Below, piece after piece: positions 1 to 64,000 of a stretch of 64,000 nt of DNA; position 1 is the stretch's first letter; each line of letters starts with the position of its first letter. This DNA comes from Pedobacter planticolens (lineage in GTDB: Bacteria > Bacteroidota > Bacteroidia > Sphingobacteriales > Sphingobacteriaceae), in the NCBI RefSeq assembly GCF_014172375.1, contig NZ_WNXD01000002.1, positions 620,001 to 684,000 of the forward strand. The letters are read 5' to 3'. The notes below the pieces were generated by a model that was not told the origin of the DNA, ran no database searches, and saw only the letters and a list, made by a program, of their open reading frames with translations. The translations under genes were made by a program, and so were the position numbers.

Positions 1-147
1 GCAACACCTACATCTCCAGCTATTCCTGCAGTTCCAAATTACGATGCAGCTGCAAAAGCATTCAATTATCGTGTTAACAATTCTGGTGTAGTAAATCCAT
101 CAGGTAATCCTTATCAGTTCCAAATCGGATTACGTTACGGATTTTAA
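1..147 (+). CDS. C-terminal end of an outer-membrane beta-barrel protein (partial)
   Basis: Only the last 48 codons lie in the window; the 5' part is outside it. The reading frame is open from base 1 and ends in TAA at 145-147. The last residues, YQFQIGLRYGF, alternate polar and hydrophobic residues and end in Phe. This is the usual last strand of an outer-membrane barrel that BAM recognises, and is common at the end of Bacteroidota TonB-dependent receptors with an N-terminal carboxypeptidase-regulatory domain. The specific family cannot be told from this fragment. A terminator hairpin follows 20 bp downstream. Confidence 0.65.
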   Translation, partial: ATPTSPAIPAVPNYDAAAKAFNYRVNNSGVVNPSGNPYQFQIGLRYGF

Positions 148-166
148 GACTTAAAAATCTACCTAT

Positions 167-206
167 AAAGGCTATCTCTAATTTCTAGAGGTAGCCTTTG
201 TTTTTT
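167..206 (+). terminator. Intrinsic terminator after the partial barrel gene
   Basis: AAAGGCTA at 167-174 pairs with TAGCCTTT at 192-199, with further pairing inside (TCTCTA / TAGAGG-like), followed by a T run at 201-206. It separates the partial gene from the amidohydrolase genes. Confidence 0.7.
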
Positions 207-295
207 AAGCCTTTTTAAATTATGTAAAATCTAGGATAGAATTTATTTAAATCTTTATTTATCAATAGATTTAAGGACTTAACAAACTAAACATT

Positions 296-3200
296 ATGAA
301 GAAAATTTTACTTGCGCTCGCGTTGGTGTTTTCTACTGCATTTTTGTTTGCGCAGCAAACTTATCCCGTTAATGGTTCTTTTGATGTTAGACCGGGATTA
401 TATGCTTTTACCAACGCAAACATTGTGGTTAACGCCAATCAAACTATTAGCAACGGCGTGTTGCTAATCAAAGACAAAACCATCCAATCGGTTGGTACAG
501 GTACTGCTATCCCAAAGGGATATATAGTGATAGACCTGAAAGGAAAATATATTTATCCTTCTTTAATTGATGCTTTTACTTCTTACGGAATTCCTGAAAC
601 ACAACGTGTTGCTGCTGGTGGTGGTTTCTTTGGCAGACAATCTGTTTTCACCTCTACTAAAAAAGGAGCTTACAGTTGGAATGAAAGTATTCGTCCAGAA
701 ACTGAGGTAAGAACCATCTTCACTATCGATACCAAAAAAGCAGATGATTTACGCAAAGCTGGATTTGGTAGTGTGAACGTAATTAACCGCGATGGTATTG
801 CTCGTGGCACATCTTCGGCTGTTACCTTAAATGATAGCAAAGAAAATGACGTGATGCTTAACGATCAAAGTGCAGCTAATTATTCATTTAATAGAGGTAC
901 ATCAACCAACGATTATCCTTCTTCATTAATGGGTTCTATCGCGTTATTGCGCCAAACTTATTTAGATGCAAGCTGGTATAAAAATCAAAAGGAAGAATAT
1001 AATATCTCCCTAGAACAATTTAATAAACAACAAACCTTACCGCAGCTTTTTGAAGCAGATGGTTGGGCAAATATTTTACGCGTTGATAAAATTGCCAAAG
1101 AGTTTGGTAAATCATACATCATTAAATCTACTGGAGATGAATATCAACGTATTGATGCGGTAAAAGCAACAGGTGCAACTTTAATTATTCCAATTAGTTT
1201 CCCTAAAGCTTTTGATGTTGAAGACCCAACCGAAGCTAGAAATTTAAGTTTAGCTCAATTAAAAGGATGGGAATTAGCGCCAACAAATCCAGGTGTGTTA
1301 GAAAAAGCAGGTGTGAAATTTGCGCTAACTACCTTTGGTTTAGAAACGCCAAAAGATTTCTGGACAAACATTCAACAAGCAATAACTAACGGTTTAACAG
1401 AAAAACAAGCTTTACAATCAGTTACAGAAATACCTGCTGCCATTTTAGGGGTTAGTGATAAAGTTGGTTCAATTGAAAAAGGTAAATTGGCTAACTTCTT
1501 AATTACATCTGATAATATTTTTAAAGCTGGAAATATCATTTTCGAAAACTGGGTACAAGGCAAACGTTTTGTAGTCAATAAAATGGATGTTACCGATTTA
1601 CGTGGAACATACAGTTTAAACATTGATGGAATTGGCTCAACTGTATTAAGAATTACAGGAACCGCAACTGCACCAATGGCTTCAATTGAGCGTTTAGGCG
1701 CTGATAGCGTTAAAGCTACTGCAACTTTTACACGTACTGGCGATTGGGTAACTATCGGTTTTAACTTAAAGAAAAATCCAGTTGGAGATGTTCGCTTAAG
1801 TGGCTATTTAACTAACGGAAATCCAGTTGCATTTAGTGGAGATGTAGTCATTAACTCTGCTCCTGCTGGTTTCTGGAACGGTACTTTTAAAGAAGCTGCC
1901 AAAGAAATGCCAAAACGTGATGAGCCTGCTAAACCAGCTATCGCGAATGGTGCACTTATTTATCCATTTATTGCATTTGGCACAGAAAAAGTTCCTACTC
2001 AAGAAGCGGTGCTATTAAAAAACGCAACAGTTTGGACTAACGAAAAAGAAGGCATTCTACAAAATGCAGATGTTCTTTTAGAAGGCGGAAAAATTAAAGC
2101 CGTTGGTAAAAATCTATCCGCAGGTGCGGCTAAAGTAATTGATGCAACTGGCAAACACATTACGGCTGGCTTAATTGATGAACATTCGCATATTGCCGGA
2201 ACTGGTGGTATTAATGAAGGTGCACAATCCGTTTCTGCAGAAGTTCGCATTGGAGATATTATTAACTCTGAAGATGTAAACATTTATCGCCAGTTGGCTG
2301 GTGGTGTTACTTCATCTCAAATCTTACATGGTTCGGCAAATCCAATCGGTGGACAATCGCAATTAATTAAATTACGTTGGGGTAAATTACCAGAAGAATT
2401 GAAATTTGCTGGCGCAGATGGTTTTATCAAATTTGCATTAGGCGAGAACGTAAAACAAAGTTCTTCATCAAATAATCAACGGTTCCCATCAACTCGTATG
2501 GGAGTTGAGCAAACATTTGTTGATGAATTTACCCGTGCTAAAGAATATGAAAAAGCATTGGCTGTTAAAGGAAATAATGTGCGTAGAGATTTAGAATTAG
2601 ATGCAATCGTAGAAATTTTAAATAACAAACGTTTCATTACTTGTCACTCTTATGTACAAAGTGAAATCAACATGTTAATTCATGTGGCCGATAGTTTAGG
2701 TTTCAAAATAAACACGTTTACGCATATTTTAGAAGGTTATAAAGTGGCTGATAAAATGAAAGCGCATGGTATTGCAGGTTCAACTTTCTCAGATTGGTGG
2801 GCTTACAAAATGGAGGTTCAAGACGCCATCCCCTACAACGGAAAAATTATGCACAACGTAGGTATTACCACTGCATTTAACTCTGATGATGCTGAAATGG
2901 CTCGTCACTTAAATCAAGAAGCTGGTAAATCTGTATTATACGGCGGTGTTTCGGAAGAAGAAGCCTTGAAATTGGTTACTTTAAATCCTGCTAAAATGTT
3001 GCACATCGATAATAAAGTTGGAAGCTTAAAAGTAGGTAAAGATGCAGACGTTGTAATTTGGTCAGCTAATCCACTTTCTATTTACGCAAAAGCAGAAAAA
3101 ACTTTTGTAGATGGTATCGCATATTGGGATATGGATCGTGATGCACAATTACAAACTACACAAAAAGCAGAAAAAGCTCGTATCATTCAAAAACTAGCAG

Positions 3201-3337
3201 CAAGCAAAAGTGCTGGCGCCAGTACACAACGTGCTTTTGGCAATAGACCTCCACGTCTTTATGCTTGCGAAAGTGAAGAAGATTATTGGGCAGAACAAAA
3301 TCAACTAGAAATGGAAGGAGCAAACAATCATGAATAA
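296..3337 (+). CDS. Exported two-domain amidohydrolase (imidazolonepropionase-like)
   Basis: This 1013-aa protein begins with a clear Sec signal peptide (MKKILLALALVFSTAFLFAQ). It holds two amidohydrolase-superfamily modules. The N-terminal one (about 30-430) has the beta-sandwich edges and the C-terminal signature (GVSDKVGSIEKGKLANFLI), but its first metal motif is lost: it reads SLIDAFTS where an HxH is expected. A beta-rich insert of about 100 residues follows (about 435-540). The C-terminal module (about 570-985) looks complete: H630-S-H632, His784 in the CHSY motif, His810 in THILEGY and D864/D865 in NSDDAE as metal or catalytic residues, then the closing GSLKVGKDADVVIW. It probably acts in the periplasm on a cyclic amide or peptide-like substrate, which cannot be named. 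It overlaps the next amidohydrolase gene by 8 bp, so the two are probably translationally coupled. Confidence 0.88.
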   Translation: MKKILLALALVFSTAFLFAQQTYPVNGSFDVRPGLYAFTNANIVVNANQTISNGVLLIKDKTIQSVGTGTAIPKGYIVIDLKGKYIYPSLIDAFTSYGIPETQRVAAGGGFFGRQSVFTSTKKGAYSWNESIRPETEVRTIFTIDTKKADDLRKAGFGSVNVINRDGIARGTSSAVTLNDSKENDVMLNDQSAANYSFNRGTSTNDYPSSLMGSIALLRQTYLDASWYKNQKEEYNISLEQFNKQQTLPQLFEADGWANILRVDKIAKEFGKSYIIKSTGDEYQRIDAVKATGATLIIPISFPKAFDVEDPTEARNLSLAQLKGWELAPTNPGVLEKAGVKFALTTFGLETPKDFWTNIQQAITNGLTEKQALQSVTEIPAAILGVSDKVGSIEKGKLANFLITSDNIFKAGNIIFENWVQGKRFVVNKMDVTDLRGTYSLNIDGIGSTVLRITGTATAPMASIERLGADSVKATATFTRTGDWVTIGFNLKKNPVGDVRLSGYLTNGNPVAFSGDVVINSAPAGFWNGTFKEAAKEMPKRDEPAKPAIANGALIYPFIAFGTEKVPTQEAVLLKNATVWTNEKEGILQNADVLLEGGKIKAVGKNLSAGAAKVIDATGKHITAGLIDEHSHIAGTGGINEGAQSVSAEVRIGDIINSEDVNIYRQLAGGVTSSQILHGSANPIGGQSQLIKLRWGKLPEELKFAGADGFIKFALGENVKQSSSSNNQRFPSTRMGVEQTFVDEFTRAKEYEKALAVKGNNVRRDLELDAIVEILNNKRFITCHSYVQSEINMLIHVADSLGFKINTFTHILEGYKVADKMKAHGIAGSTFSDWWAYKMEVQDAIPYNGKIMHNVGITTAFNSDDAEMARHLNQEAGKSVLYGGVSEEEALKLVTLNPAKMLHIDNKVGSLKVGKDADVVIWSANPLSIYAKAEKTFVDGIAYWDMDRDAQLQTTQKAEKARIIQKLAASKSAGASTQRAFGNRPPRLYACESEEDYWAEQNQLEMEGANNHE

Positions 3338-4655
3338 GTATATAAGTACAGCTATAGCTTTATTTGCATCCGTAAGTTTAACATACGGACAAGCAACTAT
3401 TTCTCCTGCAAAAGCACAATCTCAAAGAGTTATCATAATGGGCGCTACCATCCATACGGGAGATGGGAAAGTGATTGAGAACGGTTATTTAATTTTTGAT
3501 AAAGGTAAAATTACTGGAGTTGGAGATGCAACCGTTGTTAAATTAAACCTGACAGATGCTAGAATGATAACCGCAAATGGTAAACATATTTATCCAGGTT
3601 TCATTGCCCCAACAACTAATTTGGGATTAATTGAAATCGAAGCCGTAAAAGCAACCGTTGATGATGATGAATTGGGAGAAAACAACGCACACATTCGCTC
3701 CATAATTGCCTACAATACAGATTCAAAAGTAATTAACACCTTACGTAGTAATGGTATTTTAATGGCTCAAATTACACCTTCTGGTGGCACAATTTCAGGA
3801 AGTTCTTCTGTTGTACAGCTAGATGCTTGGAATTGGGAAGATGCGGCAATCAAAAAGGAAGATGCAATGCACATGACATGGCCTGTTGCCCCAAGAGGTA
3901 GAGGTGGTTTTGGTGGTGGCGGCAGACTTCCTGTTGGCACAACTGCTGTTGATCCTAACGAACGCACCAACAACGCAATAGCAGAATTAAATAAGTTTTT
4001 CTCAGAAGCTAAAGTATATACCGAAACACCTCCAGCAGTAACAAACACTCGTTTGGCTGCACTGAAAGGTGTATTTAATGGCTCAGAAAAATTATTTATC
4101 ACAGCAGATGGACAAAAAGAGATTGTAGCGGCGGTTAACTTTGCAAAGAGTTTCGGGATTACCCCAGTAATTGTTGGTGGAGATGAGGCTTATTTACTAA
4201 CTGATTTCTTAAAAGCTAACAATGTAATTGTAGTGGTTAAAAAACCTCAATCTTTACCTAATAATGTAGATGATGATGTAAATATGCCCTACAAAAATGT
4301 GGCTCGTTTAAGCAATGCCGGTGTTACAGTAGTAATTAGTTTTGATGGAGGCGATGGTTTCTGGAGACAACGTAACTTGCCTTTTATGGCAGGTACAGCA
4401 TCTGCTTGGGGAATGAGTAAAGAAGATGCCTTAAAAACAATTACCTTAAACGCAGCAAAAGCGATGGGAGTTGATAAAACTACAGGCAGTTTAGAAATAG
4501 GCAAAGATGCTACTTTCTTTATCTCAGGCGGCGATGCTTTAGATATGATTGGCAACAAAGTAGAACAAGCATTTATTCAAGGCAGAGACATCAACCTAGA
4601 TAACTTACACAAACAGTTAGATAAAAAGTATAGCGATAAATACGGAATAAAGTAA
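3330..4655 (+). CDS. Exported amidohydrolase-like protein lacking the metal-binding HxH
   Basis: This 441-aa protein has a signal peptide (MNKYISTAIALFASVSLTYG). It has the N-terminal amidohydrolase composite domain (GATIHTGDGKVIENGYLIFDKG) and the C-terminal signature KTTGSLEIGKDATFFISGG. Where an active family member has PGxIDxHxH, this one reads YPGFIAPTTNLGL, so the first two metal ligands are absent. A glycine-rich loop (RGRGGFGGGG) sits near residue 190. It starts within the last codons of the upstream two-domain amidohydrolase. A non-catalytic or regulatory partner of that enzyme is the simplest reading. A perfect 20-bp inverted repeat with a T run follows as terminator. Confidence 0.85.
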   Translation: MNKYISTAIALFASVSLTYGQATISPAKAQSQRVIIMGATIHTGDGKVIENGYLIFDKGKITGVGDATVVKLNLTDARMITANGKHIYPGFIAPTTNLGLIEIEAVKATVDDDELGENNAHIRSIIAYNTDSKVINTLRSNGILMAQITPSGGTISGSSSVVQLDAWNWEDAAIKKEDAMHMTWPVAPRGRGGFGGGGRLPVGTTAVDPNERTNNAIAELNKFFSEAKVYTETPPAVTNTRLAALKGVFNGSEKLFITADGQKEIVAAVNFAKSFGITPVIVGGDEAYLLTDFLKANNVIVVVKKPQSLPNNVDDDVNMPYKNVARLSNAGVTVVISFDGGDGFWRQRNLPFMAGTASAWGMSKEDALKTITLNAAKAMGVDKTTGSLEIGKDATFFISGGDALDMIGNKVEQAFIQGRDINLDNLHKQLDKKYSDKYGIK

Positions 4656-4675
4656 GCTTAGACTAACAAAAAATT

Positions 4676-4743
4676 AGCCGCAGATGCGCAGATTTCTTTT
4701 GATTATATTCAAATAAGAAAATCTGCGCATCTGCGGCTTTTTT
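4676..4743 (+). terminator. Perfect 20-bp inverted repeat, terminator and dispersed-repeat copy
   Basis: AGCCGCAGATGCGCAGATTT at 4676-4695 is followed by its exact reverse complement at 4719-4738 and six T residues. It can terminate the amidohydrolase transcript. The same sequence recurs at 58489-58542 and as a half copy at 21720-21733, so it also belongs to a dispersed repeat family. Confidence 0.75.
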
Positions 4744-4793
4744 ATTAAAAAATCTGATCAAGAAAATCCATAAATCCTATAAATCCTGATCCA

Positions 4794-4822
4794 CAAAAAA
4801 AGCGACCTGTACCTGGGCCGCT
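4794..4822 (-). terminator. Terminator of the tRNA-like transcription unit
   Basis: Read on the minus strand, AGCGGCC (4822-4816) pairs with GGTCGCT (4807-4801), followed by seven T residues (4800-4794). It lies 30 bp downstream of the 3' end of the tRNA-like gene at 4852-4995, in the right orientation to end that transcript. Confidence 0.65.
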
Positions 4823-4851
4823 TCCCTTAACTAACTTATTATTTATAAAAC

Positions 4852-4995
4852 TGGCTGTTGGGGAAGGAGTCGAACCTTCAAGGGGTAGTTAGCTGCAATT
4901 CAAAATTAATTTGTGGTCAACCCATAAATTGCGTTTGTCCCATAATCCCCACCACCGAGACAAGGAGGTGTGTCTGCCAATTTCACCACCCAACA
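4852..4995 (-). tRNA. Class II tRNA-like gene with GTC in the anticodon loop and a 72-nt variable region
   Basis: Read 5'-3' on the minus strand. The acceptor strands are TGTTGGG (4995-4989) and CCCAACA (4862-4856), followed by discriminator G and an encoded CCA (4854-4852). The D arm GTGAAATTGGCAGACAC resembles bacterial tRNA-Leu. The anticodon arm is CCTCC-TTGTCTC-GGTGG, with one U-U mismatch and anticodon GTC at 4961-4959. The T arm is GAAGG-TTCGACT-CCTTC with a canonical T loop. The variable region is about 72 nt, against about 12-20 in normal class II tRNAs. It can fold as GGGG/CCCC, then GCAATT/AATTGC enclosing two small hairpins. Position 37 is a pyrimidine, which is atypical. It may be a decoding tRNA, a non-decoding tRNA-like RNA, or a tRNA with an insertion. 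A related copy lies 72 bp upstream. Confidence 0.6.
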
Positions 4996-5067
4996 TTCTT
5001 TAGTACTCAGTTTGCAATTTTCAATTGGCAGTTGTGAACTGCTAACCGTTAACTGTTAATTGAGTTG

Positions 5068-5177
5068 CTGTAGGGGAAGGAGTCGAACCTTCATAGAGTG
5101 GTTGTACCGTTACCGGATTTCCCAATTTCTCCACCACCGAGACAAGGAGGTGTGTCTGCCAATTTCACCACCCTACA
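5068..5177 (-). tRNA. Second class II tRNA-like gene with GTC in the anticodon loop and a 41-nt variable region
   Basis: The acceptor strands are TGTAGGG (5177-5171) and CCCTACA (5075-5069), followed by G and then CAA, so CCA is not encoded. The D arm and anticodon arm are identical to those of the neighbour at 4852-4995, including the loop TTGTCTC (5145-5139) and the U-U mismatch; the T arm is identical too. The acceptor differs by one compensated pair (T-A for A-T), as expected under selection for pairing. The variable region is about 41 nt and folds as a stacked arm: GAG/CTC, TTG/CAA, then CCG-GTAA-CGG closed by a GNRA-type loop. It is promoter-proximal in the two-gene unit. Confidence 0.6.
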
Positions 5178-5226
5178 GAGTATAAGCAAATGATTTAAAG
5201 AACTATTTTGTTGTACTTGCTTGATA

Positions 5227-5259
5227 CAAACATAAGACAAATACCAAATATGTTGCAAA
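5227..5259 (-). promoter_or_regulatory. Promoter-like site for the tRNA-like pair
   Basis: On the minus strand TTTG (5259-5256) is separated by 21 bp from TATGTTTG (5234-5227), an exact match to the Bacteroidota -7 consensus TAnnTTTG. Transcription would begin near 5220, about 43 nt before the first tRNA-like gene. The site sits between the divergent lrp-like gene and the tRNA-like pair. Confidence 0.4.
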
Positions 5260-5332
5260 TATTTTAATCATTTTCTTGTATTTTTACGATAATTGTAATA
5301 AATTAGCAGTATCAATAAAATTTCAGAAAATT

Positions 5333-5806
5333 ATGCTCAAAAAAGAAACTCAAAATTTAGAAATTGACAACCTCGATATTCAGATTTTAACACAGTTGAT
5401 GCAAGACGCAACAAAACCTTACACAGAAATCGCAAAAGAACTCATCATTTCTGGCGGAACAGTACACGTAAGGATGAAGAAATTGGTAGATATGGGCATC
5501 ATCAAAGGTTCACATTTAATTATTGATCCTAAAAAAGCAGGATTTGATATCACTGCCTTTTTAGGTATTTACTTAGAAAAAGGTTCTTTATATAAGGATG
5601 CCGTAGAACAACTCAGCAAAATAAAAGAAGTAGTAGAACTACACTACACAACTGGCTCTTATAGTATGTTCGCTAAAATAACCTGCCGAGATACCGACCA
5701 CCTGCGTCATGTATTAAACGAAGAAATACAAGCTGTAAAAGGAATACAACGCACTGAAACACTAATCTCCTTAGAAGAAAGCATTAAAAGACAGATAGAG
5801 TTGTAG
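5333..5806 (+). CDS. Lrp/AsnC family transcriptional regulator
   Basis: This 157-aa protein has the usual length for an Lrp/AsnC regulator. An AsnC-type winged helix-turn-helix lies at about 10-65 (IDNLDIQILTQLMQDA, then YTEIAKELIISGGTVHVRMK) and a RAM ligand-binding domain at about 75-155 (AFLGIYLEKG, then VVELHYTTGSYSMFAKI). I chose ATG 5333 over the in-frame ATG at 5276 because the extra 19 residues (MYFYDNCNK...) resemble no family N-terminus and would run into the upstream regulatory region. Such proteins typically sense amino acids and bind DNA as octamers. The target is unknown; the divergent tRNA-like unit is its nearest neighbour. Confidence 0.88.
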   Translation: MLKKETQNLEIDNLDIQILTQLMQDATKPYTEIAKELIISGGTVHVRMKKLVDMGIIKGSHLIIDPKKAGFDITAFLGIYLEKGSLYKDAVEQLSKIKEVVELHYTTGSYSMFAKITCRDTDHLRHVLNEEIQAVKGIQRTETLISLEESIKRQIEL

Positions 5807-5812
5807 TATGCT

Positions 5813-5917
5813 CGTCATTGCGAGGTACGAAGCAATCTCCTCCTAAAAACAAACCAAAAAGGAGATTGCCGCGATCATTACCGATGAAAAATCGGAGAAT
5901 GATTCTCGCAAAGACGA
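5813..5917. repeat. Dispersed palindromic repeat, CGTCATTGCGAG family
   Basis: Outer arms CGTCATTGCGAG (5813-5824) and CTCGCAAAGACG (5906-5917) are inverted with one mismatch. Inner arms GCAATCTCC (5832-5840) and GGAGATTGC (5861-5869) are also inverted, and a small hairpin CCGATGAAAAATCGG lies at 5881-5895. Relatives occur at 44099-44192 and 50609-50642. Confidence 0.65.
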
Positions 5918-5962
5918 TACGCCGAGCTTAGATGTCCTTAGGTTTCTTAGGTGATTAAAAAC

Positions 5963-8248
5963 CTATTTAAACAACCCTTTTAGCTTCGCCAATTTCTCTT
6001 GCAAATCACCATCTGCTTCTTTTTTAGTTTGCTGCTGAGGTTTAGCAACAACCGGATTTGCTTTAGCCCCAAAACCCTTTGCCCCATCAACTTTCGGACT
6101 TCCCGACTTCCCGTCTTTCGGACTCCCTTCCTTCATCGATAAAGCAATTCTTTTCCTTGCCACATCAATATCAACCACCGTTACTTCAACCACCTGACTT
6201 ACTTTAACCACCTCATTCGGGTTTGCTACATATCTATTCGCCAACTGACTAGTATGCACCAACCCATCCTGATGAACACCAATATCTACAAAAGCACCAA
6301 AATTGGTAATATTAGTTACAATACCCGATAATTTCATTCCAGTTTTCAAATCTCCAATAGAATTCACGCCATCAGCAAAACTAAATGCTTCAAAAGCTTC
6401 ACGCGGATCACGACCAGGCTTAGCCAACTCCTTCACAATATCGGTTAATGTTGGCAAACCAACTTCTGTGCTTACATACCGTTGCAAATTGATTTGCTTT
6501 TGCAGCGTAACATCCTTCATCAAATCATCAACTGTACAACCTAAATCCTTTGCCATTTGGTTAACTAAAGCATAACGTTCTGGGTGTACCCCACTTCTAT
6601 CCAACACTTGTTTCGCATCGCGGATACGCAAAAAACCAGCAGCTTGCTCAAAAGCCTTATCGCCCAAACGAGCAACCTTCTTTAAACTCTCTCTGTTTTT
6701 AAACGCCCCATTCGTATTGCGATAGTTCACAATATTTTGCGCCAGCGTATCGCCCAAACCAGAAACATACGCCAACACCTGTTTCGATGCCGTATTCAAT
6801 TCAACACCCACCGCATTTACGCAACTCATCACCGTATCATCCAAACTTTGTTGCAACTTATGCTGATCAACATCGTGTTGATATTGTCCAACACCAATAG
6901 ATTTCGGGTCAATCTTCACCAACTCTGCCAATGGGTCCATCAATCTCCTACCAATAGAAACCGCCCCACGAACCGTAATATCTTGCGTCGGGAACTCTTC
7001 CCTAGCCAAAGGCGATGCCGAATAAATAGACGCACCACTTTCATTCACCATCACCACCAAAACATCAGGTATTTTTAAACCACGAACAAAAGTTTCCGTT
7101 TCTCTACCAGCAGTTCCGTTGCCAATTGCAATCGCTTCAATCGCATGTTTTTCGTACAGTTGAGTAATTTGCCAAGCCGCATCTTTTAAATTTCCTTGTC
7201 CAGTGTGTGGGTAAATTGTGGTATTAACCAACAGTTGACCTTGTTTATCTAAACAAACTACTTTACAACCCGTTCTAAAACCAGGGTCTATAGCCAATAC
7301 ATTTTTCTGTCCCATCGGCGCTGCCAACAACAACTGACGAGCATTTTCTGCAAAAACTTTAATCGCTTCTTCATCCGCCTTTTGCTTAATCGTTGCTCTT
7401 AATTCAGTTTCCATTGCAGGGCGAAGCAATCTTTTATACCCATCCGTTATCGCCAATTGTACCTGATCTGTACATGCATTGTTACTCGTAATAAACTGAT
7501 TTTCCAATAACACTAGCGCAGCCTCATCTGGCGGCAACACATCTAACTTCAAAAACCCTTCTTGCTCGCCCCTCAACATCGCCAACACCCTATGCGATGG
7601 TGCCGATTTAGCACTTTCCTCCCACTCAAAATAATCCTTATACTTAATTCCCGCTTCCTCTTTTCCTTTCACTAACACTGTTTTATACGTTGCCTTTTGC
7701 ATAAAATGGTTGCGCATTTTAGTTCTAGATTCTGCGTTTTCACTAATCAATTCAGCTATAATATCTCTAGCACCAGCTAAAGCTTCAGCCTCATTCGCTA
7801 CACCTTTCTTATCGTTAATATAACCCGCAGCCTCTTGCAATGGGTCAATTCTACTTTGCGCTAAAATGCGCAATGCCAAAGGTTCCAAACCTTTTTCTTT
7901 AGCTATCGATGCTCTGGTTTTACGCTTCGGTTTATACGGCAAATAAATATCTTCTAAAGCTGTAATTGTTTTGGCTTCATTTAGTTGTTTCTCTAAAGCA
8001 GGTGTCAATTTCTCTAACTCCGTAAGCGATTTTAAAATGGCTTCTCTACGTTTATCTAACTCCCTTAATTGTTGTGCTAAATCTCTTATGGCAGCAACTT
8101 GCACTTCATCTAAACTGCCCGTTACTTCTTTACGGTAACGCGAAATAAAAGGTACAGTTGCGCCTTCATCTAATAAGCCAAGAGTTGCGCTAACTTGTTT
8201 AATTGAAATGTTTAATGCGCTTGCAATGGGTTGAAAATGTGTATTCAT
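5963..8248 (-). CDS. tex: Tex family RNA-binding transcription accessory protein
   Basis: At 761 aa it has the usual Tex length. The order is a Tex N-terminal helical domain (1 to about 190), a YqgF/RNase H-like fold (about 320-450, NVLAIDPGFRTGCKVV), helix-hairpin-helix motifs (about 490-560, AYVSGLGDTLAQNIV) and a C-terminal S1 domain (about 645-715, GMKLSGIVTNITNFGAFVDI). A basic, Gly/Pro/Lys-rich tail follows. Tex homologues bind RNA/DNA and act on transcription complexes or stalled RNA polymerase; the exact role varies between organisms. It is monocistronic, with a dispersed repeat downstream. Confidence 0.95.
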   Translation of the reverse strand: MNTHFQPIASALNISIKQVSATLGLLDEGATVPFISRYRKEVTGSLDEVQVAAIRDLAQQLRELDKRREAILKSLTELEKLTPALEKQLNEAKTITALEDIYLPYKPKRKTRASIAKEKGLEPLALRILAQSRIDPLQEAAGYINDKKGVANEAEALAGARDIIAELISENAESRTKMRNHFMQKATYKTVLVKGKEEAGIKYKDYFEWEESAKSAPSHRVLAMLRGEQEGFLKLDVLPPDEAALVLLENQFITSNNACTDQVQLAITDGYKRLLRPAMETELRATIKQKADEEAIKVFAENARQLLLAAPMGQKNVLAIDPGFRTGCKVVCLDKQGQLLVNTTIYPHTGQGNLKDAAWQITQLYEKHAIEAIAIGNGTAGRETETFVRGLKIPDVLVVMVNESGASIYSASPLAREEFPTQDITVRGAVSIGRRLMDPLAELVKIDPKSIGVGQYQHDVDQHKLQQSLDDTVMSCVNAVGVELNTASKQVLAYVSGLGDTLAQNIVNYRNTNGAFKNRESLKKVARLGDKAFEQAAGFLRIRDAKQVLDRSGVHPERYALVNQMAKDLGCTVDDLMKDVTLQKQINLQRYVSTEVGLPTLTDIVKELAKPGRDPREAFEAFSFADGVNSIGDLKTGMKLSGIVTNITNFGAFVDIGVHQDGLVHTSQLANRYVANPNEVVKVSQVVEVTVVDIDVARKRIALSMKEGSPKDGKSGSPKVDGAKGFGAKANPVVAKPQQQTKKEADGDLQEKLAKLKGLFK

Positions 8249-8373
8249 ATGTAGTTTTAGAGGGAGCTAATTTATGGATTTAGACTAGAAAGGTTGGATA
8301 GATTTTTAAACATTTTAACCATATAGAAACATGGGTTAGATAGTTTTGAGACTGGAGGTAAAAAGCAAGGATA

Positions 8374-8398
8374 TCCTTCGACAAGCTCAGGATGACAG
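8374..8398. repeat. Short dispersed repeat TCCTTCGACAAGCTCAGGAT
   Basis: The motif TCCTTCGACAAGCTCAGGAT followed by GACAG is recognisable as an intergenic repeat that occurs in many bacterial genomes, where it is often mistranslated as ILSLSKD. TCCT and AGGA form a short hairpin. It makes a spurious ORF at 8280-8531. Confidence 0.55.
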
Positions 8399-8417
8399 GG
8401 TGCGGAAACAAAAAAAA

Positions 8418-8439
8418 TCCACTAAGAAAACTTAGAGGA
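8418..8439. terminator. Terminator-like hairpin after the 247-aa hypothetical gene
   Basis: TCC-A-CTAAG, AAAA loop, CTTAG-A-GGA, with an A run on the left side that reads as a T run on the minus strand. It ends the minus-strand gene at 8470-9213. A very similar hairpin (10305-10332) follows the pyruvate dehydrogenase gene. Confidence 0.55.
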
Positions 8440-8469
8440 CTTACGCTCACCATTATTTCACCTATACAA

Positions 8470-9213
8470 TTATTTAACCATTCTAAAAGATAAGCCTGAA
8501 ATTTGTTTGTATTGTACACTTGTTGCACCAAATAATGATTTCACATAGGTTTTTACATCTTGTGCTGTAACAACTAGGCCTGTTTGTAAATTATACATTA
8601 CCTCGTTACGCAATAAACGCACATTACTTAGTGCAATTTCATTAGTAATAACTGTTGTATTTAACTGTTTAAGCGTTGTATTTAGTGCAGTTAGCGTAGT
8701 AATTTTTAATTCCGTTTCGTTGGGTTTGTACTGTGGGATAGATGAAAGCAACTTTACTAGTTTATCAAAATGATCTAATACGCTATCGTAGCTTTGTTGC
8801 GATGCTGAAATTTGGTTGATCACTTTTCCTTCTGCTGCTAGTGCGTTTTTCTCTTCTTCTGTTAATTTAGGGGATACTCTTTTGCCTTGCAACTTTCTAT
8901 TTATAGTTGCTGCGTTCTCGATAATTTGTGTTGGAGTATCTGTTGCTTTTAATGAATTTAGTAACCGGGTGCTTAATTTCTGGATAGGCTCGAACCCTAT
9001 TTCTCTGGCTGCAATTGCATTGCTGCAACTTGCTAATGTTGTATGAAGCTCGCTGACTGCATCTTTTACTTTTACCAATTGTATTTGCATGTTGCCTATA
9101 TTAATTGAGGTTTTTGATGGCTTATAAATTGCTCCATACCCAATTGCATAAGTTATTAAGGTTTCAAAGTTGGCCGCGTTTTTAGCGCAACCTGTTTCAT
9201 AGACTTTTGACAT
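8470..9213 (-). CDS. Conserved-looking hypothetical protein, 247 aa
   Basis: I do not recognise a named family. The protein has no signal peptide or membrane segment. It is rich in Leu, Thr, Asn and Ala with helical periodicity (IQLVKVKDAVSELHTTLASC, LTALNTTLKQLNTTVI), which suggests a bundle of long helices, possibly a structural or DNA-associated cytoplasmic protein. Near the C-terminus it reads SLFGATSVQYKQISGLSFR, a Gly/Phe motif. Codon use resembles the neighbours, so it is probably real. It is monocistronic, with a hairpin 30 bp after its stop. Confidence 0.65.
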   Translation of the reverse strand: MSKVYETGCAKNAANFETLITYAIGYGAIYKPSKTSINIGNMQIQLVKVKDAVSELHTTLASCSNAIAAREIGFEPIQKLSTRLLNSLKATDTPTQIIENAATINRKLQGKRVSPKLTEEEKNALAAEGKVINQISASQQSYDSVLDHFDKLVKLLSSIPQYKPNETELKITTLTALNTTLKQLNTTVITNEIALSNVRLLRNEVMYNLQTGLVVTAQDVKTYVKSLFGATSVQYKQISGLSFRMVK

Positions 9214-9290
9214 TGTTTAAATTATAAAATAGAACATTGTGTTAACTAGTTTCAAGGTATATAAAAACAGACTTGAAATTTCTAGTCTTT

Positions 9291-9328
9291 TAGGGGGGTT
9301 ATCCCCCTATCCAAATGAGAGGGGGATA
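9291..9328. repeat. Alternative G5/C5 hairpins
   Basis: The C run at 9303-9307 can pair with the G run just upstream (AGGGGG...CCCCCT, 9292-9308) or with the one downstream (TATCCCCCT at 9300-9308 with AGGGGGATA at 9320-9328). Two mutually exclusive hairpins are possible. It lies between the 247-aa gene and the tandem repeat array; no promoter or T run identifies its role. Confidence 0.4.
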
Positions 9329-9361
9329 CAGAATTGAAATTAATGTTGTTTATAGTGAAAG

Positions 9362-9739
9362 AAGTCTAAATGACTGAGGGAAAAGTCTTGTTGACTGAGC
9401 AAGAAGTCTAAATGACTGAGGGAAAAGTCTTGTTGACCGAGCAAGAAGTCTAAATGACTGGAGGAAAAGTCTTGTTGACCGAGCAAAAAGTCTAAATGAC
9501 TGGAGGAAAAGTCTTGTTGACTGAGCAAGAAGTCTAAATGACTGAGGGAAAAGTCTTGTTGACCGAGCAAGAAGTCTAAATGACTGGAGGAAAAGTCTTG
9601 TTGACCGAGAAAGAAGTCTAAATGACTGAGGGTAAAGTCTTGTTGACCGAGCAAAAAGTCTAAATGACTGGAGGAAAAGTCTTGTTGACCGAGCAAGAGG
9701 TTTAACTGACTAGAGAAGAAGTCTTGTTGACTAGGCGAT
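9362..9739. repeat. Tandem array of 18 x 21-bp units (9 x 42-bp higher-order repeat)
   Basis: Eighteen 21-bp units alternate between two types: AAGTCTAAATGACTGAGGGA-like and AAGTCTTGTTGACCGAGCAA-like. Each pair makes a 42-bp period, and only the last two or three units are clearly degraded. Every unit contains a dyad AGTC-N5-GACT (or GACC), so dyads are spaced exactly two helical turns apart on one face of the DNA. An ORF runs through the array on the minus strand (9340-9696), giving heptads such as LDFLLGQ and QDFSSSH. All plus-strand frames contain stops, but two of three minus-strand frames are open simply because the unit lacks stops there. It is probably non-coding, perhaps a protein-binding array. 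Confidence 0.85.
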
Positions 9740-9808
9740 TCTCTGGCGGGTTGAAGAAACCTGTTGACGGCGAAGCTAACAACAGCAGTACAGCCATGGA
9801 ATATACCC

Positions 9809-10102
9809 TTATTCTATCCTTTTAAAAATTGTTATTTCGCCATCAAATTTTAATAACAATCTATCATCGTTTTTAAATTCAAATTTGGTCTTCTCTTCTT
9901 GAGGATTAGATGGTTGATTAGAAAATATGGTATCGCCGATTACGTGATATATCATATTGATGATGTGCATTTTTTTATTCTCAACTATCTTATAGGTAAG
10001 CTTACCATCAGCTGTAAATTCTATCACTATATTTCCTATACTATTTCGAGTAGGTTGATCTAATAAATCGCTTTCCCAAACCCCAATTATTTTTCTTTCC
10101 AT
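9809..10102 (-). CDS. Small lipocalin-like hypothetical protein
   Basis: A 97-aa protein without a signal peptide. The pattern IIGVWESD near the N-terminus, then IVIEFTADGKLTYKI, a middle strand (MIYHVIGDTIFSN) and the end DDRLLLKFDGEITIFKR, resembles the small lipocalin-like domains of Bacteroidota that open with a GxW motif and form a half-barrel. Most family members carry a lipoprotein signal, which this one lacks, so it would be cytoplasmic. It is a single gene between the tandem array and a dispersed repeat. The family assignment is tentative. Confidence 0.6.
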   Translation of the reverse strand: MERKIIGVWESDLLDQPTRNSIGNIVIEFTADGKLTYKIVENKKMHIINMIYHVIGDTIFSNQPSNPQEEKTKFEFKNDDRLLLKFDGEITIFKRIE

Positions 10103-10180
10103 TTTCTGTTGTATAATTAGATTGAAATTAGTTATTAAAACTAATTTTTAATAGTTGCAGAAATTTTTGTTTTTTAAACC

Positions 10181-10250
10181 CGATTGAAACGGAAAGCCCA
10201 CAGCGTAGCGAGGACTTGAAGTGAAAAGCGGGGCTATCGGAACCGATGGA
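10181..10250. repeat. Dispersed intergenic repeat (GATTGAAACGGAAAGCCC type)
   Basis: The sequence beginning CGATTGAAACGGAAAGCCCA, with AGCCC (10195-10199) able to pair with GGGCT (10231-10235) and a second hairpin ATCGG-AA-CCGAT at 10236-10247, matches from memory an intergenic repeat seen widely in Bacteroidota genomes. No ORF or promoter was identified in 10103-10304. Confidence 0.5.
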
Positions 10251-10304
10251 ATTGTGATTTTGCTTTACAATCAAATGGCCTGAAAGGAACTTAAAGAAAG
10301 CAAA

Positions 10305-10332
10305 AAATCCCCTAAGAAAACTTAGAGGATTT
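10305..10332 (-). terminator. Terminator of the pyruvate dehydrogenase E1 beta gene
   Basis: AAATCC-C-CTAAG, AAAA loop, CTTAG-A-GGATTT, flanked by an A run at 10302-10307 that reads as T's on the minus strand. It lies 41 bp after the stop of the gene at 10374-11360. Confidence 0.65.
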
Positions 10333-10373
10333 ATATTTTACGCTTCGATAATCTCAGCGTGACAAAATCAATG

Positions 10374-11360
10374 TTATTTATTAACGTACATTACTTCTTT
10401 AACCGCTTTAATTACTCTTTCTGCATTAGGTAAACTAGCTGCAATAAGTGTTGGAGCGTATGGAAGTGGCACATCTGCACAGGTGATACGTAGAATTGGC
10501 GCATCTAAATGATCGAATGCATTTTTCTGAACGTTAAATGTAATCTCAGAAGAAATTGAAGCTAATGGCCACGCTTCTTCTACAATTACCAAACGGTTAG
10601 TTTTTTTAACTGATTCGATAATAGTTGCGTAATCGATAGGGCGAACAGTTAATAAATCAATCACTTCTACGTTAATACCATCTTTAGCTAACTCTTCTAC
10701 AGCAGGGTTTACTACGCGAGTTAACATTTTACCGAAAGTTACAATGGTTACATCGCTACCTTCTTTTACAACTTGTGCTTTACCAATTTCTATGGTGTAT
10801 TCGCCTTCGGGCACATCGCCTTTATCGCCATACATCACTTCAGATTCCATGAAGATAATTGGATCTGGATCGTTAATGGATGCTTTTAATAAGCCTTTAG
10901 CGTTATATGGGGTTGATGGAACTACTACTTTTAAGCCTGGGCAGTTTGCAAACCAATTCTCGAAATTTTGAGAGTGCTGTGCGCCTAATTGACCTGCATT
11001 ACCTGTTGGACCACGGAAAACGATTGGCACTGAAAACTGACCACCACTCATGGAAAGGATTTTTGCCGCAGCATTTATAATTTGATCTATTGCAACTAAT
11101 GAGAAGTTGAAAGTCATGAATTCAACAATTGGAACTAATCCGTTCATTGCTGCACCGATACCGATACCTGCAAAACCAAGTTCGGCAATTGGTGTGTCGA
11201 TAATACGTTTGTCGCCAAACTCATCTAACATTCCCTGACTAACTTTGTATGCACCGTTGTATTGCGCAACTTCTTCGCCCATTAAAAAAATGTTCTCGTT
11301 TTTACGCATTTCTTCGCTTAATGCTTCGCGTAGTGCTTCTCTAAATTGGATCTCTCTCAT
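10374..11360 (-). CDS. pdhB: Pyruvate dehydrogenase complex E1 component, beta subunit
   Basis: A 328-aa protein of typical alpha2beta2-type E1 beta length. It opens MREIQFREALREALSEEM, with the thiamine-diphosphate-contacting Glu in IFLMGEEVAQYNGAYKVSQG (about 24-43), the transketolase pyrimidine-binding domain to about 180 (FRGPTGNAGQLGAQHSQ) and the C-terminal transketolase domain (about 195-320, VIDLLTVRPIDYATI, LVIVEEAW). With E1 alpha it decarboxylates pyruvate and passes the acetyl group to lipoyl-E2. No alpha, E2 or E3 gene is next to it, so the complex is encoded at several loci. A branched-chain 2-oxoacid dehydrogenase role is less likely but cannot be excluded from this subunit alone. 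Confidence 0.93.
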   Translation of the reverse strand: MREIQFREALREALSEEMRKNENIFLMGEEVAQYNGAYKVSQGMLDEFGDKRIIDTPIAELGFAGIGIGAAMNGLVPIVEFMTFNFSLVAIDQIINAAAKILSMSGGQFSVPIVFRGPTGNAGQLGAQHSQNFENWFANCPGLKVVVPSTPYNAKGLLKASINDPDPIIFMESEVMYGDKGDVPEGEYTIEIGKAQVVKEGSDVTIVTFGKMLTRVVNPAVEELAKDGINVEVIDLLTVRPIDYATIIESVKKTNRLVIVEEAWPLASISSEITFNVQKNAFDHLDAPILRITCADVPLPYAPTLIAASLPNAERVIKAVKEVMYVNK

Positions 11361-11495
11361 TGTTTATTCAAAAATTACCAAGCGCAAATATAACTATTGT
11401 ATCGTAATTTTAAAGTAGTGTTTTAATTACACTTTAAATTGCTGAACACACAAAATTATGTTCTTTAATGTGTTAAAGCTGCGGTGTTTTATTCC

Positions 11496-11849
11496 TTATT
11501 TTTCGGATATATCTTCTCCGAAATGAATGATGTTGCCGCTGTTATCTAAAATAGAAAACTGACGCATTTGCCAAGGCATGTTTTTTAACTTCCCATTGGG
11601 ATGAACAACGCCTTGCTTTTCGTATTCGTCATAGAGTTTATCAACCTCAGTTACATAAATATAACAACCAGTATTTTTTGGAATGCTTTCATCTTCAGTT
11701 GGCCACAAGTGAATTGATATTTCATCTTTACTGAAGATTAAATAGCCATCCCAATTGTTGTGAAAGGTAAAGCCTAGTTTTTCTGTATAGAATTTGATGG
11801 TTTCGTCTGCGTTTAAGGAGGCGAGGATTGGTGTTGCGGTTTTTAACAT
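11496..11849 (-). CDS. VOC (glyoxalase/bleomycin-resistance-like) family protein
   Basis: A 117-aa single-module VOC protein: ILASLNADETIKFYTEKLGF (first beta-alpha-beta unit) with ISIHLW supplying a possible ligand His, then CYIYVTEVDKLYDEY and FSILDNSGNIIHFGE ending in a possible ligand Glu. This pattern matches bleomycin-resistance-type proteins, which act as dimers. Substrate and metal use are unknown. It is a solitary gene, with an inverted dispersed repeat between it and the GNAT gene upstream. Confidence 0.85.
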   Translation of the reverse strand: MLKTATPILASLNADETIKFYTEKLGFTFHNNWDGYLIFSKDEISIHLWPTEDESIPKNTGCYIYVTEVDKLYDEYEKQGVVHPNGKLKNMPWQMRQFSILDNSGNIIHFGEDISEK

Positions 11850-11856
11850 AATAAAT

Positions 11857-11964
11857 GAGTTATGAGTTGCGGGTTATAGGTTACAAGTCATGATTTATAC
11901 TCTCTAAGATAAACAATTGGGCTATATATCTGGCCATGCAACACACAACCCATAACATGCAACT
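11857..11964. repeat. Inverted dispersed repeat (GAGTTGCGGGTTATAGG type)
   Basis: Left arm GTTATGAGTTGCGGGTTATA (11859-11878), right arm around CAACACACAACCCATAACAT (11939-11958), roughly inverted. The same pair of arms recurs at 46934-47008 between argB and the carbamoyltransferase gene, so this is a dispersed family made of relaxed copies of GTTGNGGGTTATAGG. Confidence 0.5.
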
Positions 11965-12511
11965 ACTTTAAAAGAGAATAAATCTCACTGTCTAAAAACT
12001 GACCGTTAAAATAATAATCTTCTTTAAAATAGGCTTCTTTTACAAAGCCATGTTTTAGTAGAATTTGTCGTGAAGCATCATTACCTGGATTAATATTGGC
12101 TTGTATGGTATGCAGCTTCATTTCGCTAAAACCAAAGGCGATGGTTTTATTCAACGCCTCGGATATTATTCCTTTTCGCCAATAATTTGGATGTAGCATG
12201 TATCCAATTTCTGCTCGGTAATTAGCTAAGTTTGTTCGCCAATAACCAATAGAGCCAATCATTTGAGCAGGGTTTTCTTTTAATGCAATTACCCAAGCTA
12301 GGTGTTGACCTTGCTTAAATCCTTCGTTAAAAGTAGAGATAAATGTTTCTATATCTTGAGTGGTTTTTGGTCGTTCACGATCGATAAAACGCATTACATT
12401 TTCGTTAGTTCGCATAGCGAATAAAGTATCGGCATCAGTTAATGCATGTTCTCGAAGTAGTAATCTTTCGGTTTCTAAAACTGGGAAGGAAGGAAAATTT
12501 AGGGTTAGCAT
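11963..12511 (-). CDS. GNAT acetyltransferase, RimJ/RimL type
   Basis: A 182-aa protein with the layout of RimJ/RimL-type N-acetyltransferases: the opening LETERLLLREHALTDADTLF, a central strand AWVIALKENPAQMIGSIGYW, the acetyl-CoA-binding stretch EIGYMLHPNYWRKGIISEAL (about 123-142) and the late motif NPGNDASRQILLKHGFVKE. The cofactor loop is YWRKGI where Q/RxxGxG/A is usual, which is acceptable for the family. The substrate could be a protein N-terminus or a small amine and cannot be told. It lies 15 bp downstream of the RAYT gene, so it may be read from the same transcript. Confidence 0.88.
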   Translation of the reverse strand: MLTLNFPSFPVLETERLLLREHALTDADTLFAMRTNENVMRFIDRERPKTTQDIETFISTFNEGFKQGQHLAWVIALKENPAQMIGSIGYWRTNLANYRAEIGYMLHPNYWRKGIISEALNKTIAFGFSEMKLHTIQANINPGNDASRQILLKHGFVKEAYFKEDYYFNGQFLDSEIYSLLK

Positions 12512-12526
12512 GTTATTTTTTGAAGA

Positions 12527-12946
12527 CTAAAATCCATATAATTTTTCAAATTCTTTAACTTCATCATCAAACGATTTTTTAGCATGATGAGTTTCTTGAT
12601 TTTTGATATATTTAGTTACTATCTCTAGGTTTGATTCGCTTACAGACACTGCAAAATAATCATCTTGCCATATAAATTGTTCTTCGGTGAGTTGATTTTT
12701 GTTTATCCAAAATGACGACTCTCCTTTTATTAATTGAGCAATCTTAGCAATGGTTTGATCTTTTCCTAAAGATATTAAACAATGGAGATGCTCTGTATAG
12801 CCGTTAATAATCTGTAAGTAAATTGATTTCTCTTTACAGTTTTCTATAATGTGATTTTGAACTTTATATCTGATTTCTTTTGTTAATAATGGTGTTCTGT
12901 TTTTTGTTGCAAATACAAGATGCACCCATATTCTGGTATAAGACAT
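12527..12946 (-). CDS. REP-associated tyrosine transposase (RAYT, Y1/HUH type)
   Basis: A 139-aa single-domain Y1 transposase of the IS200/IS605-related TnpA_REP group. The HUH metal motif is H53-L-H55 (YTEHLHCLIS) and the likely nucleophile is Tyr113 in VTKYIKNQETHH. The N-terminus YTRIWVHLVFATKNR is typical. RAYTs are domesticated enzymes that cut and mobilise REP hairpins rather than flanking insertion-sequence ends. Fitting this, three hairpins lie directly upstream (12983-13143) and related hairpins sit at 37098-37196. All expected catalytic residues are present, so it may be active. Confidence 0.9.
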   Translation of the reverse strand: MSYTRIWVHLVFATKNRTPLLTKEIRYKVQNHIIENCKEKSIYLQIINGYTEHLHCLISLGKDQTIAKIAQLIKGESSFWINKNQLTEEQFIWQDDYFAVSVSESNLEIVTKYIKNQETHHAKKSFDDEVKEFEKLYGF

Positions 12947-12982
12947 AGTTTTTCATTAGGTAATAATGAAGATAGAGAAAAT

Positions 12983-13143
12983 GTGGCTAAAGCCAAAACC
13001 ATAATCTAAATCCGTCAGCTAAAGCAGACGGCAATGAAATGGATGATGCAAAAATAAAGACGTGCTATTATAAGATTTTATAATTCATTGCCGTTGGCTT
13101 CAGCCAACGTTTAAGAAAGAACAGAATTTGCCTTTAGCCACCC
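12983..13143. repeat. REP/BIME-like cluster beside the RAYT gene
   Basis: Outer inverted arms GTGGCTAAAGCCAAA (from 12983) and TTTGCCTTTAGCCAC (to about 13141) enclose two hairpins. The first is CCGTC-A-GCT-AA-AGC-A-GACGG (13012-13031); the second is CGTTGGCT-TC-AGCCAACG (13092-13109). Their tails GGCAATGAA and TTCATTGCC face each other, as in a BIME made of two inverted REPs. The cluster lies directly upstream of the RAYT gene. Confidence 0.75.
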
Positions 13144-13144
13144 C

Positions 13145-16012
13145 TTACTTCCCAAACAATGTTTTATAAATAGAGTATTTGTAATTATCTGGAACTGCAC
13201 TAGCCACAAAATAAGGCGCTTCAAATAGTTCGGTTAGTTTTTTTCTCAGCTCTGCTAAAAACTCAGGTTTAATTTCTTCGAGGTAATCTCCAGATAAATT
13301 TTGCCGGCCAGATTTAAACCAAATACCATCCTTATTCATGGTTTTAACAATATATAGATTTGGTTCTACACTGGTTTTACCAGCATATTGTTCATAGGCA
13401 TACGTATAAAGCAAAGTCTGAATTAAAGCTTTATTGATATGTTTTCCATCAGAATTAAAAAGTTCAGGAATATCTTTAAAAGTCAATTTATCGCTACCTG
13501 TTTTGTAATCGATGATTTTTGTAATACCATCTTTAACATCAACTCTGTCTATATAGCCAAAAATCTTAATGCTTGCTTCTTTTCCGTTAAGCGGGAAAGC
13601 GATTTCTGCTTCTACTTTTTGCTCTAAGCTAATGATATTGAAAGGTGTTTGTTTTACATCCTGATCTAGAATAATCGTTACATAAGCATCAACAATTGCC
13701 AAAACCACTTTTTGCATTCCTTTGTACTCGTGTACCTTATCAGGATTTTTAAACATCACGAAGTTGAATGCTTTTTGTATCAATGACGGAACTAGTTTTC
13801 TTCGTTCATTAATTAGCTCTGCGGTAATTTCTGCAACCCTTAAATCTTGGTAGAAATATTCCATCACCTTGTGTAAAACCGAACCGATTTCGTTTGCTTC
13901 TACAACTGCGCTAACCTCTTTTGGCTCTTTAATTAAGGCAATATAATTGAAGAAAAAGTCTATCGGATTGGAGATATATTGCGTTAAAGCAGACGGAGAG
14001 ATGGCTTTCTTTTTATCTAAATAAACTTGTAAAGTTTTCTGAATAAACTCATTTCCTTCTTTTTCTATCTTAACTTCTTTAAATGGTTCTGTTTTTACAT
14101 CCAGATTAAGCTCATGGTATTTGAAATCAAAACCACTTTCAAACTCCAATTGTTTCAAAATTCTGCTGGCTTCTCCAGAAGTAGATTCATCTGTTAAGCT
14201 GTTATAAACAAAGTTGATATTTTTCGCTCGCTGTACTAAACGATACACCATATAAGATGAAATTGCATCCAAGTTTTCTAATACTGGCAAACCATAAACC
14301 CTTCGAATGCTATCTGGAATAAAGCTATTTCCAATGGACGATTTAGGGATAATTCCCTCATTAAAACCTAAAACAACAACCTTGTCGAAATTCAAATTTC
14401 TGGTTTCCAATAATCCCATCACTTGAATACCATTTAATGGATCGCCAGCTAAAGGAACAGCTATTGCCTGCAAAGATTTTTGAACCAAATAAATAACAAA
14501 AGGAATTTCTTCCTTGCTTATATGTTTACCAAATGTATCGTGTAATCTATTAAGCTCTTGAATGGCTTTTACGAACAATTCTGCATCAATTTTCTTTAGC
14601 GTTTTCGCATTTGATAATCGAGTTAAAACATAATCGAGAACTTCTAATAAATAAGTGACAACATTTTCTGGTTTATCAATTTTTTTATAGAAAACTTCAA
14701 ATAATCCGCTTTGCTTTAACAAACGTTGATGATCTATCTCTACTATGTTTTCATTTAGTAAAGCCGTTTGAATTTTATCCCTCATTTTCTGGCTTAAACC
14801 AGACAATGGATGAGTAACAAAAGCCTCTACATTTTTGTAAGAAACCTTGTCGCTTTTTAAAACTTCCAACTGACTAGTTAACCACAAATCTGCCAAGCCA
14901 AATATGCTCGATGTAGCCAACGCAAAACCCATTGTTACATTCAAATCAATATCGTTCCCGTTGTAATTTGTAGGGATGGTTTGCAAAGTTGGAATGAGTA
15001 AACTTTCATCTGCCAAAACAACAACTGTTGAGCCAATTTCTTCTGTTTCCTCATAATCATCAACCAAAATATGATTAAGAATTTTTGCTTGTGCCGATTG
15101 CCCCTGAACTTTAAAAACATTAACCGAATGCTTAGTGGTTTTCATCAAACTTGGTTGGCTCTCAAACACATTTTTTAAGCCCAACTGATTGATGTTTTTA
15201 CGCAAAAACAAACCTGCTTCTTGCAATGGATCATCTAAATAATATTTATCTGCATCAAAGTAAAATAATGCTTTTTCTGCCTCCTGTAATTGCGTAAATA
15301 TCTTGGCTTCAGCACTACTTAAAGCATTAAAACCAACAAAAACAATCTTTCCTTTTTCAAAAGTTTTTAAAAATTCTTGCTCATTAATATTTTCTTCTGC
15401 CAACAGGCGATAAGCTTGACCGTTGGTAATGTAATCTTGTGCTTTTAAAGTCTCGTGAAACTTGTGATAAAGCTTCGGCATTCTTCGCCACATTTTTATA
15501 AAAAGCTCTTGTTGCTTTTTATGTTTTCCTTCAGAATAGGATGTCCAAAATTGAGCTAAAAATTCATATTGCTCTGGACTTAAATAATCAAAGTCTTTGT
15601 TAATGATGGAAATATCTTCTAAATCTTGATACAGCTTTTCTGCATCAACCAAATCACTATCTATCTGACTAAAATCACTTAAAATAATCTTCGCTAATGG
15701 GAAAAATTTATGGCTAGAAATGGTTTCCAATTTCTCTTCAACTAATAGCTGATTATAGATTTTATGTAAAGTGAAAAACTGCAGGTAAAAATCGGCAATC
15801 TTGTATTTTGTAGCGTTTGCAAAAAACTCTTGTATCGTAAAAAAAGACGGACTAAAAAATGGCTTCTGAATTATATCTGCTAAATGTTTCTGCAAATACG
15901 CTGATGGCCTTTTGTTATTAAAAATAATGGCACAATTCTGCAATTGCGAACCAAACTTCGCTATCAAATCTTCAGCAACCTCCTGTAAAAATGGTTTTGT
16001 TCTCATTTCCAT
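13145..16012 (-). CDS. AddB-like PD-(D/E)XK nuclease / inactive helicase subunit
   Basis: A 955-aa protein. The C-terminal nuclease domain (about 690-950) has GYIDRVDVKDGITKIIDYKTG-type residues: Asp in IDRVD and Asp-Tyr-Lys in IIDYKTGS near 820-845, the PD-(D/E)XK core. It opens with SPSALTQYISNPIDFFFNYI, the usual start of RecB-like nuclease domains. The N-terminal and central part resembles a superfamily-1 helicase without a good Walker A, as in AddB. With the neighbouring helicase-nuclease it would process double-strand breaks for RecA loading. A single base separates its start from the upstream gene's stop, so the two form one operon. An in-frame Met at position 3 is an alternative start. 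Confidence 0.85.
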   Translation of the reverse strand: MEMRTKPFLQEVAEDLIAKFGSQLQNCAIIFNNKRPSAYLQKHLADIIQKPFFSPSFFTIQEFFANATKYKIADFYLQFFTLHKIYNQLLVEEKLETISSHKFFPLAKIILSDFSQIDSDLVDAEKLYQDLEDISIINKDFDYLSPEQYEFLAQFWTSYSEGKHKKQQELFIKMWRRMPKLYHKFHETLKAQDYITNGQAYRLLAEENINEQEFLKTFEKGKIVFVGFNALSSAEAKIFTQLQEAEKALFYFDADKYYLDDPLQEAGLFLRKNINQLGLKNVFESQPSLMKTTKHSVNVFKVQGQSAQAKILNHILVDDYEETEEIGSTVVVLADESLLIPTLQTIPTNYNGNDIDLNVTMGFALATSSIFGLADLWLTSQLEVLKSDKVSYKNVEAFVTHPLSGLSQKMRDKIQTALLNENIVEIDHQRLLKQSGLFEVFYKKIDKPENVVTYLLEVLDYVLTRLSNAKTLKKIDAELFVKAIQELNRLHDTFGKHISKEEIPFVIYLVQKSLQAIAVPLAGDPLNGIQVMGLLETRNLNFDKVVVLGFNEGIIPKSSIGNSFIPDSIRRVYGLPVLENLDAISSYMVYRLVQRAKNINFVYNSLTDESTSGEASRILKQLEFESGFDFKYHELNLDVKTEPFKEVKIEKEGNEFIQKTLQVYLDKKKAISPSALTQYISNPIDFFFNYIALIKEPKEVSAVVEANEIGSVLHKVMEYFYQDLRVAEITAELINERRKLVPSLIQKAFNFVMFKNPDKVHEYKGMQKVVLAIVDAYVTIILDQDVKQTPFNIISLEQKVEAEIAFPLNGKEASIKIFGYIDRVDVKDGITKIIDYKTGSDKLTFKDIPELFNSDGKHINKALIQTLLYTYAYEQYAGKTSVEPNLYIVKTMNKDGIWFKSGRQNLSGDYLEEIKPEFLAELRKKLTELFEAPYFVASAVPDNYKYSIYKTLFGK

Positions 16013-16013
16013 A

Positions 16014-19000
16014 TTAAACCAGTTTTAACTTACCACTAACCGCATAAAACAAATATGTTTTCACGTTTTCAAATCCCATTGCTAATAGTAGGTTTTTATA
16101 GCTATCAACTTGTTCAATGTGTTTATCGCTCTCTTCCAAAGTAAATTTATAATCCAAAATAATTACTTCATCATTGGTAATTAAAACCCGATCTGGTCTG
16201 TGCAATTTCCCCTTAGCATCGATAATATTTTTCTCTGTGATACTTTCTGTTGCCTTACTTAAAATTGCTTTCAGGTCAGCATTATTTAAAACTTCTAACA
16301 CAGCTAATTTTAATTCTGATTGTTCTTCATCTTGTATAATTCCTTGCAAAACCAATCCGGTTATATAAGCTTCAACTTCTTTTTCTGTACTTGCATTTGC
16401 CAAAATATCGTGTAATAAAGATCCTTTTCTCCCAGATTTTTCGATATTCACCAAATGCCTTAAATGTTTCTCTTCCGATGGCACATACAATTCAGATAAA
16501 CGAGTTGTAGTAGGATAAGTAGCTAGGCTTATGAAATTAGATTCTTCAACTTTGCTTTCAATCTTCACATAATCTTCAATCGCATACAAGTTATTTTCGT
16601 CAAATTCAGCATCAAAGGTTAGGTTAATCACATCGCCCATTGTAGAAAGCTTTGGTTCTTTTTTAGCCATTGTGGCGATGTACAAATAATCCTTAGATCG
16701 TGTCGTTGCCACATAAAGCATATTTAAAGCATCCATATTATTGTATAGTAGCTCCTCGTAATAGGCTTTTGAGATAGAAGAATTTGATAAATCCTCAGTG
16801 TATTTTAATGGAATGCCACGCAACTCTTTGTAAACCGTATCTTCTGATGAAACCCAAAAAATTGAATTCACTTTCCCTTTAATTTCCCAGTTACAAAACG
16901 GCACAAAAACAGCCCTAAAAGCCAAACCCTTAGATTTATGAATGGTGATGATTTGTATCGCATCTACACCTTCAGGCGACGGCAATGATTTTTTCAATCC
17001 ATCCTCATCCCACCAAGTCAAAAACGCTATAATTCCTTTCTCTCCCATTCGACTAGCATTCGCTGTTAAATCTCTAAACGCCAATAAATATGGAAGGTGT
17101 TCTTGCAGGTTTTTTAAGCCATAACTGTCAATTAGAATCTCTACCAATTCTGGCAAAGGCAATTGTAACCAGCTTTGCCAATTTTCGCACAAAGTGGATG
17201 GAAGAACATTGCTCAAACCACTTAACGATACCCCATTTAGGTTTAAATAATGATTGGCATTTGGCTCTTTTTCTTGTAATGAGTGATACAGCGCAATACA
17301 ATTTGCTTTATACAAGGCTGTTTGCGTATCAATACCAACTAACACTTTTAAGGTATTGATGATTAATTGTATGGCCGAGTTATTAGAAATCAACAAAGCA
17401 TCCCCAGACAAAACCGGTAAATTTTGCTCCATCAATTGCTGAACAGTCAACATCGCTTCGCTATTAGAACGAACTAAAATAGCGATGTCTTTTAATGAAT
17501 AATTCTGTTCGTTTTTTAGATAGTTTATTTCATTTATTACATCGGCTAAAGCTAAATCTCTAAAAACAGTTTCGGTGAATCTTGCTTCATTTGGTGCATC
17601 ATCCTTGCCAAACTTCTTAATTTTAATCGTTCCACCTTTTAAAGTATTTGGCGCAAAATTTTGAGTTGATGCTCCATAAATATCTGTTATAATTTGCTGG
17701 TAGTTTTGTGCTTGCCACCAAGCGGAAATACTTTCTGGTTTACCTAATAAATTTTCGTTCAACTCATTTTGCAATGTCAATGGAATTTGCCGATACAAAA
17801 AATTATTAAACGTGATGATATTCTCCGTACTGCGGTAATTTTCAGCTAAACTATCTTCTAAAACATTGTGCGCACCAACATCTGTTTTGGCGTATTTATG
17901 TAAAATATTCCAATCTCCATTTCGCCAACGATAAATAGATTGTTTAGTGTCACCAACAATTAAATGGTCAATTACATCTGGATTTGGTGTAGCAATAGCA
18001 TTAGTTAAAAGCGACTTGAAACTTCCCCACTGGCTAGTTGAAGTATCTTGAAATTCATCGAATAAGAAATTGCGATATCGATTACCAACTTTCTCCCAAA
18101 TGAATGAAGGATTATCTCCAGCATCTTCAGTGATTCCGGAGATTAACTTTTGTGCATCGCTGATTAATAAGTTGTCATTTTCTGCTCTATATTGTTTCAA
18201 TAATACAGCGATTTCCTGCATCAACCTTAAATAGTATAGATTTTTATTGAAAGCAATCGCTAAACTGTAATTTGGTAAATGTGCTAAGTAATGAACCTTT
18301 ATTTGCTGTAGAATAGGATTTATGGTTTCATAAACTTCCGGCAGGCTTACATTTTTTTGAAACCATTCTTCTGGTTCGTCAATATATTTGAATAATGTTT
18401 CGAGATGAGAAAAATCACCTCTGGTAACTAAGATTATTTTCTTTAACCCGTTTCTAGATTTTCCTTTTAGGTCATCTGTTTCGACGCCTAAAACATCCAT
18501 TGCTTCGTTAGCTTCAGTAGCTAAAGCAATAATTTCATCTTCAAAATTTTTAATTTCAGATTTAGTAATGCTGATGTATTTTTTGAATAATTCATCGATG
18601 TTTTCTAAGCCTAAATCTTCAACTGCTGTTTCGAAAATTTGAAACCGTTCAGAGAAGATTTCGCCGATTAAATTGTAAAGTTCAATCTTATAGTTCCAAC
18701 TTTTATTATCACTAATTCGCTCAATGGCTAAATCTATAATCCATTGTAAAAGTTGTTTATTATGATCCAAAGCTTCATCTAATTTGTTCACCAAATCATC
18801 TTTCACTTTATCATAATTCATCTCTAAATTATAATCAGCATTTAAACCCAACTCAAAAGCAAAACCACGAATTACTTTTTGCACAAAACCATCAATTGTA
18901 CTTACCGAAAATCGACTATAATCGTGAAGGATTTTACGGTAAACTTTCTCTGCCTTAAACTGTAATTCCTGTGCACTAAGATTTGGATATGCAGCAAGGA

Positions 19001-19235
19001 TCAACTTCCTGTAATCTTCAATTTTCTTAGCGGGATCTCCTTTTGCCAAGCCAACCAAAACCTCTAAAATTCTGGTTTTCATTTCCTCCGTTGCCTTATT
19101 GGTAAAAGTTACAGCCAATATTTCACGGTATTTATTTTCGCCACTAAAGAGCAAAGTAAGGTAATGCGCTGTTAAACTGAATGTTTTACCAGAGCCCGCA
19201 GAGGCTTGAAGAATTTTGAGTGGTTTGTTAGACAT
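16014..19235 (-). CDS. AddA-like UvrD-family helicase with C-terminal nuclease domain
   Basis: A 1073-aa protein. Walker A is ASAGSGKT (11-18, Lys17). Further SF1 helicase motifs follow in order: FTNKATEEMKTRI, the Walker B-like LFDEFQDTS (about 390-400), GDTKQSIYRWRNGD, AENYRSTENI, IITIHKSKGLAF and YVATTRSKDYLYIA. The C-terminus carries a RecB-type nuclease core, HRPDRVLI then VIILDYKF, with Gln in EQVDSYKNLL. This layout is that of AddA, the motor-nuclease of AddAB end-resection complexes. The partner is encoded immediately downstream. The gene is the first of this two-gene operon. Confidence 0.9.
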   Translation of the reverse strand: MSNKPLKILQASAGSGKTFSLTAHYLTLLFSGENKYREILAVTFTNKATEEMKTRILEVLVGLAKGDPAKKIEDYRKLILAAYPNLSAQELQFKAEKVYRKILHDYSRFSVSTIDGFVQKVIRGFAFELGLNADYNLEMNYDKVKDDLVNKLDEALDHNKQLLQWIIDLAIERISDNKSWNYKIELYNLIGEIFSERFQIFETAVEDLGLENIDELFKKYISITKSEIKNFEDEIIALATEANEAMDVLGVETDDLKGKSRNGLKKIILVTRGDFSHLETLFKYIDEPEEWFQKNVSLPEVYETINPILQQIKVHYLAHLPNYSLAIAFNKNLYYLRLMQEIAVLLKQYRAENDNLLISDAQKLISGITEDAGDNPSFIWEKVGNRYRNFLFDEFQDTSTSQWGSFKSLLTNAIATPNPDVIDHLIVGDTKQSIYRWRNGDWNILHKYAKTDVGAHNVLEDSLAENYRSTENIITFNNFLYRQIPLTLQNELNENLLGKPESISAWWQAQNYQQIITDIYGASTQNFAPNTLKGGTIKIKKFGKDDAPNEARFTETVFRDLALADVINEINYLKNEQNYSLKDIAILVRSNSEAMLTVQQLMEQNLPVLSGDALLISNNSAIQLIINTLKVLVGIDTQTALYKANCIALYHSLQEKEPNANHYLNLNGVSLSGLSNVLPSTLCENWQSWLQLPLPELVEILIDSYGLKNLQEHLPYLLAFRDLTANASRMGEKGIIAFLTWWDEDGLKKSLPSPEGVDAIQIITIHKSKGLAFRAVFVPFCNWEIKGKVNSIFWVSSEDTVYKELRGIPLKYTEDLSNSSISKAYYEELLYNNMDALNMLYVATTRSKDYLYIATMAKKEPKLSTMGDVINLTFDAEFDENNLYAIEDYVKIESKVEESNFISLATYPTTTRLSELYVPSEEKHLRHLVNIEKSGRKGSLLHDILANASTEKEVEAYITGLVLQGIIQDEEQSELKLAVLEVLNNADLKAILSKATESITEKNIIDAKGKLHRPDRVLITNDEVIILDYKFTLEESDKHIEQVDSYKNLLLAMGFENVKTYLFYAVSGKLKLV

Positions 19236-19372
19236 GTTAAAATACTTAACCCAAAGTACGTTTAAATCTTTACAGTTGAAAAGTGGTTTTTCAACAATAA
19301 TTTTACCCTACTAAAACACTAGTCTTTATTTTATTCTATAATTTTGACGCAAATATTTTATAATTTTAACTT

Positions 19373-19870
19373 ATGAAAAGATTAATCCCAATACTATTCA
19401 CTTTATTTATTGCTAGTACAGCTTTTGCGCAAACTGCAACAAAAGAAGCCGTTCATCTTTACAATCCACAAGCTAATGCGCAAGCAGATATTGATGCAGC
19501 TGTTGCAAAAGCCAAAGCAACGAAGAAACATGTATTTGTTCAGGTTGGAGGAAACTGGTGCATTTGGTGCATTCGTTTTCACGATTTGGTAGACTCTACT
19601 GCGGCGCTTAAAGACTATCTAAATAAAAACTATGAAACTGTTTTAGTAAACTATAGTGAAGAAAATAAAAATCAGGAAGTACTTAAAAAATTAAGTTATC
19701 CAGGTCGTTTTGGCTACCCAGTATTTTTAATTTTAGATGGCGATGGCAAACTAATCCATACGCAAAACTCTGCTTATTTAGAAGAAGGCAAAGGCCACAG
19801 CGTGAAGAAAATTACTGAGTTCCTGAAAAACTGGAATTACGGCGCATTACAGCCTGAGAATAATAAATAA
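19373..19870 (+). CDS. Exported thioredoxin-family protein (CIWC active site)
   Basis: A 165-aa protein with a signal peptide ending near AFAQ (residue 20). The thioredoxin fold contains Cys63-Ile-Trp-Cys66 in GGNWCIWCIRFHDL, and a cis-Pro region at RFGYPVFLILDGDGKL. It belongs to the thioredoxin_7/DsbD-gamma-like group that often uses CxWC. It probably works in the periplasm as a thiol reductant or disulfide exchanger. It is a single gene divergent from addA. A long inverted repeat serves as a shared terminator with the convergent glycosidase gene. Confidence 0.85.
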   Translation: MKRLIPILFTLFIASTAFAQTATKEAVHLYNPQANAQADIDAAVAKAKATKKHVFVQVGGNWCIWCIRFHDLVDSTAALKDYLNKNYETVLVNYSEENKNQEVLKKLSYPGRFGYPVFLILDGDGKLIHTQNSAYLEEGKGHSVKKITEFLKNWNYGALQPENNK

Positions 19871-19885
19871 AATATATAGTCAGAA

Positions 19886-19937
19886 AGTCCGGAAGTCAGT
19901 AAAGTTAAAGCGTATTAACTTTACTGACTTCCAGACT
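19886..19937. terminator. Long bidirectional terminator (23-bp arms)
   Basis: Arms at 19886-19908 and 19915-19937 are inverted with a single mismatch around a 6-nt loop. It lies between two convergent genes and can end both transcripts. The arms contain GGAAGTCAGTAAAGTTAA. Confidence 0.7.
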
Positions 19938-19960
19938 ATTTTAACTTTAGGACTTACTAC

Positions 19961-21667
19961 CTACAATCCATCCCCATATTTAAAGAAGCTGTTTACTGAA
20001 ACTGGCAATTTACCAGTTGGCATTAATTGATTTTTAAATACCGAAGCCGCAGCTTTTTGCATAAACTCTTCTTTTTGATACGCTACTAAAAGTGCTTTTG
20101 CATTTTCTAATCCCGGTAGGGAAGCTAAATTATATGGATTAGCCAAGAACGCAAATACTGCATCTTTCTTAGCCATATCAGCAATAAACATTTTTAAATC
20201 TGCGCTTAATACCATTCCATTTCCAGGTCTTAAACGAGTATCTACAATCCCTATAATTACTTGATCTTCTGGTTTAATTTCTGCTAATACTTTTGCAATT
20301 GCGTTTGCATTAGCAGTTTTATCTAAGCTAAAAGCGATAGAATTTTTATAAGTGCTTGCTAATTCTTTTTGAAAAACAGTTCCTTCAGAAGTTCCGATAT
20401 TTATAATTACAGTTCTTTTATCAGGCGTTAATTGTTGTACAAACTCTCTTCCTTTTAGCAAAGTCATACTTGCATCGGCCAGTTGTTGTAGCAATACCAA
20501 ACTTTCAGGGCGATTTACCTCTGCAACTACATTCTCTTCTTTAATGGTTTGTTTCACATTTAAACCTGCCCAATATTTTGCAGTCAAGATTTTCTTTACA
20601 CTTTCATCAATGCGTTCCATCGTTAGGCGTTGGTCTCTTATCGCCTCACGAACCATTTTAACTGCTCTTTTACTATTTTCAGATAATTCTAAAATATCGT
20701 TACCAGCAATGATACCCATTACATCGGCCTCGCCATCTTTAAAATATTTAACCACACCTTTCATGCCCATTGCATCAGAAATAATAATGCCTTTAAAGCC
20801 AATTTCCTCTTTCAAAATTCCTGTAACTATTGGTTTAGATAAGGTAGAAGGCATATTCGGAGTTGCATCTAACGATGGAATATTCATATGTGCTACCATT
20901 ACACCTGCTGCACCTTTTTTCACCAATTCTTTAAATGGATACATTTCTAAGGTATCTAATCGCTCTTTGGTAAATTTAAGTTGAGGCAAATCATAGTGCG
21001 AATCTACATCGGTATCTCCATGACCAGGAAAATGTTTAATGCTCACTAACAGACCACCATCCTGCATTCCTTTTAGGTAAGCCGCACCTTTTTCGGCTAC
21101 GTTATATTTGTTTTCACCGAAGGAACGGTAGTTAATTACTGGGTTTTTTGCGTTGTTATTTACATCTACATCGGGAGCTAAATTCATGTGCATGCCTACG
21201 CGTTTAAAGTCTTTGGCAACTTCTAAACCCATTTTATAGATCAACTCTTTATTTTGTACGGCTCCTAAAGCCATTTGGTAAGGATATGCAATTGTACTAT
21301 CTAAACGCATGCCCAAACCCCACTCCCCGTCCGATGCAATTAGTAAAGGTACGCGAGCTAGTTTTTGATATTGATTGGTTAGCGCTGCTTGTCTGCCAGG
21401 ACCTCCTTGGAAGAAAACTAATCCGCCTATGCGTTCTCTTTTAATTACTTTACCAATAGAATCAGTAAATGATTTGCTCTTATTTGTATAAGCTGCAACG
21501 AAAAACATTTGCGCTATTTTTTGTTTTTTGTTCAGTTTATTAAACACTGAATCTACCCATTTTGGTTCTTGTTTTAATAGGTCTATGTACGATGTTTGTT
21601 GTGCTTTTACGTTTGTTGCGGTAATGCCAAGGGCGATGCTTAAGGTATAAAATAGTGTTCTTTTCAT
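19961..21667 (-). CDS. Glycoside hydrolase family 3 beta-N-acetylhexosaminidase-like protein
   Basis: A 568-aa exported protein (signal peptide ending near VKAQ). The GH3 TIM-barrel domain covers about 40-370: KHFPGHGDTDVDSHYDLP contains the Lys-His and the His/Asp dyad of NagZ-type enzymes, and IIISDAMGM carries the likely nucleophile Asp (near 298). A second alpha/beta domain (about 400-560) follows, without a fused beta-lactamase domain. It probably cleaves N-acetylglucosamine residues from peptidoglycan fragments or chitin-like glycans in the periplasm. Monocistronic and convergent with the thioredoxin-like gene. Confidence 0.88.
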   Translation of the reverse strand: MKRTLFYTLSIALGITATNVKAQQTSYIDLLKQEPKWVDSVFNKLNKKQKIAQMFFVAAYTNKSKSFTDSIGKVIKRERIGGLVFFQGGPGRQAALTNQYQKLARVPLLIASDGEWGLGMRLDSTIAYPYQMALGAVQNKELIYKMGLEVAKDFKRVGMHMNLAPDVDVNNNAKNPVINYRSFGENKYNVAEKGAAYLKGMQDGGLLVSIKHFPGHGDTDVDSHYDLPQLKFTKERLDTLEMYPFKELVKKGAAGVMVAHMNIPSLDATPNMPSTLSKPIVTGILKEEIGFKGIIISDAMGMKGVVKYFKDGEADVMGIIAGNDILELSENSKRAVKMVREAIRDQRLTMERIDESVKKILTAKYWAGLNVKQTIKEENVVAEVNRPESLVLLQQLADASMTLLKGREFVQQLTPDKRTVIINIGTSEGTVFQKELASTYKNSIAFSLDKTANANAIAKVLAEIKPEDQVIIGIVDTRLRPGNGMVLSADLKMFIADMAKKDAVFAFLANPYNLASLPGLENAKALLVAYQKEEFMQKAAASVFKNQLMPTGKLPVSVNSFFKYGDGL

Positions 21668-22053
21668 TTCTTCGGATTGTAGATTGGGTATAAAATTAGG
21701 TAAAATATTGCTAGGTTATTGCCGCAGATGCGCTGATTAATTTCTATTTTCTTTCCCATATAGGTACATAGAGAAAATAGATGGGCCGTATTTAGTTTAC
21801 GCTATACTACTTAATCATCAATATTAAATATTAATTAGGTAAGTCGGGTTGCTAGCTGGTTATTGTATTAAATTTGATACACTTTGATGGGTGTTTTAAT
21901 CGGCTTTGCTTCTATTTTATTTAATTGTTTAAACATGGTATAAATAGCTAGTATTCAATTTATAAGTGTGTTATTTTAGCGTTTTATAAGAGTAATTAAA
22001 TTAGTTTGGCACATTTATTCCTTAAGGATAGGAAATCAATATTGTAAAAAACG
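21668..22053. other. Intergenic region with a half copy of the GCCGCAGATGCGC repeat
   Basis: This 386-bp gap separates two divergent genes. It holds a half copy of the inverted repeat seen at 4676-4738 (GCCGCAGATGCGCTGATT from 21721) without its second arm. TTAGTTTG lies about 50 bp before the downstream ATG and differs by one base from the -7 consensus, a weak promoter candidate. I see no ORF or RNA structure. Confidence 0.4.
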
Positions 22054-22674
22054 ATGAAAAAAATAATTATTCTAGCAATTGGCTTGTTTATTACGGGCGT
22101 TGCAAATGCACAATCAACAGATAAGGCTATCCGATTAGGTGTTAAAGCTGGTGTTAACTATTCTAATATTATTAAGGATGATGGAAACAACAATTTTAAA
22201 ACCGATTATTTGGTAGGTTACCATGCAGGTATCACGTTAGATATTCCGTTGTTACCTAATTTAGCTTTTACGCCAGAGGCTTTGTACTCTACTAAAGGTT
22301 ATAAATCTAGCTCTACTTTTGGCGATTTTACCCAAACTACTCATTTTATTGATATTCCTATTTTAGCTAGTATTAAATTGGCTGAGGGATTAAATGTTGT
22401 GGCTGGTCCGCAAGTATCATTCTTATTATCTACTAATAATAAATTTGAGAATGGTTTTGGTACTACTGAACAACAAATTGTTGAGGATGATGCTGACCGT
22501 TTTAAAAAGAGTTTGGTGGGTGGTGTAATTGGCTTTAGATATGACTTTAATAACAAAGTTGGTATCAATGGTCGTTATGCTTTGGATTTCCAGAAAAACA
22601 ACGAAAACGGAAGTACACAAACTCCTGAGTATAAAAACCAAGTGTTTCAATTGGGTTTAGGTGTTAAATTTTAA
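22054..22674 (+). CDS. PorT-family outer-membrane beta-barrel protein
   Basis: A 206-aa protein with signal peptide MKKIIILAIGLFITGVANAQ. The mature part opens IRLGVKAGVNYSNI, a hallmark of the Bacteroidota PorT/OmpX-like beta-barrel family, then alternating strands (GYHAGITLDIPLLPNLAFTP, FIDIPILASIKLAEGLNVVA, VGGVIGFRYDFNNKVGINGR) and the end VFQLGLGVKF with terminal Phe. It is an 8-strand type barrel without an obvious enzymatic function. Single gene with a strong terminator. Confidence 0.9.
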   Translation: MKKIIILAIGLFITGVANAQSTDKAIRLGVKAGVNYSNIIKDDGNNNFKTDYLVGYHAGITLDIPLLPNLAFTPEALYSTKGYKSSSTFGDFTQTTHFIDIPILASIKLAEGLNVVAGPQVSFLLSTNNKFENGFGTTEQQIVEDDADRFKKSLVGGVIGFRYDFNNKVGINGRYALDFQKNNENGSTQTPEYKNQVFQLGLGVKF

Positions 22675-22710
22675 GTTAACGGTAGCGTAATTGTGCTTGT
22701 TAATTAAGGG

Positions 22711-22739
22711 AGACCGCTTTGTAAAAGGCGGTCTTTTTT
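22711..22739 (+). terminator. Intrinsic terminator of the PorT-like gene
   Basis: AGACCGC (22711-22717) pairs with GCGGTCT (22728-22734), followed by TTTTT. It lies 36 bp after the stop codon. Confidence 0.8.
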
Positions 22740-22742
22740 GTT

Positions 22743-23414
22743 TTAACTCTCTTTCGCTAAAGCAATAATATCTTTCACTTCTAAAACCCTTCTCTCATTA
22801 TCAGATTTTAAAGTGTTAATCATTGCTAAACCTATTTCGTGTAAGCTTACAAAGCTATTTTGATTAATGGCCTTTAGAATAGGGAACAGCCACATAAAAA
22901 CCTTATAAAACTTATGCGTGTATTTTAATCCTTTAATAGGTTTTATTATTCCCGGCCGAAAATTAAATACTTGTTTAAAGGGTAACTTCATTAAATCGTT
23001 TTCTGTTTTACCTTTTACAATTGCCCAGTTTATACCGCCTTTTTCGCTACTGTTTGTGCTTGCTCCAGAAACATAACAAAAAGTCATATCGGGAGTTAAT
23101 TTGCTTAAGGTTTGGGCAACATGCAATGTAAGTGTGTAGGTGAGTTTAAAGTATTGGTCTTTATCCATACCAACAGAAGAAACGCCTAAGCAAAAAAAGC
23201 AAGCGTTGTAACCTGTTAATTGATTTTCTATGGAAGAGAAATCAAAGAAATCTTGATGGATAATTTCTTTTAATTTAGGATGATTGTACCCGCAGGGTTT
23301 ACGATTGATGACTAAAACTGCTTCTACTTTTGGGCTTTCTAAACATTCATATAGTACGCCTTCACCAACCATACCCGTTGCGCCAGTTAGTATAACTTTT
23401 CCTTTTGTATCCAT
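22743..23414 (-). CDS. NAD(P)-binding Rossmann-fold protein (atypical SDR)
   Basis: A 223-aa protein. The dinucleotide loop is VILTGATGMVGEGVL (8-22), the TGxxGxxG pattern of extended and atypical short-chain dehydrogenases. It continues INRKPCGYNHPKL, CFFCLGVSSVGMDKDQYFK and FCYVSGASTNSS. There is no classical YxxxK pair: the place near 130 reads INWAIVKGKTE, so catalysis is uncertain. It resembles the HTATIP2/YwnB-like group of NAD(P)-binding epimerase-type proteins. It may be a sensor or a reductase. Single gene. Confidence 0.8.
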   Translation of the reverse strand: MDTKGKVILTGATGMVGEGVLYECLESPKVEAVLVINRKPCGYNHPKLKEIIHQDFFDFSSIENQLTGYNACFFCLGVSSVGMDKDQYFKLTYTLTLHVAQTLSKLTPDMTFCYVSGASTNSSEKGGINWAIVKGKTENDLMKLPFKQVFNFRPGIIKPIKGLKYTHKFYKVFMWLFPILKAINQNSFVSLHEIGLAMINTLKSDNERRVLEVKDIIALAKES

Positions 23415-23505
23415 TTTTGTTTTATTGTGAGAACTAATTTAATGATTATTTAGGTTTTTATCTGCAGGGCGAGTTTTTATATTTGTTGTACAAAACTATT
23501 CAATT

Positions 23506-23727
23506 ATGCCCGAGTTACTTTTATTATGTGTAATGCTAATTCCGCAAATTGTTGCTGGAGTTTTTGCAAAAAGCATGGGCAGAAATTTTTGGTTCTGGTT
23601 TTTCATTTCTTTCCTCATTCCTATCATTTCTTTAATCATTTTACTGTTTTTGGATGATAAAATTGAACCGAAAAAAGGGTACGATTTAGCAGATCATGTA
23701 AAAAAGGATGAAAACGATGTAAACTAA
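23506..23727 (+). CDS. Small two-helix membrane protein, 73 aa
   Basis: Residues 3-19 (ELLLLCVMLIPQIVAGV) and 28-49 (FWFWFFISFLIPIISLIILL) are hydrophobic helices, followed by a charged tail (DDKIEPKKGYDLADHVKKDE). I do not recognise a named family. The length and layout resemble small inner-membrane proteins that are common in Bacteroidota. A good terminator begins at its stop codon, which supports a real gene. Confidence 0.6.
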   Translation: MPELLLLCVMLIPQIVAGVFAKSMGRNFWFWFFISFLIPIISLIILLFLDDKIEPKKGYDLADHVKKDENDVN

Positions 23728-23760
23728 AAAAGCCTCAATCATTAAAGATTAAGGCTTTTT
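23727..23760. terminator. Terminator between the small membrane protein and DPP-IV genes
   Basis: AAAAAGCCT-c-AATC, loop ATTAAA, GATT-AAGGCTTTTT. A and T runs on both sides make it usable by both convergent genes. Confidence 0.7.
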
Positions 23761-23775
23761 ATATGCTGTTTATTG

Positions 23776-25923
23776 TTAATTTCTTGGTCTTTGTGCACCA
23801 CCCATTAAATAATCTTTTGGTGGTTCCATATTCAATAGGTTTTGTACAAAATAATCCCAGCGTCTACGCATCATGTACGATGAGTATGGGCCATAACCAT
23901 GTGCGCTATTTGGAAATAGCACTAAATCGAAGCTTTTATTGGCTTTTTCTAAGGCTTCAACAACTAACATGGTGTTAGATGGTGGCACGTTATTATCCAT
24001 CATACCGTGTGCTAGCATTAGTTTTCCTTTTAAGTTTTTAGCATAGTTTTGGTTTGCTTGCGCTTCGTAATTCGAGTTTTCTACTAAACCGTTGTAACGT
24101 TCGCCCCAATCATCCTCGTAGTTACGGTTATCGTGATTTCCTGATTCGGCTATACCTACTTTAAAGAAATCTGGATAACGGAACATCGCTGCAGCAGTTG
24201 CAAAACCACCACCCGAGTGACCCCAAATACCTACTTTATTGGTATCAATCGGATATGTTTTTGATAATTGTCTGATGGCAGCAATTTGATCTGGCAAGGT
24301 GTTTTCTGCCATGTTACCGTAGCTCATATCATGGAAACTTTTAGAACGGAAAGGGTTGCTTGTACCTTCTATTACCACAACAATAAAGCCTAATTCAGCT
24401 AATGCCTGATGATCACCTCTCGATGCTGAGAACGACCAACTGCCTACGCTTCCGCCTTGCGGACCTGGATAAATGTAATCGATAACTGGATATTTTTTGT
24501 TCGCATCCATTTTGGTTGGTGTAAATACCAAGCCGTAAATATCTGTCGTACCATCGTTCGCCTTTACATTTACTGAAATTGGCGCTTTCCAGCCTGTGGC
24601 CGCTAACCTAGAAACATTTGTTTTTTCTAAACTGATTACCAATTTCCCTTTCATATCTCTGTAAGCCACAGTTGCAGGTATTTCTGGGGTAGAATAAGTA
24701 TCTACAAAATAATTGTTTGATGGTGATTGGGTAATGGTGTGATTTCCTTGATCTGGAGTTAATAAAGTCAAGTTTTTACCATCAAAACCAACTTTATAGA
24801 AATAACTAAAATAAGGGTTTCCAGCTTCGCGGCCATTACCCATAAAGTAAAGTACTCTGTTTTTCTCGTCTACTTTAAGCAATCTTGATACTAACCAATC
24901 GCCTTTTGTAATTTGATTTTTTAGTTTCCCTGTGGCTGAATCATATAAATAAAGGTGTCCCCAATTATCTCTTTCAGAATACCAGATAATTTCTTTCGAA
25001 CCTGGTAAATAGCGCCAGTTAATTGCACCACGCCCTGATTCGAATTGTGTTTTTACTGTTTCTTCAAATACTTCGCGAACAGCGCCAGTGTTAGCATCCG
25101 CAATGCGGAATTTCTCTTGTTTGTGATCTCTTGATGTAGATAAAAACGCCATTTCAGAGGCATCGGCTTTCCAATCGATATCATCGAAAGTACCGCTACT
25201 TGCAATGTCATCACTCAATGTAGCTCTGTGCGGATCTGCAGGAATATTTAAGCTAACTACCTTTGCATTTTCTACATCAATAATTACTCTTCTAATCGTT
25301 GCAATTACTTTATCCCCTGGCAAAGGATATTTCCAAGCCTTTAAAACTGGTGCACCAACATTGGTGGTTACCAAATACATATCGCTCACATTTCTTTGAT
25401 CTTGCTGAAAAGTAGCTACTTTTTTCGAATCTGGCGACCAACGAACAATTGGTCCATCGCTCATTGTCCAACCAGCATTATCAGTTGCGTAACCGTAATC
25501 TTTAATCCCGTCTGTAGTTAATTGTGTTTCTTTTTTGCTCTCCACGTCTTTAACCCACAAATTCCAGTCTTTAATAAATACTGCTTTTTTGCCATCGGGC
25601 GATAAAACTTCATTTCTATTTCCAAAGCGTCTTCCTCCTTGTGCAGGCGCAGCAGCATCCGAATATTCGGTTGTTAATGTTTTAGTTTTTTTAGCTGGAT
25701 CTACCAAAAAAGTCTGAGTAGCACCTTGATTTTTTACTGTGTACCAAAATTTATCGTTGTCCAACCAATTAGGTCTTCCAGGAACTCCATCAATAAATTT
25801 CTCGGTATTGTAACTCATAAAGCCTTCGGCTCTCTCGTAATCTTTGGCAGTTAAACTGCCTTGTTGGGCATTTGCAGCAAATGTTAATGCAATTGCTGAT
25901 ACCGTAAGTAAATATTTATTCAT
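23776..25923 (-). CDS. Exported S9 family dipeptidyl peptidase (DPP-IV type)
   Basis: A 715-aa protein with signal peptide MNKYLLTVSAIALTFAANAQ. A DPP-IV N-terminal beta-propeller (about 90-460, WSPDSKKVATFQQDQRN, WYSERDNWGHLYLYD) precedes the S9 alpha/beta-hydrolase domain. The catalytic triad is Ser570 (GHSGGG), Asp643 (MMDNNVPP) and His675 (SAHGYG). The enzyme removes N-terminal dipeptides, usually after Pro or Ala, in the periplasm. The substrate-N-terminus-binding Glu pair of the propeller was not located with certainty. Single gene. Confidence 0.92.
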   Translation of the reverse strand: MNKYLLTVSAIALTFAANAQQGSLTAKDYERAEGFMSYNTEKFIDGVPGRPNWLDNDKFWYTVKNQGATQTFLVDPAKKTKTLTTEYSDAAAPAQGGRRFGNRNEVLSPDGKKAVFIKDWNLWVKDVESKKETQLTTDGIKDYGYATDNAGWTMSDGPIVRWSPDSKKVATFQQDQRNVSDMYLVTTNVGAPVLKAWKYPLPGDKVIATIRRVIIDVENAKVVSLNIPADPHRATLSDDIASSGTFDDIDWKADASEMAFLSTSRDHKQEKFRIADANTGAVREVFEETVKTQFESGRGAINWRYLPGSKEIIWYSERDNWGHLYLYDSATGKLKNQITKGDWLVSRLLKVDEKNRVLYFMGNGREAGNPYFSYFYKVGFDGKNLTLLTPDQGNHTITQSPSNNYFVDTYSTPEIPATVAYRDMKGKLVISLEKTNVSRLAATGWKAPISVNVKANDGTTDIYGLVFTPTKMDANKKYPVIDYIYPGPQGGSVGSWSFSASRGDHQALAELGFIVVVIEGTSNPFRSKSFHDMSYGNMAENTLPDQIAAIRQLSKTYPIDTNKVGIWGHSGGGFATAAAMFRYPDFFKVGIAESGNHDNRNYEDDWGERYNGLVENSNYEAQANQNYAKNLKGKLMLAHGMMDNNVPPSNTMLVVEALEKANKSFDLVLFPNSAHGYGPYSSYMMRRRWDYFVQNLLNMEPPKDYLMGGAQRPRN

Positions 25924-26023
25924 ATTCTTATTTTCTTATGGGATAAAAATAGGATGTTTTCTATTTATTGGTTTCAAAGTATTAGGAATAATACATTTAG
26001 ATAGATAAGCGTGGGTAATTTAT

Positions 26024-26998
26024 CTATTCGTAAACTTCTTTATTAATTACCTGCGGCATTTTTTGATTGTTTAATGCAGCTATGATATTTCTTGCGGCCA
26101 TTAGCGCCATTTGATCTCTGGTTTCTACAGTTGCCGAACCAATATGTGGAAGCACGCAAACATTTGGTAAATTAAGCAAGGGGTTATTTTTATCCATCGG
26201 TTCTGGATTAGTTACATCTAACCCCGCTCCCCAAATGGTTTTATTTTGTAGAGCGTCGATTAAGTCTTTTTCGTTATGTACAGCTCCTCTTGCAGTATTA
26301 ATAAATAGTGCTGAGGGTTTCATTTTTTTGAAAGCAGTTTGATCAAAAATATCTTTGGTTTCATCAGAAAGATTAGTGTGTACAGAAATTACATCGCTTT
26401 GTTTTAATAATTCATCAAAAGAAACATACTCAGCATCTAATAAATTTTCCGTTTCTATGTTTCGTTTTCTGTTGTGATAAATGATTTTCATTTCATAAGC
26501 CGCTTTAGCTTTTTTTGCTAATTCGATGCCTATTCTACCTAAACCAAAAATGCCTAAGGTTTTCCCGTATAATTCGATGCCTAAATCTGCGGTTGGTTCA
26601 AAACCTTTCCAATTACCTTGCTCAATTTTTTTGTGCATATTAAATGCGTTACGAGATACGGCAAGCATTAATAAAAAAGCTACATCTGAGGTCGCTTTAC
26701 TGAGCACACCAGATGTATTGCTCACTGGTACTTTATACAAACTTGCGGCATTGATATCAACATTATCGTAACCAACACTCATTAAAGCAATGCATTTTAA
26801 ATGTTTGCACTGCTCAAAAAAATTGGCATCTAATTGATTTCCTCCAACACTTAATACGGCGTCATGTTGCTTGGCTAAATTAATCAGCTCTGCTTTTGTT
26901 AATGCTAGTGTTTCTGAATGAATTGTAAGCGTATGTCCAGCTTCTTCAAGTAACTGAATTCCTTTTTGAGGTATCTTTCTAGTAAAAAAAATATTCAT
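26024..26998 (-). CDS. D-2-hydroxyacid dehydrogenase (glyoxylate/hydroxypyruvate reductase type)
   Basis: A 324-aa protein. The NAD(P)-binding loop is GIFGLGRIGIELAKKAK (about 149-165), followed by YHNRKR at the end of the second strand. Catalytic residues are visible as Arg in NTARGAVHNE, Glu in NPEPMD and His in VLPHIGSATVETR, the Arg-Glu-His set of the family. It reduces glyoxylate or hydroxypyruvate, or oxidises D-glycerate. The HN-R sequence after the second strand could favour NADPH, but this is not certain. Single gene; the neighbours give no pathway. Confidence 0.9.
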   Translation of the reverse strand: MNIFFTRKIPQKGIQLLEEAGHTLTIHSETLALTKAELINLAKQHDAVLSVGGNQLDANFFEQCKHLKCIALMSVGYDNVDINAASLYKVPVSNTSGVLSKATSDVAFLLMLAVSRNAFNMHKKIEQGNWKGFEPTADLGIELYGKTLGIFGLGRIGIELAKKAKAAYEMKIIYHNRKRNIETENLLDAEYVSFDELLKQSDVISVHTNLSDETKDIFDQTAFKKMKPSALFINTARGAVHNEKDLIDALQNKTIWGAGLDVTNPEPMDKNNPLLNLPNVCVLPHIGSATVETRDQMALMAARNIIAALNNQKMPQVINKEVYE

Positions 26999-27043
26999 GT
27001 TGACAATACAAATATCTAAAAATAGTAAAGCAAATCTCCCTTT

Positions 27044-28276
27044 TTATTTCCCTTGCAATGTTTTATTCAATTTTTCCCGAATCGTTGTATTTTCTTGTAT
27101 GGATAAAGATTTTTTGAAACATTCGATCGCTTTTGGTTTATCGCCAATTGCCAGGAAATAGTCGCCATATGAATCGTAGACATTAAAACTTTCAGGATAA
27201 TTATCAACATTTAGTTTAAACAGTCCTCCAGCTTTGGGGTATTGATTTCGCTGTAAACATTCATACCCCAAGCCGTTTATCATATTTTCAGGTGGGTAAA
27301 GCTTATAACCAAACAGTTTTGAAACTTCCTGATAATGTTTTTCGAATTTATTTACTAAATCTACCGTAGGATCTGTAAAGTCTTTAAAGGAAAGCTTAAA
27401 ACGATACTTGCTAAAAATGAAACGAAAAGCATCATATTCAGCAATTAAGGGTACAGATCCATGGTCATCATTGCTATAATATTTACTTTCATACCTTAAT
27501 CCGTTTTGCTTTTGATCTTTAATATTTTTATCCAAATCAAGAATTGAACGGATATGTTTGGTACCAATAGATGTGTCGCTCCGAACTTTAGTGATATCCA
27601 TACTTTCGTTCATAGTATTTGCAATTCCTAAATACAAAGTAGTACCTGAAAAATTCTTTTCTCTCAAAGATTTCTTAGTTGTATTTAACAAATTCATTTT
27701 ATCCCACCACATGCTTGGGTCTATGCAAATGTAGGAGTTGAATAATTTTGTATGATTTATTGCAACGTTCATTACTGTTAGGCCTCCCAATGAATGCCCA
27801 ATTAACATTTTGTAAGGTTGCGTTGAATATAAAGAATCAATACGTGGCATCAATTCCTTTTCAATAAATGAAACAAAGCGTTCGCCACCCCCTGATGTTT
27901 TTGAAGATGCACTGTCTATAAAAGGAGGGTCAGCATCTACATGTGTTGGGGTCAAGTCTCTTGTTCTATCTGTATTTGGAATGCCCACTACAATCATTTC
28001 GGGGGAAATAGTATTCCCATTTACTTGACTAAGTTGCTGAATCATACCTACTACTGAATAAAAATGGGCATCACCATCCAATAAATATACTACAGGATAT
28101 CGCTGTTTAGAATCGGCGTTCCAGCTACTTGGCACATATACCCAGATTTTTCTTTGTTCATTCAGAATTTTCGATTGGATGCTATCAATTGTTCCGATGG
28201 TTACTTTATTATCCTTTTGAGCCAAGGCACCTAATGAAAGAATTGCCGTAAGAATTGAAAGAATTAATTTTTTCAT
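27044..28276 (-). CDS. Exported esterase-D-like alpha/beta hydrolase with C-terminal TPR
   Basis: A 410-aa protein with a signal peptide ending near GALAQ. The esterase domain (about 25-290) has VYVPSSWNADSKQRYPVVYL, DGDAHFY, the nucleophile elbow IGHSLGGLTV (about 163-172) and a likely catalytic His in NDDHGSVP (about 270). It resembles the Fes/esterase-D family (PF00756). The last 80 residues form a TPR-like repeat (YDSYGDYFLAIGDKPKAIEC). Related proteins hydrolyse ferric-siderophore or acyl esters; the substrate here is unknown. Single gene with a long upstream region. Confidence 0.85.
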   Translation of the reverse strand: MKKLILSILTAILSLGALAQKDNKVTIGTIDSIQSKILNEQRKIWVYVPSSWNADSKQRYPVVYLLDGDAHFYSVVGMIQQLSQVNGNTISPEMIVVGIPNTDRTRDLTPTHVDADPPFIDSASSKTSGGGERFVSFIEKELMPRIDSLYSTQPYKMLIGHSLGGLTVMNVAINHTKLFNSYICIDPSMWWDKMNLLNTTKKSLREKNFSGTTLYLGIANTMNESMDITKVRSDTSIGTKHIRSILDLDKNIKDQKQNGLRYESKYYSNDDHGSVPLIAEYDAFRFIFSKYRFKLSFKDFTDPTVDLVNKFEKHYQEVSKLFGYKLYPPENMINGLGYECLQRNQYPKAGGLFKLNVDNYPESFNVYDSYGDYFLAIGDKPKAIECFKKSLSIQENTTIREKLNKTLQGK

Positions 28277-28834
28277 TGTCGATATATGGTTTGCTGTTAT
28301 TTAGATACGGCACAACTCTTAAATATTAGGAAAAGCCTATTTATGAAATCTTCGATTCAAATAAAGCAGATCAAATTTATTTAAATCGGATAATTTGAGA
28401 TTGAGCATAGTTGTTACTTTAGTAAACCTAAGATAGTGAATTTCAATTGAAAACATAAAGCTGACCTTTGATTATGCTCTGCTTAATATTGGGATGATAC
28501 CATGTTCGTAACAGCTTAACTATTACTTCGAATTTAACTCGCACTTCAGTCGGACTTTGGTCGGATTCAATTGTCACAAGTCCGAACCAACCCCGAACTA
28601 ACTCCGTCTAAAGCCCGTTTTAACAAATATACTTTTTCGATGTTTTTATAGAGCGAAGACGAGGCAAATAAATCCTTTACATTTTCTTACAATTGGTATA
28701 ACCTTACAGATAAAAATTAAAAATGCTCTCCCCAACTTTTTAGACTTCCAGTACTCTGATATCTCTCCCTTTTTCCTGAAAACAAAAAATGCCCAAGCAA
28801 AGCGAGGGCATCTTATTATTATATTTGGTTAGAT
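28277..28834. other. 558-bp intergenic region with inverted TCGGACTT repeats
   Basis: It contains GTCGGACTTTGGTCGGATT (about 28552-28570) facing AAGTCCGAACCAACCCCGAA (about 28579-28598), an imperfect inverted pair. The only other clear element is the pyruvate kinase terminator at its right end. I see no ORF with coding character. It presumably holds the promoter of the esterase gene, but no box is convincing. Confidence 0.4.
28783..28811 (-). terminator. Terminator of pyruvate kinase
   Basis: On the minus strand ATGCCC (28811-28806), loop, GGGCAT (28794-28789), followed by a T run (28789-28784). It lies 24 bp after the pyk stop. Confidence 0.75.
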
Positions 28835-30265
28835 TTAGTCTATAACAGTAATTTTAAGCATGTTTGTTTTGCCTTTAATCTCCATTGGTATAGCAGCTGT
28901 ATTGATAATCACATCTCCCTTTTTAATTAATTTCTTTTTCTTTAAAAATTCATTAACCTCGGTAATTGTATCATCAGTACTTTCAAACTTATCGTAAAAG
29001 AAACCTCTTACTCCCCAAACTAAACTTAATGTATTTAATAAAGCTTCGTTACTGGTAAAGATAAATATAGGCGATTTAGGGCGATGTGCAGAAATTTCGA
29101 ATGCCGTATAACCACTCAACGTCATTGATACAATACCTACCGCATTGGTTTGTTTAGAAAGTGAGCAGGCCGAATCACAAACTGCATCGCTTAAGAAACT
29201 ATCTGCTTTAGGTTTTAAAAACTTTTCTGGGTGGAAAGGATAACTGTTATCTTCTATGTTACAAATAATTTTCTGCATCGTTTCAATTACAATTAGCGGA
29301 AACTCTCCAACTGATGTTTCTCCACTTAACATTACCGCGTCTGCACCATCCAAAACCGAATTCGCTACGTCATTTACTTCTGCACGCGTTGGACGAGGCG
29401 TAGTAATCATGCTTTCTAGCATTTGCGTAGCGATAATTACTGGTTTAGAAGCCGCTCTACATTTCTGTACAATCATTTTTTGCAATAATGGCACTTCTTC
29501 CATTGGCATTTCTACTCCCAAATCTCCACGAGCAACCATAATCGCATCAGAAACAGCAATAATTTCGTCGATATTTGCAATTGCCTCTGGTTTTTCAATT
29601 TTAGCAACAACTCTTGCTGTTTTACCTCTCGCTTTAATAATATCTTTTAGCTCGATGATATCTTCCGCATTGCGGACAAAAGATAAACCAATCCATTCTA
29701 CATCATTTTCTAAAACAAATTCTAAGTTTTTACGATCTTCTATCGTTAATGAAGGGATAGAAACTTTAGTATTTGGAAGATTTACACCTTTTCTAGATGT
29801 TAAAATACCGCCATGTACAATTTCGCAAACAACTTCATCTTTATAATTGGTTTCAAGTACTCGCATTTGCAATTTTCCATCATCTAAAAGGATAATTTCA
29901 CCTGCTTTTACATCTTGTGGGAAGTTTTCATACGTGATGTAAATCCGCTCCTCATTACCCACACATTCTTTGGTTGTAATTACGGTACGGCTACCATTAA
30001 CTAAGTGAATACCACCATCTTTAACAGTTCCAATTCTAATTTTAGGCCCTTGTAAATCGGCCAAGATGCCAACATTATATTTATATTTTTTGTTGATGCT
30101 ACGAATGGTATCTAAAACTTCTTGATGATCAGCCTGAGAACCATGAGAAAAATTAAGGCGGCAAACATCTAGTCCTGCATTAAACATACTATACAAAACT
30201 TCTGGTTTGGCTGATGCCGGGCCTAAAGTGGCCACTATTTTAGTTCTTGAATGAAAAGGTTTCAT
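28835..30265 (-). CDS. pyk: Pyruvate kinase
   Basis: A 476-aa protein of normal length. It opens with RTKIVATLGPAS, then CRLNFSHGSQADH (Arg and Asn/His of the active site), the B domain (about 70-170), the catalytic Lys in VVAKIEKPEAIANIDEII (about 220) and the metal-binding MVARGDLGVEMP (about 245-256). The C-terminal allosteric domain runs from about 350. It converts phosphoenolpyruvate and ADP to pyruvate and ATP in glycolysis. It may be co-transcribed with the IPExxxVDY gene 139 bp upstream, a common neighbour in this group. Confidence 0.97.
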   Translation of the reverse strand: MKPFHSRTKIVATLGPASAKPEVLYSMFNAGLDVCRLNFSHGSQADHQEVLDTIRSINKKYKYNVGILADLQGPKIRIGTVKDGGIHLVNGSRTVITTKECVGNEERIYITYENFPQDVKAGEIILLDDGKLQMRVLETNYKDEVVCEIVHGGILTSRKGVNLPNTKVSIPSLTIEDRKNLEFVLENDVEWIGLSFVRNAEDIIELKDIIKARGKTARVVAKIEKPEAIANIDEIIAVSDAIMVARGDLGVEMPMEEVPLLQKMIVQKCRAASKPVIIATQMLESMITTPRPTRAEVNDVANSVLDGADAVMLSGETSVGEFPLIVIETMQKIICNIEDNSYPFHPEKFLKPKADSFLSDAVCDSACSLSKQTNAVGIVSMTLSGYTAFEISAHRPKSPIFIFTSNEALLNTLSLVWGVRGFFYDKFESTDDTITEVNEFLKKKKLIKKGDVIINTAAIPMEIKGKTNMLKITVID

Positions 30266-30404
30266 TTATTATTATTTTATTGACGATAAAACAAAAAAGT
30301 GGAAATTTATTGAAAATAACGTTGTTTTATCTATTTGTTTATGTTGCGTTTCAGTTTTATTAAGATTCAAATATAGTGTATTTAATACACGAACAATATA
30401 AAAT

Positions 30405-30824
30405 TTACATTACTAAATTCTCTTTTGACTTTAATTTAAGCGGATTTATTTGCGCAGCTACCTGTATATCAGTCAGTTTATTTAATCTTGTCAGGATAAA
30501 ATTAAGATCTTCTTTATCAATATATTGATGGATGATCATAAAAAAATCTACTTTATTCATCTCCGGAATTAAAAATCCTTCACTGTTCCGATTACTCACC
30601 AAATAATACTCAATTTCACCCTGTTCTACAAAATAATAAAACTTAGAAAACGAAAGTGGGGCTTCATCAATATTATAATAAACCTCGTGATCATCAGCCT
30701 TTTCGAAATCAAATTCTAAGCTTTTATTAATTTTATGGCATAGTATATAATCTTTTGCAGCTGCCGTTATCGCGATTAAAACAAAATCAAGGTCTAAAGA
30801 GAGTTTTAAATAAGTTTTGTTCAA
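30405..30824 (-). CDS. IPExxxVDY family protein
   Basis: A 139-aa cytoplasmic protein with no signal peptide. The family signature is present as FLIPEMNKVDFF (about 84-95), with Phe instead of the final Tyr. Other recognisable parts are LDLDFVLIAITAAAKDYILC at the start and YYLVSNRNSEG in the middle. The family is restricted to Bacteroidota, has no known function, and is often found next to acpP and pyruvate kinase, as here. It is divergent from acpP. Confidence 0.85.
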   Translation of the reverse strand: MNKTYLKLSLDLDFVLIAITAAAKDYILCHKINKSLEFDFEKADDHEVYYNIDEAPLSFSKFYYFVEQGEIEYYLVSNRNSEGFLIPEMNKVDFFMIIHQYIDKEDLNFILTRLNKLTDIQVAAQINPLKLKSKENLVM

Positions 30825-30917
30825 AACAGAATATTTTTTTAGAATTACGAAATTATAAAACTAATTTTACATTAAGTTTGAAATAAAAACATTAAAATTG
30901 ATTGAGAAATAAAAACA

Positions 30918-30949
30918 TTTGAAAAGTGTTAGAATTTTATTTTTCTTTG
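30918..30949 (+). promoter_or_regulatory. Promoter-like site of acpP
   Basis: TTTG (30918-30921), 20-bp spacer, TTTCTTTG (30942-30949). The -7 element keeps the TTTG end but lacks the leading TA. Transcription would start near 30955, about 28 nt before the acpP ATG. Confidence 0.4.
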
Positions 30950-30982
30950 CACAGAATTATTTAACCATTAAATTATAAAATT

Positions 30983-31219
30983 ATGTCTGATATTGCTTCA
31001 AGAGTTAAGGCTATCATTGTAGAAAAACTAGGTGTTGATGAAAGCGAAGTTACGCCAGAAGCGTCTTTCACAAACGACTTAGGTGCGGATTCTTTAGATA
31101 CCGTTGAGTTGATTATGGAATTTGAAAAAGAATTCAATGTTGCTATTCCTGATGATCAGGCTGAAACTATCGGTACAGTTGGTCAAGCAGTTGCTTATTT
31201 AGAAAAAAACGTTAAGTAA
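30983..31219 (+). CDS. acpP: Acyl carrier protein
   Basis: A 78-aa acidic protein. The 4'-phosphopantetheine attachment site is Ser37 in [18 protein letters not shown]. It carries the growing acyl chain in type II fatty acid synthesis. It starts the acpP-fabF-rnc cluster, an arrangement shared by many bacteria, with a 30-bp gap to fabF. Confidence 0.97.
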
Positions 31220-31249
31220 TAAAATACGCTTTCCGTACAATACGTATAA

Positions 31250-32503
31250 ATGGAATTAAAAAGAGTAGTAGTTACAGGTTTAGGGGCGCTCACTCCAATT
31301 GGTAATACCACCCAAGAATTTTGGGATGGTTTAATTAATGGTGTGAGCGGCGCTGGGCCCATTACAGGTTTTGATACTGAAAAGTTCAAGACGAAATTTG
31401 CATGTGAGCTTAAAAACTTTAATCCAGAAGATCATTTGGATAAAAAAGAAGCTCGCAAGTTAGACCCATTTGTGCAGTATGCTTTAGTAGCTACAGCAGA
31501 AGCCGTAAAAGATGGTGGTTATGATTGGGAAAAAATCGATACCAACCGTGTAGGTGTAATCTGGGGCTCGGGCATAGGCGGATTTAAAACGTTTCAGGAA
31601 GAAATGAAGAATTTCTTTTTGGGCGATGGAACTCCACGTATTAACCCTTTCTTTATTCCGAAAGTAATTATTGACATTGCTCCCGGCCACATTTCTATGA
31701 AATATGGTTTACGTGGACCAAATTTTTCTACTGTTTCGGCTTGTGCTTCGGCTACCAATGCCATGATTGATGCTTTCAATTATATCCGTTTGGATATTGC
31801 TGATATTATCATTTCTGGTGGTTCTGAAGCTATTATTAACGAAGCAGGTATTGGCGGTTTCAACGCCATGCATGCGCTTTCTACAAGAAATGATGATCCA
31901 AAAACTGCATCACGTCCATTTGATAAAGACCGCGAAGGTTTTGTTGCTGGTGAAGGTGCTGGGGCCATTATTTTAGAAGAATTAGAACATGCTAAAGCTC
32001 GTGGCGCTAAAATCTACGCAGAAATTGTAGGTGGCGGTATGAGTGCTGATGCGAATCACATTACTGCTCCACACCCACAAGGTTTAGGCGCAAAATTAGT
32101 AATGGCAAATGCATTGAGAGATGCTAAAATGACTACTGCTGACATTGATTATATTAATGTTCATGGTACTTCTACTCCACTTGGAGATGTAAGTGAAAGC
32201 AGAGCGATTGTAGATTTATTTGGCGAAGATGCCTATAGATTGAACATTAGTTCTACTAAATCTATGACAGGACATTTATTAGGTGCAGCGGGTGCTATTG
32301 AGGCAATTGCAACTATTTTAGCTGTAAAAAATGACATTGTTCCTCCAACAATTAACCATTTTACAGATGACCCTGAGTTTGATCCGAAATTAAACTTTAC
32401 GTTTAACAAGGCTCAAAAGCGCACAATTCGTGCTGCTCAAAGTAATACCTTTGGTTTTGGTGGTCATAATGCATCTGTTATTTTCAAAAAATACGAAGGT
32501 TAA
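31250..32503 (+). CDS. fabF: 3-oxoacyl-[acyl-carrier-protein] synthase II
   Basis: A 417-aa protein of normal length. The condensing-enzyme triad is Cys165 (VSACASATNA), His305 (NVHGTSTPLGD) and His342 (MTGHLLGAAGA). It elongates acyl-ACP with malonyl-ACP in the cytoplasm. FabF rather than FabB is favoured by length, by the opening KRVVVTGLGALTPIG and by the acpP neighbour. It lies 30 bp after acpP and 85 bp before rnc, probably one transcript. Confidence 0.96.
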   Translation: MELKRVVVTGLGALTPIGNTTQEFWDGLINGVSGAGPITGFDTEKFKTKFACELKNFNPEDHLDKKEARKLDPFVQYALVATAEAVKDGGYDWEKIDTNRVGVIWGSGIGGFKTFQEEMKNFFLGDGTPRINPFFIPKVIIDIAPGHISMKYGLRGPNFSTVSACASATNAMIDAFNYIRLDIADIIISGGSEAIINEAGIGGFNAMHALSTRNDDPKTASRPFDKDREGFVAGEGAGAIILEELEHAKARGAKIYAEIVGGGMSADANHITAPHPQGLGAKLVMANALRDAKMTTADIDYINVHGTSTPLGDVSESRAIVDLFGEDAYRLNISSTKSMTGHLLGAAGAIEAIATILAVKNDIVPPTINHFTDDPEFDPKLNFTFNKAQKRTIRAAQSNTFGFGGHNASVIFKKYEG

Positions 32504-32588
32504 CCTACGAAAACTATCTTTGTTGATATTTGTATTGTATATTTATACATTACACAGTTAACTTTTTAATTTTTTGTTATAAGATTTA

Positions 32589-33317
32589 ATGCCATTTTTC
32601 AATTTATATAAACTTTACTTATCGCCCAACAAAGAGTTTGTAAAAAAACTTAAAAACATTTTAGGCTTTGTGCCTGGAAATGTGACTTTGTATAAAATGG
32701 CTTTCAGACATCGTTCTGTTGCTAAAGTTTTAAAAAATGGCAGTAGAAGTAGCAACGAACGCTTAGAGTTTTTAGGTGATGCCATTTTAGGGTCTGTTAT
32801 CGCGGAGCTTCTTTTCAAAATCTACCCCTACAAGGAAGAAGGTTTCTTAACCGAAATGCGCTCTAAAATTGTAAATAGAGCCAATCTAAATCAACTTGCT
32901 CGTAAAATGGGTTTTGATCAACTGATTGTTTTTGATCAGAAAACGGTAAATGTACAATCCAAACATCATTCTATGCTAGGAGATGCTTTTGAAGCATTAA
33001 TTGGCGCTGTTTATTTAGACAAAGGTTACAACTTCACCAAAAACTTATTATTAAAACGCATTGTTAAGCCATATATTGATGTGCATACTTTGGAAATGAC
33101 GGAAACGAATTTCAAGAGTAAATTAATTGAATGGTGTCAACGTCATGGTAAAGATATTTCTTTTGATATGGTAGAAAATGGCGAAGGCGAAAGCACTAAG
33201 TTATTTACCATTCATGCAATTATCGACAGTGAAAATCATGGTATTGGAAGAGATTATAACAAGAAAAATGCAGAGAAATTAGCTGCAGAGAAAGCTTGTG
33301 AATCGTTGGCTATTTAG
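32589..33317 (+). CDS. rnc: Ribonuclease III
   Basis: A 242-aa protein. The RNase III signature is NERLEFLGDAILGSVIAE (about 57-74), with the second metal-binding cluster in MLGDAFEALIGAVYLDKG (about 130-147). A C-terminal double-stranded RNA-binding domain starts near 175 (NFKSKLIEWCQRHG). It matures rRNA and cleaves structured RNA. An extra N-terminal segment of about 30 residues (FNLYKLYLSPNKEFVKKLKN) is common in Bacteroidota enzymes. Third gene of the acpP-fabF-rnc cluster. Confidence 0.95.
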   Translation: MPFFNLYKLYLSPNKEFVKKLKNILGFVPGNVTLYKMAFRHRSVAKVLKNGSRSSNERLEFLGDAILGSVIAELLFKIYPYKEEGFLTEMRSKIVNRANLNQLARKMGFDQLIVFDQKTVNVQSKHHSMLGDAFEALIGAVYLDKGYNFTKNLLLKRIVKPYIDVHTLEMTETNFKSKLIEWCQRHGKDISFDMVENGEGESTKLFTIHAIIDSENHGIGRDYNKKNAEKLAAEKACESLAI

Positions 33318-33381
33318 TTTTAACAATTGGCAATTTTCAATTAACAGTTTTGGATTTAGAGGTGCAAACCGCCAAAGAAAA

Positions 33382-34101
33382 TTATTTAACTGGTTTCGTT
33401 AACGTATCTGTATATTTCTTGTAAGAATCCTTAATCCACTTTGTGGCATCATAAACTGTCCAGTTTTTTGCTTTCTCGTAATCTGGGCGATAATTAACCA
33501 TGAAATCTTCTAATGCTTTTCCTTCTAAACCAGTATTTTTATTAATAGTAAATTTATTAAAGAGTTCATCTACTTGGTTGTTTTGAAGTTCGGAAACATA
33601 CATGTTGTTAAATCTGCGGGCATTGTTTGGCGTTCGACCGAACAATTCATAGATAGCTGTCAATGGTGAGAAAAAGTAGGAAAGGATAGGTGGTTTGCCG
33701 CCATAAAAAGATCCCTTATTTTTAAAATCTCGCTTAATATCATCCAACGTTTGCTTTTTACTTTGTCCGTTAATCACTACTTCACTTAGCGTATTTCCTC
33801 TATTTAACGTAATTACCATATCTTTTGTAGAAGCAACTACTACTTGTACATCATTAAATCCTCTTTTAATAATTTCTAAAGTATCTCCAACATTAGCTCT
33901 AATTTGAAACAAGCCCATGTCATTGCTTCCAACACTATAATGATTACGTTTATTGCTAATTTCTCCTAGGGCTATTCTAATTTTTGATCCATTTTCCATA
34001 AGAACGCCATTCAGCATAAATTCTTGTTGCGCAAAAACAGTTGCCGAAGAAAGTACGAATAGGAATAGTATGCCAAAAAAAGATAAACGAGCCAATCTCA
34101 T
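33382..34101 (-). CDS. Exported carboxypeptidase-like regulatory domain protein
   Basis: A 239-aa protein with a signal peptide ending near VFAQQ (residue 25). Residues about 27-105 form a CarboxypepD_reg-like beta-sandwich (MLNGVLMENGSKIRIALGEI, NDMGLFQIRANVGDTLEIIK), the fold that precedes many TonB receptors, but no barrel follows. The second half (about 110-239) is helical and charged and has no family I recognise. It is probably periplasmic or surface-associated, with unknown role. It converges on rnc and is divergent from plsC. Confidence 0.8.
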   Translation of the reverse strand: MRLARLSFFGILFLFVLSSATVFAQQEFMLNGVLMENGSKIRIALGEISNKRNHYSVGSNDMGLFQIRANVGDTLEIIKRGFNDVQVVVASTKDMVITLNRGNTLSEVVINGQSKKQTLDDIKRDFKNKGSFYGGKPPILSYFFSPLTAIYELFGRTPNNARRFNNMYVSELQNNQVDELFNKFTINKNTGLEGKALEDFMVNYRPDYEKAKNWTVYDATKWIKDSYKKYTDTLTKPVK

Positions 34102-34171
34102 TACAGAGTTAATTTTATTTTGTAAACTTAAGGATTGTTTGTTAATCCCTTAAGTTAAAAAACGTTAATAA

Positions 34172-34909
34172 ATGGGTAAAGTTTTATCTGCTTTGTATTT
34201 ATTTTATGCTGCATTAATTTTTATCCTATTGATGTTCATCGCCTTACCTTTTGTTTTATTAGCCACCGCACTCTTGGCTCCAGCAACTGGTAAACGAGTT
34301 GGCATGTTTTTTTTACGATGCTGGGCATGGGGATTTAGTTTAACTACTTTCTTTTGGGTAAAAACCACTAACAAACATTTAATTAATCGCGAAGTGCCAC
34401 ATATTTACGTTGGCAATCATGGTTCTTATTTAGATGCAATTGCAGTTTGCATTAGTGTTCCGCAATATTTTAGCCCATTGGGGAAGATAGAAATGGCTAA
34501 AGTGCCTGTCTTTGGGTGGATTTATAAACGTATTGTAGTGATGATAGATCGAAGTAGTAAAGAAAGCAGAGAACGATCTGTAGCTGCATTAAAACGTGAT
34601 ATTGCAAATGGGCAATCTATTCTTATATTTCCAGAGGGAACAATGAATAAAAGCGATGCTCCGCTTAGTGAGTTTTACGATGGTGCTTTTAAAATTGCTA
34701 TCGAAACTCAAACACCATTGATGCCTTTTGTAATGATCAATAATAAAAAATTATTACCAAGAGTACATCCTTTAAAAGCACACCCAGGTTTATTAACTAC
34801 TGTTTTTATCACACCTGTGGATGTAAAAGGCTTGCAATTAGAAGATTTAGCTATGCTGAAACAAAAAGTATACACCTTAATGGAAGAGGCTATCTTAAAA
34901 TATAGCTAA
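34172..34909 (+). CDS. plsC: 1-acyl-sn-glycerol-3-phosphate acyltransferase
   Basis: A 245-aa membrane protein. Two N-terminal hydrophobic stretches (about 4-40) precede the acyltransferase motifs: NHGSYLDA (the NHxxxxD catalytic motif, about 87-94), GKIEMAKVPVFGWIYK, and FPEGTMNKSD (about 152-161). It transfers an acyl chain to lysophosphatidic acid to give phosphatidic acid. Its product feeds phospholipid synthesis, and the acpP-fabF genes lie a short way upstream, though on a separate unit. Confidence 0.9.
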   Translation: MGKVLSALYLFYAALIFILLMFIALPFVLLATALLAPATGKRVGMFFLRCWAWGFSLTTFFWVKTTNKHLINREVPHIYVGNHGSYLDAIAVCISVPQYFSPLGKIEMAKVPVFGWIYKRIVVMIDRSSKESRERSVAALKRDIANGQSILIFPEGTMNKSDAPLSEFYDGAFKIAIETQTPLMPFVMINNKKLLPRVHPLKAHPGLLTTVFITPVDVKGLQLEDLAMLKQKVYTLMEEAILKYS

Positions 34910-34977
34910 GGTATTGTTAGATTGTTCAATTGCTATTTGTTGAAGTCAAAACTTTATACTTTTTACTATCTTTGCAC

Positions 34978-35853
34978 ATGATAAAATCAATGACAGGCTT
35001 TGGCTTGGCCTCTACAGATCATGAAAACGTAAAGTTTGCAGTAGAGATAAAATCTTTAAACTCTAAATTTTTAGAGTTAAATTTAAAATTACCTAGAGCA
35101 TATTCAGATAAGGAACTTTTGTTGCGCAATACTTGCAGCAAAGATATAGAACGCGGAAAAGTAAATGTTTCTATCAACATTGAACGTAGTGACGATAACC
35201 AAAAAGGAGCTACAATTAATACCGTTTTATTAACTAGATATTATAAGCAATTAGAAGAAATTAACGCTTCATTGGGCGCTAACTCGGCTAATCTATTGCA
35301 AACAGCTTTAAATTTCCCAGAGGTAATTACCTATACGGAAGAAGAAGTTGGCGAAAACGATTGGGAGGTTTTACATCAGACCTTTTTAAAAGCTTTAGCA
35401 AACTTTAATCAGTTTAGAGAAGATGAAGGATCTGTTTTAAGAACTGATTTAGAGCTTCGTATTCAAAATATACTTGATTTTTTTGCACAAATAGATAAAC
35501 TAGCTCCATTAAGGGTTCCACAGGTTAAAGCTAGACTTACTCAATTTTTAGAGGAAACAGTTGGTAAAGTAAATTACGACCAGAACCGTTTAGAGCAAGA
35601 ACTGATTTATTACATTGATAAGTTAGATATTACTGAAGAAAAAACTCGTCTAAAAAGCCATTGCGATTACTTTATGGCGACTTTAAAAAGTAAAGATGCC
35701 AACGGTAAAAAACTTGGTTTTATTTCTCAAGAAATAGGCAGAGAAATTAACACCATGGGCGCAAAAGCTAATGATGCACATATACAGCAGTTGGTGGTGG
35801 GCATGAAAGAAGAATTAGAAAAAATTAAAGAACAGTTATTAAATGTATTGTAA
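34978..35853 (+). CDS. YicC/YloC-family endoribonuclease
   Basis: A 291-aa protein, the usual family length. I chose ATG 34978 (MIKSMTGFGLAS) because YicC proteins begin MI-SMT; the longer frame from 34930 adds a non-homologous leader. The conserved end is visible: KSHCDYFMATLKSKDANGKK, GFISQEIGREINTMGAKAND. Family members form an RNA-cleaving ring and affect small-RNA stability. The promoter-like box TATCTTTG at 34967-34974 lies three bases before the ATG, so a leaderless mRNA is possible. It is followed by gmk and nadD, a common gene order. Confidence 0.92.
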   Translation: MIKSMTGFGLASTDHENVKFAVEIKSLNSKFLELNLKLPRAYSDKELLLRNTCSKDIERGKVNVSINIERSDDNQKGATINTVLLTRYYKQLEEINASLGANSANLLQTALNFPEVITYTEEEVGENDWEVLHQTFLKALANFNQFREDEGSVLRTDLELRIQNILDFFAQIDKLAPLRVPQVKARLTQFLEETVGKVNYDQNRLEQELIYYIDKLDITEEKTRLKSHCDYFMATLKSKDANGKKLGFISQEIGREINTMGAKANDAHIQQLVVGMKEELEKIKEQLLNVL

Positions 35854-35914
35854 AGTTGTAAGGTTGAAATGTTTTAACGTTCCAACTTTCTAACTTTTCA
35901 ACTTTCCAATTAAA

Positions 35915-36496
35915 ATGAAACAAGGCAAACTCATTATATTTTCTGCACCATCAGGAGCTGGTAAAACTACCATTGTTAGACACTTATTGAAGAAATTTCC
36001 GCAATTAAGTTTTTCTATCTCCGCTACTACGAGAGATTCTAGAGGTAGTGAAAAGCACAAAGACGATTATTATTTTATCAGTAAAGAAGACTTTTTACAT
36101 AAAGTTGCTCGTCAGGAGTTTGTAGAATTTGAAGAAGTTTATAACGGCACTTTTTATGGCACGCTTCGTTCGGAAATTGAACGGATTTGGGATGAAGGTA
36201 AACATGTAATTTTTGATATTGATGTAGAAGGTGGCTTGCGTTTAAAACGTAAATATGAGGATGATGCCTTGGCGATTTTTGTACAACCACCATCTTTAGA
36301 GGTACTAAAAGAACGTTTAACTGGTCGTGGAACAGATAGCGCAGAAAAATTACAAGAGCGATTTATCAAAGCTGAAAAAGAATTGTTGTACGCTGATAAA
36401 TTTGATGTGATACTTAAAAACCACGATTTAGAAATTGCTTGTAAAGAGGCTGAAAAGTTAGTGGGAGACTTTCTTCAGTTATCAGTTACCGCCTAA
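35915..36496 (+). CDS. gmk: Guanylate kinase
   Basis: A 193-aa protein. The P-loop is SAPSGAGKTT (10-19, Lys17), followed by SISATTRDSRGSEKHKDDYY (GMP-binding Ser/Arg/Tyr set) and VIFDIDVEGGLRLKRKY. It phosphorylates GMP to GDP with ATP. It lies between the YicC-type RNase gene and nadD, with 20 bp to nadD, so the three are probably one unit. Confidence 0.96.
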   Translation: MKQGKLIIFSAPSGAGKTTIVRHLLKKFPQLSFSISATTRDSRGSEKHKDDYYFISKEDFLHKVARQEFVEFEEVYNGTFYGTLRSEIERIWDEGKHVIFDIDVEGGLRLKRKYEDDALAIFVQPPSLEVLKERLTGRGTDSAEKLQERFIKAEKELLYADKFDVILKNHDLEIACKEAEKLVGDFLQLSVTA

Positions 36497-36516
36497 CTAT
36501 TTACAGTTAACGAAAA

Positions 36517-37089
36517 ATGAAAACTGGTCTATTCTTCGGTTCTTTTAATCCAATTCATATTGGACACTTAGTTATTGCCAATTATATGGCAACTTTTAGT
36601 GGTTTAAAAGAAGTTTGGCTAGTCGTTTCACCACACAATCCGTTGAAGCAGAAAAGCGGTTTGGCAAATATGTACGACAGGTTGGAGATGGCAAAACTGG
36701 CGACAGAAAATGCTCCTCAAATTAAAATAAGTGACATTGAATTTAAATTACCACAACCTTCTTTTACTATAGATACACTTACACATCTGCATGAGCGTTA
36801 TCCTGAAAAAGAATTTGTGCTTATTATGGGTGCTGATAATTTAAGTTCTCTTAAAAAGTGGAAGAATTTTGAAATTCTATTGAAGGACTATCATATTTAT
36901 GTTTATCCTAGACCTGGAGTAGATGTAAGTGAATGGGAAAATCATCCATCTATTACTTTTACTGATACCCCTGAAATGGAAATCTCTTCTACTTTTATCC
37001 GTAAGGCGCTAAAAGAAAATAAAAACATTCAGTTTTTTGTTCCAGATAGTGTGTTGGAGTTTATTGAGCAGAAAAATATGTATCGCTAA
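36517..37089 (+). CDS. nadD: Nicotinate-nucleotide adenylyltransferase
   Basis: A 190-aa protein. The nucleotidyltransferase HxGH motif is HIGH (14-17) in GLFFGSFNPIHIGHLVIA, and the second signature is ISSTFIRKAL near 163. It joins ATP and nicotinate mononucleotide to deamido-NAD in NAD synthesis. It is the last gene of the YicC-gmk-nadD unit and is followed by REP-like hairpins. Confidence 0.94.
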   Translation: MKTGLFFGSFNPIHIGHLVIANYMATFSGLKEVWLVVSPHNPLKQKSGLANMYDRLEMAKLATENAPQIKISDIEFKLPQPSFTIDTLTHLHERYPEKEFVLIMGADNLSSLKKWKNFEILLKDYHIYVYPRPGVDVSEWENHPSITFTDTPEMEISSTFIRKALKENKNIQFFVPDSVLEFIEQKNMYR

Positions 37090-37097
37090 TTTTAATT

Positions 37098-37196
37098 CCG
37101 TTGGCTGAAGCCAACGGCAATGAATAGAATACCTTCTAACCCCAGTAATTCCTTGCAGTCTGCTTTAGCTGACTGATGAAGCCAACGGCAAGGAAT
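37098..37196. repeat. REP-like hairpin pair (same family as beside the RAYT gene)
   Basis: CCGTTGGCT-GA-AGCCAACGG at 37098-37117 with tail CAATGAATA matches the hairpin at 13092-13109. A second hairpin, CAGTC-T-GCT-TT-AGC-T-GACTG at 37156-37175, has the same architecture as the one at 13012-13031 with a compensating change. The latter is enclosed by ATTCCTTGC and GCAAGGAAT. Both lie between convergent genes. Confidence 0.7.
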
Positions 37197-37204
37197 AACA
37201 AAAG

Positions 37205-37915
37205 TTATCCTTTATAGATTAAAAACACGGTTGGTTTTTTGTGCAAGTCTATTCTTTCACCTCGCCATGCGCCAACTGTCATTGTTTTAATAAATTCATC
37301 TTCGCCATTAATATTGCAAGCGATGCAGAGTTGAGTGCTGCCATGGCAATTCTTTAATACATCTTCTAGTAAATGATTATTTCTAAAAGGTGTTTCCATG
37401 AACAATTGAGTTTGTTTATTTTTTTCTGAAAGACTTTCTAGTTCTTTTATCCGCTTTGCTCTATCTACTTTATCAATTGGTAAATAACCATGAAATGAAA
37501 AGCTTTGTCCGCTAAAACCAGAGGCCATTAAAGCTTGCAACATTGAGTTTGGACCAACTAAAGGCACTACTTTTATCCCACGTTTGTGGGCTTCTGAAAC
37601 AATTTCTGCTCCTGGATCTGCTACTCCTGGGCAACCTGCTTCGCTCATTAAACCTACATCAATACCCGACATTAGTTGCGTAAAATAAGGCACTAAAGAG
37701 TTTCCACGTTTGTGTTTTCCGAAATCGTGAATTAACAATTCACTTTGTGGTGTTTTAATTCCTGCTTCTTTTAAAAACTTACGGGCAGTTTTTTCATTCT
37801 CTACAATGTATGTTTTAATTGCATTAATAGTATCAATTAAATAAGGAGTGAAAGATTTCTGCGTCGCATTTTCTGCTAACGGAACTGGAATTAGAAACAA
37901 CGTGCCTTTTTGCAT
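37205..37915 (-). CDS. RsmI-like SAM-dependent (tetrapyrrole-type) methyltransferase
   Basis: A 236-aa protein of the tetrapyrrole methylase fold. It has GLMSEAGCPGVADPGAEIV (about 95-113), a key RsmI-type motif, PLVGPNSMLQALMASGFSGQ and QLFMETPFRNNHLL. RsmI methylates the 2'-O of C1402 in 16S rRNA. This protein is shorter than typical RsmI (about 280 aa), and Bacteroidota often have both a full RsmI and a short paralogue, so I do not assign rsmI with certainty. Single gene. Confidence 0.82.
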   Translation of the reverse strand: MQKGTLFLIPVPLAENATQKSFTPYLIDTINAIKTYIVENEKTARKFLKEAGIKTPQSELLIHDFGKHKRGNSLVPYFTQLMSGIDVGLMSEAGCPGVADPGAEIVSEAHKRGIKVVPLVGPNSMLQALMASGFSGQSFSFHGYLPIDKVDRAKRIKELESLSEKNKQTQLFMETPFRNNHLLEDVLKNCHGSTQLCIACNINGEDEFIKTMTVGAWRGERIDLHKKPTVFLIYKG

Positions 37916-38243
37916 AGCTAAAATTTAAGCTACAAAAGTACAGTTTTAAGCCAATAAGTTGAACCTTTAAAATTTTACAAAGGTTTGGCTAAACAGCAAA
38001 CCAACGTTATTGTTTGATTGGATTTAATATAATGTAGCAAATTTAGTTCTGCCCGACTTATTTTTTACACATACTAGGAGTGGCTTTTGGCACACTTTAA
38101 AACACTTAATTGTAAAGAAATACGTTAAACCATGGTAATTAGAGGGATTATTATCTTTCGATTAATTCTTTGTTAAAAATGGTGTTCAAATTGATATACA
38201 GTATAGTGTTAGGTTAATTATAAATTTTTAAAACACACAAAAA
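37916..38243. other. 328-bp intergenic region between divergent genes
   Basis: It should contain the promoters of the RsmI-like and DUF6600 genes. TATCTTTC at about 38151-38158 differs by one base from the -7 consensus and lies about 85 bp before the DUF6600 ATG. No ORF, hairpin with a T run or repeat stands out. Confidence 0.35.
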
Positions 38244-39638
38244 ATGAAAAACATGATCAAATTACCGGCAATTGCGCTGGGGCTCATGCTCCTTCTTACC
38301 GGAACCACACAAAAAGTCATGGCGCAACAAGAGGATGTTTCCTTGCAGTCGTTTTACGATGAATTGTCGCCTTATGGACAATGGATCCAAGATCCACAAT
38401 ATGGTTACGTTTGGCGACCAGATGTAGATCAGGAAGAGTTTAGGCCTTATTATAGTAATGGCCGTTGGGCGATGACTGAGTATGGAAATACTTGGGTTTC
38501 TAACTACGATTGGGGTTGGGCTCCTTTTCACTACGGACGTTGGATATATAACAGCTACAACCAATGGGTTTGGATACCAGATACAGTTTGGGGACCAGCT
38601 TGGGTAAGTTGGAGAAGTGGTGGTGGTTATTATGGGTGGGCTCCTTTAGGTCCAAGCATTAGCATAGGTATTAACATTGGAAGAGGTGGATATCGTGTGC
38701 CAGATATGTGCTGGAATTTTATTCCATACAGTAATATTTATTACAATAGCTATCCTCGTTATTATGGCGGTAGGAATAGAATTTATATTCAAAATACGGT
38801 AATTATTAACAACACTTATATTCGTAATAACAGGACATATTATACTGGACCGAGAGCAGAGGAAGTTAGACGTGCTACTAATCAGAATGTGACTGTTTAT
38901 AATGTAAATAGAAGCAGCAGACCTGGAGCATCTAGAATTGATAATAATACTGTTAACATCTATAATCCAAGACCTAGTAGAGGTACTTCGAATGCAAATG
39001 CTGCTCCGAGAAATGCAGTACAAGGTAACATTAGCCGTGGCCCTGTTGGAAGAGATGGAAGGGATAATAATAACGTAAGTACTCGCCCAGAAAGAGGAAA
39101 TAGCAATGGCAATGTAACACAGGGTGATCGTAGCGGAACTGCTAATAGAGGAAATGGCAATATGTCTACTCGCCCAGCTAGAGGTGGTAATGAAGTAAAT
39201 ACTACCCCAAATAGAGATAACGATAATCGTGTTGGTACACCAAGAACTGACAACAATGGTGCAGGTTCTAGACCAAGTGTATTTGGAAGAAATCGTGAAA
39301 GTGGCACTAGCCAGCCACAAAGAGTAGAGCGTAGTAGAGAGATGCCGCAGCAACAACAGGCGCAACCGCAGCGTGTAGAGCGTCAGCAACCGGTGCAACA
39401 AGCTCCTCAACAGAGAGAGAGCAGACCGCAGCCGCAGCAAGCTCAGCCGCAAAGGGTAGAACGTCAGCAACCGGTACAGCAAGCGCCTCAACAGCGAGCT
39501 GAAAGACCACAACCTGTGCAACAGGCTCAGCCACAACAACAACGTAATGAGCGTTCACAACAAGCGCCTCCACAAAGGAGTTCTGGTGGTTCGGAAAGTC
39601 GTGGTGAAAGAGGTGGTGGCCGCCCAGGAAGAGGATAA
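38244..39638 (+). CDS. Exported DUF6600 protein with Gln/Arg/Pro-rich tail
   Basis: A 464-aa protein with a signal peptide (cleavage near VMAQ). Residues about 33-150 match the DUF6600 pattern of aromatic repeats: YDELSPYGQWIQDPQYGYVW, WVSNYDWGWAPFHYGRW, WVWIPDTVWGPAWVSWR. After about 210 it is low complexity: Asn/Arg/Gly-rich, then repeats of QPQRVERQQPVQQAPQQR. The disordered basic tail suggests a surface or periplasmic protein that binds polyanions, but this is inference. Function of DUF6600 is unknown. It has a strong terminator. Confidence 0.85.
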   Translation: MKNMIKLPAIALGLMLLLTGTTQKVMAQQEDVSLQSFYDELSPYGQWIQDPQYGYVWRPDVDQEEFRPYYSNGRWAMTEYGNTWVSNYDWGWAPFHYGRWIYNSYNQWVWIPDTVWGPAWVSWRSGGGYYGWAPLGPSISIGINIGRGGYRVPDMCWNFIPYSNIYYNSYPRYYGGRNRIYIQNTVIINNTYIRNNRTYYTGPRAEEVRRATNQNVTVYNVNRSSRPGASRIDNNTVNIYNPRPSRGTSNANAAPRNAVQGNISRGPVGRDGRDNNNVSTRPERGNSNGNVTQGDRSGTANRGNGNMSTRPARGGNEVNTTPNRDNDNRVGTPRTDNNGAGSRPSVFGRNRESGTSQPQRVERSREMPQQQQAQPQRVERQQPVQQAPQQRESRPQPQQAQPQRVERQQPVQQAPQQRAERPQPVQQAQPQQQRNERSQQAPPQRSSGGSESRGERGGGRPGRG

Positions 39639-39657
39639 AATATAAGTATGAATAGTG

Positions 39658-39687
39658 AAAAAGTCGATTGCAAAATCGGCTTTTTTT
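39658..39687 (+). terminator. Intrinsic terminator of the DUF6600 gene
   Basis: AAGTCGATT (39661-39669), loop GCAA, AATCGGCTT (39674-39682), then a T run. It lies 20 bp after the stop. Confidence 0.8.
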
Positions 39688-39728
39688 ATGCTTAGCCTAA
39701 CTACTTTATACTAGAAAGAAAATATTCT

Positions 39729-39736
39729 TACCTTTG
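39729..39736 (+). promoter_or_regulatory. -7 box upstream of prfC and its leader ORF
   Basis: TACCTTTG matches TAnnTTTG exactly. A start about 6 bases downstream would place the transcript end at or next to the ATG of the 14-codon ORF at 39744. No clear TTTG -33 element is present at the expected distance. Confidence 0.35.
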
Positions 39737-39743
39737 CGACGCA

Positions 39744-39788
39744 ATGAAACAAGCTACAGCCATTTTATTTCCACTTCGCTTTTTATAA
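39744..39788 (+). CDS. Possible 14-aa leader ORF upstream of prfC
   Basis: ATG to TAA encodes MKQATAILFPLRFL. It lies directly after an exact -7 box and ends 57 bp before the prfC ATG. It could be a leaderless upstream ORF that senses termination or translation, or chance. The position is suggestive but no homologue comparison was possible. Confidence 0.3.
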   Translation: MKQATAILFPLRFL

Positions 39789-39845
39789 AGCTTTGCTGTA
39801 TTCGCTATTTTATTAAATTTTTGCACTCATTCTCAATACAAATCC

Positions 39846-41426
39846 ATGGTTAATCCTGAAATAGAAAAAAGAAAAACATTTGCCATTATTAGCCACCCCG
39901 ATGCTGGTAAAACTACTTTAACTGAAAAGTTTTTGTTGTTTGGTGGGGCAATTAATACTGCTGGCGCCGTAAAACGGAATAAAGCGAACCAAAGCAGCAC
40001 TTCCGATTTTATGGAAATTGAGAAACAGCGTGGTATTTCGGTGGCTACATCGGTAATGGGTTTCGAGTATAATGGCAAGCGGATTAATATTTTGGATACA
40101 CCTGGTCACAAGGATTTCGCAGAAGATACGTATAGAACTTTGTCGGCGGTTGACAGTGTAATTTTAGTGGTTGACTGCGTGAAAGGGGTTGAGGAACAGA
40201 CGGAGAAATTGATGTCGGTTTGTAGAATGAGGAATACTCCGGTTATTATTTTCATTAATAAAATGGATCGTGAGGGTAAGGATGCATTTGATTTATTGGA
40301 TGAAATTGAGAGTAAATTGAACATTAGTTTGTGTCCTTTGAGTTGGCCAATTGGTCAGGGGCACACTTTTAAGGGAGTTTATAGTATTTATAATAATCAC
40401 CTGAATTTGTTTGAATCTGATAAGAAGAAAATAAGTGCTCCGGTAATTGAGGTTGATAATTTGGAGGATGAAAAGTTGGAGAAATTTTTACTAGCGAAGA
40501 CTTTATCGACTTTAAAAGATGAGTTGGAATTGGTTGAGGGTGTTTATGGTAAGGTTGATAAGGAGATGTATTTGGAGGGATTATTAGCACCAGTATTTTT
40601 TGGTAGTGCAATTAATAATTTCGGGATTAAAGAATTGTTAGATACGTTTATTACTATCGCTCCTAGTCCGAAAAGTAGAGAGGCTGAGGAACGTGTAGTT
40701 TTAGCAACGGAGAAAAACTTTAGTGGTTTTGTGTTTAAAATTCATGCGAATTTAGATCCAAATCATAGAGATAGGATTGCATTTTTAAGAATTTGTTCGG
40801 GTAAGTTTGAGCGTAATAAGTTCTTTTATCATACTAGAAATAATAAGAAGATAAAATTCTCTAACCCAATGGATTTTATGGCTAATGAAAAGAGTATTGT
40901 GGAGGAGGCTTGGCCTGGTGATGTGGTTGGTTTGTATGATAGTGGTACTTTTAAAATTGGCGATACATTAACTGAAGGTGAGAAATTGCAGTTTAAAGGC
41001 ATTCCGAGCTTCTCGCCAGAGATTTTTAAGGAGGTTGAGAATAGAGATCCTTTGAAAACAAAACAGCTTGAAAAAGGCTTACAACAATTAACTGAGGAAG
41101 GTGTTGCGCAATTGTTTGTGATGCAGCCTGGAAATAGAAAGGTGATTGGTGCGGTTGGTGATTTACAATTTGAGGTTATTGCGTTTAGATTGGAGCATGA
41201 ATATGGTGCTAAAGCGCATTTTAGGATGTTAACCTACACGCGTTCAAATTGGGTAACATCTAAAGATCCGAAGAAATTAGAGGAGTTTTTGAAGCGTAAA
41301 CAACAACATATTGGTGAGGATAAGGATGGTAATCCGGTTTATTTAGCGGATAATGAGTTTATGATTAATATGACAATGAGGGATTATCCAGATATTGAGT
41401 TTCATAAGACTAGTGAGTTTAAATAG
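39846..41426 (+). CDS. prfC: Peptide chain release factor 3
   Basis: A 526-aa translational GTPase of normal RF3 length. G motifs: [20 protein letters not shown] (G1, about 17-36), [12 protein letters not shown] (G2 region), [20 protein letters not shown] (G3) and [10 protein letters not shown] (G4). The later domain includes [20 protein letters not shown], the RF3 signature near 435. RF3 releases RF1/RF2 from the ribosome after termination. It converges with the arginine operon. Confidence 0.96.
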
Positions 41427-41484
41427 TTCACTGGCTCATTAGTTCAATTGTTAATTGGTTGGATGACGTTAATAAATCCTATAG

Positions 41485-42738
41485 TTATTTTAGCTTGTTT
41501 AAAGCAGTTTTAATTCTTGGCATCATGTCTTTAATATCTTGTAAAGAACAGCCGCCAATTGAAGCTCTAAACCAAGGCATGTTTTCTTCATTGCCAAAGG
41601 CCGAGAATGGAACTATTGCGGTTTGTGCTTCTTTAATTAGATAGAAATTTACATCTGCACTATTTTTTAGTAAGTCTCCTGCTGGAGTTGTTTTACCTAT
41701 GTAATCTATTTTTAAAGTTAGGTATATTGCACCCATTGGGATGACTGCATCTACAGCAAAACCTTCTTTTTTTAATTGCTGAAAACCGTTGTATAATTCG
41801 TTTAAACTTGCTTGAACTTGTGCTTTAAAGCTGCTTAAAAATTCATTAACCAAGTTTTTATTTTTGAAATAATCTGCCACAGCAACTTGTTCTGCTTTCG
41901 GTGCCCAAGCACCAATATGTCCTAAAATGGATTTCATTTTACCAATTACATTTTCTGGTCCGAAAGCCCAACCTACACGAACTCCTGTAGCTGCTAAGCA
42001 TTTAGAAATACCATCAATATAAATTATGTAGTCTTTTAATTCTGGGCGTAAACTAACTGGATTTACATGTTCTTTATCGAAGGTTAGTAACGAATAAATC
42101 TGATCGTACATGATGTACAATGGTTTTTCATCGGCTTTGCGTGATTTATTTTCTTCGATAACAATATCACAAATTTCTTCCAACTGTTGTTGTGTAAACA
42201 TCGTGCCAGTTGGATTTAACGGTGAACATAAAGCCAATAAAGTTGCTCCTTTTAAATGTGGTTTCAATTGCGCTGCGGTAGGCATAAAATTATTTTCTAC
42301 TGTAGTTTCTATGGCAATCCCGTTAGCAGATGAAAGGTGGCAATAGTGATTGTTATTCCAAGATGGTGCTGGGTAAATTACTTTATCTCCAGGATCAATT
42401 AAGGCTAAATACAGCGCATAAATTAATGGACGCGAACCACCAGCAATTAGAATCTCATTTAGTGCATAATCTAATTCGTAACGATCTTTCAAAATTTCGA
42501 CAACTGTTTCGCGTAATGGCAAAATACCATCTGCTGGCGGATAATTGGTATGACCTTCGCGATATGCTTTTACAATTGCTTCTTCTAGTGGTTTGGGTAT
42601 AGGGAAAATGGATGAATCAAAATCACCAATAGTTAGGTTTGCAATTTGTGCACCTTTACGCTTCATATCATTTACTTCGTTGCCGATTTTAATGATTTCT
42701 GAGCCTATAAGTGTGTTTGCTAATACTGATACATTCAT
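41485..42738 (-). CDS. PLP-dependent aminotransferase (fold type I, class I/II)
   Basis: A 417-aa protein. The PLP-binding Lys lies in IYIDGISKCLAATGVRVGWA (about 235-254), with Arg in the following RVGW motif; earlier parts include AGGSRPLIYALYLALIDPGD and LCSPLNPTGTMFTQQQLEEI (the NPTG element). It transfers amino groups between an amino acid and a 2-oxoacid. Its place 17 bp after argH, as the last gene of the arginine operon, suggests an amino-acid role linked to arginine or aspartate/glutamate. The substrate is not determined. Confidence 0.88.
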   Translation of the reverse strand: MNVSVLANTLIGSEIIKIGNEVNDMKRKGAQIANLTIGDFDSSIFPIPKPLEEAIVKAYREGHTNYPPADGILPLRETVVEILKDRYELDYALNEILIAGGSRPLIYALYLALIDPGDKVIYPAPSWNNNHYCHLSSANGIAIETTVENNFMPTAAQLKPHLKGATLLALCSPLNPTGTMFTQQQLEEICDIVIEENKSRKADEKPLYIMYDQIYSLLTFDKEHVNPVSLRPELKDYIIYIDGISKCLAATGVRVGWAFGPENVIGKMKSILGHIGAWAPKAEQVAVADYFKNKNLVNEFLSSFKAQVQASLNELYNGFQQLKKEGFAVDAVIPMGAIYLTLKIDYIGKTTPAGDLLKNSADVNFYLIKEAQTAIVPFSAFGNEENMPWFRASIGGCSLQDIKDMMPRIKTALNKLK

Positions 42739-42755
42739 TTTATATGGGTTTAATA

Positions 42756-44087
42756 CTAAGCTAATAAGTTGGCGATGGCCTGATTTGTTTTTTCAAATTT
42801 GAATTGAGCCAAAACTTCATTCATCATCGCTTCAATTTCTGGATTACACAAGTTGCCAATACTCCCCTCGTGTGTATGTTTAACTGTTTTATTTGGCGCA
42901 AAAGTTCCATTATCAATAGTTTCACCAACAATTTTATAGGCTTCTCTAAATGGAGTTCCGTTTAAGGCTAGTTCGTTAACTACATCAACACTAAATAGAT
43001 AATCGTACTTTTTATCGTCTAAAATATGGTCTTTAACAGTGATGTTTTCCAGCATAAACGTTGTCATTTCCAAACACTCATTTAAAGATGTAATTGCTGG
43101 GAAAAGGTTTTCTTTCAATAGCTGTAAATCTCTGTGATATCCAGAAGGCAGGTTAGTTGTCATCATGGCGATTTCGTTTGGCAAAGCTTGAATTTTATTG
43201 CAACGCGAACGAATTAACTCAAAAACATCTGGGTTTTTTTTATGCGGCATAATGCTCGAACCCGTTGTTAATTCATCAGGGAAGCTAATAAACCCGAAGT
43301 TTTGGTTGATGAATAAGCAAACATCCATTGCCATTTTAGCTAAAGTTGCCGCCACAGAAGACATTGCCTGACCTAAAATTCTTTCGGTTTTTCCCCTCCC
43401 CATTTGGGCATAAACCACATTATAGTTTAGCTTTTCGAAACCTAATAATTCAGTTGTCATTGTTCTATTTAGAGGGAAAGAAGAACCATAACCCGCCGCC
43501 GAACCCAATGGATTTTTGTTGCAAACTTTATAAGCTGCCAACATCATTTCCATATCATCTGCCAAGCTTTCTGCATAAGCGCCAAACCACAAACCAAAAG
43601 ATGATGGCATTGCGATTTGTAAGTGCGTATAACCTGGTAATAATTTGTCTTTATGCGTATTGCTCAGCGTAATTAATTGGTTAAACAAGGTTGAGGTATT
43701 TTCTACCATTTCTTGAATACACGCTCTGAAATAGAGTTTTAAATCAACTAAAACCTGATCGTTGCGTGAGCGACCACTATGAATTTTTTTACCTGCTTCG
43801 CCAATGCGCTGCGTTAATAGCCACTCCACTTGTGAGTGCACATCTTCTACACTATCATCGATGGTAAATTTACCTTCAGCAATTTCTTTATAAATAACTT
43901 TTAATGCCGTTTGAACTTCAATTAATTCATCAGCTGTTAGCAAATTAATACTGGCCAACATTTCTACATGCGCCAAAGAACCCAACACATCAAAAGCTGC
44001 CATTTGTAAATCCAGTTCTCTGTCTTTACCAACTGTAAATGCTTCGATGCCCTTATTTACTTCAATATTTTTTTGCCAGATTTTCAT
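42756..44087 (-). CDS. argH: Argininosuccinate lyase
   Basis: A 443-aa protein. The superfamily signature is GSSIMPHKKNPDVFELIRSR (about 277-296), and SGRSRNDQVLVDLKLYFRAC (about 104) and TPFREAYKIVGETID near the end match argH. It cleaves argininosuccinate to arginine and fumarate, the last step. Tenth gene of the operon. The intergenic stretch upstream (to argE) contains a dispersed palindromic repeat. Confidence 0.96.
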   Translation of the reverse strand: MKIWQKNIEVNKGIEAFTVGKDRELDLQMAAFDVLGSLAHVEMLASINLLTADELIEVQTALKVIYKEIAEGKFTIDDSVEDVHSQVEWLLTQRIGEAGKKIHSGRSRNDQVLVDLKLYFRACIQEMVENTSTLFNQLITLSNTHKDKLLPGYTHLQIAMPSSFGLWFGAYAESLADDMEMMLAAYKVCNKNPLGSAAGYGSSFPLNRTMTTELLGFEKLNYNVVYAQMGRGKTERILGQAMSSVAATLAKMAMDVCLFINQNFGFISFPDELTTGSSIMPHKKNPDVFELIRSRCNKIQALPNEIAMMTTNLPSGYHRDLQLLKENLFPAITSLNECLEMTTFMLENITVKDHILDDKKYDYLFSVDVVNELALNGTPFREAYKIVGETIDNGTFAPNKTVKHTHEGSIGNLCNPEIEAMMNEVLAQFKFEKTNQAIANLLA

Positions 44088-44098
44088 TTTTATTCTTC

Positions 44099-44192
44099 GT
44101 CATTGCGAGGCACGAAGCAATCCCCTTTTTAAAATTAACTTTTATCATTTGCAAAACAAAAAGCTTTAAGATTGCTTCCTGCCTCGCAATGG
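44099..44192. repeat. Dispersed palindromic repeat inside the arginine operon
   Basis: CGTCATTGCGAGGCACGAAG with CAATC at the left (44099-44123) and GATTGCTTCCTGCCTCGCAA at the right (44170-44189) are inverted. It is the same family as at 5813-5917. It lies between argE and argH and might form a stable stem in the operon mRNA. Confidence 0.65.
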
Positions 44193-44196
44193 CAAT

Positions 44197-45264
44197 TTAT
44201 TTTCCACCTACTACGGGTTTCAACATATTAATATAGCCTTCTATTCCTTGTTTAATTTCATGTACGTATAAAAATTCATCCGCCATATGCGAACGACCAG
44301 AAAAACCTGGTCCACATTTTAAAGATGGAATGTCTAATAATGCTTGATCTGATGTAGTTGGTGAGCCATACGTATCTCTGCCTAAAGCAATTCCAGATTG
44401 TACAATTGGGTGATTTTTATCAATTTTTGATGGCTTTAACCGAACCGAACGAGGTTTAACTTCGCAGTTTACGTGTTGCTTAATAATTTCGACTACTTCT
44501 TCATTGGTATATGAATCGGTAACGCGAACATCAACCGTAAAAGTGCAACTTGCTGGCACTACATTATGTTGCGAACCTGCATTAATGATGGTAACCGTCA
44601 TTTTTACTGGGCCAAAAACTTCGGATACTTTTGGAAATTTATAGGTTCTAAACCATTCTATATCTTGTAAAGCTTTATAAATTGCATTTTCACCTTCGTC
44701 TCTTGCCGCGTGACCAGCTTTCCCATGAGCAATACAATCTATTACCAATAAACCTTTTTCGGCAATGGCCAAATGCATTTCTGTTGGCTCGCCTACTATT
44801 GCAAATTCTAATGGACCAAGATCTGGAATTACCAATTCTAGGCCATCATTTCCAGAAATTTCTTCTTCGGCAGTTGCCGCGATACAAAAATTATAGGTTA
44901 GGTTTTCTTGCGGATAAAAGTATAAAAAGGTAGCAATTAATGACACTAAACAGCCGCCAGCATCATTACTTCCTAAGCCAAACAGTTTATCATCTACAAT
45001 ATCTGGAGAAAATGGATTGCGTGTATAGCCCGAATTTGGTTTTACGGTATCGTGATGTGAGTTTAATAAAACAGTGGGTTTTGATGCATCAAAATATTTA
45101 TTGTAAGCCCAAATATTGTTTAGCTTACGAATAGTTTTTACGCCATGTTGTTGCAAAAAAAGTTCAATTTTATTGCCTGTTTGCTGTTCTTCTTTACTAA
45201 AAGATGGCGTTTTAATCAATTCACGCAGCAGTTCTGTACTTTCTTGTATGAGTTTGTTAATCAT
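44197..45264 (-). CDS. argE: N-acyl-ornithine/citrulline deacylase, M20 family
   Basis: A 355-aa M20 metallopeptidase-fold enzyme. Metal and catalytic residues are seen in VLLNSHHDTV (His, catalytic Asp), GLGSNDAGGC (bridging Asp), CIAATAEEEISGNDG (general-base and metal Glu) and GEPTEMHLAIAEKG. In a pathway with an acyl-ornithine carbamoyltransferase the substrate would be N-acylcitrulline, not N-acetylornithine. This enzyme would release citrulline for ArgG. Between proC and argH in the operon. Confidence 0.88.
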   Translation of the reverse strand: MINKLIQESTELLRELIKTPSFSKEEQQTGNKIELFLQQHGVKTIRKLNNIWAYNKYFDASKPTVLLNSHHDTVKPNSGYTRNPFSPDIVDDKLFGLGSNDAGGCLVSLIATFLYFYPQENLTYNFCIAATAEEEISGNDGLELVIPDLGPLEFAIVGEPTEMHLAIAEKGLLVIDCIAHGKAGHAARDEGENAIYKALQDIEWFRTYKFPKVSEVFGPVKMTVTIINAGSQHNVVPASCTFTVDVRVTDSYTNEEVVEIIKQHVNCEVKPRSVRLKPSKIDKNHPIVQSGIALGRDTYGSPTTSDQALLDIPSLKCGPGFSGRSHMADEFLYVHEIKQGIEGYINMLKPVVGGK

Positions 45265-45301
45265 AATTTTGATTTAAGATTTCGAAATTCCTCATTTCAA
45301 A

Positions 45302-46105
45302 TTAATCATTATATAGTCCAGCTGCTTTTTTAGCTGAGAGCTTAATTCCTTTAATAAATGCTGAGCTAAAACCATTGTGTTCCATCTCATTTAAACCTGC
45401 AATTGTACATCCCTTTGGAGAGGTTACTTTATCGATTTCTCCCTCTGGGTGACTTTGGGTTAATAGCAACAAATCTGCTGCGCCTTTTGCAGTTTGAACA
45501 GCCATTTTTAAAGCGTCGTGGGCATGAAATCCAATTTCAACTCCACCTTGTGAAGCAGCTCTAATGCTACGCAAAAAGAAAGCAATGCCGCAAGCGCAAA
45601 GAGCAGTTGCTGCGGTCATTAAATCTTCATTAATGGTAATTACCGCGCCTACGGTTTCAAAAAGTATAGTTACTTCTTTGATGTTTTTATCTACCGCATT
45701 ATCGCTAGCAATACAAGTCATGCTTTGTCCAATTGCTATTGCAGTGTTTGGCATTGCTCTAATTACTTGTACATTATTGCCCAGTTCTTTGCGCACATCT
45801 TCACATGTTACGCCAGAAACTACCGAAATAACCAACTGTTTTTCTGGATTTATTGAGGATGCAATTTCTTCTAAAACCTTTTTTAGTTGTTGCGGCAATA
45901 CTGCTAAAACAACAATATCAGCGTTATAAATTGCGACAATATTATTGTCGCTCACGTTAAAACCAGCGGCCACTTCATCAGTCATAAGTTTTAAGTTACG
46001 TCTGGTTAGGGTAATGTCGTCTGGCTTACAATAGTTTTTGTTTACTAAGCCTTTTGCAAGCGAAAGACCAATGTTTCCACTACCGATAATGGTTATTTTT
46101 TTCAT
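45302..46105 (-). CDS. proC: Pyrroline-5-carboxylate reductase
   Basis: A 267-aa protein. The NAD(P)-binding loop is ITIIGSGNIGLSLAKGL (4-20), and the family signature region is CACGIAFFLRSIRAASQGGV with ALKMAVQTAKGAADLLL. It makes proline from pyrroline-5-carboxylate. A proline gene within an arginine operon fits their shared glutamate precursor. The usual P5CR end signature is slightly changed (VTSPKGCTIAGLNEME). Confidence 0.92.
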   Translation of the reverse strand: MKKITIIGSGNIGLSLAKGLVNKNYCKPDDITLTRRNLKLMTDEVAAGFNVSDNNIVAIYNADIVVLAVLPQQLKKVLEEIASSINPEKQLVISVVSGVTCEDVRKELGNNVQVIRAMPNTAIAIGQSMTCIASDNAVDKNIKEVTILFETVGAVITINEDLMTAATALCACGIAFFLRSIRAASQGGVEIGFHAHDALKMAVQTAKGAADLLLLTQSHPEGEIDKVTSPKGCTIAGLNEMEHNGFSSAFIKGIKLSAKKAAGLYND

Positions 46106-46140
46106 GATTCTAGTTTATGGTTGATTGCTTTTATATCTTC

Positions 46141-46929
46141 TTATTTTAACATTTTAGTTCCAAAAATTCCATCGCTTAATTCAGAAAGTTCATCGGCTTT
46201 GCCAATATAAACTGCCGAAACTCCTTTTTTAATTGCTTCGAAAGCATTGTGCAATTTTGGGATCATTCCTCCTTGTACCGTTCCATCCGCTTTTAATCCT
46301 TCAAATTCATCCGCCTTGATTTCTCTTACAACCGAAGTATCGTCATTCACATCTTTTAAAACTCCTTTTTTCTCAAAACAATACACCAATCGGCTTTCAT
46401 ATAATGATGACATGGCAACTGCCAAAGCCGAAGCAATAGTATCTGCATTGGTGTTTAATAATTGCGAATCTCCATCATGTGTAATTGCACATAAAACAGG
46501 TGTTAAGCCCGCTTTTAATAAATTATCCAACATAGTTGATGACACGGAATTTTCATCTAAATCGCCAACATAACCGTAATCTATTTCCTTTACAGGACGT
46601 TTTTTTGCTTTAATAATATTTCCGTCTGCACCAGTTAATCCAATGGCATTACTCCCTTTTGCTTGCAAAGCCGCAACCATATTTTTATTGATCAATCCAG
46701 CGTACACCATCGTTACAATGCGTAAGGTTTCGATATCGGTAATGCGTCTGCCCTCTACCATTTTGGCTTCAATTCCTAATGATTCGCTGAGTTCTGTTGC
46801 AATTTTACCACCACCATGAACTAGAATTTTATCTCCTGGTAAGGCGGTAAAATCTAATAAAAACTGATGTAGATTTTCAGAATTATCAATTACATTTCCG
46901 CCTATTTTGATGATGGTGAGTTGTTTCAT
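46141..46929 (-). CDS. argB: N-acylglutamate kinase (acetylglutamate kinase family)
   Basis: A 262-aa amino-acid kinase. Substrate/ATP motifs: TIIKIGGNVIDN (Lys8), VHGGGKIATELSESLG (about 37-52), VEGRRITD (about 58-65), GLTGADGNIIKAKK and LLNTNADTIASALAVAM. It phosphorylates the side chain of N-acetylglutamate, or N-succinylglutamate if the pathway uses succinyl groups. The length and lack of an N-terminal helix suggest the dimeric, arginine-insensitive form. Confidence 0.93.
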   Translation of the reverse strand: MKQLTIIKIGGNVIDNSENLHQFLLDFTALPGDKILVHGGGKIATELSESLGIEAKMVEGRRITDIETLRIVTMVYAGLINKNMVAALQAKGSNAIGLTGADGNIIKAKKRPVKEIDYGYVGDLDENSVSSTMLDNLLKAGLTPVLCAITHDGDSQLLNTNADTIASALAVAMSSLYESRLVYCFEKKGVLKDVNDDTSVVREIKADEFEGLKADGTVQGGMIPKLHNAFEAIKKGVSAVYIGKADELSELSDGIFGTKMLK

Positions 46930-46933
46930 AGTT

Positions 46934-47008
46934 GAGTTGTGGGTTGTAGGTTATGAGTTCCGGGTTTAGGCATCAAGACCTGCAACACGCAACCTATAAC
47001 CCGTAACA
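46934..47008. repeat. Inverted dispersed repeat between argB and the carbamoyltransferase
   Basis: GAGTTGTGGGTTGTAGGTTA and CGGGTTTAGG (46934-46970) face CCTGCAACACGCAACCTATA and ACCCGTAACA (46979-47008). Same family as 11857-11964. Confidence 0.55.
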
Positions 47009-47010
47009 TA

Positions 47011-47991
47011 TTATTTTAATTCTTCCAACATTGTTTTTAAAACTGCTTGCGCTGCCCAAAGGCGATTTCCAGCCTCTTGAATAACTAAAGAGTTTGGTCC
47101 ATCTAATATTTCTGATGATAGTTCTAAATCTCTTCTAACGGGTAAACAGTGCATTACTTTCGCATCATTTGTAAGCCCTAACTTCTCGTTATTCATCATC
47201 CAGCCATCTGGATATGTTAAAACTTTACCATATTCTTTATAGCTACTCCAGTTTTTTACGTAGATATAATCTGCTCCGTTTAATGCGGTTTCTAAATCGT
47301 ATTCTATTTTTGCTCCTGTTGTAAAATCTTCTGAAAGTTCATATCCCTCTGGTTGAGCAATTGTAAAATCTAACATGTTTTCTTGTTGAGCTTTGCACAT
47401 CCATTCGGCAAAAGAATTCGGAACAGCTTGTGGCAATGCTTTTACATGTGGTGCCCAAGCTAAAACAACTTTAGGTTTAGCATTAGCGCCTACCCTTAAT
47501 GGATTCCAAGTTTCGTGAATGGTAATTAAATCTGCAAAACTTTGCAAAGGATGGCGAGTTGCACTCTCTAAACTTACCACAGGAACGCCGCAATATTGTA
47601 CAAACTTAGTGAAGAAATCTTCATTATAATCTTCATCACGGTTGTTCAATTTTGGAAAAGAACGTAAGCCCAAAATATCGCAATATTCTCCCATAACTGC
47701 CGCAGCTTCACGAATATGTTCAACTGTCGAACCATTCATAACCACGCCATCTTGCGTTTCTAAAGCCCAACCTTCTTTGTCCATGTTCATTACCATTACA
47801 TTCATGCCCAAATTAAGCGCAGCTTTTTGTGTGCTCAACCGTGTGCGTAAACTTGGATTCATAAAAACTAAACCTAAGGTTTTGTTTTTACCTAAATCTT
47901 GGTTTGCATAGGGGCTTGCTTTCAATGCCAATGCATCGTTTACAAATTGTTTGATGTTTGGAACATCATGTACGGAAGTGAAAAGTTTCAT
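47011..47991 (-). CDS. argF': N-acyl-ornithine carbamoyltransferase (probably N-succinylornithine)
   Basis: A 326-aa transcarbamylase. Carbamoyl-phosphate motif SLRTRLSTQKAALNLG (about 47-62), HPLQSFADLITI, and HCLPVRRDLE near residue 278. It resembles the N-acetyl/N-succinylornithine carbamoyltransferases of Xanthomonas and Bacteroides rather than classical ArgF. Val90 (NGSTVEHIREA) aligns, by memory, with the specificity residue: Glu92 in the acetyl enzyme and Pro90 in the succinyl enzyme. Published work reports that Glu92Val converts the acetyl enzyme to a succinyl one, so a succinyl substrate is predicted. It makes N-acylcitrulline from carbamoyl phosphate. Confidence 0.93.
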   Translation of the reverse strand: MKLFTSVHDVPNIKQFVNDALALKASPYANQDLGKNKTLGLVFMNPSLRTRLSTQKAALNLGMNVMVMNMDKEGWALETQDGVVMNGSTVEHIREAAAVMGEYCDILGLRSFPKLNNRDEDYNEDFFTKFVQYCGVPVVSLESATRHPLQSFADLITIHETWNPLRVGANAKPKVVLAWAPHVKALPQAVPNSFAEWMCKAQQENMLDFTIAQPEGYELSEDFTTGAKIEYDLETALNGADYIYVKNWSSYKEYGKVLTYPDGWMMNNEKLGLTNDAKVMHCLPVRRDLELSSEILDGPNSLVIQEAGNRLWAAQAVLKTMLEELK

Positions 47992-48023
47992 CTTAAAACG
48001 GTTTGAGGTTTAAGGCGTAGGGT

Positions 48024-48398
48024 TTAAGGTTTCCCTGCACCGCCTCTTAAAAATTTCAAAAAAGAAATTAGCATCGCTCTAACTTCATTAATTGATTGGT
48101 TAACTTTCAAATATTCTTCTTCGCTTATGTATTTCAATTCTGACGCACATAAACAACAATAATCTATTTCATTTGTCGAGCCTAAAGCAGTATCTAAAAA
48201 ATGGGCGAAATCCTTATCTGTAAATCTACCACATCCTTCAACAATATTTAAAGGAATAGACAATGAAGCTCTAGTTAGTTGAGACGTTAATTCAAACCTT
48301 TCTTCTTTTGGAAATTTTGTTGCAATCTCTTTCTTAATGAACATATTTAGTTCATGAGATTTTTTCCAAACGTCAAGTTTTTTGTAGTCTCTCATCAC
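48024..48398 (-). CDS. Four-helix bundle protein (23S rRNA IVS-type family)
   Basis: A 124-aa protein of the family first seen in 23S rRNA intervening sequences: YKKLDVWKKSHELNMFIKKE at the start, then FPKEERFELTSQLTRASLSI, LNIVEGCGRF and AHFLDTALGSTNEIDYCCLC. It folds as a four-helix bundle and forms pentamers in known structures; function unknown, possibly nucleic-acid binding. It is inserted between argD (one base gap) and argF', so it is transcribed with the arginine genes. No rRNA is nearby. Confidence 0.9.
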   Translation of the reverse strand: MMRDYKKLDVWKKSHELNMFIKKEIATKFPKEERFELTSQLTRASLSIPLNIVEGCGRFTDKDFAHFLDTALGSTNEIDYCCLCASELKYISEEEYLKVNQSINEVRAMLISFLKFLRGGAGKP

Positions 48399-48399
48399 C

Positions 48400-49548
48400 T
48401 TATACCTTATGCCCTACACCCTTAACCGCTTTCTCAAATGCAGTCAAAAATTCATCTGCATGTGCTCTTGTTAAGTTCAGTGCTGGCAATAAACGAATTA
48501 CATTTGGTTTTGCTTCTCCTGTAAAAATGAGATGTTTAAATAGCAGTTCTTTTTTTACATGTGCTAATTCTTCTGGTAATTCTATACCAATCATTAAACC
48601 ACGACCACGAACTTCGATAACTTGTTCAAATTTTTTCAGTTCAGTGATTAGGTAATTACCAACTTCTTCAGCGTTTTTCATCAAATTATCTTGTTCCATA
48701 ACTTCTAAAACAGCTAACGCCGCCGCACAAGCTAAATGATTTCCGCCAAATGTTGTTCCTAATTCTCCATGCCAAGGTTTAAATTTTGGTGCGATTGAAA
48801 TTCCTGCAACAGGAAATCCGTTACCCATTCCTTTTGCCATGGTATACACATCAGCTTCTACACCTGCGTAATCATGTGAGTAAAACTGACCCGTACGACC
48901 GTAACCGCACTGAACTGAATCGGCAATGTAAACTGCATTGTATTCATCACAAAGTGAGCGAATTTTTTGCAAGAAATTTTTTGAAGTTTCTTTAATTCCG
49001 CCAACACCTTGAATTCCTTCTATAATTACAGCACAAATTTCATCGCCTTGTGCTTTAAATGTTTCTTCTAATGCAACTTCGTTATTATGAGGTAAGAAAA
49101 TTACGTTATCAGTTTGATTAACTGGTGCTACAATTTTAGGATTATCTGTAACTGCTACAGCTAAAGATGTACGACCGTGAAATGCACCAGAAAAAGCAAT
49201 TATTTTCTTTTTCCCATTGTAAAACGATGCCAACTTTAAAGCGTTTTCATTTGCCTCCGCACCAGAATTACATAAAAATAATTGGAAATCTTTTTTGCCA
49301 GAAACCTGACCTAATTTCTCTGCTAACTGAACCTGTAAAGGGATTTTAACAGAGTTTGAATAAAATCCAACTTTATTTAGTTGATCAGTTAAGCGTTTTA
49401 CATAATGAGGATTGGTATGTCCGATGGAAATTACGGCATGACCGCCATATAAATCTAAATATTTTTGTTCGTTGGCATCCCAAACATTACTGCCTGCTGC
49501 TTTAGTTATTTCTATATCGTTAAGAGGGTATACGTCGAATAAATTCAT
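48400..49548 (-). CDS. argD: N-acylornithine aminotransferase
   Basis: A 382-aa class-III aminotransferase. PLP residues: NSGAEANENALKLA (phosphate-binding loop, about 95-108), GIQGVGGIKE, ADSVQCGYGRTG (Asp for the PLP nitrogen), and the Lys in TMAKGMGNGFPVAG (about 234-247). It converts the N-acylglutamate semialdehyde to N-acylornithine. The 1-bp gap to the four-helix gene indicates tight coupling. Confidence 0.94.
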   Translation of the reverse strand: MNLFDVYPLNDIEITKAAGSNVWDANEQKYLDLYGGHAVISIGHTNPHYVKRLTDQLNKVGFYSNSVKIPLQVQLAEKLGQVSGKKDFQLFLCNSGAEANENALKLASFYNGKKKIIAFSGAFHGRTSLAVAVTDNPKIVAPVNQTDNVIFLPHNNEVALEETFKAQGDEICAVIIEGIQGVGGIKETSKNFLQKIRSLCDEYNAVYIADSVQCGYGRTGQFYSHDYAGVEADVYTMAKGMGNGFPVAGISIAPKFKPWHGELGTTFGGNHLACAAALAVLEVMEQDNLMKNAEEVGNYLITELKKFEQVIEVRGRGLMIGIELPEELAHVKKELLFKHLIFTGEAKPNVIRLLPALNLTRAHADEFLTAFEKAVKGVGHKV

Positions 49549-49614
49549 TTTTTAAAGAGTTTTTATCATTCTGATTTTTATAGATGATTCTACAAGCTCA
49601 ACATGACAATGTGA

Positions 49615-50598
49615 TTAAAAATTAGCTGCTTTCAATTTCAAGCCAGCCGTTTCTTCCAAGCCAAACAATAAGTTCATATTTTGAACTGCTTGTCCACTTG
49701 CGCCTTTTAATAAGTTGTCAATAATGCTGATGATAAATAATTTATTACCGTGTTTTTCAACATGGACCAGCACTTTATTGGTATTGACAACTTGCTTTAA
49801 ATCGATGTTTTTCCGACTTACGTGTGTAAATGGATGAGCGCTATAATAATCTTCGTACAATTTTTGCGCTTCTTCCAAAGTCAAATCACTTTCTAAATAC
49901 ATTGAAGCTAAAATCCCTCTGGTAAAAGCACCACGTTGTGGGATGAAATTTAAAGCCTCTGAAATGGAAGATTGAAGTTGTACTAAACTTTCTCCAATTT
50001 CATTTAAATGTTGATGCTCAAATGCTTTATAAATTGAGAGATTATTATTTCTCCAACTGAAATGCGAAGTACTTGATAAACTTTGTCCAGCACCAGTTGA
50101 GCCTGTTGTCGCATTAATATGAACTTCGCTTTTAATTAACCCTTTTTCCGCTAAAGGCAATAATCCCAATTGGATACAAGTTGCAAAACAACCTGGATTT
50201 GCAATATTTTTTGCAGTTTTTATCGCAGAACGATTTAATTCTGGCAAACCATAAACAAACTCACGATTCTCGAATTTAGCATTTGCAGTTAATCTGAAAT
50301 CTTGAGATAAATCAATGATTTTGATGTTTTCATTAATTGGATTTGCAGCTAAAAACTTCTTTGCATCGCCATGCCCAACACATAAAAATAACACATCAAT
50401 ATCTTGAGGAATTTCATTTGTAAACCTTAAATCGGTATCGCCAAATAAATCCGTGTGTACATCAGAAATTAAATTCCCTGCATTACTACTACTATTTACA
50501 AAAGCAATTTCAATGTTCGGGTGGTTAATTAAAATGCGCAACATTTCGCCTCCGGTGTATCCGGCCCCGCCAATTATTCCTGCTTTTATATTTTTCAT
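49615..50598 (-). CDS. argC: N-acyl-gamma-glutamyl-phosphate reductase
   Basis: A 327-aa protein. The NADPH-binding loop is IIGGAGYTGGEMLRIL (8-23), and the catalytic Cys is in ANPGCFATCIQLGLLPL (about 133-149), with SGAG-type residues TTGSTGAGQSLSS. It reduces N-acylglutamyl-phosphate to the semialdehyde. Third gene of the operon; a fragment of the TTGCGAG-type repeat lies in the 60-bp gap to argG. Confidence 0.95.
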   Translation of the reverse strand: MKNIKAGIIGGAGYTGGEMLRILINHPNIEIAFVNSSSNAGNLISDVHTDLFGDTDLRFTNEIPQDIDVLFLCVGHGDAKKFLAANPINENIKIIDLSQDFRLTANAKFENREFVYGLPELNRSAIKTAKNIANPGCFATCIQLGLLPLAEKGLIKSEVHINATTGSTGAGQSLSSTSHFSWRNNNLSIYKAFEHQHLNEIGESLVQLQSSISEALNFIPQRGAFTRGILASMYLESDLTLEEAQKLYEDYYSAHPFTHVSRKNIDLKQVVNTNKVLVHVEKHGNKLFIISIIDNLLKGASGQAVQNMNLLFGLEETAGLKLKAANF

Positions 50599-50608
50599 TT
50601 TATCATCT

Positions 50609-50642
50609 TTAAGATTGCTTCGTCGTTCCTTCTCGCAATGAC
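50609..50642. repeat. Short copy of the TTGCGAG dispersed repeat between argG and argC
   Basis: AAGATTGCTTCGTCGTTCCT followed by TCTCGCAATGACG is the right-hand arm of the element seen whole at 44099-44192. It is a solitary arm, with its partner missing. Confidence 0.5.
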
Positions 50643-50658
50643 GAATAGATTAGAAGAT

Positions 50659-51852
50659 TTAAGCTTCTTCTTCGTTAACTTTATGCCAAATCATTACTTG
50701 ATTACCAAATATTTTAGAGAAACCTTTAACATCTTCTCCGCTCCAAGCGTTATTCATTTCGCCGTAGCTACCAAATTTATTGCTCATTAAATCGTGGTTA
50801 GATTCAATTCCAATAATTTGGAAACGATATGGTAATAATTCTACAAACACTTTACCGCTCACCATTTTCTGTGTATCGGTTAAAAATGCTTCAATATTCC
50901 GCATAATTGGGTCGTGGAATTGACCTTCATGTAACCAGTTTCCATAAAACGATGACAACTGCTCTTTCCAACTTAATTGCCATTTTGTTAGCGTATGTTT
51001 TTCTAAAGTATGGTGTGCTTTAATAATGATAATTGGAGCCGCAGCTTCAAAACCAACACGTCCTTTAATTCCAATAATAGTATCACCAACATGAATATCT
51101 CTACCAATTCCGAAAGGTTGAGCAATTGCTTGTAGTCTTTGAATAGCTACAACTGGATTTAGTTTTTCTCCATCAATGCCAACCAATTCTCCTTTTTCGA
51201 AAGTCAATTCAATTCTTCTAGCTTCAGTTTCCGAAACTTGAGTTGGCCAAGCACTTTCTGGCAAAGTTTCGTTAGATGTTAATGTTTCTTTTCCTCCAAC
51301 AGATGTTCCCCATAAACCTTTATTAATCGAATATCTTGCTTTTTCTGCACTATATTCAACACCATGTTTTGCTAAATATTCTATTTCCGCTTCGCGGGAT
51401 AATTTTAAATCTCTAATTGGTGTAATAATTTCAACTCCAGGAATAAGGATATTGAAAATCATATCAAAACGAACTTGATCATTTCCAGCTCCAGTACTGC
51501 CATGCGCAACGTAATCAGCACCGATTTTTTTTACATAATTTGCAATTGCAGTCGCCTGACTTACACGCTCGGCACTAACTGAAAGTGGATAAGTTGCATT
51601 TTTTAATACATTTCCAAACACTAAATATTTAATGCAACCATCGTAATAACTTTCTGTTTCATCTACAACTGCGTGGGATTTTACACCCAAAGCATAGGCA
51701 CGTTTTTCAATTTCTTGCAATTCTTCATCAGAAAAACCACCTGTATTTACAATTACAGAGTGGACTTCCAATCCACGGTCTTGAGCTAAGTGAATGCAGC
51801 AAAATGAGGTGTCTAATCCTCCGCTAAATGCTAAAACAACTTTCTTCTTCAT
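50659..51852 (-). CDS. argG: Argininosuccinate synthase
   Basis: A 397-aa protein of normal length. The ATP pyrophosphatase P-loop is LAFSGGLDTSFCCIHLA (7-23), followed by AHGSTGAGNDQVRFD (about 115-129) and SINKGLWGTSVGGKE. It joins citrulline and aspartate to argininosuccinate using ATP. It directly abuts the upstream GNAT gene with no intervening base. Confidence 0.96.
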   Translation of the reverse strand: MKKKVVLAFSGGLDTSFCCIHLAQDRGLEVHSVIVNTGGFSDEELQEIEKRAYALGVKSHAVVDETESYYDGCIKYLVFGNVLKNATYPLSVSAERVSQATAIANYVKKIGADYVAHGSTGAGNDQVRFDMIFNILIPGVEIITPIRDLKLSREAEIEYLAKHGVEYSAEKARYSINKGLWGTSVGGKETLTSNETLPESAWPTQVSETEARRIELTFEKGELVGIDGEKLNPVVAIQRLQAIAQPFGIGRDIHVGDTIIGIKGRVGFEAAAPIIIIKAHHTLEKHTLTKWQLSWKEQLSSFYGNWLHEGQFHDPIMRNIEAFLTDTQKMVSGKVFVELLPYRFQIIGIESNHDLMSNKFGSYGEMNNAWSGEDVKGFSKIFGNQVMIWHKVNEEEA

Positions 51853-52548
51853 CTATTTGTTAAAAATAAGGGTAAACAATACTAAAATGGATTTTAATCC
51901 AGATTTTGGTTTTACTACTAAGCGCTGCTTAATACGCATAAAACGCTCGTATAATGTTGGGTTTTTTTGCAATTCTTCAGCAAAATTTTTGGCAGCTTCA
52001 TGTTTCTTTTCTGCCGGATCATACAACATTGCTGTACACATGCAAATTTTACGGTCTTTGCTTTTTAAAATTTCAAAGTTCACGCAGCTTTGGCATCCTT
52101 TCCAAAAATCTTCATCTTGTGTTAATTCAGAATACGTAACGGGTTCATAACCTAAATCAGAGTTGATTTTCATTACAGCTAAACCAGTAGTTAAGCCAAA
52201 TATTTTTGCTTTTGGATACAATGCTCTCGACAATCCGAAAATTTCCTTTTTAATCGCATTTGCTAAGCCAGCTTTTCTAAACTGCGGGCTTACAATTAGG
52301 CCAGAGTTGGCTACAAATTGTCCGTGACTCCAGGTCTCGATATAGCAAAAGCCAGCCCAAGATCCATCTTTGTGAAAAGCAATTACCGCTTTGCCTTCTT
52401 CCATTTTGCCCGAAACATATTCTGGCGAACGCTTAGCGATACCTGTACCACGTGCTTTAGCAGATTCTGCCATTTCTTCACAGATTTCTTCTGCAAAGGC
52501 ACGATGTTCAGGAAGTGCAACTTGCACTATAAAATCGTTTATATTCAT
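51853..52548 (-). CDS. GNAT acyltransferase, probable first arginine enzyme (N-acylglutamate synthase role)
   Basis: A 231-aa GNAT-fold protein: AVIAFHKDGSWAGFCYIETW, then the acyl-CoA-binding region SGLIVSPQFRKAGLANAIKK (about 93-112; FRKAGLA approximates the R/QxxGxG/A loop) and LTTGLAVMKINSDLGYEPVT. No classical argA or argJ is seen in the cluster, and this gene heads the arginine operon, ending at the base before the argG start. The simplest inference is that it acylates glutamate, with acetyl-CoA or, given the carbamoyltransferase, succinyl-CoA. A C-terminal extension (about 160-231) contains four Cys, of which CMC and SCV lie close, perhaps a metal site. The family is known; the function is inferred from context. 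Confidence 0.75.
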   Translation of the reverse strand: MNINDFIVQVALPEHRAFAEEICEEMAESAKARGTGIAKRSPEYVSGKMEEGKAVIAFHKDGSWAGFCYIETWSHGQFVANSGLIVSPQFRKAGLANAIKKEIFGLSRALYPKAKIFGLTTGLAVMKINSDLGYEPVTYSELTQDEDFWKGCQSCVNFEILKSKDRKICMCTAMLYDPAEKKHEAAKNFAEELQKNPTLYERFMRIKQRLVVKPKSGLKSILVLFTLIFNK

Positions 52549-52598
52549 TAATTTATTTAACGAAAAATTAAGGTATTCTTGTTAATTGGGTTTTTAGA

Positions 52599-52613
52599 GA
52601 GGATCAATTCCTC
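52599..52613 (-). other. Small hairpin in the arginine operon leader
   Basis: On the minus strand GAGGA-ATTGA-TCCTC, 51 bp before the GNAT ATG and 21 bp after the stop of the leader ORF. There is no T run, so it is not a plain terminator. It could occlude initiation or form part of an attenuator. Confidence 0.3.
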
Positions 52614-52633
52614 ATTGGTATTAGTAAGATGTA

Positions 52634-52768
52634 CTAAATACGCGGCGTATAATTTTGCCGATTTGTGGTGATGAAAAATACGGGTCGTAAGCGCTCAATA
52701 AACAAGCCTTTAGATGCAATATTTTTTGCTTCTAAAATAGAAAGTTTATGGATGATGTGCTTGCTCAT
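52634..52768 (-). CDS. 44-codon leader ORF upstream of the arginine operon
   Basis: ATG at 52768 to TAG at 52634. The product starts MSKHIIHKLSILEAKNIASK, carries Arg at positions 26, 28, 37 and 43 (codons CGC, CGA, CGG, CGT), and ends QNYTPRI. It lies about 30 nt downstream of a predicted transcription start and 85 bp before the first operon gene. It may be a leader peptide controlling the operon by translation of its Arg codons, a small independent protein, or chance. There is no other gene in 52549-53067. Confidence 0.4.
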   Translation of the reverse strand: MSKHIIHKLSILEAKNIASKGLFIERLRPVFFITTNRQNYTPRI

Positions 52769-52806
52769 TATTTTGTATGCTAACCTGTATTAAATTACTT
52801 GAGCCG

Positions 52807-52837
52807 CAAAGGTTTAAATAAAAATTGAGTTGTGCAA
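52807..52837 (-). promoter_or_regulatory. Promoter-like site of the arginine operon
   Basis: On the minus strand TTG (52837-52835), 20-bp spacer, AACCTTTG (52814-52807), one mismatch from TAnnTTTG. The predicted start near 52800 places the 44-codon ORF and the hairpin inside the operon's leader. The rest of 52549-53067 holds the promoter region of the DUF4397 gene, where I see no clear box. Confidence 0.4.
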
Positions 52838-53067
52838 TAAGAATCTGATTTTTTTACGTTTTTTACCAGTTTTATTAAACTATTTTGACTAAAACTGCCG
52901 TCATTTAAACAAACTGTTAAAATTTAGTTAAGAGCTTGTTTCTTAACCTCTATCATTTAACAAAGTTTAACATCGACCTATTTAGATAAAACTAATATTT
53001 GTATTGGCGAGATTTTTATAAAACTTAACTCCTAATTTTTTACACCTTCCTCATTAATTATTTCAAC

Positions 53068-53784
53068 ATGAAACAGATTTATTTAACTCATCGATTTAAA
53101 AAATTAACTCAACTGAAAATTTATTTTTCGTTTATTTTAATTTGCCTTGCAACGCTAGTTTCCTGCAAAAAAGACACGGCGGACACTACTAACGTTACCG
53201 CTTTAAGTATTGTAAATGCATCACCTACTTTATCTACTTATGATGTTTATTTAAGTGATGTTAAAATAAATAGTGCAGCATTACCATTTGGAGGCACTAT
53301 TAAATATGGGCAATATGCTTCTGGTAGCCAAACTATAAAATTCACAACTGCTGGCAGATCAGAGAGTTTATTAACCAAAAGCATTTCTTTAACTCCAAAT
53401 GTTTACCAATCTTATTATTTAATTGATAGGCCTGGTAGTTTGGATGGATTATTAGTTACAGACGATTTAAGTGCAACATCAACAGACAAAGCTTTTATCC
53501 GATTTATTAATTTATCGCCAGATGCGCCCGCGTTAGATTTATCTATCACCAACGGAAATTCTTTAATTACAAATAAAGCGTACAAAACCGCTAGTGCATT
53601 TACTACAATTACAGCAGGAACCTATTCTTTTGATTTAAAAGATGGTGGTGGAACTGTAAAAACAACATTAACAGGTAATGTTTTAACTGCTGGCAAATAT
53701 TACACTATCATTTCAAGTGGCTTAGTAACTCCAGCAAGCAGTTCAGAACATGCATTAGGTATTCAAGTTATTTTACATCAATAA
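53068..53784 (+). CDS. DUF4397 lipoprotein
   Basis: A 238-aa protein. A hydrophobic segment (about 18-30) ends in the lipobox LVSC, with Cys33 as the lipidation site, after an unusually long basic N-region (MKQIYLTHRFKKLTQLK). Two DUF4397-like segments follow: SIVNASPTLSTYDVYLSDVK (about 47-66) and RFINLSPDAPALDLSI (about 148-163), typical Ig-like beta-sandwiches. DUF4397 proteins are surface or periplasmic and of unknown function. The first Met could also be an internal one nearer the hydrophobic segment, but none is available in frame. Single gene with a terminator. Confidence 0.85.
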   Translation: MKQIYLTHRFKKLTQLKIYFSFILICLATLVSCKKDTADTTNVTALSIVNASPTLSTYDVYLSDVKINSAALPFGGTIKYGQYASGSQTIKFTTAGRSESLLTKSISLTPNVYQSYYLIDRPGSLDGLLVTDDLSATSTDKAFIRFINLSPDAPALDLSITNGNSLITNKAYKTASAFTTITAGTYSFDLKDGGGTVKTTLTGNVLTAGKYYTIISSGLVTPASSSEHALGIQVILHQ

Positions 53785-53834
53785 GCGAGTTTAATTTTCC
53801 AAAATTTAAGCAAAAAAAACTTTAGTAAATTCAG

Positions 53835-53866
53835 AATGGGCGCCAATTAAGGTTGCCCATTTTTTG
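53835..53866 (+). terminator. Terminator after the DUF4397 gene
   Basis: AATGGGC (53835-53841) pairs with GCCCATT (53855-53861), then TTTTG. It lies 51 bp after the stop. Confidence 0.75.
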
Positions 53867-53909
53867 TTTTACAACTATTCGTCTGCACGAAATTAATTAT
53901 TTTCATTCC

Positions 53910-53990
53910 TTATTTAGAATTATTCAAAATAATTTGGATAGTAGTTTTTTTCGTTGTTAATTTGTCACTGTTTAGAATTAATCCAAATAA
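53910..53990 (+). promoter_or_regulatory. Fur-box-like dyads upstream of the siderophore receptor
   Basis: The first site (53910-53932) is a 23-bp dyad: TTATTT, A, GAAT, T, ATTC, A, AAATAA, with one mismatched pair. A second copy begins TTTAGAATTAATCCAAATAA at 53971-53990 and matches the first over 20 bp with three differences. The second lies 11 bp before the receptor ATG. AT-rich GAAT-n-ATTC dyads suit an iron regulator such as Fur. Confidence 0.45.
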
Positions 53991-54001
53991 AAACAATAAT
54001 C

Positions 54002-56389
54002 ATGCGAATACAACTACGATTTAAAATTATCTTTCTCTTAACCTTATTTTCTACTCCAACATTTGCACAACAACATGGAATTTTAAAGGGTAAAATTACA
54101 AGTACCGATGGGCAACCCACCGCATATGTAAACATCGGTTTGAAAAACAAAAATATAAGTGCCGTTACTAATGATAATGGAGAATACACGTTTCCAAGAA
54201 TTAAACCTGGTGCATACACTATAAAAGTTAGTGCTGTTGGTATTAATCCTCAAGAAAAAAATATAACTATTACAGCTGGACAAACTTTAGTACTTGATTT
54301 TGTACTTACAGAAAATAGCCAAGCTTTAGAAGTGGTTACCATTGCTGGGAAAAATAACAGATATAAAGTAAGCTTACCTTCAGCTTCGCTGAGATTAAAC
54401 GAACCACTTTTAGAAGCTCCTCAAAACATACAAACCGTTAGCAATTTAACGCTGAAAGATCAGCAAATTATTAGCATGAGCGATGGTTTAATTAAAAATG
54501 TAAGTGGTGCAACAAGATTAGAACATTGGGGAGATATGTACACTAACATTACCATGCGTGGTTCTCAAATTCAGGCTATGCGCAATGGTTTTAATGTAGT
54601 TTCATCGTATTGGGGGCCATTAACAGAAGATATGAGTTTTGTAGATCACATTGAATTTGTGAAAGGTCCGGCAGGTTTTATGTTGGGCAATGGCGATCCG
54701 AGTGGAATGTATAATGTAGTAACTAAAAAACCTACTGGATTTAATAAAGGTGAGGTTTCATTAACCGTGGGAAGTTTTGATTTATACAGAGCAACTGTAG
54801 ATTTTGATCATAAATTAACCAACGATGGTAAATTATTATTCCGATTAAATACTGCGGTTCAAAATAAAGGTTCTTTTAGACCTTATGAACAAAATGACAG
54901 ATATAGTTTTGCACCAGTATTGAGTTACCAAATATCAAATCGCACTAAACTTACCGCAGAATATACTTTGCAAAATGCAAAAATGACTGAGGTTGGTTCA
55001 TATTATATATTTTCTCCGGGTGGTTACGCAGCATTTCCGAGAGAATTAACACTTACGCAACCGGGCGTAACGCCTACTCGCATTAATGATCATAACTTGA
55101 CATTAAACTTGCAGCATCAAATTAGTGATAATTGGAAGTTAACTGCTCAAGCGGCTTATTACAAATATTTACAAACCGGAACAAGTTCTTGGCCATCTGC
55201 AGTTAATGCAGATAATACCGTGATTAGAAATGTTGGGATTTGGGATGCTGAAAGCAGCATGAAATTAGCGCAATTATTTGTGAATGGACAAGCCAAAACT
55301 GGCGGAATAAATCATCGTATTTTAGTAGGATTTGACGGCGGAAAGAAAAATTACATTGCAGACTGGGGCCAATCTCATAATTTAGATTTACCATCCTCTC
55401 CATTTGACTTAAACAATCCAAATTATAGTTTTCCATCAAATGGCTATCCAAATTTTGACCGCGATACTCCCTTAGCACAAAGAGCAATTGCAGCTGGTGG
55501 TTTAATGGATCAGAAATATTTGAGTGCTTATGCGCAAGACGAATTGGGTTTCTTCGAAAACAAAATCCGTTTAACGTTGGCAGGTCGCTATACTTTTGTA
55601 GATCAATCTGCTTGGGGCGGTGCAGCCGATCAGGCAAAACGTGTTACACCTCGCGTTGGCTTAAGTGTTTCAATTGATAAAAACACAGCGATTTATGCGG
55701 TATACGATCAAGCTTTTACCCCACAAAGTGGTTTAATACGCAATGGTGGAAAAGTTGAACCAATTACAGGAACCAATAATGAAATTGGTATTAAAAAAGA
55801 TTGGTTTGATGGAAAATGGAACACAACTTTATCAGCTTACAGAATACTTAAACAAAACGAATTAACTGCTGACCCAACCAATACGCCATCGCAAAATTTT
55901 AGTGTTGTTTTAGGCGAAAAAAGAGCACAAGGTATTGAGTTTGATCTAAGAGGTACAATTACATCTGGTCTTAAATTAATAGCAAACTACGCATACACAG
56001 ATTCTAAAGTAACCAAAGTAACTCCTGGTGTTACAGGCATAAATGTTGGTGATGTTGTGCCAGGTTTTGCAAAACATGTAGCAAATGCTTGGTTAACCTA
56101 TACTTTGCAGGAAGGAACTTTAAAAGGCGCTGGAGTTTCTGGAGGTTTTACCTATTTGGCAGATAGAGCAACAGATACTTGGAGTGTTGGCTTACAAAAA
56201 TTACCGAATTATTTTAAGGTTGATGCTGGTGTTTTCTATGAGCACTCTAAGTTTAAAATCACTGGTAACGCCTTTAATATTTTAGATAAATACTTGTTTA
56301 GTGGCTCGTATTACCAATGGTTAAACGCGTATTACTATCAAGCGGAAGCGCCAAGAAATTACCGCGTAAGTATTGCTTATAAATTTTAA
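54002..56389 (+). CDS. TonB-dependent siderophore receptor
   Basis: A 795-aa outer-membrane receptor. The signal peptide (ends near TFAQQ) is followed by a CarboxypepD_reg domain (about 26-105, GKITSTDGQPTAYVNIGLKN), a plug domain (about 115-250, ITMRGSQIQAMRNGFNV, GPAGFMLGNGDPSGMYNVVT) and a 22-strand barrel ending in NYRVSIAYKF. ATG 54002 is chosen because the frame upstream lacks a signal peptide. The FhuE/FcuA-like plug motifs (GNGDPSGMYNVVTKKPTG) indicate a ferric-siderophore importer. It heads a three-gene operon with a PepSY protein and a DUF6607 protein. Confidence 0.93.
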   Translation: MRIQLRFKIIFLLTLFSTPTFAQQHGILKGKITSTDGQPTAYVNIGLKNKNISAVTNDNGEYTFPRIKPGAYTIKVSAVGINPQEKNITITAGQTLVLDFVLTENSQALEVVTIAGKNNRYKVSLPSASLRLNEPLLEAPQNIQTVSNLTLKDQQIISMSDGLIKNVSGATRLEHWGDMYTNITMRGSQIQAMRNGFNVVSSYWGPLTEDMSFVDHIEFVKGPAGFMLGNGDPSGMYNVVTKKPTGFNKGEVSLTVGSFDLYRATVDFDHKLTNDGKLLFRLNTAVQNKGSFRPYEQNDRYSFAPVLSYQISNRTKLTAEYTLQNAKMTEVGSYYIFSPGGYAAFPRELTLTQPGVTPTRINDHNLTLNLQHQISDNWKLTAQAAYYKYLQTGTSSWPSAVNADNTVIRNVGIWDAESSMKLAQLFVNGQAKTGGINHRILVGFDGGKKNYIADWGQSHNLDLPSSPFDLNNPNYSFPSNGYPNFDRDTPLAQRAIAAGGLMDQKYLSAYAQDELGFFENKIRLTLAGRYTFVDQSAWGGAADQAKRVTPRVGLSVSIDKNTAIYAVYDQAFTPQSGLIRNGGKVEPITGTNNEIGIKKDWFDGKWNTTLSAYRILKQNELTADPTNTPSQNFSVVLGEKRAQGIEFDLRGTITSGLKLIANYAYTDSKVTKVTPGVTGINVGDVVPGFAKHVANAWLTYTLQEGTLKGAGVSGGFTYLADRATDTWSVGLQKLPNYFKVDAGVFYEHSKFKITGNAFNILDKYLFSGSYYQWLNAYYYQAEAPRNYRVSIAYKF

Positions 56390-56397
56390 ATCATTTT

Positions 56398-57549
56398 ATG
56401 CCAGAAAAGAAAAAAACGAAAAGTTTTAAATATTGGATAGGTAGAATACACTTGTGGCTCGGATTAATTTCTGGGCTATTTGTGTGTTTTTTAGGCATAA
56501 CCGGTTGTATTTTAGCTTTCGAAAGAGAAATTGAAGATGCAGTACAAACGTATCGTTTTACGGAAGTACAAGACAAAGCCTTATTACCGCCTACAAAATT
56601 AAAGGAAGTTGCAGATAAAGCACTCCCTAACAAAAAAGCACATAGCATTAATTATCAGCCCAGAAGAACAACTCAAGTAGTTTATTATAATGGCGAACCC
56701 GAATATTATTACATCGTTTTTGTAAACCAATACACTGGCGAAGTAGTAAAAGTTAAGGACATGAGTGAAGATTTCTTCAGAATTGTAATTATGGGACATT
56801 ACTATTTGTGGTTACCTCCAGAAATTGGTCAGCCGATATTAACAACGGCAACTATGTTATTTGTTATTTTATTAATATCAGGATTAGTTTTATGGTGGCC
56901 AAAAAGTAAAGCTGCAAGAAAGCAACGATTTAGTGTAAAGTTAAAATCAAAATGGCGAAGGCTTAATTATGATTTACATAATGTATTAGGTTTTTATATG
57001 TCTTTCATCGTTATTTTCATTGCCTTATCGGGAATGGTAATGGGTTTTCAATGGTTTGCAAAATCTGTTTATTGGCTAAGTTCTGGAGGGGAAGCAATTA
57101 AGAATTACGAAGAAACTTTTTCTGATACCACTAAAATTTCTGCTTTAAGTTTAAATGCAGCAGCGGCTGATCAACTTTGGGCTCGCTTTGTAAAAGAAGA
57201 CCCATCGTTTAAAGGAAGTTTAGATGTTCATGTTCCTGAAAATGAAAAAGCATCAATAGAAATTGCTAAAAACCCAGATCCAGAAACGTATTGGAAAGCT
57301 GATTACTACTATTTTGATCAGCATACATTAAAAGAAATTGAAGTAAAACACCTATTTGGCAAATTAGCGAATGCCAGCACAGCTGATAAAATTTCTCGAA
57401 TGAATTACGATATCCACGTTGGGGCTATTGTTGGTTTGCCTGGAAAAATTATGGCATTTTTTGCCAGTTTAATTGCTGCAAGTATGCCCGTTACTGGAAT
57501 ACTAATTTGGCTTGGTAGAAAGAAAAAAACTAAACTCAATATAAAATGA
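56398..57549 (+). CDS. PepSY-TM inner-membrane protein (ferric-siderophore reductase type)
   Basis: A 383-aa membrane protein with four predicted TM segments: about 11-40 (RIHLWLGLISGLFVCFLGIT), 140-165 (TTATMLFVILLISGLVLWW), 195-222 (NVLGFYMSFIVIFIALSGMV) and 345-370 (FASLIAASMPVTGILIWLG). Paired His residues, as in RIHLW and DLHNV, could bind heme. Two PepSY-like domains lie in the periplasm. Such proteins next to TonB receptors reduce or strip iron from imported siderophores. It starts 8 bp after the receptor stop and overlaps the next gene. Confidence 0.9.
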   Translation: MPEKKKTKSFKYWIGRIHLWLGLISGLFVCFLGITGCILAFEREIEDAVQTYRFTEVQDKALLPPTKLKEVADKALPNKKAHSINYQPRRTTQVVYYNGEPEYYYIVFVNQYTGEVVKVKDMSEDFFRIVIMGHYYLWLPPEIGQPILTTATMLFVILLISGLVLWWPKSKAARKQRFSVKLKSKWRRLNYDLHNVLGFYMSFIVIFIALSGMVMGFQWFAKSVYWLSSGGEAIKNYEETFSDTTKISALSLNAAAADQLWARFVKEDPSFKGSLDVHVPENEKASIEIAKNPDPETYWKADYYYFDQHTLKEIEVKHLFGKLANASTADKISRMNYDIHVGAIVGLPGKIMAFFASLIAASMPVTGILIWLGRKKKTKLNIK

Positions 57550-58469
57550 AAAAACTAACCTTATTATTTGCCTTATTGCTTTTTGCATCAAGCATTAATG
57601 CCCAAACTAAAATAGAACAGGATCGCGAAGCGATTAAAGCTTTGGCTGGGTTTTACAAAGTAACTTTTAATTATGCAGAAACTTTTTCTCCAGATGATGA
57701 TTATAAATTTCATGAAAGACATCGTTCTTCGGCTAAAGAAATCGCTATCATTTTAGAAGATTCTCCTAAAAAAATTGTCATTCAACATTTATTGGTTATG
57801 AGAGGAGATAGCATGATTATTAAACATTGGAGAGAAGATTGGACTTATGAAGACACTCAAATATTAGCTTACGACAAAGATAATGCGTGGAAAAAAGTAA
57901 CACTTTCTGCAAATGCCGTGAAAGGAAAATGGACACAAAAAGTTTTCCAAGTTGATGATAGTCCGCGTTACCAAGCCATAGGAACTTGGGTGCATGTTGA
58001 TGGTAGACATCAATGGCAAAGTACTACAGATTCTCCGCTTCCACGTAGAGAAAATACTGAACGTAACGATTACAATGTGTTAAATCGTGGCAACAATCTT
58101 TACCTAACAGCAAATGGCTGGATGTTTGAACAAGACAATAAAAAAATCATTCGCTCTGAAACTGGCGATAAACTTTTGGCAATGGAAAAAGGTATGGAGG
58201 AGTTTATTAAAACCGATCCTAAATCTTTTGGTTATGCGCAAACTTGGTGGAAACAACAACAAGCGTTTTGGAAAGATGCTCGTGAAACTTGGGATGTAGT
58301 TTTTGCAGAAAACAATTACCTTAAACTAGTTCCAAAAGTTGATGACAAACTATTATATGAACAGTTTTTTGCACTTGGAGATCAATCGGCAAAGGAAAAC
58401 TGGAGTTCTGCTAAAAATAAAGAGAGCATCAAAAAAGTGATTGATTCCTATTTAGCAAAAGCGGGCTAA
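57546..58469 (+). CDS. Exported DUF6607 protein of the iron operon
   Basis: A 307-aa protein with signal peptide MKKLTLLFALLLFASSINAQ. It matches the DUF6607 pattern: QDREAIKALAGFYKVTFNYA, FHERHRSSAKEIAIILEDSP, IIKHWREDWTYED and WVHVDGRHQWQSTTDSPLPR. The ATG overlaps the PepSY stop by 4 bases (ATGA), so the two are translationally coupled. DUF6607 has no known activity; its constant place behind TonB-receptor/PepSY genes suggests a part in iron release or sensing. Confidence 0.87.
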   Translation: MKKLTLLFALLLFASSINAQTKIEQDREAIKALAGFYKVTFNYAETFSPDDDYKFHERHRSSAKEIAIILEDSPKKIVIQHLLVMRGDSMIIKHWREDWTYEDTQILAYDKDNAWKKVTLSANAVKGKWTQKVFQVDDSPRYQAIGTWVHVDGRHQWQSTTDSPLPRRENTERNDYNVLNRGNNLYLTANGWMFEQDNKKIIRSETGDKLLAMEKGMEEFIKTDPKSFGYAQTWWKQQQAFWKDARETWDVVFAENNYLKLVPKVDDKLLYEQFFALGDQSAKENWSSAKNKESIKKVIDSYLAKAG

Positions 58470-58488
58470 ATCACGTTTAGAAAACATA

Positions 58489-58542
58489 AGCCGCAGATTT
58501 GCAGATTACTTGAGGATAAGAAAAATCTGCGCATCTGCGGCT
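58489..58542. repeat. Copy of the GCCGCAGATGCGCAG inverted repeat
   Basis: AGCCGCAGATTTGCAGATT (58489-58507) and AATCTGCGCATCTGCGGCT (58524-58542) are inverted with two mismatches, followed by TTTT. It can act as terminator of the iron operon. Same family as 4676-4738. Confidence 0.7.
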
Positions 58543-58616
58543 TTTCTATGTTTGAGTTTACCGTTTGCCAACCATTTATTATATTGCTAAACAAAATTAT
58601 TTGCGACAATCACTTT

Positions 58617-59762
58617 ATGAGAAAAATCATACTGCTTTTAATCTTCTTAACCAGTTTAAATAGTTATGCTCAAGATTTAAATTATGCTCGTAAAACCTTA
58701 AATACACTTACCTCAAAAGAGTTTTGGGGTAGAGGTTACACTAAAAACGGAATGAGTAAAGCAGCAGACTTCATAGAAAATCAGTTCAAGTCTTTTGGCT
58801 TAAAACCTATGGATGGAAAAGATTTTAAACAATCATTTTCATTTTCTGTAAATACTTTTCCAGGGAAAATGGAGCTGAAAATTAACGGCAAAAAGCTAAT
58901 TCCTGGAGAAGATTTTATAGTTGGACAAGCAAGTGCTGGTGTAAAAGCAAAAGCAGATTTAGCACAAAAAGATAGTGTTAATTTTTTAGATGATAAAGAT
59001 AGAATACTAGTTAATTTAAAAGATAAATTGACTTGGTCTGTATCACAAAAAATAAACGATTACACGGAAATTTTAATCAAAAAATCTGTGCTTACTGAAA
59101 TCCCAAAAAGTATAGAAACTACTATCGAAAATGTTTTTGTGCCAGAATTTAAAGCGGCTAATATTTGCGCTGTAGTTAAAGGAACAACCAAACCTGATTC
59201 AGTTATTTTAATTACCGCACATTACGATCATTTAGGTGGAATGGGCAAAAAAACCTATTTCCCTGGCGCAAATGATAATGCAAGCGGAGTTTCATTTTTA
59301 CTGAGTTTAGCTAAATATTATACGGAAAATCCGCAAAAATATACCATCGCATTTATCTGCTTTGCAGGAGAAGAAGCTGGCATTTTAGGCTCGAAATATT
59401 TTACCGAAAATCCATTAATCGATTTACAAAAAATAAGGTTTTTAATTAATGTGGATATGGTTGGCACAGGAGAAGCCGGCGCAACAGTGGTAAACGCAAC
59501 GCAATATCCTAAAGAGTTTGCTTTGCTAAATCGGGTAAACGATGCAAATAAGCTTTTGGTTAAAATAAATCCTCGAGGAAAAGCTGCGAATAGTGATCAT
59601 TATTTTTTTACAGAAAAAGGAGTTCCTGCTTTTTTCCTGTATACACAAGGTGGAATCTCTGCCTATCATGATGTTTTCGATAAACCAGAAACATTGCCTT
59701 TTACCGTTTATGAAAACTTATTTAAGCTATTTGTTGGTTTTAATAAAGGATTAATGAACTAG
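58617..59762 (+). CDS. Exported M28 family metallopeptidase
   Basis: A 381-aa protein; I chose ATG 58617 because it gives a signal peptide (MRKIILLLIFLTSLNSYAQ). Zinc ligands of M28 are visible: His and Asp in ITAHYDHLGG, the bridging Asp in GANDNASGVS, the Glu pair in FAGEEAGILGSKYF and Asp in NVDMVGTGEAGA. A protease-associated-like insert precedes them. It likely removes amino acids from peptides in the periplasm. The late His is in SDHYFF. Single gene between two repeat-bounded units. Confidence 0.9.
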   Translation: MRKIILLLIFLTSLNSYAQDLNYARKTLNTLTSKEFWGRGYTKNGMSKAADFIENQFKSFGLKPMDGKDFKQSFSFSVNTFPGKMELKINGKKLIPGEDFIVGQASAGVKAKADLAQKDSVNFLDDKDRILVNLKDKLTWSVSQKINDYTEILIKKSVLTEIPKSIETTIENVFVPEFKAANICAVVKGTTKPDSVILITAHYDHLGGMGKKTYFPGANDNASGVSFLLSLAKYYTENPQKYTIAFICFAGEEAGILGSKYFTENPLIDLQKIRFLINVDMVGTGEAGATVVNATQYPKEFALLNRVNDANKLLVKINPRGKAANSDHYFFTEKGVPAFFLYTQGGISAYHDVFDKPETLPFTVYENLFKLFVGFNKGLMN

Positions 59763-59871
59763 GATAAACATGTTAAAGCCAACAAAGCATAACTGAAATT
59801 TTAAGCTTATCTTGTGCTTAAAACTATAACTATATAAAATTCGTTTTAGAATAAGCAAACGCTAAACAAGT

Positions 59872-61413
59872 ATGATGAAATTTTTCGCTTTAAGAGGTAA
59901 ATCACTACATAAATTTGGGTATATCATGCTATTTATACTCATGATAATCTCTTGTAAAAAAGAGGAAACTATAGAAAACTTACCTCTTTTTGGTCCAGAT
60001 CAAGAGTTTTATGCATTATCTGATAACAGTTTGCTAAAATTTAATGCGAAAAATGTTAAAACTCAGCTTTCTAAAATCGCTATTACAGGTCTTGGGACTT
60101 CAGAAAAATTAGTAAGCATTGATTTTAGACCTGCAACTGGCGAATTATACGGCGTAACGAATGCGAGTAAACTTTATATTATTAATGTGATTTCTGGCAT
60201 TGCAAGAGTGGTTTCAAGTACGGCTTTTACGCCTGCTTTAACTGGAACTACCGTGAGTTTAGATTTTAATCCGGCAGAAGATAGAATTAGAATTATAAGC
60301 AATACAGGTCAAAATTTAAGTTTAAATCCAGAAACTGGAGTTGTAGTAGCCACAGGAACTGCAATTAGTAGTGGTTCAATTTCAGGCGTAGCTTATATAA
60401 ATAGCATCGCTGGGGCAGCAACAACTACTTTATATGATATTGACCCGACAGCTAAAACACTATACAAACAAGATTCACCAAATGATGGCGTTTTGTCCAA
60501 AATTGGTAATCTTGAACTTGATTTTGGTAGTAGTGTAAGTTTTGATATTTCTCCAAGTAATAGTAGTGTTTTAGCAGTCGGAAAAACAGGTGATAGCACT
60601 AAATTATTTACTGTTGATTTATCTACTGGCAAAGCCAAATTATCTGGCAAATTCCCAATAGGAACTGCGATACAAGGCATTGCTATACCTGCAAACCCTG
60701 CTGCATATGCGGTAACTTTTGATGCAACAAGTAACCAAAGCAGTTTATTAATTTTTAATCCGTTAACTGCAGATGCAGCTGTAAGTAAGCTAATTACAGG
60801 TCTACAAACTGGCGAGACTGTTTTAGGTATGGATATGAGACCGCTAAATGGACAGATTTACGCTTTAGGAAGTACTGGTCGCTTATACACTATAAATATG
60901 GGTTCCGGAGCATTTACCCAAGTTGGCACAGGAACTTTATCCCCAGCCTTATCGGGTGTAAATTTTGGTTTTGATTTTAATCCTGTAGAAGATATTATTC
61001 GCGTAGTAAGCAATACTGGGCAAAATTTAAGAATAAACCCTACAACTGCCGCAGTAAATGTTGATGCAACTATTAACCCAGCTACAGCAACTTTAAGCGC
61101 CGCAGCGTATAGCAGTAATTTTGTGGGTGCGACTACCACAAAACTCTATGTGATGGATTATACTGGCAATAAATTATATAGTCAAGATGCTAATCTTGGC
61201 ACTTTAACTGCAATTGGAGATTTATCTATAGACGTAGAAGGTTCAAATGGTTTTGACATTATTAGCGCTGGTACTGGAGATACAGGTTACGCCATATTAT
61301 CTGTTGCTGGGGTGAGTAAAGTTTACAGTATTAATTTATTGACTGGCGCCGCTACTTCTCAAAGAGATTTTAGCAAAACAGTTACCGCTTTTACCTTAGG
61401 TTTAAGATTTTAA
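59872..61413 (+). CDS. Lipoprotein with two DUF4394 domains
   Basis: A 513-aa protein. The lipobox is MIISC (Cys28). Two similar halves follow, each a DUF4394 beta-propeller-like unit. The first has SIDFRPATGELYGVTNASKL, then LDFNPAEDRIRIISNTGQNL; the second has MDMRPLNGQIYALGSTGRLY, then FDFNPVEDIIRVVSNTGQNL. The function is unknown, possibly cell-surface binding. In family members a single unit also occurs, so this is an internal duplication. Single gene. Confidence 0.88.
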   Translation: MMKFFALRGKSLHKFGYIMLFILMIISCKKEETIENLPLFGPDQEFYALSDNSLLKFNAKNVKTQLSKIAITGLGTSEKLVSIDFRPATGELYGVTNASKLYIINVISGIARVVSSTAFTPALTGTTVSLDFNPAEDRIRIISNTGQNLSLNPETGVVVATGTAISSGSISGVAYINSIAGAATTTLYDIDPTAKTLYKQDSPNDGVLSKIGNLELDFGSSVSFDISPSNSSVLAVGKTGDSTKLFTVDLSTGKAKLSGKFPIGTAIQGIAIPANPAAYAVTFDATSNQSSLLIFNPLTADAAVSKLITGLQTGETVLGMDMRPLNGQIYALGSTGRLYTINMGSGAFTQVGTGTLSPALSGVNFGFDFNPVEDIIRVVSNTGQNLRINPTTAAVNVDATINPATATLSAAAYSSNFVGATTTKLYVMDYTGNKLYSQDANLGTLTAIGDLSIDVEGSNGFDIISAGTGDTGYAILSVAGVSKVYSINLLTGAATSQRDFSKTVTAFTLGLRF

Positions 61414-61457
61414 AAACAATTCCCCTTATTTTCCACTTATATTAAAAACTAAAAATC

Positions 61458-61763
61458 ATGTTTGATAAATTAATGGCTGCTCAGCAAAAAGCAGATGAAA
61501 TTAAAAAACGATTAGATACAATTTCGGTATTTGGCGAAGTTGAAGGTGGTGCAATTCGCGTTACAGCAACCGCTAATAAAGCCATCACTTCTGTAGAAAT
61601 TGACGAAGAATTTTATAAAAATGCCGACAGAGAAGAAGTCGAAGAACTTTTATTAACGGCAATAAATAAAGCGTTATCACAAGCAGACCAAGTTAGTGCT
61701 ACAGAAATGCAGGCTGCTACCAAAGATATGCTAGGTGGACTTGGTGGTATGTTTGGCGGATAA
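61458..61763 (+). CDS. YbaB/EbfC family nucleoid-associated protein
   Basis: A 101-aa protein: FDKLMAAQQKADEIKKRLDT at the start, then the EFYKNADREEVEELLLTAIN stretch and the Gly/Met-rich tail MLGGLGGMFGG. It binds DNA as a dimer. It often follows dnaX in other bacteria but stands here just before a UPF0173 gene, with 11 bp between, so the two are probably co-transcribed. Confidence 0.92.
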   Translation: MFDKLMAAQQKADEIKKRLDTISVFGEVEGGAIRVTATANKAITSVEIDEEFYKNADREEVEELLLTAINKALSQADQVSATEMQAATKDMLGGLGGMFGG

Positions 61764-61774
61764 AATTAGTTGAA

Positions 61775-62452
61775 ATGAAATATACGTATTACGGACAATC
61801 TTGTTTCTTGTTAGAAACGGAGAGCAAAAAATTCTTATTTGATCCTTTCATTAGCTCAAATCCTTTGGCTAGTAAAATCGATATTACAAAAATTGAAGCA
61901 GATTATATTTTAGTAAGTCATGGGCATGGCGATCATGTAGGCGATTTAATTGCGCTTGCAAAGCAAACAAAAGCTCAAGTTATTGCCATACCAGAGGTAA
62001 TTGGTTGGGTAATGAAACAAGGAATTGAAAATGTACATCCCATGAATTTTGGCAAACACACTTTTGATTTTGGAACAGTGCGCATGGTTTGGGCTACACA
62101 TTCTGCTGGGTTACCCGATGGAAGTTATGGCGGAAATCCTGCTGGTTTTGTATTAGAATTAGATCATAAACAAATTTATTTTGCTGGCGACACTGGCTTA
62201 ACCATAGAAATGAAATTATTGGCTGAACTCTACAAGTTAGATTACGCTATTTTACCTATCGGAGGTAATTACACAATGGATGTTGACGATGCAGTTATTG
62301 CCTCAAACTATATAAACTGCAATAAAATTATTGGTGTACATTATGATACTTTCCCTGTAATAGAAATTGATTCTCATCTTGCTGTGGAAAGTTTTAAACG
62401 AGCACAAAAAATATTACTCTTGCCAGCTATTGGCGAAACTATAGGTTTATAA
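61775..62452 (+). CDS. UPF0173 metal-dependent hydrolase (metallo-beta-lactamase fold)
   Basis: A 225-aa protein. Metal motif HGHGDHVGD (about 50-58, HxHxDH), then THSAGLPDG, YFAGDTGLT (bridging Asp) and a late His in GVHYDTFP. It matches the UPF0173 length and order. The substrate is unknown. It is the second gene after ybaB, and a strong terminator follows. Confidence 0.92.
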   Translation: MKYTYYGQSCFLLETESKKFLFDPFISSNPLASKIDITKIEADYILVSHGHGDHVGDLIALAKQTKAQVIAIPEVIGWVMKQGIENVHPMNFGKHTFDFGTVRMVWATHSAGLPDGSYGGNPAGFVLELDHKQIYFAGDTGLTIEMKLLAELYKLDYAILPIGGNYTMDVDDAVIASNYINCNKIIGVHYDTFPVIEIDSHLAVESFKRAQKILLLPAIGETIGL

Positions 62453-62466
62453 AACCCCACCTAAAT

Positions 62467-62506
62467 TAAAAAGCCCTCCTGATTAAAAATCAGGAGGGCT
62501 TTTTTT
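62467..62506. terminator. Strong bidirectional terminator
   Basis: AAAAGCCCTCCTGATT (from 62468), AAAA loop, ATCAGGAGGGCTTTTTTT. It lies between the convergent UPF0173 and Lys/Ala-rich genes and can end both. Confidence 0.85.
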
Positions 62507-62524
62507 AATAAAACTAGTTATGAC

Positions 62525-63154
62525 TTAGTTTTTCTTTGCTGCCGCTTCTTTATTTACTTTATAACGCATATCAGGAGTTCCATCTTTTTTAAGCGGGCCT
62601 GGTGCTGATGAAGCTGCGCCAGCTTTATAACGTTTATCTACTGTACCATCTTTTTTAAGACGCACACCATTTGCTGCAGTAGTAGGCGCTGCCGCTGCAG
62701 CTACTTTTTTAACTTCTTTTTTAGCAGGTGCTGGTGTTGCCGCTGTGGCAGCTTTTGCTGCAGGAGCCGCTGTAGCTGGCACCGTTGCTTTAGCCGCATA
62801 ACGTTTATCTACAGTACCATCTTTTTTAAGACGTACACCGTTTGCTGCTACAGCTGGTGTTGCAGTTTTTGCAGCTTTAGTTGTTTTAGCTTCAGCTTTT
62901 GCCACTGCTGGGGCAGCAACATCTGCTTTAGCTTTAGTTGCTTTAGCTTTAGCTGCAGCTGGTGCAGCATTCGCCTCTTTTTTGGCTTTTGCAGCAGTTT
63001 TTACTTCTGGCGCTTTTGCCTCATCTGCCTTTGCTTTTTTAGCTTTTGAAACAGTTTTCTTTGCCGCAGCTTTAGTTGCTGGAGCTGCTGTTTGTGCAAA
63101 AGTAGTACTTATACCAAGTACCGCGATTACAATAAAACTTAATAATTTTTTCAT
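62525..63154 (-). CDS. Exported Lys/Ala-rich protein with three LKKDGTxDxRY repeats
   Basis: A 209-aa protein: signal peptide MKKLLSFIVIAVLGISTTFAQ, then a long Ala/Lys/Pro-rich segment like the tail of histone H1 (AAKKTVSKAKKAKADEAK). Three copies of a motif follow: GVRLKKDGTVDKRYAAK (about 105-121), GVRLKKDGTVDKRYKAG (about 160-176) and PLKKDGTPDMRYKVNK near the C-terminus. Similar LKKDGTPDxRYK repeats occur in Sphingobacteriaceae proteins. The histone-like composition with a secretion signal is unusual. It may bind envelope polyanions or extracellular DNA; that is inference. Confidence 0.8.
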   Translation of the reverse strand: MKKLLSFIVIAVLGISTTFAQTAAPATKAAAKKTVSKAKKAKADEAKAPEVKTAAKAKKEANAAPAAAKAKATKAKADVAAPAVAKAEAKTTKAAKTATPAVAANGVRLKKDGTVDKRYAAKATVPATAAPAAKAATAATPAPAKKEVKKVAAAAAPTTAANGVRLKKDGTVDKRYKAGAASSAPGPLKKDGTPDMRYKVNKEAAAKKN

Positions 63155-63219
63155 GTTTTTCGTTTTTTTATTGATGTAAATTCCCCTTTTAAAATGAAGA
63201 TTATATGAAGTTAATAAAA

Positions 63220-64000
63220 CTAATCATGAAGTGAAAATTTAATTGGCACCATATATCGCATATTTACAGGCTCTCCTAATTCCTTAGCAGAAATCCAATT
63301 TGTTGAAGCATTTAAAACTTTTACAGCTTCCCTACTTAGTTCAGCACCTGGACTTTCCTTTACCTTAATATCATCTATTTTGCCATCTTTCATTACTGTA
63401 AATTCTAATTTCACAGTTCCTTCAATTTTATTTTTTACAGCATTTGCTGGATATCTTATTGCTTTACCTAAAAACCGATTAAAAGCCTGCATTCCCCCAG
63501 GATAACTTGGCGGCTGTATAACGGAAATACTATTCACACTTTTACCTTCTTTATCAAAATATACACCATCAATTAATTCACCTTGTTCTGTATATCTTTC
63601 TTTAAGTGCGGGTTTTCCATCTGGATAAAACAATCTCCAAACACCTATCTTTTTACCTCGGAAATATTTTCCTTCCTTTTTTAATTGATTATTATCCCAG
63701 TAGGATTTAAAAATGCCATGTAAATTGCCCCATGTATAATTGGCATTTTCAGCTAATTGCTTATTTGGATAGTATTTTTTCCATGTTCCATTCTGATATC
63801 CCCTCTCATAATTACCTTCTTCTTTTAAATTACCGTTATCGTAAAAATCATACGGTCCTTTTCTTATCTCTAGTTTTTTATCGGCAAAGCTGATTTTCTC
63901 TTGTAAAATATCCTTTTTATCGTAAAAATTTACCACCCATAAACTGTCTTTTTGTTCAATAGTCTTTTTCCATTTAGAGCGCAATGGATCTTTCGAATAC
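63220..64000 (-). CDS. TonB-type energy transducer with YwqK/MORN-like repeats (5' end outside window)
   Basis: The frame is open to the right edge of the window (residues YSKDPLRSKWKK precede the first possible TTG start at 63984), so the N-terminus is missing. The visible part has toxin-antitoxin YwqK-like repeats (FYDNGNLKEEGNYERGYQNG, SYWDNNQLKKEGKYFRGKKI, LFYPDGKPALKERY) and then a TonB C-terminal domain: RFLGKAIRYPANAVKNKIEG, TVKLEFTVMKDGKIDDIKVK. This combination is typical of Bacteroidota energy-transducer TonB proteins that lack a Pro-rich spacer. A transmembrane anchor is expected in the missing part. Confidence 0.85.
   Translation of the reverse strand, partial: YSKDPLRSKWKKTIEQKDSLWVVNFYDKKDILQEKISFADKKLEIRKGPYDFYDNGNLKEEGNYERGYQNGTWKKYYPNKQLAENANYTWGNLHGIFKSYWDNNQLKKEGKYFRGKKIGVWRLFYPDGKPALKERYTEQGELIDGVYFDKEGKSVNSISVIQPPSYPGGMQAFNRFLGKAIRYPANAVKNKIEGTVKLEFTVMKDGKIDDIKVKESPGAELSREAVKVLNASTNWISAKELGEPVNMRYMVPIKFSLHD

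Follow-up and report, generated by a model that had tools for sequence, protein, structure and literature searches.

The 64,000-nucleotide window analysed here, a stretch of Pedobacter planticolens DNA, carries two neighbouring RNA genes that join the body of a class II tRNA to the anticodon of an aspartate tRNA, and this unusual combination raises the question of what such RNAs do in the cell. The reading of these elements as tandem class II tRNA-like genes, put forward in an earlier note, was borne out on inspection, with both genes lying on the minus strand. The features on which the argument below depends are as follows.

5333–5806, plus strand: asnC, a gene for an AsnC-type regulator by domain, NCBIfam and PDB matches, divergent from the RNA genes
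5227–5259, minus strand: presumed promoter motif for the RNA genes, TTTG-N21-TATGTTTG, of Bacteroidota type
5195–5203, minus strand: weak boxA-like GTTCTTTAA in the leader
5068–5177, minus strand: element B, a tRNA-like RNA of 110 nt with no encoded CCA
5139–5145, minus strand: anticodon-type loop of B, positions 32–38, reading U32 U33 G34 U35 C36 U37 C38
4852–4995, minus strand: element A, a tRNA-like RNA of 141 nt (4855–4995) followed by an encoded CCA (4852–4854)
4957–4963, minus strand: anticodon-type loop of A, identical in sequence to that of B
4913–4922, minus strand: conserved motif GGUUGACCAC within the long variable region of A-type copies, present in 38 of 179 distinct copies
4794–4829, minus strand: intrinsic-terminator hairpin and U tract at the end of the transcription unit (−16.5 kcal/mol, z −3.4)

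Elements A and B each possess a 7-bp acceptor, a D arm closed by GTG/CAC, a 5-bp T stem, a U1-A72 first pair and a G73 discriminator, and both display the loop TTGTCTC (in DNA letters). The variable region of B extends over 41 nt and comprises a GGAG/CUCU helix and a GNRA-capped hairpin, while that of A extends over 72 nt. The structural particulars described in the earlier note, namely the acceptor, D arm, T stem, G73, single encoded CCA and both variable-region lengths, were all verified in the sequence. The U-U mismatch reported for the anticodon stem is likewise present in A and B, but it is branch-specific rather than family-wide, with C-G, A-U or G-C found at this site in other families. 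Since these families pair at the U-U position, the anticodon stem comprises five pairs, and the suggestion of a shorter, 4-bp stem closing a 10-nt loop is unsupported. In single-sequence minimum free energy calculations neither A nor B surpassed its shuffles (z −0.32 and 0.20), and the case for the RNA therefore rests on covariation and conservation. The GGUUGACCAC motif of A-type copies is also present in some other families; the A-type copies that bear it, from several families, are those at window positions 4855–4995 and at loci L182, L183, L186, L188, L193 and L194, together with L196, L198, L234, L235 and L237.

ARAGORN reported no tRNA at A or B, nor anywhere in the 64-kb window, and Rfam with default filters found neither element. 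Under permissive filters B scored 36.9 bits with the Rfam tRNA model (RF00005, cut-off 29), while A was not reported as RF00005 and gave only a sub-threshold match to tRNA-Sec (RF01852; 17.8 bits, cut-off 47). Because ARAGORN and default Rfam were blind to the RNA in the stretches tried, other genomes may carry it unnoticed. No publication on this RNA was recognised in a literature search of open-licence PMC papers.

When 251 genomes of the family to which the window's genome belongs were searched by BLAST with B, 161 yielded homologues at E values of 2e-17 or better, in 15 of 25 genera, a count that leaves out 13 genomes with a weak best match (E 2e-4 to 7e-3; 174 with them). A further copy of B, at 99% identity, lies on another contig. 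A covariance model built from 18 sequences (R1) extended the family to 37 genomes of 17 other families, counting matches longer than 100 nt and of at least 56 bits among the matches listed for a 247-genome sample of the class. Ordinary tRNA-Leu genes (80–85 nt) also match R1, at about 50–58 bits; hence the raw tallies of 151/151 and 235/247 are not counts of the RNA and were not used. Genomes were scored on their best 25 or best 15 candidates under strict filters, in two homologue searches, so that a genome recorded as lacking detected RNA can conceal real copies.

In an alignment of 42 distinct copies fitted to a model, 97.8% of the pair cells were paired and 20 of the 31 pairs changed on both sides, with 162 cells of two-sided change observed versus 42.6 in shuffles and 9–19 in slid structures. 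When 41 closer copies were aligned with MAFFT, without fitting to a model, the signal was weaker but pointed the same way (5 pairs and 17 cells versus 1.6 and 1.9). Both alignments describe a cloverleaf with compensatory changes. Co-varying homologues, whose presence had been set beforehand as a test, were thus found within the family and well beyond it, and their spread and compensatory changes refute the suggestion that these are decayed tRNAs no longer used and rule out a pseudogene. The RNA family is real and old. A mobile or phage origin was rejected as well, the phage matches being short (those listed covered no more than 14% of the query) and in many cases located inside tRNA-Leu genes; the plasmid records held no match to the RNA, and its exact core sequence was not found in the viral contigs.

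The upstream promoter-like site and downstream terminator noted earlier were both located (5227–5259 and 4794–4829); a generic sigma-70/terminator scan listed neither of them. The TTTG-N-TATGTTTG site is one that we take, by consensus, to be a Bacteroidota-type promoter. A search of 255 distinct upstream stretches, many of them related to one another, located the pattern TTTG-N18-22-TANNTTTG in 147, versus a mean of 1.25 in mononucleotide shuffles. The likeness of GTTCTTTAA to boxA is similarly our assignment by consensus, and the boxA-like pattern was present in 85 of the 255 upstream stretches versus 10.4 in shuffles.

We then compared the copies with known identity elements. Strong determinants for aspartate, in the available excerpt of PMC9976931, are G73, G34, U35, C36 and C38. 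Among 179 distinct extracted copies, G34 was present in 178 and U35, C36, C38 and G73 in all 179, although many of the close copies came via a pattern that fixed TTGTCT; the anticodon-type triplet is GUC in 178 of the 179, and not the GUU of a decoding tRNA-Asn. Copies were extracted with a pattern in which portions of the acceptor, the anticodon stem and the T loop were fixed while the anticodon-type loop and G73 were free, and some loci (e.g. L195) escaped it. In the 42 copies from L173 onward, most of which were found by the model, G34 was retained in 41 and U35, C36, C38 and G73 in all 42. Since U1, G2, C71 and A72 were fixed during extraction, figures for the first pairs were taken from the model alignment instead, where U1-A72 and G2-C71 are invariant (42/42). 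Position 20a was A in 179 of 179 copies and never U. These positions bear on GatCAB, as the amidation of Asp-tRNA needs U1-A72, with G1-C72 and U20a acting as antideterminants (PMC9976931, in excerpt), and the bacterial GatCAB-substrate set (U1-A72, no G1-C72, no U20a) is complete in the RNA.

Two further comparisons qualify this assignment. The excerpt of PMC9976931 states that bacterial tRNA-Asp has G1-C72, which helps E. coli AspRS to position the 3′ end; this feature of AspRS substrates is absent from the RNA (U1-A72 in 42/42), and charging by AspRS may therefore be weak. The same source places U1-A72, G2-C71, G73 and U35 within the Gln identity set also, of which G3-C70, G36, A37 and U38 are absent from the RNA. 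In the window's own genome, numbered by eye, the ordinary tRNA-Asp displays G1-C72, U20a and the loop CTGTCAC, and tRNA-Asn displays U1-A72 but also U20a. Features of a decoding elongator (a conserved U33 and a purine at 37) were not retained, with U, G and C at position 33 in 168, 7 and 4 of the 179 copies, and U, C and G at position 37 in 165, 7 and 7, never A. The Leu/Ser-type core that had been proposed thus holds for the shape of the body but not for its identity, as G73 together with GUC and C38 constitutes an Asp identity set. Judged by these positions, the RNA bears the identity sets of AspRS and GatCAB together while relaxing the features tied to decoding.

The gene divergent from the RNA provides a second line of evidence. 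The product of 5333–5806, a gene separated from B by 155 bp, contains AsnC domains, and among solved structures it lies closest to E. coli AsnC (2CG4, E 2.9e-36), with the leucine-responsive Lrp (2gqq) at 9.8e-11; among NCBIfam models, the AsnC equivalog scored 170.5 bits, below its cut-off of 227, followed by LrpA (71.9) and Lrp (48.1). Once repeats of one place had been merged, asnC was found within 1.5 kb of the RNA at 126 of 155 distinct places, always divergent. It was absent from 21 of them despite 1000 bases of upstream flank, and the remaining 8 had too little flank. Around nine loci without asnC, the 16 neighbouring proteins scanned revealed no recurring gene, the one exception being an anchor domain shared by two related loci. 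A relocation of asnC to asnA or asnB was considered and dropped, as none was seen in 18 stretches (17 from genomes in which the RNA was undetected, and one from G433). E. coli AsnC activates asnA, and asparagine reduces this activation, according to excerpts of PMC8707732 and PMC4482635.

The distribution of the enzymes of asparagine metabolism offers a third. Genomes that encode both AsnRS and GlnRS leave no textbook job for GatCAB. Our enzyme survey covered 80 genomes, 36 with the RNA and 44 without detected RNA, out of 122 (56 and 66, respectively); they were chosen before the AsnA, AsnB, AsnRS and GlnRS results, while GatB had already been seen for 22 of them. GatCAB was scored by GatB (GatA was seen in G261 alone), and AsnB by the equivalog NF006949, since TIGR01536 is too broad (80/80 genomes matched, 68 over cut-off). 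AsnRS was present in 80/80 genomes and GlnRS exceeded its cut-off in 48/80, with G396 scored as negative despite a 126-position GlnRS piece. GatB was found in all 36 genomes with the RNA versus 24 of the 44 without detected RNA, AsnA in 1/36 versus 5/44, and the AsnB equivalog in 0/36 versus 12/44. Within the 48 genomes possessing both AsnRS and GlnRS, the RNA occurred in 24 of 28 with GatB versus 0 of 20 without it (Fisher p 1.3e-9), and AsnA or AsnB in 0/28 versus 13/20 (Fisher p 4.0e-7), p values that are uncorrected for phylogeny and overstate the association because the genomes are related. An exchange is visible even inside one genus (g21), where G042 and G067 carry the RNA and GatB but no AsnB, whereas in G021 and G077 AsnB is present, GatB absent and the RNA undetected. 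Family f36 contrasts G285 and G358 with G325, which is without GatB and also without AsnA and AsnB.

Several genomes depart from this pattern. G433 is the only one of the 36 RNA-bearing genomes with AsnA, and it carries the only copy of the 179 in which G34 is replaced by C. Four genomes (G075, G123, G012 and G261) encode GatB, AsnRS and GlnRS without detected RNA; of these, G012 was matched by BLAST at 1.8e-17 and may hold a missed copy. In G261, a GatB-AspRS fusion of 1106 aa (L222:4804-8121) directly follows gatA, AsnRS and GlnRS are also present, and another AspRS-like frame of 596 aa lies beside the fusion. Model R2, run with filters off, returned only chance scores for an RNA copy beside this fusion. 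The fused AspRS has an H31-type residue, which we take to mark a non-discriminating enzyme, and the AspRS of the window's genome is L31-type, presumably discriminating. Both G433 and G261 fit a model in which the RNA makes asparagine. Among 20 genomes with GatB but neither GlnRS nor detected RNA, 19 also lacked the AsnA and AsnB equivalogs, so either diverged copies were missed or these genomes have another source of asparagine; 7 of the 20 GlnRS-positive, GatB-negative genomes lacked AsnA and AsnB too. Many genomes, the window's included, also encode AsnB-like proteins that belong to a different subfamily and score under the AsnB equivalog cut-off; these might make asparagine.

What the analysis shows is that the RNA is conserved and covaries, is syntenic with asnC, co-occurs with GatB and is nearly exclusive of asparagine synthetases. 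We consider it probable that the RNA is a dedicated non-decoding tRNA that is charged by AspRS, amidated to Asn by GatCAB and controlled by AsnC. Among the three roles offered in the earlier note, this retains the aminoacylated donor outside the ribosome, now sharpened to aspartylation followed by amidation to Asn, in preference to the other two. The steps of charging, amidation, ribosome avoidance, release, asparagine sensing and AsnC control, which we infer, would proceed as follows. AspRS would read G34-U35-C36, C38 and G73 and load Asp onto the RNA, and GatCAB would recognise U1-A72 and convert the attached Asp into Asn by amidation. Two departures from an ordinary tRNA, an anticodon loop in which U33 varies and A37 never occurs and an expanded variable domain, would keep the product off the ribosome, on which an Asn-tRNA(GUC) would misread Asp codons. 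Asparagine would then be freed, spontaneously or by a hydrolase, and become available to AsnRS and metabolism, while the divergent AsnC would sense it and set how strongly the RNA is transcribed, in the manner of E. coli AsnC acting on asnA. With somewhat less assurance, we also favour the broader view that a biosynthetic tRNA, acting as an RNA cofactor under AsnC feedback control, replaces asparagine synthetase across much of the class. To our knowledge, amino acid synthesis on tRNA always takes place on tRNAs that also decode, and a tRNA reserved for metabolism alone would, if confirmed, constitute a new role. It would further explain why many of these bacteria keep GatCAB alongside AsnRS and GlnRS, a puzzle stated in the excerpt of PMC4206432 for genera that have all three and no asparagine synthetase.

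Other roles could be reconciled with part of this evidence. Retention of the Asp identity set without the decoding features would suit an RNA that carries Asp to some other reaction outside the ribosome (aspartylation of lipids, the cell wall or peptides), or an Asn donor after amidation, in place of a supplier of free Asn, and non-proteinogenic donor tRNAs do exist. We hold such a donor to be unlikely, as a pure Asp donor leaves unexplained the invariant U1-A72, GatB in 36/36, the near-exclusion of AsnA and AsnB and the adjoining asnC, and the neighbouring proteins scanned at the nine loci without asnC reveal no recurring gene, bar one domain type in two of them. The divergent asnC and the large, structured variable domain are also what would be seen in an asparagine-sensing regulatory RNA, which would report asparagine status to AsnC or some other target through its charging with Asp or Asn, amino acid production not being its purpose; this we regard as slightly more doubtful, for it does not explain the absence of the AsnA and AsnB equivalogs from 35 of the 36 genomes with the RNA.

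A decoding role, with Asp, Leu, Ser or Asn placed at GAU/GAC codons, would agree with GUC in a 7-nt loop and with U33 in 168/179, but the genome already possesses an ordinary tRNA-Asp(GUC), position 33 is G or C in 11/179 and position 37 never A, and mistranslation would be expected if the RNA were amidated. The recoding tRNA entertained previously is disfavoured because U33 varies and A37 never occurs, and we judge decoding of any kind highly improbable. There is finally the case in which GatCAB serves classical Asn formation on tRNA-Asn via a non-discriminating AspRS, the RNA being a passenger that merely shares the same lineages. The genome's tRNA-Asn has the required U1-A72, and the excerpt of PMC4206432 proposes the classical route for AsnRS/GlnRS/GatCAB genera without asparagine synthetase, Bacteroidetes included. 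Against this stand the U20a of the same tRNA-Asn and the joint switch of RNA, GatB and AsnB within genus g21. The genome's own AspRS also has residues that we take to be those of discriminating enzymes, and the passenger scenario is, on balance, improbable.

The preferred role, asparagine formation on a dedicated RNA, has partial precedents. A non-discriminating AspRS and GatCAB make Asn on tRNA-Asn in Deinococcus, Thermus and Bdellovibrio (PMC4206432, in excerpt). The RNA resembles this route in its AspRS-loaded Asp (as proposed here), U1-A72, GatCAB and the mostly absent asparagine synthetase, but its carrier is a separate, putatively non-decoding RNA paired with asnC and bearing the Asp anticodon GUC, for which a discriminating AspRS would suffice. 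It would work like tRNA-dependent asparagine synthesis yet falls outside the classical route, which uses the decoding tRNA-Asn as carrier. As in E. coli asnC-asnA, an AsnC-type regulator lies beside a (proposed) asparagine-forming function, although here the neighbour is an RNA and not a protein enzyme, and control is suggested by position only. The body shares its D arm, long variable arm and 7/5 acceptor branch with class II tRNA-Leu, and departs from it in G73, U1-A72 and GUC, as well as in a variable region that is structured and ranges from about 40 to more than 100 nt. Staphylococcal cell-wall synthesis uses a non-proteinogenic tRNA-Gly, which is similar in being a tRNA kept for a non-decoding job, but differs in the amino acid it carries, in its body and enzymes, and in what it is for. 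Allo-tRNAs, in the excerpt of PMC7609411, are unusual tRNAs with 8/4 or 9/3 branches and diverse anticodons that include GUC, whereas the RNA described here has 7 acceptor and 5 T-stem pairs.

Some loci display unusual arrangements of the RNA. Five tandem copies, at 150-bp and about 370-bp spacing, occur in Solitalea longa (L087/L206) and Pedobacter sp. SYSU D00535 (L056), and asnC is absent within 1.5 kb of these arrays. In Arcticibacter eurypsychrophilus (L142), a partial duplicate lies directly 3′ of a full copy, and a Pedobacter metagenome bin (L084) carries a fused B/A hybrid copy. By eye, the 3′ trailers of Arcticibacter-like loci (L020-L036 and L056) show a possible alternative pairing with the variable region, in which GGUUAG complements CUAACC, the terminator loop CCCAU complements AUGGG and, in A trailers, AGUUAG matches CUAACU. 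Elsewhere in the window, the reading frame at 9340–9696 consists of a repeated GQQDFSSSHLDFLL-type unit and is probably a DNA tandem repeat.
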